Source: Bacillota bacterium (lineage in GTDB: Bacteria; Bacillota; Clostridia; Lachnospirales; CAG-274). Taken from it: a stretch of 64,000 nucleotides of DNA. Under the pieces are notes generated by a model, which was given only the letters and a program-made list of their open reading frames with translations, was not told where the DNA came from and searched no databases. Every line of letters begins with the position of its first letter. Position 1 is the stretch's first letter. Below, in pieces: positions 1 to 64,000 of the stretch. The stretch is taken from the NCBI GenBank assembly GCA_017543265.1, contig JAFYGI010000059.1, positions 1 through 64,000 of the forward strand, read 5' to 3'. The translations under genes were made by a program, and so were the position numbers.

Positions 1-198
1 GCTTTATCAAAGATGTACAGCGTAACGCCCGAGGCTGTGGAACGTGCCCTGCGCCATGTCATTGAAAAAAGCTGGGAACGCGGCACGGACGGTTATGTGG
101 AGCTTTTGAGGATATATAAGAATAAACGCCCCTCCAATAAGGAATTTATCGCCGCAGCGGTAAGCTATGTAAAACGCAGAATGGCATATTATGATTAG
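1..198 (+). CDS. spo0A: Spo0A, C-terminal fragment (sporulation master regulator)
   Basis: Only the last 65 codons lie in the window; the frame is open from base 1 and ends at TAG 196-198. The visible part, with the segments VERALRHVIEKSW and KRPSNKEFIAAAVSYV, matches the end of the Spo0A DNA-binding effector domain (B. subtilis has VERAIRHAIEVAW and KPTNSEFIAMVADKL at the same places). Spo0A is the response regulator that, once phosphorylated by the phosphorelay, switches on sporulation genes and represses abrB-type targets. The receiver domain is outside the window, so phosphorylation residues cannot be checked. The internal ATG at 13 is not a start. Its presence is the main reason to call the organism a spore former. 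Confidence 0.88.
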   Translation, partial: ALSKMYSVTPEAVERALRHVIEKSWERGTDGYVELLRIYKNKRPSNKEFIAAAVSYVKRRMAYYD

Positions 199-216
199 GC
201 TTAGGGCAGTCATAAA

Positions 217-425
217 AAACAGCGGATAAATCTCCCCTCGACAGGGAAAAACAGTCTCGGTGAGAAATATCCGCTGTTTTTGCAAAGCCACGTTTGCGGA
301 TAAATCTCCTCGCAATAGTGAAAATAACTTCGGTGAGAAATATCCGCTGTTTTTGCGAAGTCCCGTTTGCGGATAAATCTCCCCGCAATAGTGAAAATAA
401 CTTCGGTGAGACTTATCCGCCGTTT
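217..425. repeat. Triple tandem hairpin repeat downstream of spo0A
   Basis: Three units start at 222, 296 and 369 (spacing 74 and 73 bases). Each begins GCGGATAAATCTCC, continues through a GTGAAAATAACTTCGGTGAG-like centre and ends ATATCCGC or TTATCCGC, so each folds back on itself. Units 1 and 2 are followed by CTGTTTTT, which makes them terminator-like for spo0A; unit 3 ends nearer the amidase stop. A similar GCGGATAT stem forms the dnaJ terminator at 51403-51462. No open reading frame of substance is present in this stretch. Confidence 0.85.
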
Positions 426-442
426 CTCGAAAGTCTGTTTTA

Positions 443-982
443 CTATACGTTGCCCGTAAAGCGGTTGATCCCGTTTGAAATGCCTATGGCGCAGTTCTCT
501 CTGAAAACCGGCTCGGACAGGAGTGCGGCCTCCTCGGGATTGCTCAAAAAAGCAAGCTCCACAAGTATTGCGGGCATTGCCGTGCGCCGTAATACGGCGA
601 AGTTTGCGGTCATCACACCCAGGTCGGGCGTGCCTGCGGCCTCACATACGGCGGTGTTCACCTCGTATGCAAGCGCGGCCGCGGGTGTTTCAAGCCTGAA
701 GCAGTAGGTGGACGTACCGCGGTAGACGGGGTTTTCGTTTGAGTTGCAATGTATGCTGACAAAATAATCCGCACCCCATTCGTTTGCCATGGCGGCACGT
801 TTTGCAAGGCTTACCGCCGTGTCCTCGGTGCGCGAATAGTTTACTTCGTAACCCTCGCTTTTTAATATACGGCCAAGCCGTAGCGCCACATCAAGCGTAA
901 CATCGGCTTCTTCCAGCCCGTCTGCGGCAACTGCGCCGGGGTTGCTGCCGCCGTGCCCGGGGTCGATAAATATTCTGGTCAT
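443..982 (-). CDS. N-acetylmuramoyl-L-alanine amidase, CwlC/Amidase_3 type
   Basis: A 179-residue protein starting MTRIFIDPGHGG. The Amidase_3 signature is clear: DPGHGG near residue 7 (zinc His), the glutamate of LEEADVTLDVA, SIHCNSNENP with the second zinc His near residue 82, and a late ILVELAFLSNPEE with the catalytic Glu. Members hydrolyse the amide bond between muramic acid and the stem peptide in peptidoglycan. It has no signal peptide and no cell-wall-binding repeats, like B. subtilis CwlC, which acts in mother-cell lysis; prophage amidases can also look like this. The start at 982 is chosen because GAGGTATTTAAA precedes it; an upstream in-frame ATG at 1069 would add 29 non-homologous residues. 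It is convergent with spo0A, with the hairpin repeat in between. Confidence 0.88.
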   Translation of the reverse strand: MTRIFIDPGHGGSNPGAVAADGLEEADVTLDVALRLGRILKSEGYEVNYSRTEDTAVSLAKRAAMANEWGADYFVSIHCNSNENPVYRGTSTYCFRLETPAAALAYEVNTAVCEAAGTPDLGVMTANFAVLRRTAMPAILVELAFLSNPEEAALLSEPVFRENCAIGISNGINRFTGNV

Positions 983-1114
983 TTTAAATACCTCTATCGT
1001 TGTTGGTAACAGTATATTGCCGCAGGGCGTGATTTGTGAAAAAAGAACTGCTGATGAGCGTTGTCCCAAGGTATAAAAAGGGACTTTATTTTATTTTTTG
1101 AGTTCTTGGAAAGC

Positions 1115-1289
1115 ACTGATTAATATGACACCAAAAATAATTTTGCCCATTTGTTTATCGGCTCTGATTGCTATTTTCTGCTTTTCAAGCGAAAAAATAC
1201 GCATGGTCGTGGCTGCGCGCCATAATGACCGAACCGACAAATGCGCCGCCTCAGGCTAAAATTATTTTTGCTTTTTTGATTTAATCAGT
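1115..1289. repeat. Long imperfect inverted repeat between amidase and yhaM
   Basis: The left arm begins ACTGATTA at 1115, continues CAAAAATAATTTT (1132-1144) and CATTTGT (1148-1154). The right arm carries ACAAATGCG (1237-1245), AAAATTATTTTTG (1258-1270) and ends TAATCAGT at 1289. The arms pair over about 50 bases with gaps; the centre is GC-rich and unpaired by eye. No frame longer than a few codons with a ribosome site is seen between 983 and 1364, so this element is the main content of that gap. It could be a non-autonomous mobile palindrome or a structured RNA; nothing in the sequence decides. Confidence 0.7.
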
Positions 1290-1364
1290 TTTTCCCTTCA
1301 AAAAATACTGGAAATTATATCCGTTTTGGGTTATAATATAATAAGTAAATTTTTTGGAGGCATT

Positions 1365-2306
1365 ATGAGATATATTAACGAATTAAGAGATGGAGAAAAT
1401 GTTATAGAATTTTATTTCTGTAAGCAAAGGCAAAGCCTGAAGTCCAAAACGGGCAAAACCTATCTTTCCGTGGTCCTGCAGGATAAAACGGGCACCGTCA
1501 ATGCCAAGGTATGGGATCTTAACAACCGCATACAAAGCTTTGAAACGGGAGATTTTATCAAGGTGGATGCCAATGTCCAGACCTACAACGGGGAGCTTCA
1601 GCTGGTACTGCGTCAGGTCAGACGTGCGCAGGAGGGCGAATACGACGAGGCGGACTATATCCCGTCAACATCGGGGGATATAGACAAAATGTGGGAGGAT
1701 TTTATCGCCTACATAGATACTTTTGAAAACAAGTATATAAAAAAGCTTGTTACTGCCGTGTTTATAGACAATGAAAAAATAAACAAGGAGTTTAAAAAGC
1801 ATACGGCTGCCAAAAGTATGCACCACAACTATCTGGGCGGTCTGCTGGAGCATTCGCTTTCCGTTACGCAGATGTGCGACCTTATGGCGGGACATTATAC
1901 AATGGCAAACAGGGATATACTTGTTGCCTGCGGTATGCTGCACGATGTTGCGAAAATAAACGAGCTTTCGGAGTTTCCAAATATCGACTACACGGACAGC
2001 GGCGAGCTGCTCGGACACCTTGTTATGGGCAGCGAGATGGTCGGCAGAGAGGCAGACAAGATAGAGGGATTTCCGTCGGAGCTTAAACACATGATACAGC
2101 ATTGTATTTTGTCGCATCATGGCGAATTGGAGTTTGGCTCGCCCAAAACACCGCGCACGCTGGAGGCTATGCTTTTGCATTATGCCGACAATATGGACGC
2201 ATACGTTAAAATGTTCGAGGAAGCGGTGGATGCCGACAATACAAACGGTGCATGGGTAGGTTATCATCGCGTTATGGCGCGTAATCTGCGCAAGACACAG
2301 TTTTAA
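1365..2306 (+). CDS. yhaM: 3'->5' exoribonuclease YhaM family (OB-fold plus HD domain)
   Basis: A protein of 313 residues, the same size as B. subtilis YhaM (314). Residues 1-90 form an OB-fold nucleic-acid-binding part (KTYLSVVLQDKTGTVNAKVWD). From about 150 the HD phosphohydrolase region shows HHNYLGGLLEHSLSV (153), the metal-binding HDVAK (193) and SHHGELEFGSPK (251). YhaM trims RNA 3' ends and can degrade single-stranded DNA in the cytoplasm. The start at 1365 follows TTGGAGG six bases upstream; an in-frame GTG/ATG farther up at 1326 lacks a ribosome site. A TATAAT hexamer lies at 1332-1337 but no good -35 is visible. rlmD follows 12 bases after the stop and is probably co-transcribed. 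Confidence 0.9.
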   Translation: MRYINELRDGENVIEFYFCKQRQSLKSKTGKTYLSVVLQDKTGTVNAKVWDLNNRIQSFETGDFIKVDANVQTYNGELQLVLRQVRRAQEGEYDEADYIPSTSGDIDKMWEDFIAYIDTFENKYIKKLVTAVFIDNEKINKEFKKHTAAKSMHHNYLGGLLEHSLSVTQMCDLMAGHYTMANRDILVACGMLHDVAKINELSEFPNIDYTDSGELLGHLVMGSEMVGREADKIEGFPSELKHMIQHCILSHHGELEFGSPKTPRTLEAMLLHYADNMDAYVKMFEEAVDADNTNGAWVGYHRVMARNLRKTQF

Positions 2307-2318
2307 GCGGGTGTTGTG

Positions 2319-3683
2319 ATGGAATTTAAAAAGAACTGCAAATATATCGCGGATATTACGGGACTTGGCACAAACGGCGAGGGCATCGGGAAAACAGACG
2401 GTTTTACCGTATTTGTGAACGGCGCTTTGCCCGGCGAAAAGGTCGAAGTGCTGCTTATGAAGGTGAAGAAAAATTACGCCTACGGCAAGCTCGTCAGGCT
2501 GATAAAGCCGTCAAAAAGCAGGGTCAAGCCCGCGTGTTCGCTGGCGGGCAAATGCGGCGGATGCAGCATACAGCACATGGACTACGCCGCCCAGCTTGAA
2601 TACAAACAAAATATGGTGCGCGAAAATTTAAGGCGCATAGGCGGGTTTGAAGATGTTGAAGTTAAGCCCGTTATCGGCATGACCGAGCCCTATTTTTACC
2701 GCAACAAGGAGCAATATCCCGTAAGAAGCGGCAAAAACGGCAGTATAGACATTGGCTTTTATGCGCCCGCAAGCCACAGAGTGGTAGACTGCGGCAGGTG
2801 CCTTATATCCCATAGGGGCAACGAGCGCGTAATTTCGGCCGTGCGTTCGTTTATGCTCAAAAACGGCGTAAAGCCCTATAACGAGGAGGAACACTCGGGC
2901 ACGGTAAGGCACATACTGATAAGAAACGGCACGAAAACAAACGAGCTTATGGTGTGCCTTGTTGTCAATGCCGAAAGATTTACCTTAAAAAAGCAGCTTA
3001 CGGAGGCACTTTCGGGGCTGGAAGGCCTTAAAAGCATAGTGATAAATTACAATACACAAAAAACAAATGTTATTCTTGGGCAGGAATGCGAAACGATATA
3101 CGGCAGCGACTGTATATCCGATTATATCGGCAGTCTGCGCTTTGAAATATCGCCGCTGTCGTTTTTTCAGGTAAATCCCGTGCAGACGGAAAGATTGTAC
3201 GACACGGCGCTTGATTTTGCCGCGCTTACGGGCAGCGAGACCGTGATAGACGCTTACTGTGGCATAGGCACGATAACGCTGTTTCTTGCGCAGAGGGCAA
3301 AACAGGTCTACGGCATTGAGATAGTGCCGCAGGCAATAGAAAATGCACGGAAAAATGCACAGAATAACCATGTTGAAAATGTGGAATTTATACGCGGCAA
3401 GTCGGAGGAGGAAGTGCCCGCCCTTTATGCAAAGCGTGGCATAAGCCCCGATGTTATGGTCGTCGATCCGCCCAGAAAGGGCTGTGATGAGGCTCTTTTG
3501 TCTATGCTTATAAAAATGTCGCCCAAAAGGATAGTCTATGTTTCCTGCGACAGTGCGACACTTGCCCGCGACCTTAAAATACTCTGCGGCGAGGGCGGAT
3601 ATTCACTTGCAAAAGTGCAGCCCGTGGATATGTTCCCGCACAGTATGCACATAGAAAATGTTGTGCTTTTGTGTCGTATATAA
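2319..3683 (+). CDS. rlmD: 23S rRNA (uracil-C5)-methyltransferase, RlmD/RlmCD family
   Basis: A 454-residue TrmA-family methyltransferase. Order of parts: TRAM domain (residues 1-65), an iron-sulfur cysteine set CSLAGKCGGC near 73-82 with a further Cys near 155, a central RNA-binding part, and a Rossmann SAM domain (VIDAYCGIGTITLFLA). The catalytic cysteine lies in IVYVSCDSATLARD near 409 and the PPRKGC loop before it is intact. It methylates uridine C5 in 23S rRNA using SAM. Firmicutes often have two paralogues (RlmCD-type), so the exact uridine target is not decided here. GTG 2316 and ATG 2319 are adjacent starts; ATG is taken because AGCGGGTG sits at better spacing. Confidence 0.87.
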   Translation: MEFKKNCKYIADITGLGTNGEGIGKTDGFTVFVNGALPGEKVEVLLMKVKKNYAYGKLVRLIKPSKSRVKPACSLAGKCGGCSIQHMDYAAQLEYKQNMVRENLRRIGGFEDVEVKPVIGMTEPYFYRNKEQYPVRSGKNGSIDIGFYAPASHRVVDCGRCLISHRGNERVISAVRSFMLKNGVKPYNEEEHSGTVRHILIRNGTKTNELMVCLVVNAERFTLKKQLTEALSGLEGLKSIVINYNTQKTNVILGQECETIYGSDCISDYIGSLRFEISPLSFFQVNPVQTERLYDTALDFAALTGSETVIDAYCGIGTITLFLAQRAKQVYGIEIVPQAIENARKNAQNNHVENVEFIRGKSEEEVPALYAKRGISPDVMVVDPPRKGCDEALLSMLIKMSPKRIVYVSCDSATLARDLKILCGEGGYSLAKVQPVDMFPHSMHIENVVLLCRI

Positions 3684-3700
3684 ATAAAATAAAATTATAG

Positions 3701-3729
3701 TTGGCTTTTTATCCGTAATGTGATATAAT
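3701..3729 (+). promoter_or_regulatory. Sigma-A type promoter for rimO
   Basis: TTGGCT (3701-3706), a 17-base spacer and TATAAT (3724-3729), lying 67 bases before the rimO start. A 17-base palindrome, GGACAGACGTTCTGTCC at 3763-3779, lies in the expected untranslated leader and could be a small hairpin or protein site. Confidence 0.7.
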
Positions 3730-3795
3730 AAAGTTATTGTATATTAATATTTTTTGAAAGAAGGACAGACGTTCTGTCCGCAAAGAGGGTCGGAT

Positions 3796-5148
3796 ATGAG
3801 TGCAAAAATAAGCTTTGTCTCCCTTGGGTGTGACAAAAATCTTATTGACAGTGAGATAATGCTGGGCTTGATAGACGAGTGCGGCTATACCATAACGGAC
3901 GATTTTACGCAGGCCGATGTCATCATAGTCAACAGCTGCGGCTTTATTATGGATGCAAATCAGGAGGCTATCGACAAAATACTGGAGGTAGCGGACAATA
4001 AGCAGGACGGTGTATGCAAGGGCATTATCGTCACGGGCTGTATGGCACAGCGCTATCAAAACGAGATATTCGAGTCCCTGCCCGAGGTCGATGCGGTCGT
4101 GGGCACGGGCGATTTTGAAAGGATAGGCGATGTTATAAAGGCCGTTCTGGACGGACAAAAGCAGATAAAGCTTGTTACGGACCGCGACCATACCATACTG
4201 GAGGAAAACAGCTATAAACGCATCGTTACGACGGCGGGTGGCTTTGGCTACCTTAAAATAGCCGAGGGCTGTGACAATCACTGCACATACTGCACCATAC
4301 CGTCGCTGCGCGGCAAATACCGTTCAAGGACCATGCCGTCGCTTGTGCGCGAGGCCGAGATACTGGCACAAAAGGGTGTGCGGGAGCTGATACTTATCGC
4401 ACAGGATGTTTCCCTGTACGGCATTGATATATACGGCGAAAGGCAGCTTCATGTACTGCTTAAAAGGCTGTCCGAGATAGAGGGCATACATTGGATAAGG
4501 CTTTTGTACTGCTATCCCGAAAATATCTACGGGGAGTTTATCGACGAAATGGCATCAAATCCAAAGGTGCTGCATTATCTTGATATGCCGATACAGCACA
4601 GCACGGACAAAATATTAAAGCGCATGGGCAGAAAAAGCGACCGCGCAAGTCTTGTGGATGTGATAGGCAGGCTGAGGAGCGCAATGCCCGATATTTGTCT
4701 CAGGACAACGCTTATAGTGGGCTTTCCGGGCGAAACACAGCAGGATTTTGACGAGCTGTGCGAATTTATAAAAGAAATAAGGTTTGACAGACTGGGTGTA
4801 TTTACATATTCGCGCGAGGACGGCACGCCTGCGTACAATATGCCAAACCAGATAGACGAGGATGTCAAGCAGCAGCGAAAGGAATACATACTTGACCTAC
4901 AAAAAGGTATTTCTGCCGAAATTTGTGAAAGCTTTATCGGCAGGGAGCTGGAAGTCATCGTCGAGGGCAGGCTCGGTGACGAGGATGATGTGTACTGCTC
5001 ACGCAGCTACCGCGACTGCTACGAAATAGACGGTTTTGTGTTTTTCAACAGCAATGAGGAGCTTATCGCAGGCGACTTTTACAATGTAAAGGTAACATCC
5101 GCAGGCGATTATGACCTTATAGCCGAATTAAAGCAAAAAAAGGACTAA
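3796..5148 (+). CDS. rimO: Ribosomal protein uS12 methylthiotransferase RimO
   Basis: A radical-SAM methylthiotransferase of 450 residues. N-terminal UPF0004 domain: SLGCDKNLIDSE (Cys near 10), NSCGFI (Cys near 45) and GCMAQR (Cys near 79) supply the auxiliary cluster. The radical-SAM CX3CX2C is in EGCDNHCTYCTIPSLRGKYRSR near 159-166. A C-terminal TRAM domain ends the protein. RimO adds a methylthio group to an aspartate of ribosomal protein S12; CTIPSLRGKYRSR is the RimO-type version, which argues against MiaB/MtaB. The start at 3796 follows AGAGGGTCGGAT; an earlier in-frame ATG at 3754 would add a non-conserved tail that spans the 3763-3779 palindrome. pgsA follows six bases after the stop. 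Confidence 0.93.
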   Translation: MSAKISFVSLGCDKNLIDSEIMLGLIDECGYTITDDFTQADVIIVNSCGFIMDANQEAIDKILEVADNKQDGVCKGIIVTGCMAQRYQNEIFESLPEVDAVVGTGDFERIGDVIKAVLDGQKQIKLVTDRDHTILEENSYKRIVTTAGGFGYLKIAEGCDNHCTYCTIPSLRGKYRSRTMPSLVREAEILAQKGVRELILIAQDVSLYGIDIYGERQLHVLLKRLSEIEGIHWIRLLYCYPENIYGEFIDEMASNPKVLHYLDMPIQHSTDKILKRMGRKSDRASLVDVIGRLRSAMPDICLRTTLIVGFPGETQQDFDELCEFIKEIRFDRLGVFTYSREDGTPAYNMPNQIDEDVKQQRKEYILDLQKGISAEICESFIGRELEVIVEGRLGDEDDVYCSRSYRDCYEIDGFVFFNSNEELIAGDFYNVKVTSAGDYDLIAELKQKKD

Positions 5149-5154
5149 TTAAAA

Positions 5155-5694
5155 ATGAACTTACCAAATAAACTAACACTTGTCAGAGTAATTTTAATAC
5201 CGTTTTTTCTTGTGTGTCTTTACATCCAGACACCGCCCACGCGCATTGCCGCGCTGGTTTTGTTTTGTGCGGCCAGCATCACGGATGCGCTTGACGGACA
5301 TATTGCAAGAAAATACGGCCTTGTGACCAACTTTGGCAAGTTTATGGATCCGCTGGCGGACAAGCTGCTTGTATGCAGCGCCATGATAGCGCTTGCCAGC
5401 ATCAGATCGGCCGTAATGCTGCCGTCATGGGCGGTCATCATTATAATAGCAAGAGAATTTATCATTACGGGCTTCCGTACCCTTGCCGCGGAGCAAAAGG
5501 TCGTTATTGCGGCGGGCTTTTGGGGCAAGCTGAAAACCGTGTTCCAGATGATAATGGTCATTGTGCTGCTTTTGAATATAGACAACACATTTTTCAGGAC
5601 AGTCAGTTATATTCTTATAGCCATATCGCTGATACTGACGATAATATCGGCCGTTGACTATATGATAAAAAATAAGCAGGTATTAAAAGGATAA
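5155..5694 (+). CDS. pgsA: CDP-diacylglycerol--glycerol-3-phosphate 3-phosphatidyltransferase PgsA
   Basis: A 179-residue membrane enzyme with the CDP-alcohol phosphotransferase signature D-G-x2-A-R-x8-G-x3-D-x3-D, seen as ALDGHIARKYGLVTNFGKF followed by MDPLADK (about residues 42-68). It makes phosphatidylglycerophosphate, the committed step to phosphatidylglycerol and cardiolipin. Several hydrophobic segments follow (about 7-27, 75-95, 120-140, 145-165). MNLPNKLTLVRV is a typical PgsA start. It lies in the rimO-pgsA-ctp run, a common Firmicute neighbourhood, with gaps of 6 and 12 bases. Confidence 0.93.
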   Translation: MNLPNKLTLVRVILIPFFLVCLYIQTPPTRIAALVLFCAASITDALDGHIARKYGLVTNFGKFMDPLADKLLVCSAMIALASIRSAVMLPSWAVIIIIAREFIITGFRTLAAEQKVVIAAGFWGKLKTVFQMIMVIVLLLNIDNTFFRTVSYILIAISLILTIISAVDYMIKNKQVLKG

Positions 5695-5706
5695 GCGGGT
5701 GAAAAC

Positions 5707-7044
5707 ATGAAAAAGACGATCTTGCCGCTGTTGGCTGCGGGTATTGCCCTGCTGGGCATGACTGCTCCCGTATATGCCGATGTACAGCAGGACGAGGTAG
5801 TGCCGTATCTTACGGAGCTTATAGACTTTATAAACCAGAATTATGTCGGCAAGATAGACAGCCAAAAGCTTATACAGGCGGCTATGAGCGGCATAGTTTC
5901 CACGCTTGACGATTACAGCGTCTACTATACGCCCGAGGAGTATGCGGCCGTTACCAGAAACACCGCAAAAACCGTCTATACCGTGGAGTTTGGCTTTGAG
6001 CTTAACCGAAACGGAGAATTTCATATAGTCGAGTTTGAAAACGGCCAGGTCAGAAACGACGACGGCCTCAGGGTGCGCGACAGGATAGAGTCCGTAAACG
6101 GCGTAAGCACAAAGGGTCTGTCCATAAGCGAGATGAAAGGTCTTCTGGTCAGCACGACATCCGCGCCGCTGGAGTTAAAGGTCACGCGCGGTGACAAGGA
6201 GCTGACGATAAAGGCCAAGGTATATCCCGTTGCCATAAAGACCATAAGCTACGGCAACTATTGGTCAAATATCGGTATTTCCGAGGAAAATGCGGATAAA
6301 AGCATTGGCTACATCAAAATAGATACCTTTGGTGAGGGTACGGCGGATGAGTTCCGCTCGGCTGTTGCCGCGCTGCGCCGCGACAAAAAGACAAAGCTTA
6401 TACTCGACCTTCGCGGCAATACGGGCGGATATGTGGATCAGGCCATTTCAATATGCAATCTTATCGTACCGAGCGGTACCATAATAACAACAAAGGACAA
6501 GGCAGGAAACTTGCAGACCTACAAATCCACGCTTTCCGAGGTACCGTTTAAAAAGACGGTGGTGCTTGTGGACGATATGACGGCATCTGCCTCCGAGATA
6601 ATCGCATCGGCGCTCCAGGATTCGGGCGCGGGTGTGATAGTGGGCGAGCAGACCTTCGGCAAGGGCGTTATGCAGTCCGTTGTGGAGTTTGGCGATGTGG
6701 GCACGGTAAGACTTACCATGTTTGAGTATTTCTCGCGCAACGGCAAAAAAATAGACGGTGTCGGTATAAAGCCCGATTATGAGGTCGAGGACGTTATGTT
6801 TGTGCTTGAGGACGACAAGCCCGGCAGCAAAAGACTCAAAGATGCGCTTATTTTCCTTGGCTATCCCGCAGGCACGGAAAACGACATGGTAAAAAGCATA
6901 GGCAAGTTCCAGATAAGCGAGGGTCTTTCGGCAACATACAAGCTTAATCCCGAAACGGTCAGCAAGCTTAACCTTAAAATATACGAAAAGCAGAAAAAAG
7001 TGGACAATATACTTATGCAGGGATATCTTATCTGCTTAAGATGA
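5707..7044 (+). CDS. S41 family carboxy-terminal processing protease (Ctp)
   Basis: A 445-residue exported serine protease. Signal peptide: residues 1-24, with a cleavage-like PVYA. A PDZ-like region around 85-160 has FEFELN-type strands and GLRVRDRIESVNGV. The S41 domain contains the catalytic serine in TASASEI (about 294-296) and lysine in TFGKGVMQ (about 319), the Ser-Lys dyad of CtpA/CtpB. Family members cut membrane or secreted proteins near the C-terminus; in spore formers CtpB signals to the sigma-K checkpoint, but that role cannot be assigned here. It is the third gene of the rimO-pgsA-ctp run. A short C-terminal helper domain follows residue 370. Confidence 0.88.
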   Translation: MKKTILPLLAAGIALLGMTAPVYADVQQDEVVPYLTELIDFINQNYVGKIDSQKLIQAAMSGIVSTLDDYSVYYTPEEYAAVTRNTAKTVYTVEFGFELNRNGEFHIVEFENGQVRNDDGLRVRDRIESVNGVSTKGLSISEMKGLLVSTTSAPLELKVTRGDKELTIKAKVYPVAIKTISYGNYWSNIGISEENADKSIGYIKIDTFGEGTADEFRSAVAALRRDKKTKLILDLRGNTGGYVDQAISICNLIVPSGTIITTKDKAGNLQTYKSTLSEVPFKKTVVLVDDMTASASEIIASALQDSGAGVIVGEQTFGKGVMQSVVEFGDVGTVRLTMFEYFSRNGKKIDGVGIKPDYEVEDVMFVLEDDKPGSKRLKDALIFLGYPAGTENDMVKSIGKFQISEGLSATYKLNPETVSKLNLKIYEKQKKVDNILMQGYLICLR

Positions 7045-7059
7045 TTTTTTATACATAGG

Positions 7060-7130
7060 TTGACAAAACAATGTATAAAAGGGTATAATATGCGGTAGGG
7101 GAGCCTGCCCGTCACGGACGGGCAAAGGCT
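7060..7130 (+). promoter_or_regulatory. pyrG promoter and hairpin leader
   Basis: TTGACA (7060-7065), 18-base spacer, TATAAT (7084-7089). The transcript should begin near 7096-7101, at a run of four G (7098-7101). A strong hairpin follows at once: TGCCCGT (7106-7112) with ACGGGCA (7118-7124), extended by AGCC/GGCT. In B. subtilis, pyrG is controlled by G insertion at a GGGC start and a leader terminator. Here the G run and hairpin are visible, but no U-run follows the hairpin, so a terminator is not shown. Confidence 0.65.
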
Positions 7131-7171
7131 GCCGATAAATATGTGTTTATTAAATAAAAATGAGGTATTAA

Positions 7172-8779
<1,608 letters not shown>

Positions 8780-8787
8780 AAGGTCAC

Positions 8788-8834
8788 CTCCGAGATCATT
8801 GCCTGCGCATTCCGCCTTGAAATGATCTTCGGAG
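8788..8834 (+). other. Hairpin between pyrG and the next gene
   Basis: CTCCGAGATCATT (8788-8800) pairs with AATGATCTTCGGAG (8821-8834) with one bulged base, leaving a 20-base loop. No U-run follows, so it is not a standard intrinsic terminator; it may stabilise or process the mRNA between pyrG and the 8898 gene. Confidence 0.6.
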
Positions 8835-8897
8835 ATGCCCGAAACTCAAAGGGGCGGTGTATTGCATTTGTCCCTTTATTTTTTGGAGGAGCATCAT

Positions 8898-9791
8898 ATG
8901 GACAAAATAACTGCGGCATATCTTATCATAAGTGCCGTAATGTGTACGGGTATCTGCAAATACTGCGGCGATACAAGGGTGACCGCGGTATCGGCGGTGC
9001 AAGAGACCGAGCCCACAACGGAAACAACGATACAGACCACCGTATCCGATGACAAATGCAGTACATCGGACGTAAGTGTGGAGTATGCTTTTCTGGATGA
9101 TTTCGGCATACCCCATGTCGTCGTAAAAAGCAATACCGAGCAGATATACGGATACAGTCTTAAAGTGGTTTATTATAATGGTACGGACGAAGAAACGGTA
9201 GAGGAGGACATCGACATAGACGATGTGGTCCCTGCGGGCATGACAAGCGGACTTGACAGGTTTATCCCGAAGCATGACGGTACAAAATACATCAATGCGG
9301 CCGTTACCCGCGCAAAATTTATTGACCGCGAGGAAAACTATCCTCCGCTGTTTAAAAAACGCTTTGATACATTGCGTGAGGCAAAACCGACCAATGCCGA
9401 TGCAAAATGCGGTTTTATGGATATATCCGCGCCCGAGGTAAAGGCATCACGGGGAGAGAGCGATCTGTCGGATATCCGCTTTGTCGTAACAAACAATTCC
9501 GAAAGAGCCATAAAAAACATTGAATTTCTGGCTGCGGAATATGATGCGAACGGGGAGCCCGTCTCGGCTGTACCAAACGGATATATACGCAGCCATATAC
9601 GCAAGCTGTCGTGGAAGGATGCCGATATAGGGGCAAAGGCTCAAAAGACCGCCGCTTCCGCAATGGCGTTGAATAAAGACTGTACGCAGGTGCAGCTTAT
9701 TGTCGAACATATAGAGTTTCAGGACAGGGGTGTTTGGTCTAATCCCGATACCCTTGATTGGATAATATCTCAGGGAGGTAACAAAAAATGA
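8898..9791 (+). CDS. Secreted or membrane-anchored protein of unknown function
   Basis: A 297-residue protein that starts MDKITAAYLIISAVMCTGIC after a strong TTTGGAGGA. The N-terminus is a short hydrophobic stretch with cysteines, which could be a signal anchor; it is not a clean lipobox. Residues 35-50 are Thr/Glu-rich (ETEPTTETTIQ), a linker-like stretch. Two similar beta-rich modules seem to follow (about 60-150 and 175-290), the second with FVVTNNSERAIKNIEFLAAEYDANG, reminiscent of Ig-like/DUF5780-type domains; this resemblance is by eye only. The C-terminus has the EFQDRGVWSNPD pattern. The stop overlaps the next gene's start by four bases, so the pair is probably translationally coupled. 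Function not recognised. Confidence 0.75.
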   Translation: MDKITAAYLIISAVMCTGICKYCGDTRVTAVSAVQETEPTTETTIQTTVSDDKCSTSDVSVEYAFLDDFGIPHVVVKSNTEQIYGYSLKVVYYNGTDEETVEEDIDIDDVVPAGMTSGLDRFIPKHDGTKYINAAVTRAKFIDREENYPPLFKKRFDTLREAKPTNADAKCGFMDISAPEVKASRGESDLSDIRFVVTNNSERAIKNIEFLAAEYDANGEPVSAVPNGYIRSHIRKLSWKDADIGAKAQKTAASAMALNKDCTQVQLIVEHIEFQDRGVWSNPDTLDWIISQGGNKK

Positions 9792-11635
9792 AAAGGTCTG
9801 TCATATCTTTTATTATTGCAGCCGCTGCGGCATTGATCATTAATGTATGTGCGTATGCGGGCACCGTTATAAACGCGCCTGTTGACAGCCGTCCCGTCAG
9901 CTGTGAATATCTCGGTGATCTGGTGGAGCTTGGCGGCGATACCTATATCCAGGCCGATAAAGAAAATCTGGATTATTTTACGGCGCAGCTTGCGGACAGC
10001 AAGTTCGGCGACAGCGAAAAGGTCAGGGCGGATATATTTGAAAAGGTCTCCGCCAATAATAAAAGATCCACAACGGTAATAATCAATTCATCAAGCTATA
10101 TCACAAACGGCCTTGTGGGAAGCCGCTGCGGCAAAAACTACAAGGATATTAAAACGGCAATGCAGGACCTTGAAACATTGCTGGATACAAACAAAGAGCC
10201 CACCTATTATTTTAACCTTTGTATGCCGCGCGCTCTGCCCGAAACACGTTTTAATACCATCTGGCGCGAAAAGGACAGCCCCGAGCTTCTGGGTATTGCG
10301 CATTTTTATCTGGAATGTGTGCCCGATGCGCCCGATGCGGCTTATATAAAGGCAAACTACGAAAAGGTGGATCCGTCCCAGTTTTTGCTTGAATACGGCT
10401 ATGTTGCAAACAAGGCGGCCGAGCGTGGACAGTACGGCCTTACCGATTGGGAAAAACGCTTTTTGAAATATTTCAGGACAAATTTCCTTAACAAGCAGCC
10501 CTATAAGGAATATATAGAGGACTATAAAAGGCCGTATGCGGCAACTGCGGAGATATTCTCCTATCTTCTCGATTATCAGCGCAGAGGCCTGCTTGACGAG
10601 ATAATCGTAAGCAACGATGATTTAAAGCTGCCAAACTCGATAAGCTATTTTTACGGCAAAAAGGCAGACTGGGTGCAGACCGAAAAGGGCACACCCATAA
10701 AATATTCCTTCCCGCGCACCATGCTTGCAACGGGCCATAACAGCATATACAGCCTTACAGATCGCGCATACGGCAGCAGGGAACGCTCCTATGCAATGGT
10801 GGGCAGGGGCAAAAAAATAAACTTTATTTTCGGCATGGACGAGGTGCCCCAGCTTATTTATGCACGCAGTCTTTCGGAGAGGGAAAACTGCACCGCAGAC
10901 CTTAAGGTGATAACAAACAATTCCAACAGGATGGCGGGAGAGTTTGATGTTTCGGGCATACAAAGCCTGCTTGACAGCACATCAAGCTTTGTCGGTGCGG
11001 GACATAAAAAGACCGACAGAAAATTTGAGCTTTACTTATATAACTACAATGCGGCAAACGACCATGCGTCATTTCTGCAAAAGATGAAAAAAAGCTATAA
11101 CAAGGGCAACAATATCGGCCTTATAGAAATTTTTGCGGGTACGGGCACAAGCAAAAGGGTATTCAAAGAAATACTGAGCGGCAATGCCGCTTATCCCTCC
11201 GTGACCGAGCTTTCAAGCTACAGCGCATGGAACACAAACGGCAATGCTATCGGTCTTGGCATAGCACATTCGCAGGTCTTTGCCGTTTCGGAGCAAAAGC
11301 ACCATAACCCGACGGGGATAATAAACGCACAGCTGAACATACTTGCAAGACATATCTACGAGGACGGCGTTTACACGGGGTATGTCAAGCTTGCGCTTGC
11401 AAACGAGGGTTATAAGCCGGGTACGGGTGAGACCTACAACAGCGCCAAGCTAAAGGCCATGCTGGAGGAAACAAAGGTCGTTTTCAAGGGCAAAACATAC
11501 CGCATGAGCGGCAAGGAGTACCTTATCAAAAAGCTTGACATGAAGGCTTACGGCTTCCCCTGGCGCAGGATATTTGATATTTACATGGATTTTGATGTCA
11601 AAACGGAGCTTGTACAGGGGGATAAAAATGTTTGA
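9788..11635 (+). CDS. DUF4127 family exported protein
   Basis: A 615-residue protein with a signal peptide (about 1-24, ending in CAYAG). The mature start, TVINAPVDSRPVSCEYLGDLV, is the hallmark of DUF4127, whose members begin with a 'PLDxRPxN'-like motif. Later segments such as IIVSNDDLKLPNSISYFY and IGLIEIFAGTGTSKRVF fit the family but give no catalytic assignment. The family is widespread in Firmicutes and its biochemistry is unknown. It overlaps the preceding secreted-protein gene by four bases (ATGA) and the next small gene by eight, so the three are almost certainly one transcript. It should act outside the cell membrane. Confidence 0.8.
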   Translation: MKRSVISFIIAAAAALIINVCAYAGTVINAPVDSRPVSCEYLGDLVELGGDTYIQADKENLDYFTAQLADSKFGDSEKVRADIFEKVSANNKRSTTVIINSSSYITNGLVGSRCGKNYKDIKTAMQDLETLLDTNKEPTYYFNLCMPRALPETRFNTIWREKDSPELLGIAHFYLECVPDAPDAAYIKANYEKVDPSQFLLEYGYVANKAAERGQYGLTDWEKRFLKYFRTNFLNKQPYKEYIEDYKRPYAATAEIFSYLLDYQRRGLLDEIIVSNDDLKLPNSISYFYGKKADWVQTEKGTPIKYSFPRTMLATGHNSIYSLTDRAYGSRERSYAMVGRGKKINFIFGMDEVPQLIYARSLSERENCTADLKVITNNSNRMAGEFDVSGIQSLLDSTSSFVGAGHKKTDRKFELYLYNYNAANDHASFLQKMKKSYNKGNNIGLIEIFAGTGTSKRVFKEILSGNAAYPSVTELSSYSAWNTNGNAIGLGIAHSQVFAVSEQKHHNPTGIINAQLNILARHIYEDGVYTGYVKLALANEGYKPGTGETYNSAKLKAMLEETKVVFKGKTYRMSGKEYLIKKLDMKAYGFPWRRIFDIYMDFDVKTELVQGDKNV

Positions 11636-11858
11636 ACTAAAGGAGAAGGCTATTCTTAACGAAAAAATAGCGGAGCTTGAAATGAATTTGTCCAACAACT
11701 ACAAGGATCTGGCCATAACGGCGTATAAGGAGTTTGGACAGCTTTTGGACAGCTTGAAGCTAAAGGAAAAAACATACAATAAATACAAAAAGATATATGA
11801 TGAATATTCCGCCAAAATGGAGGGCTACAGCCACAGGGATTTCTATCATTCAAAGTAA
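11628..11858 (+). CDS. Small coiled-coil protein
   Basis: A 76-residue, highly charged protein beginning MFELKEKAILNEKIAELEM. It is almost entirely helical by composition, with heptad-like Leu/Ile spacing at 4-60, no cysteines and no signal peptide, so it is probably cytoplasmic. The ATG at 11628 lies inside the end of the DUF4127 gene (8-base overlap) and is preceded by ACAGGGGGATAAAA, a good ribosome site; a longer in-frame version starting at 11574 would overlap more and lacks one. Function not recognised; the tight packing suggests it works with the neighbours or is a small adaptor. Confidence 0.72.
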   Translation: MFELKEKAILNEKIAELEMNLSNNYKDLAITAYKEFGQLLDSLKLKEKTYNKYKKIYDEYSAKMEGYSHRDFYHSK

Positions 11859-11873
11859 AAGGAGATGTTTTGA

Positions 11874-12986
11874 TTGGATACAAGGTTTGAACAGCTTGCA
11901 AAAAATATCGTAAATTACAGCTGTAAAATACGAAAGGGCGAAAGGGTGCTTATAGGCAGCGGCATAAACGCAATGCCGCTTGTAAAGGCACTTATACGCG
12001 AAATTTATAAGGTCGGGGCTTATCCCTATGTTGATATTGCATCCAATGTTATCCAGCGTGAGCTTTTGCTTGGTGCAAGTGAGGAGCAGTACGATTTTAT
12101 CGCAGGTGTGGATGCCGAAAAGATGCAGGGCATGGATGCTTATATCGGTATAGGCTGTCATGACAATACGGCCGAGCTGGCCGACGTGCCCGCGGAAAAA
12201 ATGGATATATACAACATACATTATTCAAAGCCCGTACACCATGATATACGCCTGAAGAAAAAGTGGGTAGTGCTGAGATACCCGACAAACAGCCTTGCGC
12301 AGTCTGCGGGCATGGGTCTGGAGGCGTTTGAGGACTTCTATTTTAAGGTATGCAACCTTGACTACAGCAAAATGAGCAGGGCAATGGATGCGCTTGTTGC
12401 GCTGATGAACAAGACCGATAAGGTCCGCCTTGTGGCAAAGGACACAGACCTTACTTTCAGCATAAAGGACATACCCGCGATAAAATGTGCAGGCGAAATG
12501 AACATACCCGACGGAGAGGTATATACCGCACCCGTTAAAAACAGCGTAAACGGCGTAATAACCTACAATACGCCCACCGAATATCAGGGTGTCAGCTTTG
12601 AAAATGTCAGGCTTGAATTTAAAGACGGTAAAATAGTGAAGGCGACCGCAAACGATACCGAGCGCATAAACCGCATTTTTGACAGCGACGAGGGCGCAAG
12701 ATATGTGGGCGAGTTCGCTATAGGCGTAAACCCCTATATCACAAAGGCCATGAAAAATATCCTTTTTGATGAGAAAATAAGGGGCAGCATACATTTTACC
12801 CCCGGCAATGCTTACGATGATGCGGATAACGGCAACCGCAGCAATATCCATTGGGATCTTGTGCTTATAATGACCCCCGAATACGGCGGCGGAGAGATAT
12901 ATTTCGATGATGTGCTTATAAGAAAGGACGGCGTTTTTGTGCTTGACGAATTAAAGTGCTTAAACCCCGAAAACCTTATAGATTAA
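11874..12986 (+). CDS. M29 family aminopeptidase (thermophilic aminopeptidase type)
   Basis: A 370-residue M29 metallopeptidase. The start MDTRFEQLAKNIVNYSCKIRKGERVLI is characteristic (LxxxA..LV.Ys..vk.Ge.VlI). Further family marks are IGIGCHDNTAEL, GEMNIPDGEVYTAPV (metal-binding Glu), VGEFAIGVNP (Glu) and RSNIHWDLVLIM (His and Asp). Such enzymes use two metal ions to remove N-terminal amino acids from peptides in the cytoplasm. It begins with TTG, chosen because AAAGGAGATG precedes it at ideal distance and residue 2 onward aligns with the family. It closes the 8898-12986 gene run. Confidence 0.88.
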   Translation: MDTRFEQLAKNIVNYSCKIRKGERVLIGSGINAMPLVKALIREIYKVGAYPYVDIASNVIQRELLLGASEEQYDFIAGVDAEKMQGMDAYIGIGCHDNTAELADVPAEKMDIYNIHYSKPVHHDIRLKKKWVVLRYPTNSLAQSAGMGLEAFEDFYFKVCNLDYSKMSRAMDALVALMNKTDKVRLVAKDTDLTFSIKDIPAIKCAGEMNIPDGEVYTAPVKNSVNGVITYNTPTEYQGVSFENVRLEFKDGKIVKATANDTERINRIFDSDEGARYVGEFAIGVNPYITKAMKNILFDEKIRGSIHFTPGNAYDDADNGNRSNIHWDLVLIMTPEYGGGEIYFDDVLIRKDGVFVLDELKCLNPENLID

Positions 12987-13043
12987 AGATATTCAGATGT
13001 TCTGCCGGATAGATTAAAGATGTTTGGCAGTTTTGACGGCGTA

Positions 13044-13277
13044 ACGCACAAATTTTCCTCTGTGAGAGCGTTTTCCCACACGGAGCAGAGATCATTTACA
13101 CGCTGCGTTGAAAGAACAGCTAAAAACGTGCAAATGTTTCTCTGCGAGAGTGTTTTTCCACTCGGAGCAGAGATCATTTACACGCTGCGTTGAAAGAAAA
13201 GCTAAAAACGTGCAAATGTTTCTCTGCGAGAGTGTTTTTCCCATTCGGAGCAGAGATTATTTGCACGTTACGCTGAC
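13044..13277. repeat. Three 82-base tandem hairpin repeats
   Basis: Units begin at 13044, 13126 and 13208, exactly 82 bases apart. A unit reads ACGTGCAAATGTTTCTCTGC, a short GAGAGTGTTTT centre, then GGAGCAGAGATCATTTACACG and a linker GCGTTGAAAGAA. CGTGCAAAT pairs with ATTTACACG and CTCTGC with GCAGAG, so each copy is a stem-loop. Units 2 and 3 are nearly identical; unit 1 and the outer edges have diverged. The stretch between the M29 gene and the DUF2461 gene contains nothing else that looks coding. A single relative lies at 28223-28287. Confidence 0.88.
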
Positions 13278-13286
13278 AGAATCTCT

Positions 13287-13961
13287 TTATCTTTCTATAC
13301 TATCCAGATATTTATATATCGGATAGATCTTTTTAAAGCCTTCAAAAACAAGGTCAGTCAAGCCGCTTTCATAAAAGATATTTTCGGAATAATCGTGCCA
13401 TGACGTAAATTCCAGATATTTTTTCTGATACCATTGGATCAGGCTTTTGTCGATATCCTTGTTGAAAAGCCGCTTGTAGTCCTCACCGTAAAGCTTGAAA
13501 ATATCCTGCTTTTCGTATAGTTTTTTTATCTTTTTAAACTCCGCGGGATTTGCATCTATACGGCTTCTGTAATTGCGCATACCCGTAGGGGTCGGCGCAT
13601 AAAAAAGTCCGTAGCGCCACCAATCGGGCGACATTTCAAAAAAGTAGGTGGGGCGGGCATAGACCAGATCGGGCTTGCCGTCCGCACGGAAGAAAAACCA
13701 CTTGCACTCCTTGTAGGGATTTTTGTTTTTTGAAAAGCGTATATCCCTGTTTGCACGGGATATTTTGGGCGTTTCCGTAAAATTTTTGTCCATATCATGC
13801 ATTTTCGCAAACAGATCGTCCGCAAGGGCCGCAATGGGCTCGTGTACATTTTCGCGGTACATATCCTTGTGCTCGTGGAACCATTCTTTGTTGTTGTTCA
13901 GCCTTATCCCCATCAAATATTCGTTTGTCAAATCGTTAAAACCCGTAAACATCCTGTCCAT
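13287..13961 (-). CDS. DUF2461 domain-containing protein
   Basis: A 224-residue protein of the DUF2461/TIGR02453 family. Typical motifs: LNNNKEWFHEHKDMYRENVHEPI near the start, ISRANRDIRFSKNKNPYK in the middle and YFEMSPDWWRYGLFY afterwards. No biochemical function is known for the family; the conserved Trp, Arg and Lys residues suggest ligand or nucleic-acid binding, which is inference. No signal peptide is present, so it is cytoplasmic. The ATG at 13961 overlaps the TAA of the upstream small gene (TAATG), and AGGAG lies inside that gene's last codons, so translation is coupled. Confidence 0.88.
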   Translation of the reverse strand: MDRMFTGFNDLTNEYLMGIRLNNNKEWFHEHKDMYRENVHEPIAALADDLFAKMHDMDKNFTETPKISRANRDIRFSKNKNPYKECKWFFFRADGKPDLVYARPTYFFEMSPDWWRYGLFYAPTPTGMRNYRSRIDANPAEFKKIKKLYEKQDIFKLYGEDYKRLFNKDIDKSLIQWYQKKYLEFTSWHDYSENIFYESGLTDLVFEGFKKIYPIYKYLDSIER

Positions 13962-14152
13962 TATTTGCTCCTAAGCTTAAATATCCTTTTTACGCTCATA
14001 TAATTTCTGTATACCTTTACCGCACCAACAGCCAGTGCAAATATGCCCGAAATGCCGATAAGTATGACCTTCAGGTCGTCATCCTTGACGGCACCGCCCG
14101 AAAGGTCGAAGCCCTTTGATAAAAGTTTGAATATATTCTGTAATGCGTTCAT
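13961..14152 (-). CDS. Small single-span membrane protein
   Basis: A 63-residue protein with a polar N-terminus, one hydrophobic segment (VILIGISGIFALAVGAVKVY, about 29-48) and a basic tail MSVKRIFKLRSK, consistent with one membrane span and an inside C-terminus. Its ribosome site GGTGATC sits four bases before ATG and matches the 16S tail well. It shares the TAATG junction with the DUF2461 gene, which supports its reality despite its size. No family recognised. Confidence 0.65.
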   Translation of the reverse strand: MNALQNIFKLLSKGFDLSGGAVKDDDLKVILIGISGIFALAVGAVKVYRNYMSVKRIFKLRSK

Positions 14153-14220
14153 AAGATCACCGTCCTTTTTTTCAGTATATCACAGAAACCGCTTATATGT
14201 CAATTGACACAAAAAAACAG

Positions 14221-14249
14221 TTGACAAAGTACCGCCGATATTGTAAAAT
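14221..14249 (+). promoter_or_regulatory. Promoter for the thiW leader
   Basis: TTGACA (14221-14226), 17-base spacer, TAAAAT (14244-14249). It lies about 210 bases before thiW, leaving room for a structured leader. A divergent small gene begins at 14152 on the other strand. Confidence 0.8.
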
Positions 14250-14255
14250 ATTCTT

Positions 14256-14433
14256 GTTTGAGGAGGAGCGTCCTGAAACTTTTCGATATTTTGTCGATCA
14301 TTTTACAGCGATGGGAGCCCGTGTTTCGGGTTGAGAGGGTGCTTTGGAGCACCGACCGCAAGTGTTATTTGTGTACCGCAAGCTGTAAAGGTCGACCACG
14401 GCAGGTGTGTACATAAGGTATACGCTTTTTTTA
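14256..14433 (+). promoter_or_regulatory. Structured thiW leader: TPP-riboswitch-like first half and terminator-like hairpin
   Basis: An outer stem is formed by TTTACAGC (14302-14309) and GCTGTAAA (14382-14389). Inside it lie GGGAGCCCG, loop, CGGG, then TTGAGA (14331-14336) and a second stem GGTGCT/AGCACC (14338-14353) followed by GACC. This order resembles the first half of a TPP aptamer (GGGGNGCC..GGCTGAGA..P3a..GACCC). The usual second half (ACCTGATC..GCGTAGGGAA) is not visible. An eight-pair hairpin GTGTGTAC/GTATACGC (14405-14425) with a run of T to 14432 then precedes thiW. Regulation by transcription attenuation is inferred; the ligand is open, with thiamine pyrophosphate the first candidate from context. 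Confidence 0.6.
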
Positions 14434-14458
14434 TTACATATTGAAAGGTGGATGCTAT

Positions 14459-15175
14459 ATGAAAAATCCAAAAGTTTTAAAAATGGCGGTGCTTGCCATG
14501 CTGGTTGCGCTGGGCGTTATAATATCGCCTATCCTGCGTGTGGAGGGTATGTGCCCCATGGCGCATTTTATCAATATTACGGCTGCGGTGCTGCTTGGAC
14601 CGTATTATGCGTTATTATGTGCGTTTTTGATAGGTGTTATCCGTATGGCCGTTATGGGCATACCGCCGCTTGCACTTACGGGCGCGGTGTTCGGCGCGTT
14701 TTTGTCGGGTATGCTTTACCGCGCATCAAAGGGTAAACTTATATTTGCCGTTATCGGTGAGGTAATAGGCACGGGGCTTATCGGCGCGATCATAAGCTAC
14801 CCCGTTATGACGATATTCTGGGGCAGGACAGACCTGACATGGCTTTTTTATGTGCCGAGCTTTATAAGCGGTACGCTTATCGGCGGCAGTATTGCATTTA
14901 TTTTTATAAAACAGCTTATAAAGGCAGGACTGCTTGCCAAATATCAGGCTGCGCTGGGCAGTAAGGTATACGATACACCCAATACCGTGCTTTCGGACAG
15001 CCTTGGCATATGCTTTATAGGCATAATAGCCTATCTTGCGGTGCTTGTGCTGGTGAAAAATCTGCTTAAGCTTACGGGCAGTGCCCTGACGGTATATCCG
15101 CTTGCCGCTTTTCTTATCTTTGCGGTGACGGGTGCGATATATTATTTTGTAAATATGAAAAAAGTAAAGGAATAA
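14459..15175 (+). CDS. thiW: ThiW, ECF transporter S component for thiazole
   Basis: A 238-residue polytopic membrane protein with about six hydrophobic spans. The motif ILRVEGMCPMAHFINITAAVLLGPYYALLCAF is typical of ThiW, the substrate-binding subunit of an energy-coupling-factor transporter thought to import the thiazole moiety of thiamine. The shared ECF energising module (EcfA/EcfT) is not in this window. The start at 14459 follows GAAAGGTGG; a TTG at 14441 would only add six residues. thiM follows three bases after the stop, so uptake and phosphorylation of hydroxyethylthiazole are paired. Confidence 0.9.
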   Translation: MKNPKVLKMAVLAMLVALGVIISPILRVEGMCPMAHFINITAAVLLGPYYALLCAFLIGVIRMAVMGIPPLALTGAVFGAFLSGMLYRASKGKLIFAVIGEVIGTGLIGAIISYPVMTIFWGRTDLTWLFYVPSFISGTLIGGSIAFIFIKQLIKAGLLAKYQAALGSKVYDTPNTVLSDSLGICFIGIIAYLAVLVLVKNLLKLTGSALTVYPLAAFLIFAVTGAIYYFVNMKKVKE

Positions 15176-15178
15176 GTT

Positions 15179-15979
15179 ATGCTTGAAAAAATATTAGGTG
15201 CACGAAGGGCAGTTTGGGATAAAACACCGCTGATACATTGCATTACAAACCCCATATCTATAAATGACTGTGCAAATTATGTGCTGTCGGCGGGTGCAAA
15301 GCCCTTTATGGCGGAGCATCCCGACGAGGTCAGGGATATTACGGCAATGTCGGATGCCCTTGCGCTTAATATTGCCAATATAACGGATGCAAGGCTTTGT
15401 TCTATAGAAATTTCGGCAAAAACCGCGGATAAAAACAATATCCCGTCGGTCATAGATGTTGTCGGCATAGGCGTAAGCAAGCTGAGATATGATTATGTTT
15501 TAAGACTGCTCGATGAAACGCATTTTTCTGCCATAAAGGGCAATATTGCCGAAATAAGAGCCCTGCTTGGGCTTGATACAAGGACTGTCGGCATAGATGT
15601 TGCCGAAAAGACAAGGCTTGAAGATAATGTGCGTATCGTAATGCAGCTTGCAAAAAAATACCGCTGTACCATACTGGCCAGCGGGGAAAACGATATTGTT
15701 TCCGACGGTGAAAATTTGTATGCCGTCTCCAACGGCAGGCGTGAGATGTCGCTTGTTACGGGCACGGGCTGTGTGCTTAATGTGCTTTGTGCGGTGTATA
15801 TGTCGGTCGGCGATGCCCTGACGGGCTGTGTCGCTGCCGCGTCCGTGCTGGGCATAAGCGGCGGCCTTGCCGATGCGTCAAGGGGCATGGCAAGCTACCG
15901 CGCGGATATGCTGGATAAATTTTACACACTTACAGATGAGCGGATAAGCGAAAATATAAGGCTTAAAAAGCTTATTTGA
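15179..15979 (+). CDS. thiM: Hydroxyethylthiazole kinase ThiM
   Basis: A 266-residue ribokinase-like kinase. Early motifs are PLIHCITNPISINDCANYVLSAGAKPFMAEHP and LALNIANI; the late phosphate-binding loop is SLVTGTGCVLNVLCAVY, with the Cys of the GTGC loop that is conserved in ThiM. It phosphorylates 4-methyl-5-(2-hydroxyethyl)thiazole with ATP, a salvage step to thiamine. No thiE or thiD is in the window. The gene's last eight bases overlap the end of a convergent small gene. Confidence 0.94.
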   Translation: MLEKILGARRAVWDKTPLIHCITNPISINDCANYVLSAGAKPFMAEHPDEVRDITAMSDALALNIANITDARLCSIEISAKTADKNNIPSVIDVVGIGVSKLRYDYVLRLLDETHFSAIKGNIAEIRALLGLDTRTVGIDVAEKTRLEDNVRIVMQLAKKYRCTILASGENDIVSDGENLYAVSNGRREMSLVTGTGCVLNVLCAVYMSVGDALTGCVAAASVLGISGGLADASRGMASYRADMLDKFYTLTDERISENIRLKKLI

Positions 15980-16187
15980 TATTCAACTCTTCCATGGCAG
16001 CGGCGATAAGCCGCTGTTTTTTTTCGGGGCTAAGGGGTCTGCCCTCGGGCATTTTAAAGGCCATTATTATCGGCAGTATCTCGCTTGGCTGCTTACCCTT
16101 GATGCGGTTGTACAGCGCCCTTATCGCGGATGCCTGCTGCGGCTCCAGCTCGTTTAATATTTCGTTTTGCAAAAATTTGTCGTCCAT
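15972..16187 (-). CDS. Small protein of unknown function
   Basis: A 71-residue, mostly helical protein starting MDDKFLQNEILNELEPQQASAI, with a Lys/Arg-rich last third (PLSPEKKQRLIAAAMEELNIK). It has no signal peptide, membrane span or cysteine. It begins two bases after the stop of the upstream 115-residue gene, so the two form one small operon on the minus strand; their shared MDD opening may be chance. Its end overlaps thiM by eight bases (convergent). The ribosome site GGAGGCAATATAAAA lies inside the gene upstream. Function not recognised. Confidence 0.65.
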   Translation of the reverse strand: MDDKFLQNEILNELEPQQASAIRALYNRIKGKQPSEILPIIMAFKMPEGRPLSPEKKQRLIAAAMEELNIK

Positions 16188-16189
16188 TT

Positions 16190-16537
16190 TTATATTGCCT
16201 CCATTATCTCTTTTATTTCGCTGAATTTTATAAACAGGTCAAGCAGCCTGCTGCTGTGCGGGTCAAGCTCGGCACGCAAACAGTCAAGCGCCTGCCGCCT
16301 GCCTGCCTTTATTTTGGCGCTTTGCTTTGAAAGACTTATATAGCTTTGCAGTACGCCGTTTACCGTGTATGCCTTTATTATGGGCGCAAGCCGCTCGCTT
16401 AGCTGTGGTGCCGCAAGCGGAAGCATCGCCTGTATCAATTCCATTTTATTTTCGCGTTTTCCGCTGCCCGCAAATAAATTTGCAAATACACTCATTGCAC
16501 GCTCTATGTTTTCGTCAAAATACTGACTGTCGTCCAA
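16190..16537 (-). CDS. Small protein of unknown function
   Basis: A 115-residue protein beginning MDDSQYFDENIERAMSVFANLFAG. It is predicted helical throughout, with leucine-rich MELIQAMLPLAAPQLSERLAPIIKAY and a tail LLDLFIKFSEIKEIMEAI. No signal, membrane span or cysteine is present, so it is probably a cytoplasmic helical bundle. It is the first gene of a two-gene minus-strand operon with the 71-residue gene, two bases apart. It diverges from the EAL gene at 16689. Function not recognised. Confidence 0.65.
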   Translation of the reverse strand: MDDSQYFDENIERAMSVFANLFAGSGKRENKMELIQAMLPLAAPQLSERLAPIIKAYTVNGVLQSYISLSKQSAKIKAGRRQALDCLRAELDPHSSRLLDLFIKFSEIKEIMEAI

Positions 16538-16620
16538 TACCCGTCACCGCCTTTTTTTATAAATATATTATCCCGCGGGTGATGTTATTACAAATTTTGC
16601 CTTAAATTTAATAAAACATT

Positions 16621-16649
16621 TTGACTATTCGGCCGATATATGTTAAAAT
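16621..16649 (+). promoter_or_regulatory. Promoter for the EAL-domain gene
   Basis: TTGACT (16621-16626), 17-base spacer, TAAAAT (16644-16649), 39 bases before the ATG at 16689, which also has a good AGGGTGAT ribosome site. Confidence 0.75.
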
Positions 16650-16688
16650 AATATAAATACTGTTGTACGGATGCTATAGGGTGATACG

Positions 16689-18632
16689 ATGACCAAAATA
16701 CTGTTTTTCAACTACTGTGCGCTGCCTGTATACGCCATAATACTTATTGCGCTTTTTGTCAAGGGCGCGGTGCTGGGCAGAAGCAACAGATATTTTATAC
16801 TGCTTAATGCAATGTCGCTCGTTGCGACTGTTTTTGACATAATGGCAAACAAATTATACGCCGTCAGGCCGCTTTCCCATGCGGAGGTCATTGCCGTTGC
16901 GGCCTTTGAATACGGCTATTTTTTGCTGCATAATCTTACTATGCCCGTGTATCAGATATATCTTATACACGTTATGAAAACGGAATTTCTGTTTAAAAAT
17001 AAGCCGGTAATGATATTATTAAATTCGCTTACCGCGCTTATTATACTGCTGCTTATTACCAACCCGTTTACGGGCTGGATATTTACCGTTACCTCGGCCG
17101 AGGGCTATATGCGCGGCAGGTACCTGATACTGCTTTATCCCATTGTTGTTTTATTCTTCCTGTTTGGCGTGACCTATCTTATAAGGTATCGCAAGCTTAT
17201 AGACAGATGGAAGTGGATAGCGTACATATCGCTGTATGCCTTTAATGTATGCGCCGTGGCGGTGCAGTATTTCAATATGCACTACCTTGTCGAAATGTTC
17301 AGCAAGGCGCTTGCGTTTTTGTTTATCATACTGATCGTTTACCGCCCCGAGGCAAGTCTGGATCAGTCCGTTCTTTTGCCCAACTGGCGGGAGTACCGCA
17401 GACACGTTAAAAATATCCTGCTTACAAAGCAGCGTGTGGAGATAGCGGTAGTCAAGTTTATAAATGCCAACAATATAAGAACTTACCTCGGCGAGCAACG
17501 CTATAACAAATATGTGCGCAATGTTGCGGCGCCGTTTGTGGAGCTGCTCAGGCGAAGCAAGCTGGATTTTGACCTGTATTATGAGGCACCCGGCACGCTG
17601 TACCTTATTTACAAGGAGCCTCCCGCGGATTTCAATATCAAAAAAGAGCTTAATGATATCTACCGCAGTGTACGCGGCGAACTGTCGGAAATAGAGCATA
17701 CGGGCGCAAAGCTTGAGCCGCGTGTGCTTATAATGAACTGTCCGGCGGATCTTGACAACTACGATGATATAATCCATCTCGGACACGAGTTTTACGGCCT
17801 TACATCCGTTTATAATACCATTACATACGCCTCGGATATAGTGGGCTCCAAAAACTTTAAGATAGAAAGCAACATGGACAGCATACTCGAGCGTGCAATA
17901 ACCGAGAACAGTCTGGAAATGTACTATCAGCCCATATATAATATCAAGAAAAAACGCTTTGACTCTGCCGAGGCGCTTATAAGGCTGAAGGACAAGGATT
18001 ACGGCTTTATCTCGCCGGGTATATTTATCCCCGCTGCAGAAGCACGCGGATTGATACTGCCGATCGGTGATTTCGTTATTGAGGAGGTATTCAGGTTTAT
18101 CTCCGAAAACGACCTTAAAAAATACGGCATAGACCATATAGAGCCCAACCTTTCCGTTGCACAGTGTCTCCAGCCCGAGCTTGCGGACAAAATAAAGGAG
18201 CTTCAGGATAAATACAATATCGACCCCAAACAGGTCAATTTTGAGATAACGGAGACGTTTTTCGACAACATAGGCGAAATAATGGACAATAACATCAGGC
18301 GCATACGCGAGTTGGGCTACGCCTTTTCGCTGGATGATTACGGCACGGGATATTCCAATATACAAAGGGTGTCAAGGCTGCCGTTTGCCATTATAAAAAT
18401 AGATAAAAGCCTGATAGATATTATCGGCACGCCGGACGGCTATGCGATAATAAAAAATACTATCAATATGATGAAGGATATAAACAAGCAGATCGTTGCG
18501 GAGGGTGTGGAAACAAAGGAAACACTTGAAATGCTGGAGGAGCTTGGCTGTGACTATATCCAGGGCTTCTATTTTTCAAAGCCTCTGCCTGTACCCGAGT
18601 TTATGGAGTTTATAAAAAACAACAATAAGTAA
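16689..18632 (+). CDS. Membrane-bound cyclic-di-GMP phosphodiesterase (EAL domain)
   Basis: A 647-residue protein in three parts. Residues 1-215 carry about seven hydrophobic spans, a likely sensor. Residues 230-390 occupy the place of a GGDEF domain but have EAPGT where GGDEF would be, so cyclase activity is not expected. Residues 395-645 are an EAL domain with all expected catalytic residues: QPIYNIKKKRFDSAEALIRL (Glu of EAL), PNLSVAQ (Asn), EITET (Glu), LDDYGTGYSN (two Asp), IIKIDKSLI (Lys), VAEGVET (Glu) and IQGFYFSKPLP (Gln). It should hydrolyse cyclic-di-GMP to pGpG at the membrane, a signal that usually governs adhesion or biofilm. A dockerin-like secreted protein follows 12 bases later. 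Confidence 0.9.
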   Translation: MTKILFFNYCALPVYAIILIALFVKGAVLGRSNRYFILLNAMSLVATVFDIMANKLYAVRPLSHAEVIAVAAFEYGYFLLHNLTMPVYQIYLIHVMKTEFLFKNKPVMILLNSLTALIILLLITNPFTGWIFTVTSAEGYMRGRYLILLYPIVVLFFLFGVTYLIRYRKLIDRWKWIAYISLYAFNVCAVAVQYFNMHYLVEMFSKALAFLFIILIVYRPEASLDQSVLLPNWREYRRHVKNILLTKQRVEIAVVKFINANNIRTYLGEQRYNKYVRNVAAPFVELLRRSKLDFDLYYEAPGTLYLIYKEPPADFNIKKELNDIYRSVRGELSEIEHTGAKLEPRVLIMNCPADLDNYDDIIHLGHEFYGLTSVYNTITYASDIVGSKNFKIESNMDSILERAITENSLEMYYQPIYNIKKKRFDSAEALIRLKDKDYGFISPGIFIPAAEARGLILPIGDFVIEEVFRFISENDLKKYGIDHIEPNLSVAQCLQPELADKIKELQDKYNIDPKQVNFEITETFFDNIGEIMDNNIRRIRELGYAFSLDDYGTGYSNIQRVSRLPFAIIKIDKSLIDIIGTPDGYAIIKNTINMMKDINKQIVAEGVETKETLEMLEELGCDYIQGFYFSKPLPVPEFMEFIKNNNK

Positions 18633-18644
18633 AATGTCGGGTGG

Positions 18645-19070
18645 ATGTTGGGATATACCGTAAATCGATACGGTGTATCTGTGAGAAAATATAAGAATAT
18701 AAACAGTTCTGCCAACGAAAGGGGAAAGGGTTATGCACAAAACATTATTAAACCCCTCCGAAACAGCCGATTTGCAAAGAGAATCGGGTGGGGTAAACCG
18801 TTAAGGCAAAGCCTTAAAATACGGGCGATTTTTGCCGTTATTACGGTGTTTACGGCGGTTATGCTTATGCAGACGGCTGTGCTTGCCGAAACTTATAAGT
18901 TTACCGTGCTGCCGTCGAATATTACTCACCCCGATAAAAATATGGTAAATATACTTAAATATGCAAGCGGCACAATTACACTTACCGCAAAACAACTTGA
19001 TGCAGCGGATATTTATGAGGACGGCAAGGTCGACACGCTTGATGCAATAAATCTTCTTAAAAAAATATGA
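18645..19070 (+). CDS. Exported protein with a single dockerin-like repeat
   Basis: A 141-residue protein. After a basic N-terminus, a hydrophobic stretch (IRAIFAVITVFTAVMLMQTA, about 62-81) ends in VLAET and looks like a signal peptide or anchor, although the start is doubtful because the N-region is unusually long and no clean ribosome site precedes ATG 18645. The C-terminal LTAKQLDAADIYEDGKVDTLDAINLLKKI matches one half of a type I dockerin (calcium loop D-x-x-x-D-G-x-V-x-x-x-D followed by a helix). A full dockerin has two such halves; only one is seen. It may be co-transcribed with the EAL gene. Confidence 0.6.
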   Translation: MLGYTVNRYGVSVRKYKNINSSANERGKGYAQNIIKPLRNSRFAKRIGWGKPLRQSLKIRAIFAVITVFTAVMLMQTAVLAETYKFTVLPSNITHPDKNMVNILKYASGTITLTAKQLDAADIYEDGKVDTLDAINLLKKI

Positions 19071-19109
19071 CGGCACGTCGAAAGCATCGATATGCAGAGG
19101 GAAACGCAC

Positions 19110-19147
19110 AAAAAAGGAGCGATACAAAAACGTGTCGCTCCTTTTTT
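19110..19147. terminator. Bidirectional intrinsic terminator
   Basis: AAAAAAGGAGCGATAC, loop, GTGTCGCTCCTTTTTT: GGAGCGATAC (19116-19125) pairs with GTGTCGCTCC (19132-19141) and is flanked by A-runs and T-runs, so it can end both the 18645 gene and the convergent CDF gene. Confidence 0.9.
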
Positions 19148-19151
19148 GTTC

Positions 19152-20042
19152 TCATTTCGGATTAACGTGTACCATAACGTGCTTTACCTCGGGAAAGCCG
19201 CTTTCTATGGCATCGTGTACTCTTTCGGCTATCCCGTGTGCTTCAAACAGGCTTATTTTGCCGTCTGCGCAAATTTCTATATCAACATATATCTTGTTGC
19301 CGAATACGCGGGTGCGTATAAGGTCAACGCCCTCAACGCCCTCCTGCGCAAGGGCACACTGCATGAGCTTATTTTCCTTTTCCTCGCTGCATGAGCTGTC
19401 CACCATTTTGCCCGCCGCATCGCGGAAAATATCAAAGGCGGCCTTTAAAATAAAGGCACATATCAAAATGCTTGCGGCCTTATCCAGAACGGGGAACCCA
19501 AGCCTTGCACCGAGTATGCCGACAAGTGCGCCTATGGACGATAGCGAGTCGCTGCGGTGGTGCCATGCGTCTGCCATAAGTGCGGCAGAGTCAAAGCGCT
19601 CGGCGTAAACACGGGTGTAGCGGTACATTATTTCCTTGCTTACAATGGAAACGACTGCGGCAACAAGCGCGGGTATGCCCGGTATGGCTATCTCCTGCCC
19701 CGATGATATCTGCTCAAAGGTGGTGTGGCCGATAAACAGCGCAGTTATTACCAGTACCATGGCAAGTATGACAGCCGCGACACATTCAAAACGCTCGTGG
19801 CCGTAGGGGTGATCCTTGTCGGAGTCCTTTGCCGAAATTTTAACGCCGATAATTACTATAAGACTGCTGAACACATCCGATGCGGAGTGTATACCGTCGC
19901 TTATCATTGCATCCGATGATGCGATAAAGCCTGCAAGCACCTTCAAAAGCGATAAAACGGTGTTGCCTATTATACTGACCATTGATACGCGGACACTTGT
20001 TTTTTCAAAATCGCCCGTATCAACGACATTTTTTTGTGACAT
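19152..20042 (-). CDS. Cation diffusion facilitator (CDF) family metal transporter
   Basis: A 296-residue CDF protein with six membrane spans and a C-terminal cytoplasmic domain. The two metal-site motifs of the transport site are present: DAMISDGIHSASDVFSS (span 2, Asp-His-x3-Asp type) and MADAWHHRSDSLSS (span 5, HxxxD). DHPYGHERFE is also typical. Members export zinc, iron or manganese in exchange for protons; the HxxxD pattern in both sites does not fix the metal. It lies three bases downstream of rqcH and is probably on the same transcript. Confidence 0.9.
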   Translation of the reverse strand: MSQKNVVDTGDFEKTSVRVSMVSIIGNTVLSLLKVLAGFIASSDAMISDGIHSASDVFSSLIVIIGVKISAKDSDKDHPYGHERFECVAAVILAMVLVITALFIGHTTFEQISSGQEIAIPGIPALVAAVVSIVSKEIMYRYTRVYAERFDSAALMADAWHHRSDSLSSIGALVGILGARLGFPVLDKAASILICAFILKAAFDIFRDAAGKMVDSSCSEEKENKLMQCALAQEGVEGVDLIRTRVFGNKIYVDIEICADGKISLFEAHGIAERVHDAIESGFPEVKHVMVHVNPK

Positions 20043-20045
20043 GAC

Positions 20046-21806
20046 CTATCTCTCCATTTTTATTTTTTTGACCGCTTCCTCGCTTGGCGTGATATATGCG
20101 GTCTTGTTGGTGTCGTAAATGACAAAGCCGGGCTTTGCGCCGTTTGGCTTATGCACATTTTTGCGCTGCGTATAATCCACGGGTACCATTGACGACGACT
20201 GCGCCTTGCTGTAATATGCCGCAAGCGTGGCCGCCTCGGTAAGGGTGGTGTCGGGGACATCGGCACCGCGCGTTATTATTATAACGTGCGATCCCGGGAT
20301 ATTTTTGGTATGCATCCAAATATCCGTACTGTGCGCCGTGCGCAGCGTCAGCTCGTCGTTTTGTATATTGTTTTTGCCGACATAAATATCGTATCCGTCG
20401 GAGGAAACAAAGTGCAGCGGTGCCGATTTTTTTGCGGACTGCCTGCCTTTTTGCCGCCCCTCTTTTTTGATATATCCCTGCTCGCGCAGTTCGCGGCGTA
20501 TCTCCTTTATGTCCTGCTCGTTCTCGCAGGCGGATACACTTGTCATCACACTTTCAAGATATGCAAGCTCCTCGTCGTTTGCCACGGTTTGTTGCTGCAA
20601 TGCGTCAAAGGTGCGCTTTGCCTTGTTGTAGCGCTTGAAATACTTCTGCGCATTCTCCGCGGGCGTGAGTGCGCCGTCAAGCTCTATCTCCGTTTCCTCG
20701 CCGTTTTCGCTGTAGAAATTTACCAGCCTTACGGTGGTCATTCCCTGCTTTATGGCGTATATATTTGCCGTTATCAGCTCGCCGCACAGTCTTAAATACT
20801 CGCGGTTTTCAATATCCTTAAGGCTTTTTTGCTGTATATCGCGCTTTTTTATGCAGCGCTCTATATTCTGGCCTATAAGATGCTTCAGGTCGTGCGTTTT
20901 TTGGTTCAAGCGGTACTGCGTGTCCTTTGCCGAGTAAAAGGCCTCGGTCATTTCGGAGGGCGAAGAAAATACCTGCGTATCACAGCCCGCATACTTTGAT
21001 ATTGCAAACGGAAGCATATCCGTTATTTTATCCCCGTTTCGCACTATCTGCGGTGTGTACAGGGCATTTTTTATTTTGTACACGATATCCGCAAAGGAGG
21101 CATACAGCCGCTGCCTTTCGCTGTCGTCAAGCGTGTTTACGGGTCTGTCCGCATCCACAAGTGCGTTATGACATATCTCGTCCGCAATAACGGGGCTTAT
21201 GCCGTTGTAGCCCTTGTATATCGCCGCAAAGGCCTTTTCCGAGCCGAGCCTTGAAAGGGTGTCGGCAAAGTTTTCCTCGTTAAGGGCAAGGGTGTCGGTC
21301 TTTCCGCTGTCGGGGGGCATGGTGTACTCCCTGCCCGGCAGCATCTGCCTTACGGAGCTTTTGTCAAAGCTGACGTGACGCGCACACTCCAGCACCCGCA
21401 TATCCTCGTCAACAAGCATAAGATTGCTGTGTCTGCCCATTATCTCCAGGATAAGTGTTTTAAGTGTGTAGTCGCCCATTTCGTTCAGAGCTTCTATTTT
21501 TATGTTTACTATACGGTCAAAATTGGGCTGGGTGATGTCCAGTATTTTGCCGCCTTGTATATGCTTGCGCAGCACCATGCAAAAAAGCGGCGGCTCCTGC
21601 GGGTTTTCCCTGCTTTCGCCTGTAAGATGCAGACGCGGGTGCGACGGGTTGGCTGTAAGAAGCAGCTTGTAGTTTTTGCCAAGACTTCGTACAGACATGA
21701 TTATCTCGTCGCTTTCGGGCTGGTATATCTTGTCCACACGCCCGCCTGTAAGCTTTTCGCGCAGTTCTGTCACTATGCTGTTTATGGTTATTCCGTCAAA
21801 TGCCAT
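20046..21806 (-). CDS. rqcH: Ribosome quality-control protein RqcH (NFACT family)
   Basis: A 586-residue NFACT protein, often labelled fibronectin-binding protein A in older annotation. The NFACT-N part opens MAFDGITINSIVTELREKL and includes LLLTANPSHPRLHLT and LRKHIQGGKI; the middle holds coiled-coil helices (about 290-440); the NFACT-R part has DIWMHTKNIPGSHVII near 505 and DYTQRKNVHKPNGAKPGFV. In B. subtilis, RqcH binds obstructed 50S subunits with peptidyl-tRNA and adds C-terminal alanine tails. The start has no clear GGAGG but the family alignment begins exactly here. Confidence 0.93.
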   Translation of the reverse strand: MAFDGITINSIVTELREKLTGGRVDKIYQPESDEIIMSVRSLGKNYKLLLTANPSHPRLHLTGESRENPQEPPLFCMVLRKHIQGGKILDITQPNFDRIVNIKIEALNEMGDYTLKTLILEIMGRHSNLMLVDEDMRVLECARHVSFDKSSVRQMLPGREYTMPPDSGKTDTLALNEENFADTLSRLGSEKAFAAIYKGYNGISPVIADEICHNALVDADRPVNTLDDSERQRLYASFADIVYKIKNALYTPQIVRNGDKITDMLPFAISKYAGCDTQVFSSPSEMTEAFYSAKDTQYRLNQKTHDLKHLIGQNIERCIKKRDIQQKSLKDIENREYLRLCGELITANIYAIKQGMTTVRLVNFYSENGEETEIELDGALTPAENAQKYFKRYNKAKRTFDALQQQTVANDEELAYLESVMTSVSACENEQDIKEIRRELREQGYIKKEGRQKGRQSAKKSAPLHFVSSDGYDIYVGKNNIQNDELTLRTAHSTDIWMHTKNIPGSHVIIITRGADVPDTTLTEAATLAAYYSKAQSSSMVPVDYTQRKNVHKPNGAKPGFVIYDTNKTAYITPSEEAVKKIKMER

Positions 21807-21902
21807 GGTGTAAATTACCTTTCGTTAAGTTGGGGTCAAAAGACCCATGCAATTATTTTAACACCGTATCGTCAAATATTCAAGACTTTTATGCTTCGGT
21901 AA

Positions 21903-21931
21903 TTGACCGCAAAACAACATTATGCTATAAT
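21903..21931 (+). promoter_or_regulatory. Promoter for the CotH-dockerin gene
   Basis: TTGACC (21903-21908), 17-base spacer, TATAAT (21926-21931), 48 bases before the ATG. The gap 21807-21978 also holds the start region of rqcH on the other strand. Confidence 0.8.
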
Positions 21932-21978
21932 CAGTATATATATTTTTTTTACATTGATCGTAACGGAGAAGTGAGCTT

Positions 21979-24012
21979 ATGAAAAAATTATTGACTTTGC
22001 TGCTGCTTTTTGCGGCATTTATTTTAACGGGAACGACCGTATACTGCGGGGAGCGTGAAATACCCGTTTCAATGTTCCGTGTTTCGGGTCTTTCGCCCCA
22101 AACAGGAACGGGGCTTGACTATACAAACTGGCAGTATAACGAGTGGGAGGACTGTCTTTATATCTATCTTCCCGCATCGGCAGACAGAAATTCGCTGGTG
22201 ATAACATATACCGCCGATGCGCCCGTATACCTTAACGGTACGCGCGTAAAATCGGGAGAAGAAACGGATATTCTGGCGGGAGCAGATGAATTTGATGTGT
22301 CTGTGGGCAAAACAGGCTGCGGCAAGCTTAAGGTCATGCAGTCAAACCTTGGCTGTATTTTTCTTCACACCTCAACGGGCGGCCTTGACAGGCTCGACAG
22401 CAACAGAAATTTTACGGAAACGGGCTCTGTGCTTATGCTTGATGCATCGGGCGGAGTTGAGTATTCGGGGAATATTGAAAAATTGACCTCGCACGGCAAT
22501 TCGTCATGGGATTACAGCAAGAAAAAGCCCTACAATATCAAGCTGCCCAAAAAGACGGATCTTTACGGCATGGGCAAGGCAAAAAAATGGATGCTTATCT
22601 CAAATTATCTTGACCATTCCATGTTCAGAAATTATTTTACCATGGAACTGAGCCGTATGGCGGGCGCTGAATATGTTATAGACTCTGTCTTTGTCGATCT
22701 GTATGCGGACGGCTCGTACAGGGGCACCTATCAGCTATGCGAGCGCATACAGGTACAGAAGAACCGCCTTGATATCTGCGACCTCGAGGAAGCAACGGAG
22801 GGGCTGAACGATAAGGAGCTTTCGTCATATCCTCATCTTGCGCAGGGTGCGGACAATGTCGGCGAATACAGGATAAACAGCTTTAAATATTACTACATCC
22901 CGAATGACCCAAGCGATATAACGGGCGGTTACCTTTTGCAGCTTCAGCAGTCCAACCGCTACGGCTACAAGGCCGACAGCGGCTTTGTTACGTCGCGCGG
23001 AACAGCGGTGCAGATAGACAGCCCCGAATATGCCTCAAAGGCGCAGGTCATGTATATCAGGCAATTTGTGCAGGAGATGGAGGATGCCGTTTATTCGGAA
23101 ACGGGATATAATCAATTGGGAAAGCACTACAGCGAATATATTGATACAGACTCTCTTGCGGCGGCATATATCATCGAGGAGCTGTCCATGAATATTGACG
23201 CGGGCACCACCAGCTTTTATATGTGGAAGGAGCCCGATGTTAAGGGTGACGGAAAGCTGCATTTCAGCCCCGTTTGGGATTACGACCTTTCCTACGGCTC
23301 TTTTTCAAAAACTGTCCGCAATTCGGACGGCGAGAAAGGATCGTCCGTCAATACGGAAAATCTTTTTGCGGCGTATTTTCCTATATACGGCTATGCGCCC
23401 GAAAACACCCCCGAAAGCGGCTTGCCGACCGTCGGCGTGAACTGGCTCGGCAAAATGTATAAAAAAGACGAGTATAAAAAGACGGTGGCAAAGGTATGGT
23501 TTGAAAAATTCTCGCCTGTGCTGGATACCACGCTTACGGGCAATGACCCTGGCCTTATGCGGATGGCCAAAGACATCCTGCCCTCCGCGGAAATGAGCAA
23601 TGCAAGGTGGCATACCTACGGCGGCAAGGAATACTGCGTGTTCGGCGACAGAAGCGGTAAGGATTTTATGGAGTCCGTTGATATACTGCGTGTTTTTGCG
23701 GAAAAAAGGACGGCGTATCTTAACGGCCTTTGGGAGGAATATTACGAAAAGCCCGAGGTCATCCTCTGCGGTGATGCAGACTGCGACGAAAAAATTACCG
23801 CAAGCGATGCCGTACTTGTGATGCAAAAAACACTTGACGGCAGGGCAGTCATGCCCATACAGGAAAAAACGGAGGATTGGCTGAAGTATATCGATGCCGA
23901 CTGTGATAACAGCATTACCGCAAGCGATGCTGCGCTGATACTTCAAAAAACACTTAGGGAGAATGTAAAACTGCCAAACGAGGAAGCTTTGCGCCGTGCT
24001 TCGGAAAAATAA
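21979..24012 (+). CDS. Secreted CotH-kinase-like protein with a C-terminal dockerin
   Basis: A 677-residue exported protein. Signal peptide 1-22 (hydrophobic, ends VYCGE). Residues 30-115 form a beta-rich cap. Residues 120-585 match the CotH kinase-like family: LTSHGNSSWDYSKKKPYNIKL near 170-190, KWMLISNYLDHSMFRNYFTMEL, VDLYADGSYRGTYQLCERI and the acidic PVWDYDLSYGSF near 433. CotH of Bacillus phosphorylates spore-coat proteins; similar secreted proteins are attached to cellulosomes. Two dockerin repeats end the protein (GDADCDEKITASDAVLVMQK near 596 and DADCDNSITASDAALILQK near 640), predicting binding to a cohesin scaffold, which is not in this window. It has its own promoter and is monocistronic as far as seen. 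Confidence 0.88.
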   Translation: MKKLLTLLLLFAAFILTGTTVYCGEREIPVSMFRVSGLSPQTGTGLDYTNWQYNEWEDCLYIYLPASADRNSLVITYTADAPVYLNGTRVKSGEETDILAGADEFDVSVGKTGCGKLKVMQSNLGCIFLHTSTGGLDRLDSNRNFTETGSVLMLDASGGVEYSGNIEKLTSHGNSSWDYSKKKPYNIKLPKKTDLYGMGKAKKWMLISNYLDHSMFRNYFTMELSRMAGAEYVIDSVFVDLYADGSYRGTYQLCERIQVQKNRLDICDLEEATEGLNDKELSSYPHLAQGADNVGEYRINSFKYYYIPNDPSDITGGYLLQLQQSNRYGYKADSGFVTSRGTAVQIDSPEYASKAQVMYIRQFVQEMEDAVYSETGYNQLGKHYSEYIDTDSLAAAYIIEELSMNIDAGTTSFYMWKEPDVKGDGKLHFSPVWDYDLSYGSFSKTVRNSDGEKGSSVNTENLFAAYFPIYGYAPENTPESGLPTVGVNWLGKMYKKDEYKKTVAKVWFEKFSPVLDTTLTGNDPGLMRMAKDILPSAEMSNARWHTYGGKEYCVFGDRSGKDFMESVDILRVFAEKRTAYLNGLWEEYYEKPEVILCGDADCDEKITASDAVLVMQKTLDGRAVMPIQEKTEDWLKYIDADCDNSITASDAALILQKTLRENVKLPNEEALRRASEK

Positions 24013-24029
24013 GAAAGTAAAAAAACAAG

Positions 24030-24058
24030 TTGACAATTGTAAAAATAGGTGTTATAAT
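24030..24058 (+). promoter_or_regulatory. Promoter for the leuA T-box transcript
   Basis: TTGACA (24030-24035), 17-base spacer, TATAAT (24053-24058), ahead of the T-box leader. Confidence 0.85.
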
Positions 24059-24089
24059 ACCAATATATTGATATTTGTAAACATAGTGA

Positions 24090-24341
24090 CAAGGAGTAGT
24101 AGCCTGCCGTAGTTTTACAGAGAGCCGCCGTTTGGTGCAAGGCGGTAAACGAAAGTATGTGAACTCGCCTTTGAGTGGCCCGGTTGAACCTTAGTAGATC
24201 GGGACGGATGCCGACCGATAAAGCGGCAGGATATCGGCGTAAGCCTGTATTCGGATGAGTGCACCGCAGCTGCGGTGAAGTAAAGTGGTACCACGGAGTT
24301 ATGCCTTTCGTCTTTATGTCTGACGGAAGGCTTTTATAATT
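24090..24341 (+). promoter_or_regulatory. T-box leader (tRNA-Leu responsive) upstream of leuA
   Basis: The conserved T-box AAAGTGGTACCACGG is at 24282-24296, preceded by an antiterminator-type stem, and a terminator follows: GCCTTTCGTC pairs with GACGGAAGGC (about 24304-24335) and then TTTTAT. Stem I features are seen at 24117-24190, including AGAGAGCC and GGTGCAAGGCGG. The specifier triplet is most likely CTC at 24164-24166 in GTGAACTCGCC, a leucine codon, matching the leucine pathway gene downstream. Uncharged tRNA-Leu should stabilise the antiterminator and switch the gene on. Confidence 0.92.
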
Positions 24342-24366
24342 TTCACACATCAGGGAGGAAAACAAA

Positions 24367-26013
24367 ATGAATCACCAAAAATACAGAGCATATCCCACAA
24401 TGGATATGCCCAACAGAAAATGGCCCAACAACACAATAACAAAGGCACCCGCATGGTGCAGCGTTGACCTGCGTGACGGTAATCAGGCGCTTGAAAAGCC
24501 CCTGAATCTGGAGCAGAAGATAGAATTTTTCAAATATCTTGTAAAAATAGGCTTTAAGGAAATAGAGGTGGGCTTTCCCGCCGCAAGCGAAACGGAATAT
24601 GAATTCTGCCGCGTACTTATCGAGCAGAATTTGATACCCGACGATGTTGTTATACAGGTGCTTACACAAAGCCGCGAGCATATAATCAAGCGTACATACG
24701 AGGCTTTGAGAGGCGTTAAAAAGGCTATCGTGCATCTTTACAACTCTACCTCCACACTTCAGAGGGATGTTGTTTTCAATATGGGCAAAAAGGAGATAAC
24801 CGACCTTGCGGTATTCGGCGCAAAGCTCGTAAAGCAGCTTGCCGAGGAAGAGGGAAGCGAGCATTTCCAGTTTGAGTATTCGCCCGAAAGCTTTACGGGT
24901 ACGGAGATGGACTATGCAGCCGAGATATGCAATGCCGTGCTTGATGTATGGCAGCCCACAGCCGACAATAAGGTAATAATCAATCTGCCCAATACCGTTG
25001 AGATGTCAACACCCAACGTATATGCAGACCAGATAGAGTATATGTGTGACCACCTTAAGTACCGTGAAAACGTACTTGTCAGCCTTCATGCACACAATGA
25101 CCGCGGCACGGCCGTTGCAGACAGCGAGCTGGGCGTAATGGCAGGCGCGGACAGAGTAGAGGGCACACTTTTCGGCAACGGCGAAAGAACGGGCAATGCC
25201 GATATACTTGTAATGGCACTTAATATGTTCAGTCAGGGCGTTGACCCCAAGCTGGATTTCAGCCATATAAACGACACTATCAATATATACGAGTCGTCTA
25301 CGCTTATGCAGGTACATCCCCGTCATCCCTATGCGGGTGAGCTGGTATATACCGCATTTTCGGGCTCTCATCAGGATGCTATCAAAAAGGGCATGGCAAA
25401 GATGGCAGAACATCCCGATCGCTGGGAGGTTCCTTATCTTCCTATCGACCCGCTTGATGTCGGCAGAAATTACGACCCGATAATCCGTATCAACAGCCAG
25501 TCGGGCAAGGGCGGTGTTGCGTATATCCTTGAAACAAACTATTCGCTTACCGTACCCAAGACCATGCAGCAGGATTTCGGTCCTATCGTTACATCCGTAT
25601 CGGTAAAGAAGGACAAGGAGCTTGCACCCGAGGAAATATACGACCTTTTCCTGGATACATACTATATCCGCGAGCCTATAAAGGTCGAGTATTATACGGA
25701 GCACGCGACCGATGACAAGGTAGAGATATCCGTGCGCCTTATAGTGAACGGCGAGGAGAAAAACTTTGACGGCGAGGGCAACGGTATCGTTGATGCGTTC
25801 TGCAAGATACTTAACAGAGAATTCGGCCTCAGCTTCAATGTTGCCCACTACAGCGAGCACGCTATGGAATACGGCAATCAGTCAAAGGCTATCACATATA
25901 TCCAGATATTCGATGCAGACCAGAAGGCACACTTCGGCGTGGGCATAAGCACAAATATTGCCAAGTCCTCCCTGCGTGCCATAGTAAGTGCGGTAAACCA
26001 GATAAAAAGATGA
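24367..26013 (+). CDS. leuA: 2-isopropylmalate synthase
   Basis: A 548-residue enzyme of the long LeuA type (yeast/actinobacterial-like N-terminus, RAYPTMDMPNRKWPNNTI). It condenses acetyl-CoA with 2-oxoisovalerate, the first step of leucine synthesis. Motifs: SVDLRDGNQAL (metal Asp, about 30), LVSLHAHNDRGTAV (metal HxH, about 238-240) and the glycine-rich GNGERTGNADIL. A C-terminal allosteric domain (about 420-548) is present, so leucine feedback is possible. Expression is set by the T-box in front. No other leu genes are next to it. Confidence 0.95.
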   Translation: MNHQKYRAYPTMDMPNRKWPNNTITKAPAWCSVDLRDGNQALEKPLNLEQKIEFFKYLVKIGFKEIEVGFPAASETEYEFCRVLIEQNLIPDDVVIQVLTQSREHIIKRTYEALRGVKKAIVHLYNSTSTLQRDVVFNMGKKEITDLAVFGAKLVKQLAEEEGSEHFQFEYSPESFTGTEMDYAAEICNAVLDVWQPTADNKVIINLPNTVEMSTPNVYADQIEYMCDHLKYRENVLVSLHAHNDRGTAVADSELGVMAGADRVEGTLFGNGERTGNADILVMALNMFSQGVDPKLDFSHINDTINIYESSTLMQVHPRHPYAGELVYTAFSGSHQDAIKKGMAKMAEHPDRWEVPYLPIDPLDVGRNYDPIIRINSQSGKGGVAYILETNYSLTVPKTMQQDFGPIVTSVSVKKDKELAPEEIYDLFLDTYYIREPIKVEYYTEHATDDKVEISVRLIVNGEEKNFDGEGNGIVDAFCKILNREFGLSFNVAHYSEHAMEYGNQSKAITYIQIFDADQKAHFGVGISTNIAKSSLRAIVSAVNQIKR

Positions 26014-26025
26014 TCGGGGGCAGCA

Positions 26026-26580
26026 ATGGTATATTTTATCCTGTCTAACGGCCTTACGGGCCGCGGTGTGGTCCTTATCGTGACCATGGCGATACTTTGC
26101 GTAATGTTTTGGTATGCTGCGGTGCCCTATCTTTGCGTGCGCTTTGGCAGACCCGTCAGCAGAAACAGGTTTTTGCTGCGAATGATATTATATACGGCCG
26201 TGCTGATACTGCTGCATACGGTATGGTTTTTTGCCGAAAGTGCGGAGGCCTACGGCTTTGACCCGACTATGGCATCAACATATCCGCCCGAACTTATGAA
26301 CGTTGTTGCGATAATTGCGCTGATCGTGTCGATAACCGCGTGCGCGGCGGCTGTCATAAGCTACAATGTGTTCAAGCACACAAGGGGTGTGGATGTAAGG
26401 CTGCCTGAGGATTACCGCCGTGTTAAGCCCGTAAAGGCAACGGTCACGCAGGTCGATTCCCTTACTGCGGTGGAATACGGCGGCAATAAATACTATATGG
26501 CCAAAAATTTTCACTGTACCCTGCGCGACCATATCAGGGTGCGCATAATAGAGGGCAGGGAAAACTGCTATCTTGCATGA
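26026..26580 (+). CDS. Membrane protein with a small C-terminal soluble domain, function unknown
   Basis: A 184-residue protein with three hydrophobic spans (about 14-34, 48-68, 86-112) and a C-terminal part from 125 (KPVKATVTQVDSLTAVEYGGNKYYMAKNF...). That tail has an OB-like or NfeD-like pattern of short beta strands, which is only a by-eye likeness. It starts 12 bases after leuA behind GGGGGCAGCA and may be on its transcript. Family not recognised. Confidence 0.65.
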   Translation: MVYFILSNGLTGRGVVLIVTMAILCVMFWYAAVPYLCVRFGRPVSRNRFLLRMILYTAVLILLHTVWFFAESAEAYGFDPTMASTYPPELMNVVAIIALIVSITACAAAVISYNVFKHTRGVDVRLPEDYRRVKPVKATVTQVDSLTAVEYGGNKYYMAKNFHCTLRDHIRVRIIEGRENCYLA

Positions 26581-26599
26581 CACTTTTAAGGAGATATAA

Positions 26600-27016
26600 A
26601 TGATAAAAGAGGTTTTTTCCGAGCAGGAAACATACGATTTTGCATATTCGCTTGCGCAGTCGGCGCAAAAGGGCGATATATACTGCCTCTGCGGTGATCT
26701 GGGTGTCGGCAAGACCGTCTTTACAAAGGGCTTTGCAAGGGGTCTGGGCATTTCGGAGCATATAACCAGCCCGACCTTTACCATTGTAAACGAGTATGAC
26801 GGCAGGTGCAGGTTTTATCACTTTGACGTATACAGAATATCCGACCCCGAGGAAATGTACGAGATCGGCTTTGACGAATATATCTTCGGCGGCGGCATCT
26901 GTCTGATAGAGTGGGCGGATATGATAAGGGAGCTTATACCGCCGAGTGCAAAATGGATAACCATTGAAAAGGACCTTGAAAAAAACGAGGATTACAGAAA
27001 AATAGAGGTAAAATAA
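26600..27016 (+). CDS. tsaE: TsaE, ATPase of the tRNA t6A biosynthesis complex
   Basis: A 138-residue P-loop protein with Walker A GDLGVGKT (about 35-42), the hallmark TSPTFTIVNEY, YHFDVYRISDPEEMYEIGFDEY and LIEWADMI. It drives the TsaB-TsaD complex, which adds threonylcarbamoyl to A37 of tRNAs that read ANN codons. AAGGAGATATAA precedes its ATG. tsaB follows with one base between, and rimI overlaps tsaB. Confidence 0.95.
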   Translation: MIKEVFSEQETYDFAYSLAQSAQKGDIYCLCGDLGVGKTVFTKGFARGLGISEHITSPTFTIVNEYDGRCRFYHFDVYRISDPEEMYEIGFDEYIFGGGICLIEWADMIRELIPPSAKWITIEKDLEKNEDYRKIEVK

Positions 27017-27017
27017 T

Positions 27018-27701
27018 ATGAAGATACTTGCTGTCGATACTACGGGGCTGGTTGCTTCTGCCGCTGTTTTGACAGATGATAAGCTTACGGCGGAGTATAC
27101 GCTCAATTACAAAAAAACACATTCACAGACACTTATGCCCATGATAGAAAAGATATGCGCCGATATGGAACTGGAGCTTGAAACGCTGGATTATATCGCC
27201 TGCGCATCGGGTCCCGGCTCGTTTACGGGGTTAAGGATAGGCGCGGCTGCCGCAAAGGGGCTTGCGCACGGTCTGGGCATAAAGATAATTCCCGTGCCCA
27301 CTCTGGATGCACTTGCGTACAACCTGCCATACAGCGAAAAGATAGTTGTGCCCATTATGGATGCACGCAGGGATCAGGTGTATACGGCCTTTTTTTCCAC
27401 ATCCGGGGGTAAGCTTGAAAAACTGAGCGAATATATGGCCGAAGACATAAATGTCGTGCTTGACAAGCTTGCGGGTCTTACCGACAGCGCTGTATTTCTG
27501 GGTGACGGCGTGCCCGTATTCAAGGAAAGGATACTTGCCTATCAGCCCGGACACACCTTTGCGCCGCCTTGCTCGGCCATGCAAAGGGCGGCCTGTGTTG
27601 CGGCTCTTGCAGCCCAAAGGATACCGCAGGCGGTGGACTGTGACGAGTTCGAGATACTCTATTTAAGAAAGTCTCAGGCCGAGAGGGAAATGGGTCTATG
27701 A
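27018..27701 (+). CDS. tsaB: TsaB, tRNA t6A biosynthesis scaffold protein
   Basis: A 227-residue protein of the actin-like ASKHA fold. Opening MKILAVDTTGLVASAAVL, then KTHSQTLMPMIEKI and ASGPGSFTGLRIGAAAAKGLAHGL are diagnostic for TsaB. It dimerises with TsaD; tsaD is not in this window. It is encoded between tsaE and rimI, the usual Firmicute order. Confidence 0.94.
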   Translation: MKILAVDTTGLVASAAVLTDDKLTAEYTLNYKKTHSQTLMPMIEKICADMELELETLDYIACASGPGSFTGLRIGAAAAKGLAHGLGIKIIPVPTLDALAYNLPYSEKIVVPIMDARRDQVYTAFFSTSGGKLEKLSEYMAEDINVVLDKLAGLTDSAVFLGDGVPVFKERILAYQPGHTFAPPCSAMQRAACVAALAAQRIPQAVDCDEFEILYLRKSQAEREMGL

Positions 27702-28156
27702 TAGAGGTCAGAGAAATGCGCTATGAGGATCTGGACGGCGTAATGGAGATAGAAAATGCCTGCTTTGCGGTGCCGTGGACACGGACATCTATGCAGGAGG
27801 AGCTGTTCAGCCTTATGAAGTTTTATTATGTTGCCCTGTATGACGGCAAAATAGCGGGATACGGCGGTATGTGGCACGTCGTGACCGAGGGACATATAAC
27901 AAATATTGCCGTTGCGCCGCAGTACAGGCGGCTTGGCGTGGGCAGTGCGGTGGTAAACAGACTTTTGCAGACCGCAAAGGAAAAGGAAATGATAGGCGTT
28001 ACTCTGGAGGTGCGTGTCAGCAATGCCGCAGCCAAGGCCTTGTACGAAAAGCACGGCTTTGTTTCGACGGGTATCAGGGCAAAATACTACACAGACAATA
28101 ACGAGGATGCCTATATAATGTGGCATTACCTTATTCCGCTGGAGGATATTACATAA
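27698..28156 (+). CDS. rimI: Ribosomal protein alanine N-acetyltransferase RimI
   Basis: A 152-residue GNAT acetyltransferase. It has EIENACFAVPWTRTSMQEEL, the acetyl-CoA loop QYRRLGVGSAVVNRLL (about 70-85) and EVRVSNAAAKALYEKHGFVSTGIRAKYY, all typical of RimI. It acetylates the N-terminus of S18 in E. coli; substrates in Firmicutes may be wider. Its start overlaps the end of tsaB by four bases (ATGA). Confidence 0.92.
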   Translation: MIEVREMRYEDLDGVMEIENACFAVPWTRTSMQEELFSLMKFYYVALYDGKIAGYGGMWHVVTEGHITNIAVAPQYRRLGVGSAVVNRLLQTAKEKEMIGVTLEVRVSNAAAKALYEKHGFVSTGIRAKYYTDNNEDAYIMWHYLIPLEDIT

Positions 28157-28162
28157 AAGCAA

Positions 28163-28189
28163 GGGGGCGAATAAACGTCCCCTTTTTTT
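28163..28189 (+). terminator. Intrinsic terminator of the tsaE-tsaB-rimI operon
   Basis: GGGGGCG (28163-28169), a short loop, CGTCCCC (28176-28182) and a run of seven T. Confidence 0.9.
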
Positions 28190-28222
28190 GCACTATAGGA
28201 AACTTACCGTAAAAAGAATACA

Positions 28223-28287
28223 CGGCAAAAACGCAAATGTTTCTTCTTCTACCCACTCTAAAGGAATATCATTTGCGGGGCTTGCCG
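28223..28287. repeat. Single nested palindrome related to the 13-kb repeat
   Basis: CGGCAA (28223-28228) pairs with TTGCCG (28282-28287), and inside it CGCAAATG (28232-28239) pairs with CATTTGCG (28270-28277). CAAATGTTTCT and CCACTC...ATCATTTG are shared with the 82-base units at 13044-13277. It lies between the rimI terminator and the promoter of the Lon-like gene. Confidence 0.75.
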
Positions 28288-28335
28288 CTATAAACAAGGC
28301 AACAAAAAAATGGGTAATGTCAAATGCACAAACAA

Positions 28336-28364
28336 TTGAAATTATTTTTATTTTATGATATACT
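28336..28364 (+). promoter_or_regulatory. Promoter for the Lon-like protease gene
   Basis: TTGAAA (28336-28341), 17-base spacer, TATACT (28359-28364), 41 bases before the ATG at 28405, which has AAAGAGGTGCAGG as its ribosome site. Confidence 0.7.
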
Positions 28365-28404
28365 TATACTATATACTTTATAAACGGGAAAGAGGTGCAG
28401 GCGC

Positions 28405-30777
28405 ATGATAGAAAAACTTGACTACACACAGCTTAAAAGGATATACAAGCAAAGTGATATAACACACAAGACCAAAAAGGAAATGGATAGGATAATAGGC
28501 CAGTCTTCGGGTGCGGAGGCGCTTAAATTCGGCCTTTCGATAAAGCGTAAGGGGTATAATATCTATGTAAGCGGCGTGCCGGGCAGCGGCAAGACCAGCT
28601 TTGCGGAGTATTATGCAAAAAAACAGGCGGCAAAGGAGCCCGTACCGAAAGACCTTGCCTATGTATATAATTTCAAGGATCCCAAGGAGCCTGTACTGCT
28701 TACTTTTGATGCGGGCAAGGGCAGGGAGTTTGCAAACGATATGTCCGAGCTTATACAGCTTATCACCGTTGAGATACCCAAGGTTTTTTCAAATGATGAG
28801 TACGAGCAGGAAAACGCACATCTGATGAAAAAATTTCAGGAGCAGCGCGACGAGGCGGTAAAAACACTTACACAGGCCGCGAAGGAGGAGGGCTTTTCGC
28901 TTAAATTCGGCAGCGGCGGTGTATATTTCCTGCCGATAGTTGACGGAAAGGCTATTTCCGAGGCCGAGTATGAGGAACTGGAGGAAGAGGAAAAGGACGA
29001 ACTTGCCGAAGCCTCCGAGGATATACAGGCTATGGCGGGCGACACCATGCGTTTGCTGCGCACCATAGACAAAAATGCAAAGCGTGAGGCGGAAACGCAG
29101 GATTACAACCTGGCCTTGCTTACCGTGGGACGCTTTATGTCATCCATACTTGAAAAATATGTCGATAATGAGCCTGTCAGCAGCTATCTTCTTAACGTCA
29201 AGGAGGATATTATCGCCAACATACAGGATTTTACGGGACAAAACGACAGCGGCGAGGATGATGCGCTCAATGCGGTTATGCCGTGGGCCGTAAAGCGCCC
29301 TTCGGACGAGCATCTTACAAAATATGCGGTAAATCTTATTACGGATAACAGCGGGGCCAAAAATGCGCCTGTTGTTGTAAGCTTTAATCCCACTTATACA
29401 TACCTTGTGGGCGAGCTTGAATACGATACGGAAAACGGCAACCTTTACACCGATTTTACAAAAATAAAGGGCGGCCTTATCCATAAGGCAAACGGCGGCT
29501 ACCTTATTTTGCAGGTGACGGATCTTTTGTCAAGCCCGTTTGCGTGGGAAACTCTCCGCCGCGTTTTAAAAACGGGCGAGATAAATATAGAGCCTATGCG
29601 CGAATACCAGATAAGCGGCCTTGCCGTTACCGCGCTTCGCCCGCAGCCCGCCAAGGTGGACCTTAAGGTTATACTTATAGGCACAAATTATTATATGGAT
29701 CTTCTCAGCGAGTACGACGACGAGTTTGCAAAGCAGTTTAAAATAACCGCTATGTTCGATTACGAGATGGACAGCACGCCCGAAAATATGAGCGCCATGA
29801 CGGAGTTTATAAAGGGCGCGGCAAAGGAGATAGGTACAAAGATAGACCTTCCCGCCGTGCTGGAGGTCTTTGAATATTCACAGCGCCTTGCACAGCGGCA
29901 GGATAAGCTGACCGTACTGTTTGGCAAGATAAACGACCTGCTTGTCGAGGCTGCCGAATACTCAAAGGGCAAGATCACGGCCGAGGCCGTTATAAAGGCA
30001 ATAGACCGCAAATACAGCCGTGTTGACCTTTACAGAAAAAAATATCTTGCCATGATACTTGAAAACGATATAATGATAGCAACGGACGGCAAAAGAGTGG
30101 GCGAGATAAACGGCCTTTGTGTTATGGAAACAAACGGCTATTCTTTCGGCCTGCCTACCAAAATAACCGCAAGTACCTATATGGGCAAAGCGGGTGTTGT
30201 AAATATTGAAAAAGAGGCTGAAATGAGCGGCAATATACATGACAAGGGCGTGCAGGTGCTTACGGGCTACCTTGGCGAGACCTTTGCACAGCGGTTCCCC
30301 CTTACATTGAGCTGCCGCCTTTGCTTTGAGCAAAACTACAACGGTGTTGACGGCGACAGCGCCTCCAGCACGGAGCTTTATGCGGTCATTTCCTCGCTTT
30401 CGGGTGTGCCTATAGACCAGCGTTTTGCGGTCACGGGCAGCATAAATCAAAAGGGTGTTATCCAGCCCATAGGCGGCGTTACCGAAAAAATAGAGGGCTT
30501 TTTTGAGGTCTGCAAAAGCCGCGGCCTGAAGAACAATGCCGTTATCATTCCAAAGCAGAATGTGCGCGATCTGGTACTGAAGGACGAGGTAATAGAGGCT
30601 GTCAGGGCGGGTGAATTTACCGTCTATGCAATAGAGCATATAAACGAGGGTATAGAGCTTTTAATGGGCAAAAAGGCGGGAGAACGCAACAAAAACGGTA
30701 ATTTCCCGCGCGGCACAATAAATTACCTTGTACATAAAAAGTTAAAGGAATACGATGCAAACAGTGAACAGGATTGA
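28405..30777 (+). CDS. Lon-like ATP-dependent protease (AAA plus S16 domain)
   Basis: A 790-residue protein of the Lon-related family lacking the LAN substrate domain. Walker A is GVPGSGKTS near 56-64; a long helical insertion (about 125-250) follows; GGLIHKANGGYLILQ near 355 carries the second ATPase motif. The S16 protease domain has its nucleophile in GVDGDSAS at Ser652 and the dyad lysine in GGVTEKIEGF at Lys695; the 43-residue spacing equals that of E. coli Lon (679 and 722). It should degrade proteins in the cytoplasm. It is the first gene of a run with a pseudouridine synthase and comF, which it overlaps by 23 bases. Confidence 0.92.
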   Translation: MIEKLDYTQLKRIYKQSDITHKTKKEMDRIIGQSSGAEALKFGLSIKRKGYNIYVSGVPGSGKTSFAEYYAKKQAAKEPVPKDLAYVYNFKDPKEPVLLTFDAGKGREFANDMSELIQLITVEIPKVFSNDEYEQENAHLMKKFQEQRDEAVKTLTQAAKEEGFSLKFGSGGVYFLPIVDGKAISEAEYEELEEEEKDELAEASEDIQAMAGDTMRLLRTIDKNAKREAETQDYNLALLTVGRFMSSILEKYVDNEPVSSYLLNVKEDIIANIQDFTGQNDSGEDDALNAVMPWAVKRPSDEHLTKYAVNLITDNSGAKNAPVVVSFNPTYTYLVGELEYDTENGNLYTDFTKIKGGLIHKANGGYLILQVTDLLSSPFAWETLRRVLKTGEINIEPMREYQISGLAVTALRPQPAKVDLKVILIGTNYYMDLLSEYDDEFAKQFKITAMFDYEMDSTPENMSAMTEFIKGAAKEIGTKIDLPAVLEVFEYSQRLAQRQDKLTVLFGKINDLLVEAAEYSKGKITAEAVIKAIDRKYSRVDLYRKKYLAMILENDIMIATDGKRVGEINGLCVMETNGYSFGLPTKITASTYMGKAGVVNIEKEAEMSGNIHDKGVQVLTGYLGETFAQRFPLTLSCRLCFEQNYNGVDGDSASSTELYAVISSLSGVPIDQRFAVTGSINQKGVIQPIGGVTEKIEGFFEVCKSRGLKNNAVIIPKQNVRDLVLKDEVIEAVRAGEFTVYAIEHINEGIELLMGKKAGERNKNGNFPRGTINYLVHKKLKEYDANSEQD

Positions 30778-31378
30778 TATTGTTTTTGAGGATGAATATT
30801 TGCTTGTGATAAACAAGCCTGCGGGGATACTGTCGCAATGTGACGGCGAGGACGACATTGTAAGCTATGCGGGTGCCCATACGGGCGGTGATGTATTTAT
30901 CGTAAACCGTCTGGACAGACCCGTGGGCGGCCTTGTGCTGCTGGCAAAGGACAAAAAAACGGCAGCGGCGCTTACGGCGGCAAATATGGAAAAATACTAC
31001 CTTGCCGTGGTTTGCGGGGTGCCTGCGGACAGCGCAAGGCTTGAAAACTATCTTTTTCACGACAAGCGGCTGAATGTAGTCAAAAATGTCAATAAGGGCA
31101 TGGGAAAGCTTGCGGTTTTGGAGTATGAAAAGCTGTGGCAAAGGGAAGATACCGCGCTTTTGAAGATACATCTTCTTACGGGCAGGCATCACCAGATAAG
31201 GGCGCAGATGCTTTTTAACGGCACACCCATATACGGCGACACCAAGTATAATCCCGCCTTTAAGCATAAGCGCGGCATAATGCCCGCCCTGTTCAGCCAT
31301 ATACTTTGTTTTGCTCATCCCGTAACAAAAGAAGAACTGCGCTTTGAAGTGTATCCGAATGATGAAATATTTAACTAA
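30755..31378 (+). CDS. RluA family pseudouridine synthase
   Basis: A 207-residue single-domain synthase without the S4 domain. The start of the fold is IVFEDEYLLVINKPAGI, the catalytic Asp lies in VNRLDRPVGGLVLLAKDKK (about 53), and LLTGRHHQIRAQM is the typical RluA-family segment. It isomerises uridine in rRNA or tRNA; the target cannot be named from this. The ATG at 30755 lies inside the end of the Lon-like gene and follows TTAAAGGAATACG. Confidence 0.9.
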   Translation: MQTVNRIDIVFEDEYLLVINKPAGILSQCDGEDDIVSYAGAHTGGDVFIVNRLDRPVGGLVLLAKDKKTAAALTAANMEKYYLAVVCGVPADSARLENYLFHDKRLNVVKNVNKGMGKLAVLEYEKLWQREDTALLKIHLLTGRHHQIRAQMLFNGTPIYGDTKYNPAFKHKRGIMPALFSHILCFAHPVTKEELRFEVYPNDEIFN

Positions 31379-32099
31379 AGCAATAGAGCTTATACTGGAG
31401 CTTATATATCCAAACCGCTGTATCTGCTGTGACGAGGTGCTGGAATTTGGCGAGGACCCGTGGCTTTGTCACGGCTGCGCCGAAAAGGTAAAGCCCATAA
31501 CGGGAAAGGTGTGCAGGGTCTGCGGCGTACCTATTGCCGCAAACGATATATGCTCCGACTGCAGCGACAAAAAGCTGTATTTTAAAAGGGCCTACTGCGC
31601 CTTTGAATACAAAAATGAGGTAAGGCAGGCCATACATAATATAAAATTCAACAACTGTCCGAGGTATCTTAAGTATTTTGCGGATATTTTATGCTCATAC
31701 GCAAATGACAGGGGCTTTGAGGGCGCGGATATAGTGACCTTTGTGCCCATGCGCCCCAAAAACCGGAGAAAACGCGGCTATAATCAGAGCGAACTTTTGG
31801 CAAAGGAGCTTGCAAGGCGCGGTATGGGCGAGTTTATGCCGCTGCTTTTAAAAGTAAAGGACACCAAAAATCAGCATGACATAGCAAAAGAAGAAAGACG
31901 CAAAAATCTGAAAAATGCCTTTGCGCCCATAGACCCCGACAAAATCAAGGGAAAGAAGATACTGCTTGCGGATGATATCTATACCACGGGCAGTACCGCG
32001 AACGAGTGTGCCAAAACGCTGATAAAGGCAGGCGCACAAAGTGTGGAGGTAATTTGTATTGCCATTGTAAACAAAAGAGACCCGAATATGGACAAATAA
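31359..32099 (+). CDS. comF: ComF family phosphoribosyltransferase-like protein
   Basis: About 246 residues. A double zinc ribbon opens the protein (CICC, CHGC near 16-38; CRVCGVP and CSDC near 52-66), followed by a PRTase-like domain with RKRGYNQSELLAKELA and the PRPP motif ILLADDIYTTGSTANECA. In competent bacteria, ComF helps DNA uptake; in non-competent ones its role is less clear. The start is uncertain: two adjacent ATGs (31359, 31362) lie inside the previous gene, and neither has a strong ribosome site. Confidence 0.86.
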   Translation: MMKYLTKAIELILELIYPNRCICCDEVLEFGEDPWLCHGCAEKVKPITGKVCRVCGVPIAANDICSDCSDKKLYFKRAYCAFEYKNEVRQAIHNIKFNNCPRYLKYFADILCSYANDRGFEGADIVTFVPMRPKNRRKRGYNQSELLAKELARRGMGEFMPLLLKVKDTKNQHDIAKEERRKNLKNAFAPIDPDKIKGKKILLADDIYTTGSTANECAKTLIKAGAQSVEVICIAIVNKRDPNMDK

Positions 32100-32141
32100 T
32101 AACGTAAGTACAATACCAAAGAGTGTAAGTAAACATAAAAG

Positions 32142-32175
32142 CCCCGAAAGCATTATGCCTTCGGGGACTTTTTTT
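32142..32175. terminator. Intrinsic terminator after comF
   Basis: CCCCGAAAG (32142-32150) pairs with CTTCGGGG (32159-32166), then ACTTTTTTT. The reverse complement also has a T-rich tail, so it may serve the convergent pectate lyase gene, whose stop codon is at 32174. Confidence 0.88.
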
Positions 32176-34330
32176 ATCGGTCTTTTTCTGCGGGGAAAAT
32201 GTAGCTTTCCACCAGTGTTTTTTGCATTATTTTTGCTGCATCGTCGGCTGTGACCGTGTTATCGTTATCGACATCAATGTATTCAAGCCAGTCCTTTGTG
32301 GCGTTTTGCAGCGGGAAGGTCGTTCTTTCCACCAATGCCCTCTGGAGCACAAGTGATGCATCCGTAGCCGTTACCGTACCGTCGGCATCGGCATCGCCGT
32401 AAACATATACGGGTGTCGGTGCGGGCTCACCGCCAAGCTCGGCAACTTCTATATAATAAAAGCCCGCATCCTGCTTGGGAACAATGGTGTAGGTGCCCGC
32501 ATCAAGCAACTCTATCGTTGTGACGGTGTCGTCACCCTTGCAGCCCGACTGGAAGGTACCGTGATAAACGGCATCGGGGTCGGCCGTGTTTTTTACCTCC
32601 ATACGCACGGGAGCGGTCGCTGCGCTGCCCGCAATAAGGGTGAGCCTTGCCTGTGCCTTTGTTGTAAAGGTAATATTGCCGCTTGATGAAAAACAGCCCG
32701 AATATTTGTAGGCCTCGGTGCCGCGGTAGCCCGATGCGGAGCCGTTCTTGCAGCTTATATTGCCGCTGAAGTAGTCTCCCGTGCCGTCTTCACCGCCGAA
32801 TGAAGAAAATGTACCGCTTTCCGCGGGGTCAAAGTAATATACTTTGCTTACATTTCCCTTTGCCTTTGGTGCGGAAATATCGGGCATATCGGGTATGGCT
32901 GTCTCACTTTCGCAGCCTGCGTTTTTCAGCACGTTTTCCTTTGCCTTTTCGGGGCTTTCAAGTATGTAATCATTGCCTGCTATATAGCCCGACGCATCAA
33001 AGTTGTTGTAGGTGTAGCCGCCGCCCTTTGTGGTAAAGTCTTCGGCGGTCAGGCGGTATTCGCGGCTCGGCGCGTTAAAATAATCTATACCCTCGGCGCT
33101 TTCGCGGCAGTTTGTCATAATGTTGTTATACGCCTTTATCACGCCGCCGTCGTTGCCCGAAAACTTTGAGGCATAGCCGCCCTGGGACGAGGTAAGAAAC
33201 GGCGAAGCCGAGTCCTCAAAATAATTGTTTTCGGCGAAAATGCTGCAGTTGCAGGTCGCACCTATGCAGTAGGCATCAACGCCGTTGTAATAGTTGTTGT
33301 AAACGTGTATATTGTGCCACCTTACACGAGGTGTACGCTGATTTGTGTTTTCAAAGTAATTGTGGTGGAAGGTGATATTGCCCGTTGTTTCACGGCTGGT
33401 GGAGCTGGAGCCGATAAGGGAGGTCTTGTCCGTTGTGTTAAAATGGTTGTAGGAGACCGTCACATTATTGCATTCCCTCAGATCGCAGGAGCCGTCACCG
33501 TGCAGCTTGTCCCTTTCGGCCGAACTGTCCTTGGGGTTGTAGCCCGAGTAGAAATTGTTGTTGTGTATCCAAAGCTTTGTGGATTTTTCAAAGCCTATGG
33601 CATCCTCGACATAATCACGCATGGTCAGGTTTCGGAACTCCGTATCGCTGTTGTTGCCCGAGCCTATGCCCCAGCCGACAAAGCCCGAGTTGGGTCCCAC
33701 ACCCTCTATTGTAACGCCGCAGGTGTTTTTCCACATACCCGGCGAGGTGTCGCTTGAACTTAACGGAGTTACCGCGCCTATTACCCTTATGATAACGGGC
33801 TTGCCGCCGTTAAGGCTGTTAAGACCGCTGATTATGCTTTTTATGGTCTTGTTTTTATATACGTTTTTCTTGTTGTCCTCGGTAACGTAAAGCACAAGCG
33901 CGTTGTCGGGCACGGTGCCGTCCATATTGTATGCGCCGGGTGCATTGTCCGTGCCGTCAAAGGCAAAGCCCGAACGGTCATAGGCCTGCGGTACGGCGGT
34001 GTAAACGATTATTTCGCTCTCCTTGCCGTCCTTAACTGCCGTTACCTTGATGTCATAGCTTGTACCGCCTTTAAGACCGAGTACATCAACACGGTAGGAA
34101 TTGCCGCTTATGTTTCGCACAAGCTGTGCATCAACGCTTTTATAGACGGCTGCCGTGCTTTCTTTGTAATATGCCTTGTACTGCGCGCCCTCCGTGCCGT
34201 TCCATTCAACAAAGGCCGACTCGTACCAGCTGCCCTGCATCAGAACGCTTTCGGCCGCATATACATTGCAGATATTGATACTTCCGAGCATTGCCGCTGC
34301 GGCAAGTATGGCTGAAATAAATTTTTTCAT
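32174..34330 (-). CDS. Secreted pectate lyase (PL1) with dockerin
   Basis: A 718-residue exported polysaccharide lyase. Signal peptide 1-25 (ends VYAAES). Residues 28-110 resemble a fibronectin type III-like module. Residues 120-480 are the PL1 right-handed beta-helix, with STKLWIHNNNF, GDGSCDLRECNNVTVSYNHFNTTDKTSLIG split over the calcium/substrate cleft, and NTNQRTPRVRWHNIHVYNNYY holding the catalytic arginine region. A beta-rich module of carbohydrate-binding look follows (500-630). The C-terminus has two dockerin repeats (GDADADGTVTATDASLVLQR and DVDNDNTVTADDAAKIMQK), so the enzyme should dock to a cohesin scaffold on the cell or in the medium. It cleaves polygalacturonate in plant cell walls by beta elimination. 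Confidence 0.92.
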   Translation of the reverse strand: MKKFISAILAAAAMLGSINICNVYAAESVLMQGSWYESAFVEWNGTEGAQYKAYYKESTAAVYKSVDAQLVRNISGNSYRVDVLGLKGGTSYDIKVTAVKDGKESEIIVYTAVPQAYDRSGFAFDGTDNAPGAYNMDGTVPDNALVLYVTEDNKKNVYKNKTIKSIISGLNSLNGGKPVIIRVIGAVTPLSSSDTSPGMWKNTCGVTIEGVGPNSGFVGWGIGSGNNSDTEFRNLTMRDYVEDAIGFEKSTKLWIHNNNFYSGYNPKDSSAERDKLHGDGSCDLRECNNVTVSYNHFNTTDKTSLIGSSSTSRETTGNITFHHNYFENTNQRTPRVRWHNIHVYNNYYNGVDAYCIGATCNCSIFAENNYFEDSASPFLTSSQGGYASKFSGNDGGVIKAYNNIMTNCRESAEGIDYFNAPSREYRLTAEDFTTKGGGYTYNNFDASGYIAGNDYILESPEKAKENVLKNAGCESETAIPDMPDISAPKAKGNVSKVYYFDPAESGTFSSFGGEDGTGDYFSGNISCKNGSASGYRGTEAYKYSGCFSSSGNITFTTKAQARLTLIAGSAATAPVRMEVKNTADPDAVYHGTFQSGCKGDDTVTTIELLDAGTYTIVPKQDAGFYYIEVAELGGEPAPTPVYVYGDADADGTVTATDASLVLQRALVERTTFPLQNATKDWLEYIDVDNDNTVTADDAAKIMQKTLVESYIFPAEKDR

Positions 34331-34368
34331 TTTTATTACCCTCTTGTTATGAATATTTTTCTACTACA

Positions 34369-34397
34369 ATAATACTACTTAATTCTTGTTTTGTAAA
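34369..34397 (-). promoter_or_regulatory. Promoter for the pectate lyase gene
   Basis: On the minus strand: TTTACA, 17-base spacer, TATTAT (plus-strand 34397 down to 34369), with GAGGGTAATAAAA before the ATG. It diverges from the scrR promoter. Confidence 0.7.
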
Positions 34398-34437
34398 TAA
34401 ATATTATTGATTTTCGGACAAAACAAAAAAATAGCTG

Positions 34438-34487
34438 TTGATTTTAATGTGAAACTGTGAGATAATAAATGTGAAAACGGTATCACA
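34438..34487 (+). promoter_or_regulatory. scrR promoter with a LacI-type operator
   Basis: TTGATT (34438-34443), 17-base spacer, GATAAT (34461-34466). The palindrome TGTGAAAACGGTATCACA (34470-34487) overlaps the expected transcription start, has a central CG as LacI-family sites do, and is a fitting autoregulatory site for the regulator it precedes. Confidence 0.7.
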
Positions 34488-34514
34488 TAATTGTCGGAAT
34501 AAGGAGGCGGGTTT

Positions 34515-35498
34515 ATGAATATTTCGGAGTTTGCGGTCATCGCGGGCGTGTCTAAGTCCGCGGTGAGCCGATACTTTAACAACGGCTATTTAAGCGCCGA
34601 CAAAAAAGAAAAAATAGAGGAAGCACTTAAAAAAACGGGCTATGCGCCAAGTGCGGCGGCACGCACGGTGAAAACGCGCGTTACAAAGCTTGTGGGCGTT
34701 ATAATACCAAAGCTGTCAAGCGAAAGCTGCTCCAAGGTCGCAGAGGGCATAAGCGATGTGCTTGACGCGCAGGGCTACAAGCTGCTTTTGGTAAATACGG
34801 CCAACGATTCACACAAGGAGATTGAGTCGCTGGAGCTTTTCAGACAGAACAGGGTGGACGGCGTTATTTTGCTTGCTACGGTGTTCAGCGACCTGCATAA
34901 GGCTGTAATGAAAAAAATGAGAGTGCCGTTTGTGATAGTGGGGCAGGAAATGAAGGGCTTTAACTGTGTCTGCCATAATGACGAGGGTGCGGCCTTTGCA
35001 CTTACAAAGCTGATGATAGAAAAGGGCGTTAAAAAGCCGGGCATAATCGGCGTTACAAGGGATGATGCCGCCGCGGGTGCGGCAAGATGGAACGGTTTTT
35101 TAAATGCTGTTGCAAAGGCGGGGCTGACCTTTAACGAGGATTTTTCGGAAATGTCGGAGTTTACAATGGATTCGGGATACAGGGCGGCAAAAAGGCTGTT
35201 TTCACACAGGGAAAGACCCGACGGCGTATTTTGCGCTACCGATACCATTGCTGCGGGCGCGGAGCTTTACTGCCGCGAAAACGGCATCAGTATACCCGAT
35301 GATGTGATGATGTGTGCCATAGGCGACTCCAAGATGGGCAGGGTAGCCTATCCATCGCTGACAACGGCGCATCTTCATTACAAGACCGCGGGAAAAGAAG
35401 CGGCGGAAATGCTTCTTCACGCCATAAAAAACGGCGACGAGATACAGCGTATATTACAGCTTGATTTTGATATAATAGAGAGGGACTCCACAAGCTGA
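34515..35498 (+). CDS. scrR: LacI family transcriptional regulator of the sucrose operon (ScrR-like)
   Basis: A 327-residue LacI-family protein. The helix-turn-helix ISEFAVIAGVSKSAVSRYFNNGYLS (2-26) is followed by the hinge helix region and a periplasmic-binding-like effector domain (VGVIIPKLSSES... to the end), with PDGVFCATDTIAAGAELY. It lies just upstream of sucrose uptake and hydrolysis genes, so it probably represses them until sucrose or a sugar phosphate is bound; the specificity is from context. AAGGAGGCGGG precedes the ATG. Confidence 0.85.
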   Translation: MNISEFAVIAGVSKSAVSRYFNNGYLSADKKEKIEEALKKTGYAPSAAARTVKTRVTKLVGVIIPKLSSESCSKVAEGISDVLDAQGYKLLLVNTANDSHKEIESLELFRQNRVDGVILLATVFSDLHKAVMKKMRVPFVIVGQEMKGFNCVCHNDEGAAFALTKLMIEKGVKKPGIIGVTRDDAAAGAARWNGFLNAVAKAGLTFNEDFSEMSEFTMDSGYRAAKRLFSHRERPDGVFCATDTIAAGAELYCRENGISIPDDVMMCAIGDSKMGRVAYPSLTTAHLHYKTAGKEAAEMLLHAIKNGDEIQRILQLDFDIIERDSTS

Positions 35499-35575
35499 AA
35501 CTGAAACTGTATGAAACCAACTGAAAATGCTGTTTTTTTTCTTGCTTTATGTCAATAGAAATCGCGGCTTTACTT

Positions 35576-35584
35576 TGGTATAAT
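35576..35584 (+). promoter_or_regulatory. Extended -10 promoter for scrA
   Basis: TGGTATAAT (35576-35584) is an extended -10 element; no good -35 is visible at 16-18 bases. It lies 49 bases before scrA. No second copy of the scrR operator was found by eye in 35499-35633. Confidence 0.6.
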
Positions 35585-35633
35585 AAAAAACATAGAATAA
35601 AGCATCGTTTGTAAAGAGAAAGGGAATGTATTT

Positions 35634-37541
35634 ATGGATTACAAAAAATGTGCATCGGAAATTTTGACGGGCATAGGCGGCAAGGATAATCTTGCAAGCG
35701 CCGCACATTGTGCGACCCGTTTAAGGCTTGTTATAGCCGACAACAGCAAGGTAAAAAAGACACTTATTGAGGGTGTTGACGGTGTAAAGGGTGTATTTGA
35801 GGCTGCAGGCCAGCTGCAGATCATCATCGGCACGGGTACCGTAAACAAGGTGTATGACGAGTTTATTGCGCTTGCGGGCGTAGAGGCCGCATCAAAAGAG
35901 GATGTCAAGGCCGCTGCGGCAGCTCAGGCTCCCCTGTATAAAAGGGCGATAAAAACATTTGGTGACGTTTTTGTACCTATCATACCCGCGATCGTTGCAA
36001 CAGGTCTTTTAAACGGTCTGCTCGGCGGTCTTTCAAAGGCATTTCCGGATATGGCGGGTTCATACCTGTTTACCCTTTTGGATATGTTTTCAAACACGGC
36101 GCTCGTTTTTCTGCCGATACTTATTGCGGTAAGTGCGGCAAAGATATTTGGCGGAAACATATATCTGGGCGGCGTTATCGGTATGATAATGATACATCCC
36201 AACCTTGTCAACGCCTGGTCGGTCGGCAGCGGAGCGGAAACAGAAACGCTGTGGTCGTGGTTTGGGCTTTGGAATATACAAAACACAGGCTATCAGGGTC
36301 ACGTTATCCCCGTGGTCATCGCGGTGCTGATAATGTGCACCATCGAGAAAAAGCTGCATAAGATAGTGCCCGAGACCTTTGATCTGTTTGTTACGCCGCT
36401 TTTGTCGGTGCTTATTACTGGCTTTTTGACACTTACACTTATAGGCCCCGTTTTTTCACAGCTTGAGTCATGGGTGCTTAGCTTTGCAAAGATGCTTATT
36501 GCAGTACCTTTCGGTATCGGTGCATTTATAATGGGCGGCGTTTACGCGCCTACGGTAGTTGCGGGTGTACACCATATGTACAATGCAATAGAGCTTGCTA
36601 TGCTTGCCGATAACGGTATGAACACCTGGATGCCTATTGCCACCGCCGCAAACGTTGCACAGGGCGCGGCAGCACTTGCCGTTGCTTTCAAAACAAGAAA
36701 CCACAAGATAAAAAATATGGCTCTTCCCGCATCGCTCTCGGCGTTTATGGGTATTACAGAGCCTGCAATATTCGGTGTCAACGTGCGCTACGGCAAGCCC
36801 CTTATCGCAGGTATGGCAGGCGGTGCCTGCGGTGCCGCTGTTGCATCGCTTATGCACGTTTACGCTACCTCAAACGGCGTAACGGGTATATTCGGTTTCC
36901 TTATCACAACGGAAAGCTTTGTGGGCTATCTGCTTACCTTTGCTGTGGCTGCGGCCGTTGCATTTGTGCTTTCATATATAATGTATAAGGATGCGGAGCC
37001 TGCTGCCGCTGTATCGGGCGGTTCGACTGCGGCTTCACCCGCACCCGAAGCACCTGTTGTGGCTGCGGCAGATGACAAGACATACGATGACAACTGTGTA
37101 TATTCTCCCTTAAAGGGCAAGGCTATCGCAATGACGGAAGTTCCCGACGATACTTTTGCTGCGGAGGTACTCGGCCTCGGTGCCGCTGTTGAACCCTCCG
37201 AGGGCAAGGTAGTCGCTCCCGCTGACGGCGAAGTAAGCACCCTTTTTGAAACAAAGCACGCTATCGGCCTTACGCTTGACAACGGTATGGAAATGCTTAT
37301 CCATATAGGCATAAATACGGTCGAGCTTGGCGGCGAGGGCTTTACCGCACATATTGAGGACGGTGCGCGATTTAAACGCGGCCAGACGCTTATAACCTTT
37401 GATACCGAGCTTATAAAAAGCAAGGGCTACAATACCACAACACCCGTTATAATCACAAATCCCGATGATTATGCCGAGGTCAAAAAGGCCGCGGACGGCA
37501 ATGTGGACTTTCTTGACAAGCTTATCGAGACCAAAAAATAA
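35634..37541 (+). CDS. scrA: PTS sucrose transporter, fused subunits IIBCA
   Basis: A 635-residue fused permease. IIB: residues 1-90, with the phosphorylated cysteine in AAHCATRLRL at Cys26. IIC: about 105-450, polytopic, with GVHHMYNAIELAMLADNG and ITEPAIFGVNVRYGKP, as in the glucose/sucrose superfamily. An Ala/Pro-rich linker (about 455-480) joins a IIA domain of the Crr type, phosphorylated in MLIHIGINTVELGG at His557. It imports sucrose as sucrose-6-phosphate. Sequence alone does not exclude trehalose or beta-glucosides, but the downstream GH32 hydrolase and fructokinase make sucrose most likely. Having its own IIA, it needs only HPr and enzyme I, both encoded nearby. Confidence 0.9.
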   Translation: MDYKKCASEILTGIGGKDNLASAAHCATRLRLVIADNSKVKKTLIEGVDGVKGVFEAAGQLQIIIGTGTVNKVYDEFIALAGVEAASKEDVKAAAAAQAPLYKRAIKTFGDVFVPIIPAIVATGLLNGLLGGLSKAFPDMAGSYLFTLLDMFSNTALVFLPILIAVSAAKIFGGNIYLGGVIGMIMIHPNLVNAWSVGSGAETETLWSWFGLWNIQNTGYQGHVIPVVIAVLIMCTIEKKLHKIVPETFDLFVTPLLSVLITGFLTLTLIGPVFSQLESWVLSFAKMLIAVPFGIGAFIMGGVYAPTVVAGVHHMYNAIELAMLADNGMNTWMPIATAANVAQGAAALAVAFKTRNHKIKNMALPASLSAFMGITEPAIFGVNVRYGKPLIAGMAGGACGAAVASLMHVYATSNGVTGIFGFLITTESFVGYLLTFAVAAAVAFVLSYIMYKDAEPAAAVSGGSTAASPAPEAPVVAAADDKTYDDNCVYSPLKGKAIAMTEVPDDTFAAEVLGLGAAVEPSEGKVVAPADGEVSTLFETKHAIGLTLDNGMEMLIHIGINTVELGGEGFTAHIEDGARFKRGQTLITFDTELIKSKGYNTTTPVIITNPDDYAEVKKAADGNVDFLDKLIETKK

Positions 37542-37558
37542 AAAGGAAGTGTGGCCTT

Positions 37559-38890
37559 ATGAAAAACGATTGGCGGCAAAAGCTGCATTTAGAGCCCTTT
37601 AAAGGCTGGCTTAACGATCCGAACGGGCTTAGCTTTTTTAACGGGATGTACCATGTGTATTTTCAATATTGCCCCGACAGCGCAGAGGGCAGGGGAAATA
37701 AATATTGGGGACATTTCCAAAGCCCCGACCTTTTAAAATGGGAATTTACGGGCGCAGTCCTTGTGCCCGACAAGGCCGAGGATAAAAGCGGTGTATATTC
37801 GGGCTGCGGCCTTGTAAAGGACGATGTGCTCTGCCTGTTTTACACGGGCAATGTAAAGCATCCCGGAAATTACGACTATATAACAGACGGCAGAGAGGCA
37901 AATCAGATACTTGTGACCACAAAGGACGGCCACAGTATGAGCGACAAGGTCGTATTGCTGCGAAATGAGGATTATCCCGAATGCTGCACATGTCACGTCC
38001 GCGACCCCAAGGTATGGGAGGAGGACGGAAAGCTTAAAATGGTACTGGGTGCAAGAAAAACCGACGACACGGGCTGTGCGCTTATTTATGCGGCAGATAA
38101 GCCCGAGGGGCCGTGGGTGTTTGAAAAAGAGATATACACCCCCGATTTCGGCTATATGTGGGAATGTCCCGATATTTTCACGGTAAACGGCAAAAAGTAT
38201 CTCGGTATTTCTCCGCAGGGGCTTGAACATACCGAATTTGAGCATCAGAACGTATATTCCTCGGGTTATTTTGACGAGGATATGAAGGTATTTACCGAAT
38301 GGGACTACGGCTTTGATTTTTATGCGCCGCAGACCTTTGAAACTCCCGACGGCCGCAGGCTTCTTATCGGTTGGATGGGCATAGTCGACATACCCTATAC
38401 CAACCCCACGGCCGAAAAGGGCTGGCAGCATTGTCTTACGATACCCCGCGAGCTTGCGCAAGACGAATACGGCAGGCTTGTACAAAGACCCTTTGCGGAA
38501 TTGAATTCCCTGCGCAGGGAAAAAATGGGCTTTTCAAGCGGAGATGTGCTTAAGACCGATCTGCCGTTTGAGCTTTCTGCCCTTGTCGAACACGATTTTG
38601 AGATAAGGTTCGGTTTTCTTGAAATGCGGTATAAAAACGGTATTTTTACACTTGAATTTACAAACGATAATGTCGGCTGCGGCAGGACAAAGCGCAGCGT
38701 AAAGCTTCCGCAGTGCATGGATATCCGCATAATTGCCGATACCTCGTCCATGGAGGTCTATCTTAACGGCGGTCAAAGGGTAATGAGTACGCGCTTTTAT
38801 CCCGCAAGTACCGATGTGGATGTCAGGGCAAGCGGTATAAGCGGTCTTATTTACACCCTTGGGGGTATGGAGGTGAAGGCGCGTGAATGA
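37559..38890 (+). CDS. scrB: Sucrose-6-phosphate hydrolase (GH32)
   Basis: A 443-residue GH32 enzyme without a signal peptide, so it works in the cytoplasm. Its catalytic set is complete: nucleophile Asp20 in GWLNDPNGLSF, transition-state Asp149 in CHVRDPKVW, and acid/base Glu202 in WECPDIF. A C-terminal beta-sandwich (about 310-443) follows. It splits sucrose-6-phosphate from ScrA into glucose-6-phosphate and fructose. The gene starts 17 bases after scrA and overlaps scrK by eight bases. Confidence 0.93.
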   Translation: MKNDWRQKLHLEPFKGWLNDPNGLSFFNGMYHVYFQYCPDSAEGRGNKYWGHFQSPDLLKWEFTGAVLVPDKAEDKSGVYSGCGLVKDDVLCLFYTGNVKHPGNYDYITDGREANQILVTTKDGHSMSDKVVLLRNEDYPECCTCHVRDPKVWEEDGKLKMVLGARKTDDTGCALIYAADKPEGPWVFEKEIYTPDFGYMWECPDIFTVNGKKYLGISPQGLEHTEFEHQNVYSSGYFDEDMKVFTEWDYGFDFYAPQTFETPDGRRLLIGWMGIVDIPYTNPTAEKGWQHCLTIPRELAQDEYGRLVQRPFAELNSLRREKMGFSSGDVLKTDLPFELSALVEHDFEIRFGFLEMRYKNGIFTLEFTNDNVGCGRTKRSVKLPQCMDIRIIADTSSMEVYLNGGQRVMSTRFYPASTDVDVRASGISGLIYTLGGMEVKARE

Positions 38891-39845
38891 TATGCTTATA
38901 GCCATAGGAGAGGCGCTGATAGATTTTATACCCGACAAAAGAGGCTGTGAGTTTGACGAGGTCGAGGCCTTTTCGCCTAAGCTGGGCGGGGCTCCGGCAA
39001 ATGTATGCGGCGCTTATGCAAGGCTTGGCGGCAGGGCAAGGCTTTTGACCCAGCTTGGTGACGACCCTTTCGGACACAAAATTTTAAAGGAGCTGGGACA
39101 ATACGGCATTGACACAAGCTGTATCACGCTTACAGACAAGGCGAATACCGCACTTGCTTTTGTAAGTCTCGGCGCAAGGGGTGCAAGGACATTTTCCTTT
39201 TACCGCAAGCCCTCGGCGGATATGCTGTATTCTCCCGAAAATATAGCGCTGCAGTATTTTGATGATGTATTTGCCCTGCATTTTTGCAGCGTTTCGCTTG
39301 GGGATTTTCCCATGAAGCAGGCGCATAAGGCCGCTATAGCACAGGCCAGGGAAAAGGGCGGCATGATAAGCTTTGACCCTAATTTGCGCTTTCAGCTTTG
39401 GGACGACAGAGAATCGCTTAAAAAAACGGTGAACGAGTTTATCCAGCTTGCGGACATCCTGAAAGTCTCCGATGAGGAGCTGGAATTTCTGACGGGCGAG
39501 AGGGATATAGATACTGCGCTGCCAAAGCTTTTTTGCGGCAATGTAAAGCTTGTTATCTACACCTGCGGCGGCAGGGGCGCTTATGCTTTTACAAAAACGG
39601 CATCGTCCTATAAAACCGCGCGTGACGTTGAGGTAATAGATACGACCGGTGCGGGCGACGGCTTTATCGGCTCGTTTTTATGGAAGCTGAACGATATGAA
39701 AATTACGGCAGACACCCTTGAAATGCTTGATGAGGAGCGGCTTGGCAGCTGTCTTGATTTTTCAAATGAATTTTGCACCCGCAGCGTTATGCGGCACGGG
39801 GCAATAGCATCATATCCCGATATGAAGGATTATTCGTTTTTATAA
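38883..39845 (+). CDS. scrK: Fructokinase (PfkB family)
   Basis: A 320-residue PfkB/ribokinase-family kinase. Opening LIAIGEALIDFIPDKRG, substrate-side SPKLGGAPANVCGAYARLGG and the catalytic loop VIDTTGAGDGFIGSFLW (Asp near 259) are present. It phosphorylates the fructose released by ScrB. The GTG at 38883 is taken as the start since GGAGGTGAAGG lies at correct distance; ATG at 38892 would lose three residues. It overlaps scrB by eight bases. Confidence 0.91.
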   Translation: MNDMLIAIGEALIDFIPDKRGCEFDEVEAFSPKLGGAPANVCGAYARLGGRARLLTQLGDDPFGHKILKELGQYGIDTSCITLTDKANTALAFVSLGARGARTFSFYRKPSADMLYSPENIALQYFDDVFALHFCSVSLGDFPMKQAHKAAIAQAREKGGMISFDPNLRFQLWDDRESLKKTVNEFIQLADILKVSDEELEFLTGERDIDTALPKLFCGNVKLVIYTCGGRGAYAFTKTASSYKTARDVEVIDTTGAGDGFIGSFLWKLNDMKITADTLEMLDEERLGSCLDFSNEFCTRSVMRHGAIASYPDMKDYSFL

Positions 39846-39892
39846 AGAATTATTAATTATAAAAAATTTTTTAAAGAAAGGAAGGAATTTTT

Positions 39893-40150
39893 ATGAAAAC
39901 ATTTTCTTACACAATTAAGGACGCAGTAGGTATACACGCAAGACCCGCAGGTCTTCTGGCTAAGCTTGCAAAGACATTTTCAAGCACGGTGACCCTTGAA
40001 AAGGACGGCAAAAGCGTAAATGTAACAAAGCTTATGATGCTTATGGGCATGGGCATCAAATGCGGCGACACCGTTAATTTTACGGTAGAAGGCGAGGACG
40101 AGGAAGCAGCTGCAAAGGCTGTTGAGGATTTCATGGCAGCCAATCTTTAA
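39893..40150 (+). CDS. ptsH: Phosphocarrier protein HPr
   Basis: An 85-residue HPr. The active-site histidine is His15 in VGIHARPAG, matching the canonical number. HPr passes phosphate from enzyme I to IIA domains such as that of ScrA. The residue at position 46, where Gram-positive HPr normally has the serine phosphorylated by HPr kinase (KSIM), is here Lys (Thr45-Lys46 in VNVTKLMMLMG). So classical CcpA/HPr-Ser46-P catabolite control may not act through this copy. Strong AAAGGAAGGAATTTTT precedes the ATG; ptsI follows 32 bases later. Confidence 0.94.
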   Translation: MKTFSYTIKDAVGIHARPAGLLAKLAKTFSSTVTLEKDGKSVNVTKLMMLMGMGIKCGDTVNFTVEGEDEEAAAKAVEDFMAANL

Positions 40151-40182
40151 AAATATGACCTTTGAGGGAAGGTGATCTCTTT

Positions 40183-41817
40183 ATGATTAAATTTAAGGGT
40201 AAAGGCGTATACGGCGCGATAGCTATAGGTGATGTTTCTGTTTTCAAACGGCAGGACGCACAGGTGCGCCGCACGCACGTTGAGGATATACAGGCGGAGT
40301 TTAAACGCTTTGAGGCCGCAAAGGAGGTCGCAACGCAGCAGCTTTCGCAGATATATGAAAAGGCGCTGAAGGAAGTGGGCGAGACCCATGCGCAGATATT
40401 TGAAGTGCATATGATGATGCTGGAGGATGACGACTATAATGAATCCATAGCCAACCTCATAGAAACACAGTCGGTTAATGCGGAATATGCGGTGGCATCT
40501 ACGGCCGACAACTTTGCCGCCATGTTTGCTGCAATGGACGATACCTATATGCAGGCGCGCGCAGCGGATGTAAAGGATATTTCAAACCGCCTTATTGCCT
40601 GCCTTACCAATGCGGGCTCCGCAAGCAATGACTCGTCGGATAAAATGATAGTCTGCGCCGACGACCTTGCACCGAGCGAGACCGTATCGCTTGACAAGGA
40701 ACGTGTGCTTGCCTTTGTTACGGCATTCGGCTCGTCCAATTCACATACGGCGATACTGGCCAGAAATATGAATATCCCCGCAGTTATCAGCGTTGGCGAG
40801 GAATTTTTAAAGTCCGTAAAAGACGGTGACAGGATAATTGTTGACGGACATACGGGCGATATAATCGTTTCGCCCGATGCGGATACCGAGGCGAAGTATG
40901 CCAAAAAGCAGGCCGAGGATAAGCGCAAAAAGGAGCTTTTGCAGGAGCTTAAAGGCAAGGACAATGTTACGCTGGACGGCGCAAGGGTAAATATTTACGC
41001 CAATATCGGCGGTGTTGACGGCATAGGTGCCGTGCTTGCCAATGATGCGGGCGGCATAGGCCTTTTCAGAAGTGAGTTCCTCTACCTTGAAAGTGAAGAT
41101 TATCCCACCGAAGAACAGCAGTTTTTGGCGTACCGCAAGGTGCTTGAAAGCATGGCGGGCAAGACAGTTATAATCAGAACGCTCGATATAGGCGCGGACA
41201 AGCAGATAGACTATTTTAAGCTTGATAAAGAAGAAAACCCCGCACTCGGCTTCCGTGCAATAAGGATATGCCTTACCCGTCCCGAAATATTCAGGACACA
41301 GCTTCGTGCGCTTTACAGGGCATCGGCCTACGGAAAGCTGGGCATAATGTTCCCCATGATAACAAGTGTTTCGGAGGTAGAACAGATACTTGCCATATGC
41401 GAGGGCATAAAGGCTGAGCTTAAGGGCGAGGGCATACCCTACGACGAAAAAACGGAGGTCGGCATAATGATAGAGACCCCCGCGGCAGCGGTAATAAGTG
41501 ACAAGCTTGCGCCGCTTGTGGACTTTTTCAGCGTGGGTACAAACGACCTTACGCAGTATACGCTTGCCTGCGACAGACAAAACGCCAAGCTGGAGCCTTT
41601 CTGCGATACACATCATGAGGCCGTGCTCAGGCTTATAGAAATGTCGGCGCAGAATGCGCACAAGCACGGTGCATGGATAGGTATATGCGGTGAGCTTGCC
41701 GCAGACCTTACCCTTACGGAGACCTTCCTGCGTATGGGCATAGACGAGCTTTCGGTCTCGGCACCGTTTGTTCTTCCGCTCAGGGATACAGTAAGAAAAC
41801 TCGATCTCAAGGCGTGA
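40183..41817 (+). CDS. ptsI: PTS enzyme I (phosphoenolpyruvate-protein phosphotransferase)
   Basis: A 544-residue enzyme that takes phosphate from phosphoenolpyruvate and gives it to HPr. His188 in SSNSHTAILARN is the phosphorylated residue (E. coli His189). The PEP-binding C-terminal half contains GIGLFRSEFLYLESEDYPTEE, TLDIGADKQ, GIMIETPAA, FSVGTNDLTQYTLACDR and the catalytic Cys in WIGICGELAAD. The start at 40183 follows GGAAGGTGATC; an earlier in-frame ATG at 40162 would use a weaker site. With ptsH it forms the general PTS pair, encoded directly after the sucrose genes. Confidence 0.96.
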   Translation: MIKFKGKGVYGAIAIGDVSVFKRQDAQVRRTHVEDIQAEFKRFEAAKEVATQQLSQIYEKALKEVGETHAQIFEVHMMMLEDDDYNESIANLIETQSVNAEYAVASTADNFAAMFAAMDDTYMQARAADVKDISNRLIACLTNAGSASNDSSDKMIVCADDLAPSETVSLDKERVLAFVTAFGSSNSHTAILARNMNIPAVISVGEEFLKSVKDGDRIIVDGHTGDIIVSPDADTEAKYAKKQAEDKRKKELLQELKGKDNVTLDGARVNIYANIGGVDGIGAVLANDAGGIGLFRSEFLYLESEDYPTEEQQFLAYRKVLESMAGKTVIIRTLDIGADKQIDYFKLDKEENPALGFRAIRICLTRPEIFRTQLRALYRASAYGKLGIMFPMITSVSEVEQILAICEGIKAELKGEGIPYDEKTEVGIMIETPAAAVISDKLAPLVDFFSVGTNDLTQYTLACDRQNAKLEPFCDTHHEAVLRLIEMSAQNAHKHGAWIGICGELAADLTLTETFLRMGIDELSVSAPFVLPLRDTVRKLDLKA

Positions 41818-41845
41818 TACACGTTTTGAGACTCCCCCTTTGACC

Positions 41846-41873
41846 CGGCATATTACCATGCCGGGTTTTTTAT
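41846..41873 (+). terminator. Intrinsic terminator after ptsI
   Basis: CCCGGCAT (41846-41853), loop ATTACC, ATGCCGGG (41860-41867) and a run of six T. Confidence 0.93.
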
Positions 41874-41883
41874 TATAAAAAAA

Positions 41884-41913
41884 TTGACAAAATAATGCTT
41901 TTTGCGGTATAAT
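41884..41913 (+). promoter_or_regulatory. Promoter for the PurF-like gene
   Basis: TTGACA (41884-41889), 18-base spacer, TATAAT (41908-41913). The leader of about 105 bases contains an imperfect GCCGC...GGCGG hairpin (about 41970-41988) and a T-rich stretch, without a riboswitch core I can name. Confidence 0.8.
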
Positions 41914-42026
41914 TATTAAGGGCAGATCCGAAAACGTTTTTTGGAGGCCCACGCAAGAAATATGTATCGCCGCGATCGGGTCGGCGGTGCGTAACTTTAT
42001 TTTTTTGTTTGATCGGAGGTACGCAA

Positions 42027-43478
42027 ATGGGCGGTTTCTTTGGCGCTGTAAGTAAAAAAAGCTGTAATTTTGAATTATTTTTCGGTACGGATTATCATTC
42101 GCACCTGGGTACAAGAAGGGCGGGTCTTGTCTTTTTTGACGGCAAGGATTTCGACAGGGCTATCCACAATATAGAAAATTCACCGTTTCGCACAAAGTTT
42201 GATAAGGACGTGCAGAGCATGGACGGTTATATGGGCATCGGCTGTATATCGGATTATGAGCCGCAGCCCCTTATCATTCGCTCGCATCACGGTACATACG
42301 CGCTTACCACGGTAAGCAAGATAAACAACAAGGACGAGATAATGGACAAGCTGTTTGAAAACGGCAACTCGCATTTCCTTGAAATGAGCGGCGGCGACAT
42401 AAACTCCACGGAGCTGGTGGCCGCAATAATCAACCAAAAGCAAAACCTTATAGACGGTATACGCTACGCGCTGGAGATGGTGGACGGCTCGCTGTCGATA
42501 CTGCTTATGACACCCAAGGGCATTTACGCGGCAAGGGATAAATACGGCAGGACACCCGTCGTGATAGGCCGCAGGATAACGCAGGACGAGGACAACCCCG
42601 TACATGAGGATTACGAGGAGTTTTGTATCTCGTTTGAGGATTTTGCCTTCCACAAGCTGGGCTATGACAATTATAAGTCACTTGGCCCGGGTGAGATAGA
42701 TATCGTTACGCAGGAGGGTGTAAAGACACTTGTGGCACCAGGCGACAAGATGAAGATATGTACCTTCCTATGGGTGTACTACGGCTATCCGTCAAGCAGC
42801 TACGAGGGCGTCAATGTAGAGCATATGCGCTATAAATGCGGTGCCTGTCTTGCAAGACGCGATAATGTAAAGCCCGATGTTGTTGCGGGCATACCGGACT
42901 CAGGTACGGCGCACGCCGTGGGCTATTCAAACGAATCGGGCATACCGTTTTCAAGGCCGTTTATTAAGTATACACCTACCTGGTCACGCTCGTTTATGCC
43001 CACGATACAAAGCAAGCGCAATATGATAGCAAAAATGAAGCTTATTGCCGTTGACGAGCTTATCAAGGGGAAAAGCCTTCTGCTTATAGACGACTCCATA
43101 GTAAGGGGTACACAGCTGCGTGAAACAACGGAGTTTCTGTATGCCAGCGGTGCAAAAGAGGTACATATCAGGCCTGCCTGCCCGCCGCTTATCTATGGCT
43201 GTAAGTTCCTTAATTTCTCGCGTTCCTCATCCGAAATGGATCTTATAACAAGGCGCGTTATTGCCAAGCTGGAGGGGACTACCGAGGTAACGGACGAGGT
43301 ACTGCAGCAGTATACCGACCCCGACTCCGAAAAGTATGCAAACATGATAGAGGTCATCCGCAAGGAACTGCACTTTACCTCATTACAGTATAACCGTCTT
43401 GACGATATGCTGGAATCCGTGGGTATCCCCGTGGAGAACCTGTGTACATACTGCTGGGACGGCAAGGATATAGAGTGA
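42027..43478 (+). CDS. Amidophosphoribosyltransferase-like protein (PurF family paralogue)
   Basis: A 483-residue PurF-family protein. The N-terminal glutaminase-like domain starts MGGFFGAVSKKSC; true PurF starts with Met-Cys-Gly and uses that cysteine as nucleophile, but here position 2 is glycine, so glutamine hydrolysis by the normal route is not expected. DYHSHLGTRRAGLVFFDG, SMDGYMGIGCISDYEPQP and AARDKYGRTPVVIG keep the fold. The C-terminal PRTase domain retains LLLIDDSIVRGTQLRETTEF, the PRPP-binding loop, and a cysteine-rich ending. It may use ammonia or be regulatory. The start at 42027 follows ATCGGAGGTACGCA. It has its own promoter, and no other purine gene is near. Confidence 0.87.
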   Translation: MGGFFGAVSKKSCNFELFFGTDYHSHLGTRRAGLVFFDGKDFDRAIHNIENSPFRTKFDKDVQSMDGYMGIGCISDYEPQPLIIRSHHGTYALTTVSKINNKDEIMDKLFENGNSHFLEMSGGDINSTELVAAIINQKQNLIDGIRYALEMVDGSLSILLMTPKGIYAARDKYGRTPVVIGRRITQDEDNPVHEDYEEFCISFEDFAFHKLGYDNYKSLGPGEIDIVTQEGVKTLVAPGDKMKICTFLWVYYGYPSSSYEGVNVEHMRYKCGACLARRDNVKPDVVAGIPDSGTAHAVGYSNESGIPFSRPFIKYTPTWSRSFMPTIQSKRNMIAKMKLIAVDELIKGKSLLLIDDSIVRGTQLRETTEFLYASGAKEVHIRPACPPLIYGCKFLNFSRSSSEMDLITRRVIAKLEGTTEVTDEVLQQYTDPDSEKYANMIEVIRKELHFTSLQYNRLDDMLESVGIPVENLCTYCWDGKDIE

Positions 43479-43487
43479 AATGATGAC

Positions 43488-43517
43488 GGGACAGGGGTCT
43501 GACCTCTGTCCTGTTTA
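43488..43517 (+). terminator. Hairpin after the PurF-like gene, weak terminator
   Basis: GGACAGGGGT (43489-43498) pairs with ACCTCTGTCC (43502-43511), followed by TGTTTA rather than a long T-run. It may end the upstream transcript. Confidence 0.5.
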
Positions 43518-43569
43518 TGTGATATTTTTCGGGGCTTTTTTGCTTGCCCCGGAGAGACGAAAACCGGTA

Positions 43570-43598
43570 TTGACATTTTGCCGATACGGTGTTACAAT
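43570..43598 (+). promoter_or_regulatory. Promoter for the fluoride-type riboswitch
   Basis: TTGACA (43570-43575), 17-base spacer, TACAAT (43593-43598), placing the transcript start about 15 bases before the aptamer. Confidence 0.8.
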
Positions 43599-43614
43599 AA
43601 TATCGGAAAATTTC

Positions 43615-43708
43615 ATATGGGAATGATGTTCTCCCACGGGAAACCGAAACCGCTTTTATAGCTGATGACTTCTGCGTTTTTTTACGCAATAGTTGTCGGC
43701 TTTTTTAT
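43615..43708 (+). promoter_or_regulatory. Fluoride (crcB-type) riboswitch with overlapping terminator
   Basis: The order of elements matches the crcB motif: GGGAATGATGTTCTCCC (43619-43635; consensus GGnGATGnnGTTCnCC), AACCGC (43648-43653) and GCTGATGACT (43661-43670; consensus GCTGATGnCTCCT). The last element also forms the left arm of a terminator: GCTGATGACT pairs with AGTTGTCGGC (43691-43700) and GCGT with ACGC, followed by TTTTTT. Fluoride binding should hold the aptamer, prevent the terminator and switch on the antiporter gene. The match is to remembered consensus, not a computed alignment. Confidence 0.8.
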
Positions 43709-43724
43709 TTTTGGAGGTATTACT

Positions 43725-44948
43725 ATGCTGTTATCACTTGCAATTATTATTCTTGTCGGGCTGTTTGCTGCGGCGGTCTTTGAAAAGGTAGGGCTGCCCC
43801 GCATTATCGGTATGCTTTGTGTAGGCATTGCAGTCAGCCCTTATATGCTTGATATGCTTGATCCGAAGATACTCGGGATATCGTCGGAGCTAAGGCAGAT
43901 AGCCTTGATAATTATCCTTATCAAGGCGGGGCTTTCACTCAATTTATCCGACCTGAAACGTGTGGGCAGACCTGCCGTTATGATGTCATTTTTGCCTGCC
44001 TGCTGTGAAATTATCGGCTATGTTGTTTTTGCTCCGCTTCTGCTTGGGATAGATCATATTGAGGCGGCGGTCATGGGCGCGGTGCTGAGTGCGGTATCTC
44101 CTGCGGTAGTTGTGCCGAGGATGGTGAAACTTATCGAAGAAAAATGCGGTACGCAAAAAAGCATACCGCAAATGATACTTGCAGGGGCATCCTGTGATGA
44201 TATTTTTGTTATAGTGCTGTTCTCCACCTTTGTTACGATGGCACAGGGCGACTCGGCAAAAGCAACAGAATTTCTTAATATTCCCATATCCATTGTGCTG
44301 GGCGTATTGATGGGGGCAGCAGCGGGAACGTGCATCTGTCTTCTGTTTGAAAAAACATATCAACATAACTGCAAGATAAGAAACAGCACCAAGGCAATTA
44401 TCCTGCTTGGGGTATCGTTTCTGCTGATGAGTATAGAAACACTTGCAAAACCCTATGTCGCCGTATCAGGGCTTCTTGCTGTTGTTGCGGCGGCTTGCAC
44501 CGTAAAACTTAAGTTTGTGGATTATGTTTCTGCACGTTTGTCGGAAAAGTTCGGAAAGCTGTGGCTGGGCGCAGAGGTCGTACTGTTTGTGCTTGTAGGT
44601 GCGGCCGTCGATGTCCGCTATACACAGTCGGCAGGCTTTATGGCTGTACTGATGATCTTTACTGCGCTTATATTCCGAACTGCGGGAGTGTTAATGTGTC
44701 TTATCGGTACCGAGCTTAATATAAAAGAACGTATCTTCTGTGTGATAGCTTATCTTCCGAAAGCAACGGTTCAGGCGGCTATCAGCTCCGTGCCGCTGTC
44801 GCTCGGCCTGCCCTGCGGAAAGATCGTACTGTCGGTAGCTGTGCTTGCGATACTTATTACCGCTCCGCTCGGGGCAATAGGTATAGACAAAAGCTATATG
44901 CGGCTGCTTGCGCCCGAAAAGAAACAGACGGTCAATAAACCCGCCTGA
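43725..44948 (+). CDS. Cation:proton antiporter (CPA family), probably fluoride-responsive
   Basis: A 407-residue membrane protein with about 11-12 spans. Features of CPA/NhaP-like antiporters: FEKVGLPRIIGMLCVGIAVSP, IIILIKAGLSLNLSDLKRVG, MGAVLSAVSPAVVVPRM and the acidic ILAGASCDDIFVIVLFST (two adjacent Asp in a span, the usual ion-binding pair). It should exchange a monovalent cation for protons. Antiporters of this kind are among the genes known to sit behind fluoride riboswitches, so it may relieve fluoride or acid stress. The start at 43725 follows TTTGGAGGTATTA; ATG at 43665 is inside the riboswitch and is not used. Confidence 0.86.
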   Translation: MLLSLAIIILVGLFAAAVFEKVGLPRIIGMLCVGIAVSPYMLDMLDPKILGISSELRQIALIIILIKAGLSLNLSDLKRVGRPAVMMSFLPACCEIIGYVVFAPLLLGIDHIEAAVMGAVLSAVSPAVVVPRMVKLIEEKCGTQKSIPQMILAGASCDDIFVIVLFSTFVTMAQGDSAKATEFLNIPISIVLGVLMGAAAGTCICLLFEKTYQHNCKIRNSTKAIILLGVSFLLMSIETLAKPYVAVSGLLAVVAAACTVKLKFVDYVSARLSEKFGKLWLGAEVVLFVLVGAAVDVRYTQSAGFMAVLMIFTALIFRTAGVLMCLIGTELNIKERIFCVIAYLPKATVQAAISSVPLSLGLPCGKIVLSVAVLAILITAPLGAIGIDKSYMRLLAPEKKQTVNKPA

Positions 44949-44979
44949 CGTGACAGGGGGGGAGACCACTTGTTACGAT

Positions 44980-46470
44980 TTAGTGCTTATGGTCGTGACC
45001 GCATCCGCATCCGTGTTCGTGACTATGTTCATGTTCATGGCCGTGGTGGTGGGCGTGCTCCTCGTCAAAGTCTATAAGGTGCATATCGTCAAGCACCTCC
45101 AGCACATCACCGTACACCACAAGACGTGTAGGCTCGTCCTTTATGCCGTCCAAGGCGTAAAGCATATATTCGCGGAATTCATTGGGTGAAATGTCCGCGG
45201 GGAACTGTGTGAACAGCCTTTGCTTGACGGTTTTCTGCTCCGCGGGCGCAAGCTTGCCGCAGGCATCCGATATCATGGACAGTATGTCCTTTATTGCCGC
45301 ATCGGTCTGCCCGATAGTTGCGGGCTTCATATTGCCGCGGCTTATTTCCGTAAGGCCGTCGGATATTTCAAGCATATACAATGATGTTACCGCGTTGTAT
45401 ACATTTATCGACAGGCGGCATTCTTCGGGCAGAGCGTTTTTTTGTGCCTCGGTAAGGCGGTGTACTGTGTCCTGCAGGGTGTCCTCATAGTCGCGTGCAT
45501 CGTTAAACAGCTGTTCTATAAGGTCGGTCGTCTTATCAATTATTGTCTCCGTATACATTTCGGGCGTATCGCTGTCCAGCATCTCTATACATGAATACAG
45601 CATATCCTTTGTGACGGGGTCGTCATTGCAGGCGTATTTCTCGTCCAAAGCATATGTGTTAAGTATTTCAAGATAGTTGGATATATTGTAGCATACGTTG
45701 AATATTTCTTCTATATTATCAAGTCGTTCGCTTACATCGTCCGTCATGCTGACCTGTTCTTCAAGTTCCTCACCCGAGGCGGTGCTGTAGTCGTATTTTA
45801 CAAGCTCGTCAAGGGTCTGCGCAATAAGCGTGAAATATTTGCCGTAATCCGGGGAGCCCTGCGGGTCAAGCTGTACCGCAAAGGTGTATTTGTAGTTTTC
45901 TATAAATGCGTTTGAAATATCGCCGAACAAAAGCTCCAGACTGCGTGAGACAAAGTCGTCATACTTTGCCTTTGTCATGCGCAGGGGTATCTTTGACAGT
46001 ATGCTGCTTATAACAAAGGGTATGTCATAGCTGCGTGCAACGGCGGCAGATACCGTGTCCACAAGCTCGCCGTCATTGCGGGGGAGTATATCGGCATCCT
46101 CCTGTATCATTTCAAGCTTGGAGCGGAATGTGCCTGTGTCGGAAAGCCTGTTTGTCAGTGCGGCATATGCCAGAACACAGCGGTACTTGTCTATAAGTCC
46201 CTGTCTGTAGGCCGCTATCTCCGCATTGTAGCCGCTTCTGTCCTCAAGCTGCTTTGCAAGGTTTTCGGGCAGCTTTTTAAAAAGGGCGCAAATACCCTTT
46301 ATCTCATCCGAAAGGTCGCTGTATGCAAGTATCTCTCCGTATATTTCGGGATCTGCATACTCGTCGTTAAGGTTTGTTATTTCGTATATCGTGTTTAAAA
46401 GCACATCCGTAATGCGTGAATGTATTACCTTTATGGCTGTGCTTTGCAGTTGGTCGTGTACAAGTGCCAT
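44980..46470 (-). CDS. Unknown helical protein with a His-rich metal-binding tail
   Basis: A 496-residue acidic, helix-rich protein with no signal peptide or membrane span. The first 465 residues have no motif I recognise. The last about 28 residues contain repeated His/Glu/Cys units (HAHHHGHEHEHSHEHGCGCG then HDHKH), a composition typical of nickel, zinc or cobalt chelating tails (compare HypB or SlyD). A Met-start MALVHDQLQSTAIKVIHSRI follows a GGAGGACAGCA ribosome site. It is convergent with the antiporter and divergent from the CIRCE promoter. A role in metal storage or delivery, or a metal-sensing scaffold, is inference. Confidence 0.8.
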   Translation of the reverse strand: MALVHDQLQSTAIKVIHSRITDVLLNTIYEITNLNDEYADPEIYGEILAYSDLSDEIKGICALFKKLPENLAKQLEDRSGYNAEIAAYRQGLIDKYRCVLAYAALTNRLSDTGTFRSKLEMIQEDADILPRNDGELVDTVSAAVARSYDIPFVISSILSKIPLRMTKAKYDDFVSRSLELLFGDISNAFIENYKYTFAVQLDPQGSPDYGKYFTLIAQTLDELVKYDYSTASGEELEEQVSMTDDVSERLDNIEEIFNVCYNISNYLEILNTYALDEKYACNDDPVTKDMLYSCIEMLDSDTPEMYTETIIDKTTDLIEQLFNDARDYEDTLQDTVHRLTEAQKNALPEECRLSINVYNAVTSLYMLEISDGLTEISRGNMKPATIGQTDAAIKDILSMISDACGKLAPAEQKTVKQRLFTQFPADISPNEFREYMLYALDGIKDEPTRLVVYGDVLEVLDDMHLIDFDEEHAHHHGHEHEHSHEHGCGCGHDHKH

Positions 46471-46616
46471 TTGTGCTGTCCTCCGTAAAATTTACTTTCA
46501 AAATAGTATACCACAGTTTTGGGCTTTTGTAAATATGTTTGGGCAGCAAATAAAAACTTGCAAAGTAGTTTATATAAATTTTTTTACAAGTTTTTTAAAA
46601 ATTTTGTAAAAAACCC

Positions 46617-46683
46617 TTGACAAATGTTTGCTATGGTGGTATCTTATAGTTAAGAGTTAGCACTCACAACGATTGAGTGCTAA
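46617..46683 (+). promoter_or_regulatory. Heat-shock promoter with CIRCE operator
   Basis: TTGACA (46617-46622), 17-base spacer, TATCTT (46640-46645). The CIRCE element TTAGCACTC-N9-GAGTGCTAA is perfect at 46657-46683. HrcA binds this element and represses the operon at normal temperature; the regulator is the first gene of the operon. Confidence 0.97.
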
Positions 46684-46719
46684 CAAAACAAAAAGGGCAT
46701 TAGTAAAGAAGGTGAGTCT

Positions 46720-47781
46720 GTGGATCTTAATGACAGAAAATTTAAAATACTTGAGGCCATCATTACGGACTATATCAAGACGGCAGAACCGATAGGCTCG
46801 CGTACTATTGCCAAAAAATATGACCTTGGCGTTTCCAGTGCGACTATCCGCAACGATATGAGCGACCTTGAGGAGCTTGGGCTTATCGTACAGCCGCATA
46901 CCTCCGCAGGACGTATCCCATCGGACAGGGGCTACCGCCTTTATGTGGATAAGATGATGCAGTCGCAGGAGCTTTCGCCCGAGGTCGCCGATCTTTTGCA
47001 TAATGTTGTGGAAAACAACATAGGCCAGATAGACTATCTTATGCAGCAGACGGCAAAGGCGCTGGCGGCGCTTACCAACTATACTATAGTTGTGACGGAG
47101 CCCAAAAGCCAAAAGCTCAGCATCAAGCACGTTCAGCTGGTACCCGTTGACGAGCGGTCGGTGGTGGCGGTAATAGTGACGGAAAACAAATCCGTCAAGA
47201 ACCATTTGCTGCGTGTGGGCAGTGTGCCGGACATAGAACAGCTTAACAATATATCGCAGGCCATAAATGCCGCGATACAAAACTATTCGCTGCAGGATAT
47301 GGAAAGCATAGCTTCGGCGATGCTTCAGGCCCATCCCGAAAACAGAGAGCTTGTGACAAAGCTGTTAAAGGCCATTTTAACTGCGGTCAAGCAAAACGAC
47401 AATGTACATTATTACACCAGCGGTGTTAATAATATACTGGGCTTTCCCGAGTTCAGCGACGTTGAAAAGGCAAAAAGCATTTTCCGTGCGCTGGAGGAAA
47501 AGGATATGCTCATAACGCTGTTTGACAAAAACGGCGAGCATAACGACGAGGTGCATATCGTCATCGGCGGTGAGAACAACATGAAGGAGCTTCAGGATTG
47601 CAGCATCGTCCGCGCCGACTACAGCTACGGCAATGACAGCTACGGCACCATAGGCGTTATAGGCCCTACCAGAATGAATTACAGCCAGACGGTATCCGTT
47701 TTAAGTGCAATAATAAAAAACCTTGAAACGGTAATAAAGTCCATATCGGACGGAAAGAATAAGGAAGGTAAAAATGGATAG
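46720..47781 (+). CDS. hrcA: Heat-inducible transcription repressor HrcA
   Basis: A 353-residue repressor. The winged-helix N-terminus has DRKFKILEAIITDYIKTAEPIGSRTIAKKY and SSATIRNDMSDLEELGLI, with SAGRIPSDRGYRLYVD, all diagnostic of HrcA. It binds CIRCE and is kept active by GroEL. It starts with GTG at 46720, behind AAGAAGGTGAG, and overlaps grpE by eight bases. Confidence 0.96.
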   Translation: MDLNDRKFKILEAIITDYIKTAEPIGSRTIAKKYDLGVSSATIRNDMSDLEELGLIVQPHTSAGRIPSDRGYRLYVDKMMQSQELSPEVADLLHNVVENNIGQIDYLMQQTAKALAALTNYTIVVTEPKSQKLSIKHVQLVPVDERSVVAVIVTENKSVKNHLLRVGSVPDIEQLNNISQAINAAIQNYSLQDMESIASAMLQAHPENRELVTKLLKAILTAVKQNDNVHYYTSGVNNILGFPEFSDVEKAKSIFRALEEKDMLITLFDKNGEHNDEVHIVIGGENNMKELQDCSIVRADYSYGNDSYGTIGVIGPTRMNYSQTVSVLSAIIKNLETVIKSISDGKNKEGKNG

Positions 47782-48373
47782 TGAAAAGATAAATAACGAG
47801 GCTTTGCAGCAGGAGGATACGGCAGAGGCCGTTGAAAGCACAAAGCCCTCGGATGCGGAAATATCCGATGAAGCTGCGGCGGAAGATGCAGCGGCGGAGG
47901 ACACCGCGCAGGAGATAGGCGAAAGCCTTGAAGAAAAGCTTGCGCAGGCGGAACAGACCGCAAAAGACAATTATGACAAATTCCTGCGCAAGGCTGCGGA
48001 GTTTGAAAACTTCAGAAAACGCACCAATGCCGAAAAGGCGGGTATGTATTCAAACGGCGTTAGAGACACCGTTGAAAAGCTTCTCCCCGTGATAGACAAC
48101 TTTGAAAGGGCTGTCGATATGTCACAGGAGAAGGAGTCAAGCCTTTACAAAGGCGTTGAGATGATATTAAAGCAGTTGCTGGAGATAACGGCATCCCTCG
48201 GGGTGGAGGAAATACCCGCACTCGGCGAGCCGTTTGACCCGAATGTACATTCCGCAGTCATGCACATAGAAGATGAAAAGTGTGACGAGAATGTTGTTGT
48301 CGAGGTATTCCAGAAAGGATACAGACTCGGCGACAGGGTAATAAGACCAAGCATGGTAAAGGTAGCAAACTAA
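47774..48373 (+). CDS. grpE: GrpE nucleotide exchange factor
   Basis: A 199-residue co-chaperone. After an acidic, disordered N-terminal stretch (about 1-55) a long coiled coil follows, then KAAEFENFRKRTNAEK and the family signature PALGEPFDPNVHSAVMH ... VVEVFQKGYRLGDRVIRPSMVKVA. It releases ADP from DnaK. It lies between hrcA and dnaK in the class I heat-shock operon. Confidence 0.96.
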   Translation: MDSEKINNEALQQEDTAEAVESTKPSDAEISDEAAAEDAAAEDTAQEIGESLEEKLAQAEQTAKDNYDKFLRKAAEFENFRKRTNAEKAGMYSNGVRDTVEKLLPVIDNFERAVDMSQEKESSLYKGVEMILKQLLEITASLGVEEIPALGEPFDPNVHSAVMHIEDEKCDENVVVEVFQKGYRLGDRVIRPSMVKVAN

Positions 48374-48396
48374 AACTTTAAACAGGAGGAAATATT

Positions 48397-50235
48397 ATGA
48401 GTAAAATAATCGGTATCGACTTAGGTACAACAAATTCATGCGTAGCGGTAATGGAAGGCGGCCAGCCCGTAGTTATCACAAACGTAGAGGGGGAAAGAAC
48501 AACACCGTCCATCGTCGGCTTTACAAAGACAGGTGAAAGACTTGTCGGCGAGACTGCAAAGCGTCAGGCGGTAACAAATGTTGAGGGTACGGTCATCTCC
48601 ATCAAAAGACATATGGGCGAGGACTACAAGTTCACATACGACGACAAGAAATTCTCCCCTCAGGAGATCTCCGCAATGATACTTCAAAAGCTTAAAAAGG
48701 ATGCTGAAAGCTATCTCGGCGAGGAAGTAAAGGAAGCTGTTATCACAGTACCTGCATACTTCACAGACAGCCAGCGTCAGGCAACAAAGGATGCAGGCAA
48801 GATCGCAGGCCTTGATGTAAAGCGTATCATCAACGAGCCTACCGCAGCAGCGCTTGCATACGGCCTTGACAATGAAAACGAGCAGAAGATCATGGTATAC
48901 GACCTGGGCGGCGGTACATTCGATGTTTCCATCATTGAGATAGGTGACGGCGTTATCGAGGTTCTTGCGACAAGCGGTAACAACCACCTTGGCGGTGATG
49001 ACTTCGACCAGAGAATAATCGACTACCTTGTAAAGGAATTCAAGGGCAAGGAAGGCATAGACGTTTCGGGCGACAAGCTTGCTATGCAAAGACTTAAAGA
49101 AGCTGCGGAAAAGGCTAAAAAAGAGCTTTCAACAGCTACAACAACAAATATCAACATTCCTTACTTCACAGTTGGCGCAGACGGCCCCAAACATCTTGAT
49201 GTAACGCTTACACGCGCAAAGTTTGACGAGCTTACATCTGACCTTGTTGCCGCAACGATAGGCCCCGTACAGGATGCACTCAAGGAAGCAGACCTTTCCG
49301 CAAGCGAGCTTGACAAGGTGCTTCTGGTAGGCGGCTCCACAAGAATACCCGCTGTACAGACAGAGGTAAAGAAAATTACAGGCAAGGATCCCTTCAAGGG
49401 CATCAACCCCGATGAATGTGTTGCTTTGGGTGCTTCTATCCAGGGCGGTAAGCTTGGCGGCGAAGAGGGCGCAGGCAGCATCCTTCTGCTTGATGTAACA
49501 CCGCTTACACTCGGTATCGAGACCGCAGGCGGCGTGGCAACACCCCTTATCCCCAGAAATACGACCATACCTACAAACAAAAAGCAGATATTCTCGACAT
49601 ACTCGGACAACCAGACTGCTGTTGATATCAATATCGTTCAGGGTGAAAGACCTCTTGCAAGAGATAACAAGAGCCTCGGTATGTTCCGTCTTGACGGCAT
49701 TGCTCCCGCACCCAGAGGTATACCTCAGATCGAGGTAACATTCGATATCGACGCAAACGGTATCACAAAGGTAAGCGCAAAGGATCTCGGCACGGGCAAG
49801 GAGCAGAATATCACCATCACCTCCAGCACAAACCTCAGCGACGAGGAGATCGACAAGGCCGTAAAGGAAGCAGAGCAGTACGCAGAGCAGGATAAGAAGC
49901 GTAAGGAAGCGGTAGATGCAAAGAACGATGCGGAAAGCCTTATCTTCCAGACAGAAAAGATGATAAGCGAGCTTGGCGACAAGTTGCCCGCAGACGAAAA
50001 GACAAAGATAGAGGGCGAGCTTGATGCACTTAAAAAGGCTAACGAGGGCCTTGTTGCGGAAAGCATGAGCGACAGCGATGTTGCATCGCTTAAGTCGGCT
50101 TGCGAGACTCTTAACAAGACTGTTCAGGACTTTACGACAAAAATGTATCAGGCTGCACAGGCGGCAGGCATCGACCCCAGCCAGATGGGCGGCGCAGCAG
50201 GCGGCAATGCAGGCGATGACGAGATAATAGGTTAA
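48397..50235 (+). CDS. dnaK: Chaperone DnaK (Hsp70)
   Basis: A 612-residue Hsp70. The ATPase signatures [32 protein letters not shown] and [14 protein letters not shown] are intact; a substrate-binding beta domain (about 365-480) and a helical lid follow, ending with a Gly/Ala-rich tail and DDEIIG. It folds and protects proteins in an ATP cycle with GrpE and DnaJ. AGGAGGAAATATT precedes the ATG. Its codon use looks more biased than that of its neighbours, as is usual for a highly expressed gene. Confidence 0.98.
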
Positions 50236-50248
50236 GTAGGTGAAATAA

Positions 50249-51394
50249 TTGGCTAAACGTGATTATTACGAGGTTCTCGGGGTCAGCAAAGGTGCCGACG
50301 AAAGCGAGATAAAAAAAGCATACAGAAAATTAGCCAAAAAATATCATCCCGATGCCAACCCCGGCGACAAGGAGGCAGAGGAAAAATTCAAAGAAGTAGG
50401 TGAGGCCTACGAGGTGCTCAGCGATGCGCAAAAGCGTGCGGCCTACGACCAGTACGGACACGCAGCCTTTGAACAGGGCGGCATGGGCGGCGGAGGCGGC
50501 TTCGGCGGCTTCAGCGGCGGCGTTGACATGGGCGACATCTTTGAAAGCTTCTTCGGCGGCGGAGGTGGCTTCAGCGATATATTTGGCGGCGGCAGCAGAC
50601 GGCGCAACGGCCCCGTAAACGGCAGTGATATTCAGGTTAGTCTTACCCTTACCTTTGAGGAAGCGGTTTTCGGTTGCTCAAAGGAGATAGACCTTAATGT
50701 TACGGATACCTGTGACCAATGCCGCGGCACGGGCGCAAAGCCGGGCACACAGCCCGAGACCTGTACGCGCTGCCGCGGCACGGGTCAGGAGCGTGTCGTG
50801 CGTCAGACGGCCTTTGGTGCTATGCAGAGCGTGACTACCTGTTCGGCCTGCGGCGGCAAGGGCAAAATAATAAAGGAAAAATGTACAAAGTGCGGCGGTC
50901 AGGGCCGTGTAAGGGTATCAAAGAAGATAAAGGTGGATGTGCCCAAGGGTATCAACCACGGCCAGTCCATACGCAAGGCGGGACTTGGCGAGGCCGGTAT
51001 AAACGGCGGCAGTCCGGGCGATCTTTATATCGAGATCCGCGTTATGCCGCATAAGCAGTTTATAAGAAACGGCAACGACATACTGCTTAATGTCAATATC
51101 AGCATGGTGCAGGCCGCTCTCGGTGCAAACATAATGATACCCACCCTTGAGGGCGAAGAGGTGTACGGCGTAAAGGCAGGTACACAGCCCGAAAGCAAGG
51201 TTATTTTAAGAAATAAGGGTGTATGCAATGTGCGCAACAATAAGGAGCGCGGCAACATGATACTTACCTTCAAGGTAAGCATACCCACAAAGCTTACCGA
51301 AAAACAGAAGGAGCTTTTGCGTAATTTTGATAATCCCGATGCCGATACATCCAAGGATGAACATAAGGGCTTTTTCGGTAAAAAGAAAAAATAA
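50249..51394 (+). CDS. dnaJ: Chaperone DnaJ
   Basis: A 381-residue type I J-protein. J-domain with [16 protein letters not shown] (HPD near 33-35), a Gly/Phe-rich region (about 75-120), four CxxCxGxG zinc repeats ([32 protein letters not shown], about 155-215) and the C-terminal substrate-binding domain. It starts with TTG at 50249, taken from AGTAGGTGAAA and family alignment. It stimulates DnaK ATPase and closes the operon. Confidence 0.97.
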
Positions 51395-51402
51395 ACAATA
51401 AA

Positions 51403-51462
51403 AAAAGCGGATATATCTTTTCGACGGCTGAAACGGTCTTTGAAAGATATGTCCGCTTTTTT
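51403..51462. terminator. Intrinsic terminator after dnaJ
   Basis: AAAAGCGGATATATCTTT (51403-51420) pairs with AAAGATATGTCCGCTTTT (51443-51460), then TT. The A-run before the stem lets it act in both directions, so it can also end tspO. The stem is related in sequence to the repeats after spo0A (222-423). Confidence 0.9.
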
Positions 51463-51486
51463 GTGTGCTGCGGGTCGGCAGGCATT

Positions 51487-51957
51487 TCATCTGTTTAAAA
51501 GCGCCACACCGAGATTAAGGTAGCCCGCAAAGCTTACCCACACGATGTAGGGTATCAGCAGGTATGCGGCCTTTTTTGATATGCGCGAAAACAGTATTAT
51601 TGTATACAGTATCATCGCCCAAAGCAAAATAAGCCAGAAAAACGAAAAAAGATACCATCCGAATTTAAAAAAGAATATCGACCACAGAAAATTTACGCCA
51701 AGCTGCAGGGCGTAGACGGTCAGGGCATTGTCTGTCTGCTTTTCGTCTGCATCGGATACGGCGACCAGATAGGACGCAATACCCATCAGCACAAACAGTA
51801 TCGTCCATACTGCGGGAAACAGCGCCGCAGGCGGAGACAGCGGCGGTTTTGCAAGCTTTTCAAAATTCTGCATACCGCTGCGCGATATAAATGCCGATAC
51901 CCCGCCGACCAACAGCGGTACCGCTATATTTGCGGCAAGCTTTTTGGTTTTTAGCAT
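51487..51957 (-). CDS. tspO: TspO/MBR family membrane protein
   Basis: A 156-residue protein with five membrane spans. Family marks: PLLVGGVSAFISRSGMQNFEKLAKPPLSPPAALFPAVWTILFVLMGIASYLV and LGVNFLWSIFFFKFGWYLFSFFWLILLW with conserved Trp residues. TspO proteins bind porphyrins and steroids; their function in bacteria is debated. AGGAGGTGTATCACA precedes its ATG. It is convergent with dnaJ. Confidence 0.93.
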   Translation of the reverse strand: MLKTKKLAANIAVPLLVGGVSAFISRSGMQNFEKLAKPPLSPPAALFPAVWTILFVLMGIASYLVAVSDADEKQTDNALTVYALQLGVNFLWSIFFFKFGWYLFSFFWLILLWAMILYTIILFSRISKKAAYLLIPYIVWVSFAGYLNLGVALLNR

Positions 51958-52047
51958 TGTGATACACCTCCTGTTACATTTTACGAAGATTTTGTGTTTT
52001 TTATGCTTTGCTGTATGCTTTTTTTGTCGGTGTAAAGCTATTTTATA

Positions 52048-52076
52048 TTGAAAATATACGGGTTTTATGTTAATAT
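52048..52076 (+). promoter_or_regulatory. Likely promoter for the ABC-F gene
   Basis: TTGAAA (52048-52053), 17-base spacer, TAATAT (52071-52076). The -10 is imperfect. The AT-rich leader to 52145 shows no other clear element. Confidence 0.5.
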
Positions 52077-52144
52077 TATGTATAAGAAACTGTTGACTTT
52101 GCTTTTTTAAGGCTCAAAAAAAATAAAATGAAAGAACAGATAAA

Positions 52145-53920
52145 ATGAGTATACTTACCGTTGAAAATATTTCAAGATCCTTTGGTGAAAAGGTCGTATT
52201 AAAGGACATTTCCTTCGGTGTGGAAAGCACCGACAAAATTGGCATAATCGGTGTGAACGGCACGGGTAAATCCACGCTTTTGAAAATAATTGCGGGTGTG
52301 GACGAGGCAGACACGGGCGAGATAGTGAAAATGCGCGGCCTGCGTGTGTCATATCTGCCACAGACACCCGAATTTTCGGATAACGAGGCTGTTATCGACT
52401 ATATGAACCGTATCTGCGACCCGCAGACACCCGAGGAGGACAGCAATGTCAAGTCAATTTTAACAAAAATAGGGCTTACCGACTATTACAAGCCCATTTC
52501 GGAGCTTTCGGGCGGCGGTAAAAAGCGTGTTGCCCTTGCGGCGGCGCTCAGCTCGAAGGTGGATCTTCTGATACTTGATGAGCCCACAAACCATATAGAC
52601 AGCAAAACGGTCGAATGGCTTGAAGGTATGCTTAAAACAAGCACCAAGGCGCTTATTCTTGTTACGCATGACAGATATTTTCTGGACAGGGCGGCCAACA
52701 GGATAATAGAGCTTGACAAGGGCAGGATGTATACCTATGACGGAAATTATACGGTCTTTCTTGAAAAAAAGGCAGAGAGAGAGGAACTGGAGGCGGCATC
52801 GGAGCGTAAGCGTCAAAGCTTTATCCGTACCGAGCTGGAGTGGATACGCCGCGGCGCACAGGCAAGGACGACCAAGCAAAAGGCAAGGCTTGAACGCTTT
52901 GACGAGATAAACTCCATACAGGCCCCGCATGAAGAGAAAAAAATAGACTTTAAGGGTATTTCCTCAAGACTCGGCGGTAAGACCGTTATTGCGGAAAATA
53001 TCTCCAAAGGCTATGGCGGGGTTGACATAATTCGGGATTTTTCGTATATTATAAATAAGACGGACAGGCTTGGCATAGTCGGGGACAACGGCTGCGGCAA
53101 GACCACGCTTATAAATATGCTTTGCGGCAGAATACAGCCCGACAGCGGCACCGTGGAGATCGGTACCACCGTTAAAATAGGCGTGTTTGCGCAGGAAAAC
53201 AACGACGTTTACCTGCACGAAAACGAAAGACCCATAGACTATATCCGCGATGTTGCGGAGGTAGTGCAAAGCGGCAAGGACAAAATAACGGCCTCCCAGC
53301 TTATGGAGCGCTTTATGTTTGACAGGGATATGCAGTATTCCCTTATATCCAAGCTTTCGGGCGGTGAAAAGCGCAGGCTTTACCTTTTAAAGGTGCTTAT
53401 GGGTGCGCCGAATATACTGTTTCTGGACGAACCGACAAACGATCTGGATATTGCCACCCTTACGGTTTTGGAGGACTATATACAAGGCTTTGGCGGTGCG
53501 GTCGTTATAGTTTCGCACGACAGATATTTTCTTGATAAATGTGCGACAAGGATATTCGCCTTTGAAAACGGCGGCATAAAGCAGTACGAGGGCAATTATA
53601 CCGATTATTACGACAAGATAAAGGACAGCAGGATCGAAAAGCAGTCCGCGGAAAAGACGGCAAAAACATGGGACAAGGGTCAGCGTAAGCTGAAAATGAC
53701 ATATTCCGAGCAAAAGGAATTTGAGACGATAGACGACGATATAGCGGCGCTTGAAGAAAAGATAGCGAAGATAGAGGCCGAAATGGAGGCTTCTGCGGCA
53801 AACTACAGTAAATTGCAGGAGCTTGCCGCAGAAAAGGAAGCGGCCGAGAACGAGCTGGAGCAAAAGACGGAGCGCTGGGTGTATCTTAACGAGCTGGATG
53901 AAAAAATAAAACAGCAGTAG
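52145..53920 (+). CDS. ABC-F family ATP-binding protein
   Basis: A 591-residue protein with two ABC domains and no membrane part. Domain 1: Walker A GVNGTGKST, signature ELSGGGKKRV, Walker B LLILDEPTNHID. Domain 2: Walker A GDNGCGKTT, signature KLSGGEKRR, Walker B ILFLDEPTNDLD. A charged interdomain linker (about 205-280, the P-site tRNA interaction motif region) and a C-terminal coiled coil (about 520-590) are typical of ABC-F translation factors (Uup/YfmR/YdiF group). It probably acts on ribosomes; resistance to ribosome-targeting drugs is possible but not shown. The ribosome site (AAAGAACAG) is weak. Confidence 0.9.
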   Translation: MSILTVENISRSFGEKVVLKDISFGVESTDKIGIIGVNGTGKSTLLKIIAGVDEADTGEIVKMRGLRVSYLPQTPEFSDNEAVIDYMNRICDPQTPEEDSNVKSILTKIGLTDYYKPISELSGGGKKRVALAAALSSKVDLLILDEPTNHIDSKTVEWLEGMLKTSTKALILVTHDRYFLDRAANRIIELDKGRMYTYDGNYTVFLEKKAEREELEAASERKRQSFIRTELEWIRRGAQARTTKQKARLERFDEINSIQAPHEEKKIDFKGISSRLGGKTVIAENISKGYGGVDIIRDFSYIINKTDRLGIVGDNGCGKTTLINMLCGRIQPDSGTVEIGTTVKIGVFAQENNDVYLHENERPIDYIRDVAEVVQSGKDKITASQLMERFMFDRDMQYSLISKLSGGEKRRLYLLKVLMGAPNILFLDEPTNDLDIATLTVLEDYIQGFGGAVVIVSHDRYFLDKCATRIFAFENGGIKQYEGNYTDYYDKIKDSRIEKQSAEKTAKTWDKGQRKLKMTYSEQKEFETIDDDIAALEEKIAKIEAEMEASAANYSKLQELAAEKEAAENELEQKTERWVYLNELDEKIKQQ

Positions 53921-53931
53921 GGGGTGTGGCT

Positions 53932-55176
53932 GTGCGCAGCATTTCTACCGATACGGCAGCAATGCCAAGGGATCTTAAACTTGTAAACAGAACAAAAATA
54001 TTAAGTGCTATCGCACAGACGGAGCAGATAATGCTTAACGAGATATCCGAGGCAACGGGTATCAGCCGTCAGACCATCGTCAAGGCGCTGGATTCCTTTG
54101 TGGAGCAGGGAATAGTCATGTCTCTCGGCAAGGGCAATTCCACCAGTCTGGGCGGTAAAAGACCCGAGATATTCTCCTTTAACAAAAATTACAGGTACAA
54201 TATCTGTGTCAGGCTTGAAAACCATATCTTAAAGGTAGCGCTGACAAACCTTAAAAACGAGATACTGTGCGTAAAAAGCAAGCCCCACGGACAGAACGAG
54301 CCGCTTGAAAATATTATTTGGGAATTTAAAAATATTTACGGCGAAATAATGCTCGAAAACAAGCTTACAGACGACAAAATATACATGGTCGGCGTGTGTC
54401 TTGGCGGTATAACGGACGAGGAAACGGGCATAATGCGGTATAACTCGCTTTATCCCAACTGGGGACGCGAAATACCCATTGTCGATATGTTCAAGACCAT
54501 ACTCCCGCGCGATATGGATGTTTATGTCTGCAATGAGGCAAAAATGACGGGCTATGCGGAGCTTTACTACAATAAAAGCCTTATGGACAAAAGCTACGTT
54601 GCCATATACACCCTTGACGGTATTGCCGCGGGCTATATAGAAAAGGGCAAAATAATGATGGGCAGCCACACGCTTATCGGTGAGATAGGCCACATGACGC
54701 TGGATGCAAATGATGTGGAGATATGCCAATGCGGAAGCTGCGGCTGCTTTGAAAGGCTGGTATCTATTGACCGCCTTTACAACAAGGTGGTAAACAGCTA
54801 TAATTACGAGCAGTCCGTGCTTTACCGCTACGGTACGGGTCTTACCATGGAAAATATTTTTAACGCCGCCGATAACGACGGTGACGAGCTTGCAATGGCG
54901 ACCGTGCGCTATATCGCAAAATATTTCAGCATGGCGCTTAAAAATATAATCATAAACATCGACCCCGAAATAATAATCATTCAGGGAATATACGCCTCGG
55001 CGGGCAAGTATTTCCATAAACAGATACTAAAAAATTTAAGCTCGTTCAAATACCTGCCGCGCGAAAATTCTGTCGAGATAACCTATGATAGCCGCGAAAT
55101 ATGGCACCTTGCGGTAACGGGTATCTCCATGTGCCTTGTGGACAGGTTTATGAATAACGAAACTATATATAAATAA
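53932..55176 (+). CDS. ROK family transcriptional regulator
   Basis: A protein of about 414 residues. An N-terminal MarR-like winged helix (VNRTKILSAIAQTEQIMLNEISEATGISRQTIVKALD, split here for the domain at about 20-60) precedes a ROK domain with VGVCLGGITDEETG, YTLDGIAAGYIEKGKIMMG and IGEIGHM. The zinc motif CQCGSCGCFERLVS is present (about 264-276). Such proteins (NagC/XylR type) sense a sugar and control its genes, and some lack kinase activity. The GTG at 53932 is preferred since TAGGGGGT precedes it at good distance; GTG 53926 would add two residues. It is probably co-transcribed with the ABC-F gene. Confidence 0.85.
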   Translation: MRSISTDTAAMPRDLKLVNRTKILSAIAQTEQIMLNEISEATGISRQTIVKALDSFVEQGIVMSLGKGNSTSLGGKRPEIFSFNKNYRYNICVRLENHILKVALTNLKNEILCVKSKPHGQNEPLENIIWEFKNIYGEIMLENKLTDDKIYMVGVCLGGITDEETGIMRYNSLYPNWGREIPIVDMFKTILPRDMDVYVCNEAKMTGYAELYYNKSLMDKSYVAIYTLDGIAAGYIEKGKIMMGSHTLIGEIGHMTLDANDVEICQCGSCGCFERLVSIDRLYNKVVNSYNYEQSVLYRYGTGLTMENIFNAADNDGDELAMATVRYIAKYFSMALKNIIINIDPEIIIIQGIYASAGKYFHKQILKNLSSFKYLPRENSVEITYDSREIWHLAVTGISMCLVDRFMNNETIYK

Positions 55177-55187
55177 CCGGGCAAATA

Positions 55188-55200
55188 GGGGACTGTCCCC
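55188..55200. repeat. Short palindrome of the GGGGACTGTCCCC type
   Basis: GGGGACTGTCCCC at 55188-55200, directly after the ROK gene and followed by TGTCCTC. It shares the GGGGAC/GTCCCCTGTC words with the inverted repeat at 56161-56241 and the partial copy at 56814-56843, and marks the left edge of the AT-rich region. Confidence 0.7.
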
Positions 55201-55225
55201 TGTCCTCTTCTCCAATCCATTAGCT

Positions 55226-55657
55226 ATGATTTTGGAAGAACCATTAGCTACTGCTGAGAGACAAGAACCAGGGTGGATTCAGGTCAAGGATTTAAAAACT
55301 AAAGAAGGTGTACATATAAATACGATTTTTATGTATTCTTGTAACTCAGCACATCAAAATTATGCGACTAAGAATTTGGCTTTTGAATTTACTAAGTATC
55401 AAGATGTAGATTATGTATATGGATGGGATGGCAGCATGAAATGGAGCCGTATAACTGGCAAACCGATATTAAACTCTGGTACTGAATATTTTAAGAGTTG
55501 GTGCGAAAACGGAAATAGAAAGGAGTACGGTTTAATAAGATATAAAAAAGAGTCAAATGGAATTACAATTATTCAAGAAAATAGTGGTAATATTCTAAAT
55601 CGCTACGATTACAATGGAAATCCATTATATTTTGAACAGACGGAGGTTACTGCATGA
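55226..55657 (+). CDS. Fragment-like ORF of an accessory protein
   Basis: A 143-residue open frame, AT-rich compared with the genes before it. No ribosome site precedes the ATG and the frame stays open upstream, so this is probably the C-terminal piece of a longer gene that was cut. Visible text: HINTIFMYSCNSAHQNYATKNLAFEFTKYQDVDYVYGWDGSMKW, then NSGTEYFKSWCENGNRKEYGLIRYK. The 'YSCNSA..' opening with a following charged helix recalls C-terminal domains of Rhs-like polymorphic proteins, a likeness by eye only. Its stop overlaps the next ATG by four bases (ATGA). Confidence 0.5.
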   Translation: MILEEPLATAERQEPGWIQVKDLKTKEGVHINTIFMYSCNSAHQNYATKNLAFEFTKYQDVDYVYGWDGSMKWSRITGKPILNSGTEYFKSWCENGNRKEYGLIRYKKESNGITIIQENSGNILNRYDYNGNPLYFEQTEVTA

Positions 55658-56250
55658 AAAAAAGAAAATTAAAAATGTATATTTATTCATTGTTTTTAGT
55701 ATTCCTCTTGTTGTTATTTATTGTTTATCATAGGTGTGAGATTAAAATTGCAAAAGAGTATACATATAATTGTAGAGTTCCCAATGAGACAGTACAGAAA
55801 TCGGAAATATGGTGGGATATATCATATTCTGCAGACTATTATCCGATTGAATTTAATTCTGCACCGTTTGTATATGAAAGAAATATTCTTAACAAAATAA
55901 ACTATGATAAATATAATGCTATATTATCATATGGACATAAAATAGCAAAAGTCGAATACATAAAAGATAGCCGATTTTTTAATATATTACCACTCAAATC
56001 GGGTGCTGTTAAAGTTTATATGGAGCCTAAATTTGACAAAGAAAAATTATATATTTATCTTATTGCCAAGAACAAAAAAATCAGTAACGATTATAAAATT
56101 TCTAACAATTCAAAAACTGTAATTATACAATATGACGGTTCTGCGTATGAGTTGAAGCGAGACAGGGGACGGTTCTCTGTCTCCGCCTGTTTTGGCGGTT
56201 TTTGGCGATTTGAGAGCGAGGACAGAGAACCGTCCCCTGTCCTCATATAA
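55654..56250 (+). CDS. Membrane-anchored small protein, C-terminus altered by a palindromic repeat
   Basis: A 198-residue ORF. Residues 8-25 are a hydrophobic signal anchor (YIYSLFLVFLLLLFIVYH), then a hydrophilic external part of Ile/Lys/Asn/Tyr-rich composition. Codons from about residue 168 (RDRGRFSVSACFGGFWRFES...) lie in the inverted repeat at 56161-56241, so the native C-terminus has probably been replaced. The arrangement, an exported-looking fragment upstream and an anchored small protein, fits a toxin/immunity layout, but that is inference. It overlaps the upstream ORF by four bases. Confidence 0.55.
   Translation: MKKRKLKMYIYSLFLVFLLLLFIVYHRCEIKIAKEYTYNCRVPNETVQKSEIWWDISYSADYYPIEFNSAPFVYERNILNKINYDKYNAILSYGHKIAKVEYIKDSRFFNILPLKSGAVKVYMEPKFDKEKLYIYLIAKNKKISNDYKISNNSKTVIIQYDGSAYELKRDRGRFSVSACFGGFWRFESEDREPSPVLI
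56161..56241. repeat. Inverted repeat with 21-base perfect arms inside a coding frame
   Basis: The left arm 56161-56181 and right arm 56221-56241 are exact reverse complements, with key words GACAGGGGACGG and CCGTCCCCTGTC. The 39-base centre contains its own small stem CCGCC/GGCGG (56183-56198). It has the look of a miniature mobile element of Clostridia genomes. It is read through by the 55654 ORF. Confidence 0.85.
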
Positions 56251-56312
56251 ATACTGCTGATAGAATGTATGGAAGAGCCACTGGTAAAATTTTCGATATG
56301 TGGTTACAATAG
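56250..56312 (+). pseudogene. Short coding remnant directly after the inverted repeat
   Basis: An open stretch reading NTADRMYGRATGKIFDMWLQ then a stop (TAG 56310-56312). It has no start with ribosome site; it looks like the last 20 codons of a gene whose upstream part was lost, possibly in the same event that placed the inverted repeat. Too short to assign to a family. Confidence 0.4.
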
Positions 56313-56362
56313 CTGTATATGAGGATTAATATGAAAATAAAAAAAATACTGTTTTCAAAAAA

Positions 56363-56767
56363 ATGTTCATTGCTTTAGATGTTGTAGCAATATTTGTTAC
56401 AGTTGCGTTACGATACTTCTTCCCCAAAATTTTCAGTGGATTTTTTATTATTTTTATACTGATCTATTACATATATCTCGGTATATGTTATTATATTCGA
56501 GAAAAATGTTATTTTGATTTTTTGAAAAAATCTTTCCCGATCGAATATGAAATTCAAGTGGAAGATGATGATGTAATATTGAATACAACATTTAGTAATG
56601 AAAAAGTTGAGAAAAGGATATATTATGTACTGGATAACAAAGATAAATTTGATGAATTACTTATTAACGAAATGTTGGATTATCTTGAAATCGTAGATAT
56701 GTGTAGATTGCATTCCAATTTAGGGATTGTCATAGTTTGTTTCATTTGTATATTTTGGTTGCTTTAG
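56363..56767 (+). CDS. Small membrane protein, probably frameshifted near its start
   Basis: A 134-residue frame with two N-terminal hydrophobic segments (about 3-19 and 24-42), a charged middle (EDDDVILNTTFSNEKVEK) and a C-terminal span (VIVCFICIFWLL). ATG 56363 has no ribosome site, but ATG 56331 in another frame has GAGGATTAAT before it and reads MKIKKILFSKKCSLL, then stops. Adding one base to the seven-A run ending at 56363 would join them as MKIKKILFSKKMFIALDVVA, a normal membrane start. So the gene is either inactive, slips during expression, or holds a sequencing error. Confidence 0.55.
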   Translation: MFIALDVVAIFVTVALRYFFPKIFSGFFIIFILIYYIYLGICYYIREKCYFDFLKKSFPIEYEIQVEDDDVILNTTFSNEKVEKRIYYVLDNKDKFDELLINEMLDYLEIVDMCRLHSNLGIVIVCFICIFWLL

Positions 56768-57099
56768 GAAATACAGGTCAAAAGCTAAAGCTATACAGGC
56801 TGACGATTCTGCACAGGACGGGGGATGGTTCTCTGTCTCGCCCACTGTTTAAGCGAATTTCGCGAGGTATCCTACTTTTTTGAACAGGTATTGGTCCTAA
56901 ACGGATGCTTACAGTGGACAAAACTTGTATTGCACAAAACTATCCCTGATATCAAAATTCACACGAGGTATGCAGGCATTCCCCCTGCATACCTCTCTAA
57001 AATAATTATTCCCTCACATGAAAGGTGGACAAAATAACTATTCAAAACCCACTGATTTACTGCGAAGTTTGTATATATTGCCAACATAGCCCATAAATT
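56768..57099. other. Non-coding stretch with a partial repeat and a perfect hairpin
   Basis: A half copy of the 56161 repeat lies at 56814-56843 (GGATGGTTCTCTGTCTCGCC). A perfect 12-pair hairpin, GAGGTATGCAGG (56967-56978) with CCTGCATACCTC (56986-56997), follows; it lacks a T-run. A 70-codon open frame at 56825 overlaps the repeat and has no coding character. The convergent esterase ends at 57100. Confidence 0.6.
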
Positions 57100-58731
57100 C
57101 TACTTGCGTGCGGCAACGATCTCCAAAAGGTAGCGTGGTGTAAAGTACTTATCCATAAACTGATAGTAGCCGACCAACGGGAGCACGGCCTTGTACTGTT
57201 CAGCCAGCAGGTCATGTTTGATACGTATGTCACCCGGTCCTGCGATGTCCAGAACGTTACGGTCGTCGGCCGAATACGGCTTCCAGTCAACGCTGTCTGT
57301 CGATGGGTCGCCGCAGCGTGCGAAATTGGTCCACATCTGCTGAGTGGTCGTGAATATTTCCTCGGAGATATTCGTGCCGTTGAAACTGCTGGTCGTCCCC
57401 ATGCAGCGCATGTCGAACTCGAACAGAAGCTCTACGGAATGTGCCGCTCCAACTTCCGCGTTGCTGCTCGGGTACGACCAGTAGTAGCAGAACGTCTTGT
57501 TGAATGCGCTTTGTGCGTCAAGCTGTTGGAGCATAGGCACCCTGAACATAAGATCATTTATAAACTCCGTCTCGACAAGTCCCGCCTCTTGGAACCTGCA
57601 AACCCTATGGAATTCCTCGTAATACTTCTTGTCCTCTTCTTTCAGATAGGGAACTGCGTCACCCACAGCGCGCTGTGCGAATATCTTTTGTTCTTCAAAG
57701 CTCAAACTCGGACCCTCGCCCATAAACAATCTTCCCTCATCGGCGGTGCTGCCTGCCATAATGGTTATATGCTTTGCATAGCCTTTCTTGTACAGTTCGA
57801 TAGGTGCTTCGGGGAGTACCTCTGTTCCGTAGTAAGGACAGGATGTAAACTTGCCGACCGCTTCGACATACGCCTTTTGGAGTTCCTCTTCGCTCAGTGC
57901 CATGATATCATCCATTGTCTTGCAGCCTGTGTATTCAAGCAGTGCCTTGGTCTTGCCCTGTGCGGCTTCGCAGTCAACAGGGAAAGCAAGTGTGGTCGAA
58001 CCGCTTTGAGCGATGACTTTTTGGAAATACCTGTTTGCCTCTTTCATGACCGGCAGAATGGAGACCGAGCCGCCGCCTGCGCTTTGCCCGAATATGGTCA
58101 CGTTGTCGGGGTCGCCGCCGAAAGCGGCAATGTTCTCATGCACCCACCTGAGCGCCATAGCCTGGTCAAGCAGACCGTTGCAGGGCGCCGTCTTGAAGTT
58201 TTCGCCGCCCGGCACAGACGAGAAGTCCATAAAACCGTACATATTCAGGCGGTAGTTGATGTTTACCATGATGATGTCACTCTGCTTCTGAACAAGGTTG
58301 GCTCCGCTGTATGAGATCTGCGAACCCGAGCCGACAACATACGCACCGCCGTGAATCCAGACCATTACAGGCTTCTTCTCGGTCTTGTCATCGGTGTTGA
58401 CCCAGATGTTCAGGTAGAGACAGTCCTCGGAGGTCTGCTTCTGTATGCAATCCGGATAGCCTTCCGAACCGAAAGCACCCTTTCCGTAGTACTTGGCCTC
58501 AAAGACCCTGTCACTTGCATCCACATACTCCGTTGCCTTGAAACGGCGCTCGCCCACGGGCGGCTTCGCGTAGGGGATGCCCAGCCACGATGCGACCCCG
58601 TTATCCTCGGTTCCGACAAAAGTACCGTTTATACACTTCACTGCATATGTCTTGTCGTAATCTCCCGTGATCTCACTGTTCAGGTACTCGTACGGCTCGT
58701 AAATCATCATATCCTTAAATTCTCTTTTCAT
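57100..58731 (-). CDS. Carboxylesterase (type B, COesterase family)
   Basis: A 543-residue alpha/beta hydrolase. Family marks: GIPYAKPPVGERRF, SEDCLYLNIWV, VWIHGGAYVVGSG (oxyanion loop), the nucleophile Ser217 in IFGQSAGGGSVS, the acid Glu in STADEGRLF and the His in GAAHSVELLFEF. No signal peptide is present, so it is cytoplasmic or exported by another route. It hydrolyses carboxylic esters; the substrate is unknown, with acyl groups released from plant polymers being one option in this genome. AAAGGAGAATATGT precedes its ATG. The base composition is closer to the core genome than that of its left neighbours. Confidence 0.93.
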   Translation of the reverse strand: MKREFKDMMIYEPYEYLNSEITGDYDKTYAVKCINGTFVGTEDNGVASWLGIPYAKPPVGERRFKATEYVDASDRVFEAKYYGKGAFGSEGYPDCIQKQTSEDCLYLNIWVNTDDKTEKKPVMVWIHGGAYVVGSGSQISYSGANLVQKQSDIIMVNINYRLNMYGFMDFSSVPGGENFKTAPCNGLLDQAMALRWVHENIAAFGGDPDNVTIFGQSAGGGSVSILPVMKEANRYFQKVIAQSGSTTLAFPVDCEAAQGKTKALLEYTGCKTMDDIMALSEEELQKAYVEAVGKFTSCPYYGTEVLPEAPIELYKKGYAKHITIMAGSTADEGRLFMGEGPSLSFEEQKIFAQRAVGDAVPYLKEEDKKYYEEFHRVCRFQEAGLVETEFINDLMFRVPMLQQLDAQSAFNKTFCYYWSYPSSNAEVGAAHSVELLFEFDMRCMGTTSSFNGTNISEEIFTTTQQMWTNFARCGDPSTDSVDWKPYSADDRNVLDIAGPGDIRIKHDLLAEQYKAVLPLVGYYQFMDKYFTPRYLLEIVAARK

Positions 58732-58755
58732 ACATATTCTCCTTTCTGTTATGTA

Positions 58756-58817
58756 GTCATATCAATTCTTTGCCTGTTTGTCAATGATATTCGTATTCCG
58801 CAGAAATAAATTTCTGC
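58756..58817 (-). promoter_or_regulatory. Promoter and palindromic site upstream of the esterase
   Basis: On the minus strand: TTGACA (58784-58779), 17-base spacer, TATGAC (58761-58756). Just upstream of the -35 lies the perfect palindrome GCAGAAATAAATTTCTGC-like site at 58800-58817, a possible activator or repressor site. Confidence 0.5.
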
Positions 58818-59512
58818 TACATAGGCCGAAACGCGCGACTTAGTCGGGATTTGCTAAAGCAAATATACCAAATAGATACATTAACAAAAGCAGCTCAATA
58901 TCGACCCTTTTACAATTATATTGTATCATACAATTTAATACGTTTCAACAGCATTTGCACTTGTGAGAACAGCATTATAAGTCCTTGCAAGTGTATTTTT
59001 TTGTCCGATTTGGATGCAGATATGTCGCAGCCATAGGCTGTGGGAATCTGCCGAGCGGATATTTTTTATTTTTTCGGCAGTCAATTTTCGCGGATAAATA
59101 TCCTATTTTCCTGCCGTATTGGAAATGCGCGGCGAAGTGTTCTTGCAATACGGGATATATTGCATAGCGATATTTTTCCGAGAAAAGCAATCATTTCTCC
59201 GCCCATTTTACATAAGCCCACACAAACAGATTTTGACAGTCTAACGCTGATTTTTATGCGGCAAGCCTTTTGACGTCCGATTTGATAATTTGTGTGGTTT
59301 TTGTGAACTTACGGCAAGCTCCCCAAAGTGAAAGCCAAATGCATTCACTTCGGAGCTTGCAGGGAGAAGTATCTCCCTTGACCCACTCCGGCTTGGCGGC
59401 TACGCCGCGATATATTTTGCCGATATTCCTCGTATTTCGACCATAAAACTCTATGTGCTGGTAAAATGAAATATAAAATCAACCCGATGTAACGGGAGAA
59501 AAGAGGTTAAAT
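58818..59512. other. Long intergenic stretch with several palindromes
   Basis: No convincing gene. Palindromes seen: CTGCCGA/TCGGCAG (59048-59080), CCGTATTG/CAATACGG (59114-59153) and GCAAGCTCC/GGAGCTTGC with an inner AAGTGA/TCACTT (59314-59360). GCGGATA words at 59056 and 59090 recall the repeats after spo0A. Short open frames here (59, 71 and 77 codons) overlap the palindromes and have no ribosome site. The stretch probably holds remnants around the resolvase and possible recombination sites. Confidence 0.5.
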
Positions 59513-60127
59513 ATGGCAAAATTATTATACGGCTATGCGAGAGTATCTTCTGCGTGGCAGAACGAGGACCGGCAGATTATTGCACTTACGGAATATGGCG
59601 TAAATAAAAACAGATTATTTGTTGATAAGTGCAGCGGAAAGGACTTTGAACGAAAGAATTACAAGCGTATGCTTAAAAAGCTGAAAAAAGGCAACATTCT
59701 TGTGGTTAAAAGCATTGACAGGCTTGGACGCAATTACGAGGAGATAATCGAGCAATGGCGGCACATAACAAAGGAGATTGGGGCGGATATAATAATCCTC
59801 GATATGCAGATTTTAAACACAACTTTACACAAGGACTTGATAGGAACACTTATTTCGGACATTGTGCTGCAAATATTAAGCTATGTGTCGCAGAACGAGC
59901 GAGAAGTTATAAAGCAACGGCAAGCAGAGGGGATAGCGGCGGCAAAAGCTCGCGGAGTGAAATTTGGCAGACCAATTAAATATTATCCCGAAAAGTATAC
60001 TGATATATTTGTAAAGTACAGAAACCGAGAATTGTCCATAAACGAGGCTATTGGGATGATTGGCTGTAAGGAGCATACTTTTTATAGGATGTATAGTAAG
60101 TTGAGAAAAGACGGAAAGCTGCCTTGA
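59513..60127 (+). CDS. Serine resolvase/invertase family recombinase
   Basis: A 204-residue small serine recombinase. The catalytic domain has YGYARVSSAWQNEDRQ (nucleophile Ser near 12), VVKSIDRLGRNYEEI (active-site Arg residues near 67-70) and SYVSQNEREVIKQRQAEGIAAAKARGVKFGRP, the last being the E-helix and hinge to a C-terminal helix-turn-helix (about 160-200). It cuts and rejoins DNA at resolution or inversion sites. The upstream palindromes may include its sites, but none is proven. GGAGAAAAGAGGTTAAAT precedes the ATG. It marks the region as accessory. Confidence 0.9.
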   Translation: MAKLLYGYARVSSAWQNEDRQIIALTEYGVNKNRLFVDKCSGKDFERKNYKRMLKKLKKGNILVVKSIDRLGRNYEEIIEQWRHITKEIGADIIILDMQILNTTLHKDLIGTLISDIVLQILSYVSQNEREVIKQRQAEGIAAAKARGVKFGRPIKYYPEKYTDIFVKYRNRELSINEAIGMIGCKEHTFYRMYSKLRKDGKLP

Positions 60128-60217
60128 AATTGGTTAAAACATACAATTTCTGTGATAATGTATACATTTTCGGAGTTGGTTTTTACTATGGTTTTTGACG
60201 ATTTTAAAGATTTTGTA

Positions 60218-60246
60218 TTGACATTTCGTTCAAAGTTTTCTATAAT
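60218..60246 (+). promoter_or_regulatory. Strong promoter ahead of a decayed dockerin gene
   Basis: TTGACA (60218-60223), 17-base spacer, TATAAT (60241-60246): both hexamers are consensus. The following leader of about 110 bases is AT-rich and shows no named element. Confidence 0.85.
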
Positions 60247-60369
60247 ATACATATATTAGTTGTTCGGATTTAACAATAAAATATCTCTGCCAAAATGTAT
60301 GATATATCACAGAAATAAAAGTAGTTTAGACTAATCAAACGGATTGTTACTAAAACATGGAGGTGTAAA

Positions 60370-60589
60370 ATAAATAAAAAAACAATGTATAGGCAAAAAA
60401 TTGTCCGTAAAGTAATGCAAGTAAGTGCTAATGCTGTGGAATATTACAAATATAAACTATAAACTGCTTGAACTCGCAGATGAATTTTTTATTAGCGATA
60501 CGGACGGCAAAATAACCGCGCTTGACGCAACGACTGTTCTTAGGAAAGCGAGTGCTCCCGCTTTCGTTTTCCCTGTTTTGGATAAGTAA
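60370..60589 (+). pseudogene. Decayed gene for a dockerin-bearing protein
   Basis: A perfect GGAGGTG (60359-60365) is followed at proper distance by ATA instead of ATG (60370), in frame with NKKTMYRQKIVRKVMQVS, a signal-peptide-like basic start that soon reaches TAA. In the next frame, an ATG at 60431 gives 52 codons ending ISDTDGKITALDATTVLRKASAPAFVFP, one dockerin half. The gene thus seems to have lost its start codon and most of its middle, leaving a frame break. Promoter and ribosome site are still strong. Confidence 0.6.
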
Positions 60590-60621
60590 GGGATATAACC
60601 ACGGTATCTCCACAACAAATT

Positions 60622-60660
60622 AAAAAGCAAGGCAGAGAAAACCTTTAGTCTTGCTTTTTT
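60622..60660 (+). terminator. Intrinsic terminator after the decayed dockerin gene
   Basis: AAAAAGCAAG (60622-60631) pairs with CTTGCTTTTT (60650-60659), continuing as T. The loop is about 18 bases. Confidence 0.85.
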
Positions 60661-60677
60661 AGACCAATTAATTAAGT

Positions 60678-60703
60678 CTTCCACCTCTTAGGCGGTGGGG
60701 CTT
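60678..60703. mobile_element. Possible IS200/IS605-type end hairpin
   Basis: CCACCTCTTAGGCGGTGG (60681-60698) with GTCTT before and GGCTTAC after resembles the subterminal hairpins of IS200/IS605-family elements. No transposase gene is near, so at most this is a remnant end. Confidence 0.3.
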
Positions 60704-60797
60704 ACTCAAAGTTCGGTAGTAGCTTGAATTCCTACCGCACGTGAAATGTGTCAATAAAAATAGCTACGATTTATTAAAGGAAACGGAGGAATTAATT

Positions 60798-61898
60798 ATG
60801 AAACAATCAATAACCTACATCTTTCTGTCAACGATAATTTCTGTAATTTTGTGTTTTTCAAATGTTTCATTTGTATATGCCGACTCTGGTACAAATGTAT
60901 CTGTGGATCATATAAGTAAATTCACACAATTTACATATTTGCCCGATATTACTATCAGTGAAAAAAACGCAGGCAGCTTTAATGCCATAAAAAACAGCGA
61001 CGGTACATATTCTTCCGCAAAAATCAAATTACAACTCTGTGACGATTTTGTATTCATTTATAGTAGAGATACTTGTTTGAAACCCGGTACAAATATATCC
61101 GGTTCATCCAATTATTTTCGAGTAAACAATGGCAACACCATTGAAATAGAATTACCTGTGGACTGGATAAGCACCAAAGACGAAAACGGTAATATAAAAA
61201 ACGTTGGCACGGTTGACCCTGCCTCTATAGTTATATGCGAACTACGCGTAGACCCGGCTTACTATGGCGCCAAAGGGGATATTCTTCTTACAGTAAGCGG
61301 AAAAGAAGCAGGTATCACGACCCAAACCATAAAGGTTGGAGAGGCAACAGACTACGGTCTGACAATGACAGCAAAGGAAACTGCACCAATTGTTACCGCA
61401 GGAAGCACCGGTGTAAAAGCTGCAACAGTAACAATAAAAGAAGATGTGAAGGATTCATGGGTAAGTAGCAGAAACCTTGATTTTTCTCTCCCTGCCGGTA
61501 TAACAATCACATCCTTTTCGATTGATAATATCAGACATGTTTGGAATAATGAAATTAACAGTCATATTGTAAATAACGGAGAAAAACTTGTAATCTACGG
61601 TGGATTAAGATCAGACTACGATTATGAGTCTGACGGAATAAGTTTTGATTTGACACTGTATCTTTCTGTTGCGCAGGATTTCAGCGGTGATATAATCCTC
61701 ACCCCTAACGGTGCGGGATTTAGCAGTGCAAGCATTGGTACAGCAGCCATTGCCACAACAAATCCCAACGGAGCATCAAGCATCATATCACACAACATTC
61801 TCGGTGATTTAGACGGCGACGGTATGATTACAGTTCTTGATGCAGTGCAAATCTTAAAAAAGGTAAGTGATGCGGGGTATAAATTTCCTATAGAATAA
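60798..61898 (+). CDS. Secreted protein with a C-terminal dockerin half-repeat
   Basis: A 366-residue exported protein. Signal peptide about 1-28 (MKQSITYIFLSTIISVILCF..., ends FVYADS). Two beta-rich segments follow (about 40-190 and 195-335), with Asn/Thr-rich, Ig-like composition and no catalytic motif I can name. The C-terminus DLDGDGMITVLDAVQILKKVSDAGYKFP is one dockerin calcium-loop repeat; the second half is absent. It may be an adhesin or binding module that docks to a scaffold. The start at 60798 follows ACGGAGGAATTAATT; the in-frame ATG at 60741 is upstream of any ribosome site. Confidence 0.82.
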   Translation: MKQSITYIFLSTIISVILCFSNVSFVYADSGTNVSVDHISKFTQFTYLPDITISEKNAGSFNAIKNSDGTYSSAKIKLQLCDDFVFIYSRDTCLKPGTNISGSSNYFRVNNGNTIEIELPVDWISTKDENGNIKNVGTVDPASIVICELRVDPAYYGAKGDILLTVSGKEAGITTQTIKVGEATDYGLTMTAKETAPIVTAGSTGVKAATVTIKEDVKDSWVSSRNLDFSLPAGITITSFSIDNIRHVWNNEINSHIVNNGEKLVIYGGLRSDYDYESDGISFDLTLYLSVAQDFSGDIILTPNGAGFSSASIGTAAIATTNPNGASSIISHNILGDLDGDGMITVLDAVQILKKVSDAGYKFPIE

Positions 61899-61956
61899 GT
61901 TTGAAACAAATAATCAAAGATAAGTTCAAACTATTGCCAAGAAAGGATGATAACCT

Positions 61957-64000
61957 ATGCAAAAAAAGTTTAAAAGTTTTTTATCAGTGCTTCTTGTAGC
62001 CATATTTATATTTAACGGCTTAAATGTAATGGCTTCGGAAATAGTATATACCGATGAATTACCTAAAATAATTCAAGGAAACGGCAATACAGAAATAAGA
62101 GTTGGTGATTATGGAGGAACGGTACATATACAAAGTGTATTTGAAATAAACTCTTTTGCAGAAGGAGCGTTAATTACAATTAAAAGCGTTACAACGGGTG
62201 GCGAAATAGGCAGTAAAGATACAAATTTAGGACTGCGAATGTTAGATTCAAGCGGAGAATGTGCTTTTGCAACCATCGATAAACGCAATTATCCAATAGG
62301 TCCGACAGTCGGCACATTGAATATTGGCGAAAATGTTGTTGATTTTACGGTAGATACCCTTACGGGAATTTCTTATTGCAGCTTAAATAATGGTAAAATG
62401 TTTGTTAATAATCTAATGACGGATTTTGTTGGATATGATATATACGGAATTAAATATAATGATTACTACACCGATAAAGGAATAACAATTACAGTAAAGT
62501 CCGTTGTTTTTGATACAAATCCAATACCAAAATATATCTTAAACAATATTGGTAAAACGCGCAGATTTAGTTACTTATCGGGAGAAGAAGATTATACCGC
62601 CGAATATTATTATAATGATGATTTCTTTTCGCGTGATAATACCATATATGACCAAGAAACAGCGGCAATGTCTATCTGTCTTGCTATGTCGGCATTTGCG
62701 AGTTCTGTAGAGGAAAATGGCAGTAAATATATTCATCAATACAGAAATGTTGAAAAATTGCTTGATAATATAGACTTTGATAATTTTTCCGTTAATGATG
62801 ATTACACTAAAAAGCCTACAACAACATCAATAGGTGTTGCGGCAGCACAAAAGAAAATAGATGATTATACACTTATTGCTGTTGCGATAAGAGGTGCGGG
62901 TTATGAGAGTGAATGGGCGAGCAATTTTACGCTCGGAAGCAGCGGTGATCACTACGGTTTCAAAAGTGCTTCGGATAAAACCCTTAAGTTTATAAAGGAC
63001 TATATTGCAGGAAATATAAAGACTGCAAGTGGAGACGATGGTAAAGCAATAACCGGAAAAATAAAAATATGGATAACAGGGTACAGTCGCGCTGCGGCAA
63101 CAGCCAATCTTGCCGCAGGGAGTCTTGACGATTACATTGAGAGCGGAAAAAGCTTAGGCAACAATGTAATCTTTACTAAGGACGATTTGTATGCTTACTG
63201 CTTTGAAACACCACGCGGTGCGCTTAATATCAAATACGAGGATAATTTAACAAAATATAATAATATCTTTAATATAATAAATTACAATGATCTTGTGCCG
63301 CGGGTTGCAATGGAAAATCTCGGCTTTTGCAGGTATGGACGTGATAAATTTTTTAGCTGTGGTCTTACTGATAGCGAATATAATATTGCAAAGGAAAAAA
63401 TGCTTGATATATATAATAATCTTGAAAGCAGAAAAGCCGAGGCAACACCTGAATATGATATAGACGATTTTATAATGATAAAGCCGCAATTTTTTCCAAA
63501 TTATTTAAAAAAAGGATGGCTTTCTTTTGGAACAATTAAATATAATGCTACATATCAAAAAAGACAGCAGGCTTTCTTTTTAGATGAATTTGTTAATGAA
63601 TTGACAGATGATGTAATAAAAACAAGACAGAATTTTGTGGATGAATTGGGGAATCCGCTAATATTATATTATATCCATAAGTATTCTCCGGAATTAGATG
63701 TTGATGAAACTGAATTTAGTGAAAAATTAATGAATAATCTTGCAAAAGTCGATACATTAACAACTGAAAGAATAAAGGGCGAAACAACTATTTATGATGC
63801 GGTGACTCGAACTTGCAATGAATGTGGCGTATTTAATCCTGATGAGCAAACGCTAAATCAGATGATTGATGCTTTGGGTTTAGTTATTAAAGAGGTTGCT
63901 GTAAAACATCCTTATAGTACAGCAACTTTTATTCTAAATCTAAATAGAATTTTTGAACAGGCTCATTCTCCGGATTTATGCTACGCTTGGGTTATGTCTG
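61957..64000 (+). CDS. Secreted lipase-like alpha/beta hydrolase, cut by the window end
   Basis: An open frame of 681 codons with no stop before base 64000. Signal peptide: MQKKFKSFLSVLLVAIFIF...VMASE. Residues 30-200 are beta-rich and unassigned. From about 225 a lipase-like fold appears: TAAMSICLAMSAFA, LIAVAIRGAGYESEWASNF (strand and oxyanion part), the nucleophile in IWITGYSRAAATANL (about 373, GxSxA instead of GxSxG) and NIINYNDLVPRV, which has the expected Asp. The usual catalytic His would lie farther on, probably near QAHSPDLCY. GAAAGGATGATAACCT precedes the ATG. It is 58 bases after the dockerin protein and shares its AT-rich character, so the two may be co-transcribed. Substrate unknown. 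Confidence 0.8.
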   Translation, partial: MQKKFKSFLSVLLVAIFIFNGLNVMASEIVYTDELPKIIQGNGNTEIRVGDYGGTVHIQSVFEINSFAEGALITIKSVTTGGEIGSKDTNLGLRMLDSSGECAFATIDKRNYPIGPTVGTLNIGENVVDFTVDTLTGISYCSLNNGKMFVNNLMTDFVGYDIYGIKYNDYYTDKGITITVKSVVFDTNPIPKYILNNIGKTRRFSYLSGEEDYTAEYYYNDDFFSRDNTIYDQETAAMSICLAMSAFASSVEENGSKYIHQYRNVEKLLDNIDFDNFSVNDDYTKKPTTTSIGVAAAQKKIDDYTLIAVAIRGAGYESEWASNFTLGSSGDHYGFKSASDKTLKFIKDYIAGNIKTASGDDGKAITGKIKIWITGYSRAAATANLAAGSLDDYIESGKSLGNNVIFTKDDLYAYCFETPRGALNIKYEDNLTKYNNIFNIINYNDLVPRVAMENLGFCRYGRDKFFSCGLTDSEYNIAKEKMLDIYNNLESRKAEATPEYDIDDFIMIKPQFFPNYLKKGWLSFGTIKYNATYQKRQQAFFLDEFVNELTDDVIKTRQNFVDELGNPLILYYIHKYSPELDVDETEFSEKLMNNLAKVDTLTTERIKGETTIYDAVTRTCNECGVFNPDEQTLNQMIDALGLVIKEVAVKHPYSTATFILNLNRIFEQAHSPDLCYAWVMS

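Follow-up and report, generated by a model that had tools for sequence, protein, structure and literature searches.

TPP riboswitches are among the most widespread riboswitch classes. In the leader of thiW-thiM in the window (the whole stretch of DNA analysed, 64,000 nucleotides in length) one binding arm of the TPP aptamer is kept and the other is seemingly replaced by a hairpin from the opposite side. This raises the question whether the leader is a damaged TPP riboswitch or a regulator of its own kind, and, if the latter, which molecule it would sense and in which direction it would control its genes.

The leader extends from 14256 to 14432, between a promoter-like site and thiW (Table 1), and transcription would be expected to start near the first base of the hairpin H1 (14256). 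It contains GGGAGCCCG, UGUUU and CGGGUUGAGAG, followed by a second hairpin, then by GACCG and finally by a terminator, and its fold is stabler than 200 of 200 shuffles (z -4.68). An earlier sequence-only reading had noticed the pattern of the pyrimidine half of a TPP aptamer, which is borne out by GGGAGCCCG..CGGGTTGAGAG..GACCG at 14313-14358, and a terminator-like hairpin at the leader end, which is indeed present (14403-14432). It overlooked H1 at the 5' end, though this hairpin lies inside the stretch that it described. By analogy with the E. coli TPP aptamer structure, UGAGAG (14332-14337) presumably serves as the pocket strand; the bases that hold the pyrimidine in E. coli (G19, G40, G42 and A43) would correspond to letters of GGGA and UGAGA, which are retained here.

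Table 1. Features of the thiW-thiM leader and its genes in the window.
Feature	Positions	Strand	Basis
Promoter-like site, TTGACA-17-TAAAAT	14221-14249	+	11 of 12 consensus matches
H1 hairpin: GUUU/AAAC, G.G mismatch, AGGA/UCCU, loop GGAGCG at 14265-14270	14256-14279	+	Alignment of six family leaders; 107 relatives
P1 5' strand, partner 14382-14390	14301-14309	+	Support against swapped partners over 107 leaders
GAU junction and GGGA, P2 5' side	14310-14316	+	Two G-C pairs followed by G.A and A.G, partner strand 14354-14357
P3, five pairs, loop UGUUU	14317-14331	+	Comparison over relatives
UGAGAG strand, as pyrimidine-pocket strand of TPP aptamers	14332-14337	+	Letters kept in relatives
P3a, five pairs, six-base loop with final A	14338-14353	+	Comparison over relatives
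GACCG, P2 3' side	14354-14358	+	Sequence
Variable hairpin at the place of TPP-aptamer P4/P5	14358-14373	+	Fold; pyrophosphate-arm motif absent
Predicted antiterminator strand, overlaps P1 3' strand, able to pair with 14398-14413	14370-14386	+	Folding model
P1 3' strand	14382-14390	+	Support against swapped partners over 107 leaders
Intrinsic terminator, 10 pairs then T-run	14403-14432	+	Sequence
thiW, S component of thiazole ECF transporter	14459-15175	+	TIGR02359, 132.6 bits (cut-off 84.35)
thiM, hydroxyethylthiazole kinase	15179-15979	+	NF006830, 237.6 bits (cut-off 180)

A scan of the whole window with Rfam at gathering level called no TPP element in the thiW-thiM leader. The window also holds a T-box leader (24077-24318, plus strand, 130.7 bits) and a fluoride riboswitch (43610-43681, plus strand, 48.9 bits). 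At a relaxed level, as the sequence-only reading had proposed, RF00059 was placed on 14301-14397 with 20.3 bits (E 0.07, cut-off 54.3); this is a partial match, and no clear full-length TPP match was found. The first half of the model aligns to the leader, and P4/P5 fails with mostly gaps and mismatches, in keeping with the earlier remark that the pyrophosphate half is not visible. With respect to membership in RF00059, the leader thus has the pyrimidine half (P2, P3 and the UGAGA strand), scores below the gathering cut-off and lacks the P4/P5 arm. The same genome carries a canonical TPP riboswitch elsewhere, before thiC (named by its sequence), with 67.1 bits. Since its first half reads much like the leader, the half present in the leader is probably TPP-derived and no chance likeness.

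Among 48 genomes of the family, thiW is present in eight. The TPP-half pattern was found in the six readable thiW leaders; one genome (G012) has no such leader, and in another (G033) the leader is cut off. A covariance model, R1, built on these six leaders with H1 included, scored at least 50 bits in 32 of the 392 genomes from the order. Below that score matches are numerous, with ordinary TPP elements among them. A pattern scan of species genomes, in which the letters GGAGCGYC, GGGAR and GTGTTYC were fixed, gave at least 117 loci. At least 84 of them (62/80 and 22/37) score 50 bits or more with R1, and the 33 listed loci below this score lie in many cases outside Bacillota and include one cut by a contig end (L126). 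The constancy of the fixed letters in these loci follows from the search pattern itself; of 28 distinct leaders that came from the model without the pattern, 27 have GGAGCG and 27 have GTGTTY. After other loci had been pooled with these, identical cores among 116 records, with a truncated locus (L167) and L185 (the element of L060) left out, were collapsed to 107, so that the element has at least 107 distinct relatives in Bacillota. The hosts include Clostridium, Veillonella, Anaerovibrio, Propionispira, Faecalibacterium, Gemmiger, Roseburia, Floccifex, Faecalibacillus and many other Clostridia. With a second covariance model, R2, built on 65 sequences, 16 of 321 genomes from the class gave matches of at least 65 bits, as did 3 of 329 genomes from a phylum sample, which indicates a patchy distribution. 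The leader looks like a separate vitamin-B1-pathway switch class common to many gut bacteria. Its structure, conservation, gene association and frequent tandem with TPP riboswitches are drawn from the comparison of these sequences.

As the sequence-only reading had suggested, thiW leaders of relatives were compared, and the stems are conserved. GGGA is present in 87 of 87 leaders, its letters being forced by the pattern in the pattern-scan loci; this count refers to the set before 24 further records joined. A conserved GC marks the end of P1, whose partner strand lies downstream of GACCG. Over 107 leaders the mean helix score of P1 is 16.3 against 12.1 (sd 0.23) for swapped partners, and in 38 leaders P1 individually exceeds the 95% control level. 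P3 has five pairs and a loop of nearly fixed sequence (UGUUC in 68 leaders, UGUUU in 38, UAUUC in one). Its first pair, adjoining UGAGA, is A.G in 79 leaders, G.U in 22, G.A in four and G-C in two; the canonical elements gathered for comparison were selected by a regular expression that demanded G and C as the terminal bases of P3, and their G-C pair is therefore no independent evidence. P3a likewise has five pairs, and its loop, mostly of six bases, ends with A in all 107 leaders. The last base of the P3 loop (base 10) covaries with the first base of the P3a loop (C-C 69, U-U 20, U-A 17, U-C 1). This is the strongest corrected signal outside the helices, and the pair flips between close relatives such as L100/L078 and L082/L119; the two loops are therefore probably in contact. 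The alignment A2 of 65 sequences, itself fitted to the model, has 94.6% of its cells paired; cells with two-sided changes number 294, as against a shuffle mean of 79. H1, P3, P3a and P1 are each backed by two-sided changes against shuffles or swapped partners. We thus find a conserved, structured 5' leader with covariation, one of the features expected of a riboswitch.

A decaying, functionless TPP riboswitch would account for the low TPP score and the missing half; given the conservation and covariation across many families, this is scarcely credible. The sequence-only reading had offered a degenerate TPP riboswitch or a variant as explanations. We reject the first on the same grounds and retain the second, since the element recurs across many families, its loops hardly vary and it carries a new domain.

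This new domain is the 5' hairpin. The six family leaders share a block GUUUG-AGGA-GGAGCG-UCCU-GAAAC (14256-14279 in the window) near the expected transcription start. Stem changes within the family are compensatory (GUUU/AAAC to GCUU/AAGC, AGGA/UCCU to AGGG/CCCU) and the loop is constant. Over 107 leaders, pairs 1-4 and 6-10 are formed in 82-100%, mostly with two-sided changes; at pair 5, 67 leaders have a G.G mismatch. The loop reads GGAGCG in 106 leaders and GGAGCA in one (L050). GGAGCGYCCTG has 12 matches in eleven genomes, six of them in these leaders; the other six are without a TPP half and lie in sequence that appears coding-like by eye. We also considered H1 as a permuted P4/P5 arm, with AGG..CCUGA inside, and rejected this because the stem is variable outside the loop.

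H1 might instead be a separate protein- or RNA-binding site that merely stands ahead of a TPP-like leader, as the highly variable length of the H1-to-P1 linker and the putative nature of a contact between H1 and the core would allow. Because both the pattern and R1 include H1, a search for the core by itself, tolerating one mismatch, was run on 80 of the 145 thiW genomes in which R1 does not reach 50 bits. It gave two matches: one (G287) resembles an ordinary TPP half, and the other (G326, R1 47.1 bits) has a hairpin with a GGAGCG loop upstream too. No core without H1 was thus found in these 80 further genomes, in which H1 and core travel together, and the loop changes of the core are absent from the canonical elements compared. 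Both points speak against a separate site, which we regard as very unlikely. A kissing contact between the loops of H1 and P3 (GAGCG with UGUUY, five pairs including G.U) is a weak idea, with which the loop change in L050 is compatible and the P3-loop change to UAUUC in L057 is incompatible.

In the relatives, as in the window, a variable hairpin stands in place of the pyrophosphate arm. A relaxed CCUGA..GUAGG motif was found in 2 of 105 variants (L068, L050); among the canonical-like halves from these loci, 75 of 83 have it. When Rfam was run on 35 loci the variant element itself was called in none. As a separate observation, one TPP riboswitch before thiC (L015 and L017, G031:C52:163111-163466, minus strand) is in two parts, with a pyrimidine half of 26.9 bits, a pyrophosphate half of 32.0 bits and an insertion of about 170 bases between them.

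The direction of control was approached through 14 terminator-type leaders, picked by eye (L038 was added by reading) and with P1 strands set by hand. The P1 3' strand does not overlap the terminator in any of the 14, the gap being 9-72 nt; a strand that includes it or directly precedes it is able to pair with the 5' arm of the terminator. When P2 alone was forced in the folding model, few leaders were clearly separated (L035, L037), and the window leader was not (0.31 against 0.30). With P1 forced too, 11 of 14 leaders showed a freer terminator arm, one (L047) a less free arm and two about the same; in the window leader the values were 0.64 against 0.30. In these 11 leaders the model supports mutually exclusive structures tied to the expression platform. 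The Wilcoxon p of 0.0012 for this comparison makes the evidence look stronger than it is, the sequences being related. The leaders that act on translation gave no direction in the first model (17 lower and 17 higher of 78), and the second model gave 16 lower and 16 higher of 57, with 15 leaders lacking a good enough P1. In two Veillonella leaders the start codon lies within P1, yet the ribosome site is more open. The terminator-type leaders, and the two with the start codon in P1, suggest that the element is an OFF switch.

This direction bears on the idea that the leader responds to HMP, HMP-P or HMP-PP by turning thiazole uptake ON once this partner precursor accumulates, which would make it another such class next to the HMP-PP (thiS motif) riboswitch. 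Such a ligand would fit the retained pyrimidine pocket, and PMC6478431 describes HMP-PP riboswitches as ON switches that precede thiW in tandem with TPP riboswitches; the terminator-type leaders indicate OFF, and we consider this reading unlikely.

A ThiW or ThiM signature was found downstream in 78 of 87 distinct leaders. Among the nine others, one is followed by thiM by reading (L109), three have too little sequence (L100, L114, L052), one is the operon-end element of L184 (L130) and two head a PhnD/PhnC/PhnE-type ABC transporter (L081, L125), leaving L074 and L086 as the remaining two. In L081 the PhnE protein scores above its curated cut-off, the ATPase just below its own (263.6 against 266.1) and the binding protein clearly below its own (92.9 against 112.05). 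This phosphonate-type transporter is a possible importer of a thiamin precursor, to which the element would point. At two further loci (L145, L159) a PhnD-type binding protein comes first after the element, followed by the contig end.

All 32 genomes with a strong match carry thiW, as against 177 of 392 overall. In L185 the element (L185:5266-5357) is internal to a thi operon: thiF-thiG-thiH and a thiE-like gene precede it and thiW-thiM-thiE-thiD follow (names by reading), as if salvage were controlled separately from thiazole synthesis; a weak R1 match also precedes thiF. At L182-L184, a copy stands at the operon end, after thiF-G-H and a thiE-like gene, with no thi gene seen beyond. At least in G265 (L059) and G316 (L055), thiW has its own copy of the element elsewhere. 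Strong ThiG matches (E <1e-20) occur in 9 of the 32 strong-match genomes, and the window genome has only a weak one, so that its organism is probably reliant on imported thiazole; many of the matches behind the overall tally, 313 of 392, are weak and probably unrelated, and some genomes are incomplete. Thiazole auxotrophy is a suggestive rather than a discriminating clue to the ligand.

At the Rfam cut-off, 11 of 35 loci carry a canonical TPP riboswitch on the same strand, at a distance of 65-218 nt upstream. By a two-half TPP motif one lies 67-255 nt upstream in 57 of 106 leaders, a count that misses at least L066, which is a tandem by Rfam. No canonical TPP riboswitch was found upstream of the window leader or of the other family leaders. 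The frequent tandem suggests a second ligand for the variant; it is no proof, since tandems of the same class and ligand are known, and TPP-TPP systems are described in PMC9481103. They would fit a variant that still senses TPP, H1 or the junction having taken over recognition of the pyrophosphate and the tandem giving a steeper or two-level TPP response. The retained pyrimidine half and the OFF direction, which is that of TPP riboswitches, would agree with this. Set against it are the absence of the arm that holds the pyrophosphate, an H1 stem that is variable outside its loop and a gene set much narrower than that of TPP riboswitches, and we find continued TPP sensing rather unlikely.

With moderate confidence, we favour a conserved class of riboswitches that arose from the TPP aptamer, lost P4/P5, gained H1 and turns thiW-thiM OFF, and whose ligand is most likely a molecule of the thiamin pathway other than TPP. 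P1, P2, P3, P3a and the UGAGAG pocket would have been kept, the P4/P5 pyrophosphate arm lost and H1 gained upstream, its fixed GGAGCG loop probably packing against the P3 and P3a loops. Ligand binding would stabilise P1, the stabilised P1 would break the antiterminator, the terminator would form, and thiazole uptake and salvage (thiW-thiM) would be turned OFF. That a metabolite is bound at all, the choice of ligand and the docking of H1 are our inferences.

Our first guess for the ligand is thiamin or TMP, with HET or HET-P close behind. Thiamin or TMP is favoured by a pyrimidine pocket that is kept while the pyrophosphate arm is lost, and the retained pocket makes a pyrimidine-containing ligand more plausible. 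HET or HET-P is favoured by the narrow gene set; that this set consists of thiW/thiM and not of thiamin transporters speaks against thiamin, and the nearly exclusive association makes thiazole sensing possible. We tentatively entertain a HET or HET-P riboswitch, in which the TPP pocket would be reused for the thiazole ring, the pyrophosphate arm dropped and H1 recruited from the 5' side. If this were true, it would supply the counterpart that the TPP and HMP-PP riboswitches lack, and the tandem with TPP would form a NOR-type gate on thiazole uptake. Should the ligand be thiamin, TMP, HET or HET-P, a gap in the bacterial metering of vitamin B1 precursors would be filled, the tandems with TPP riboswitches would be natural two-input gates in gut bacteria, and a change of specificity through exchange of a whole domain could be tested directly.

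Our literature search, with most subscription papers and all bioRxiv preprints outside its reach, found no description of the variant and, within the same scope, no thiazole, HET or HET-P riboswitch. According to unpublished findings cited in PMC9481103 (its reference 82), thiamin or TMP is preferred by some RNAs that are currently counted as TPP riboswitches. As described there, they resemble the variant in being TPP-derived, changed in specificity and considered for tandems; the variants were not called by Rfam in 35 loci, and an overlap between the two groups is possible. The HMP-PP riboswitch (thiS motif) shares with the variant its place before thiW in tandem with TPP riboswitches, as described in PMC6478431 and PMC6429828; according to the same papers its aptamer is embedded in the terminator stem and it is an ON switch. 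The variant differs from it in being TPP-like, with a conserved part that ends at 14358, upstream of the terminator start at 14403. With the TPP riboswitch (RF00059) it has in common P1, P2, P3, P3a, the UGAGAG strand, thiamin genes and the terminator logic. In contrast to RF00059, the variant is without the P4/P5 pyrophosphate arm, carries the extra 5' hairpin H1 and has a P3 of fixed length and loop, the first pair of which is mostly non-Watson-Crick.
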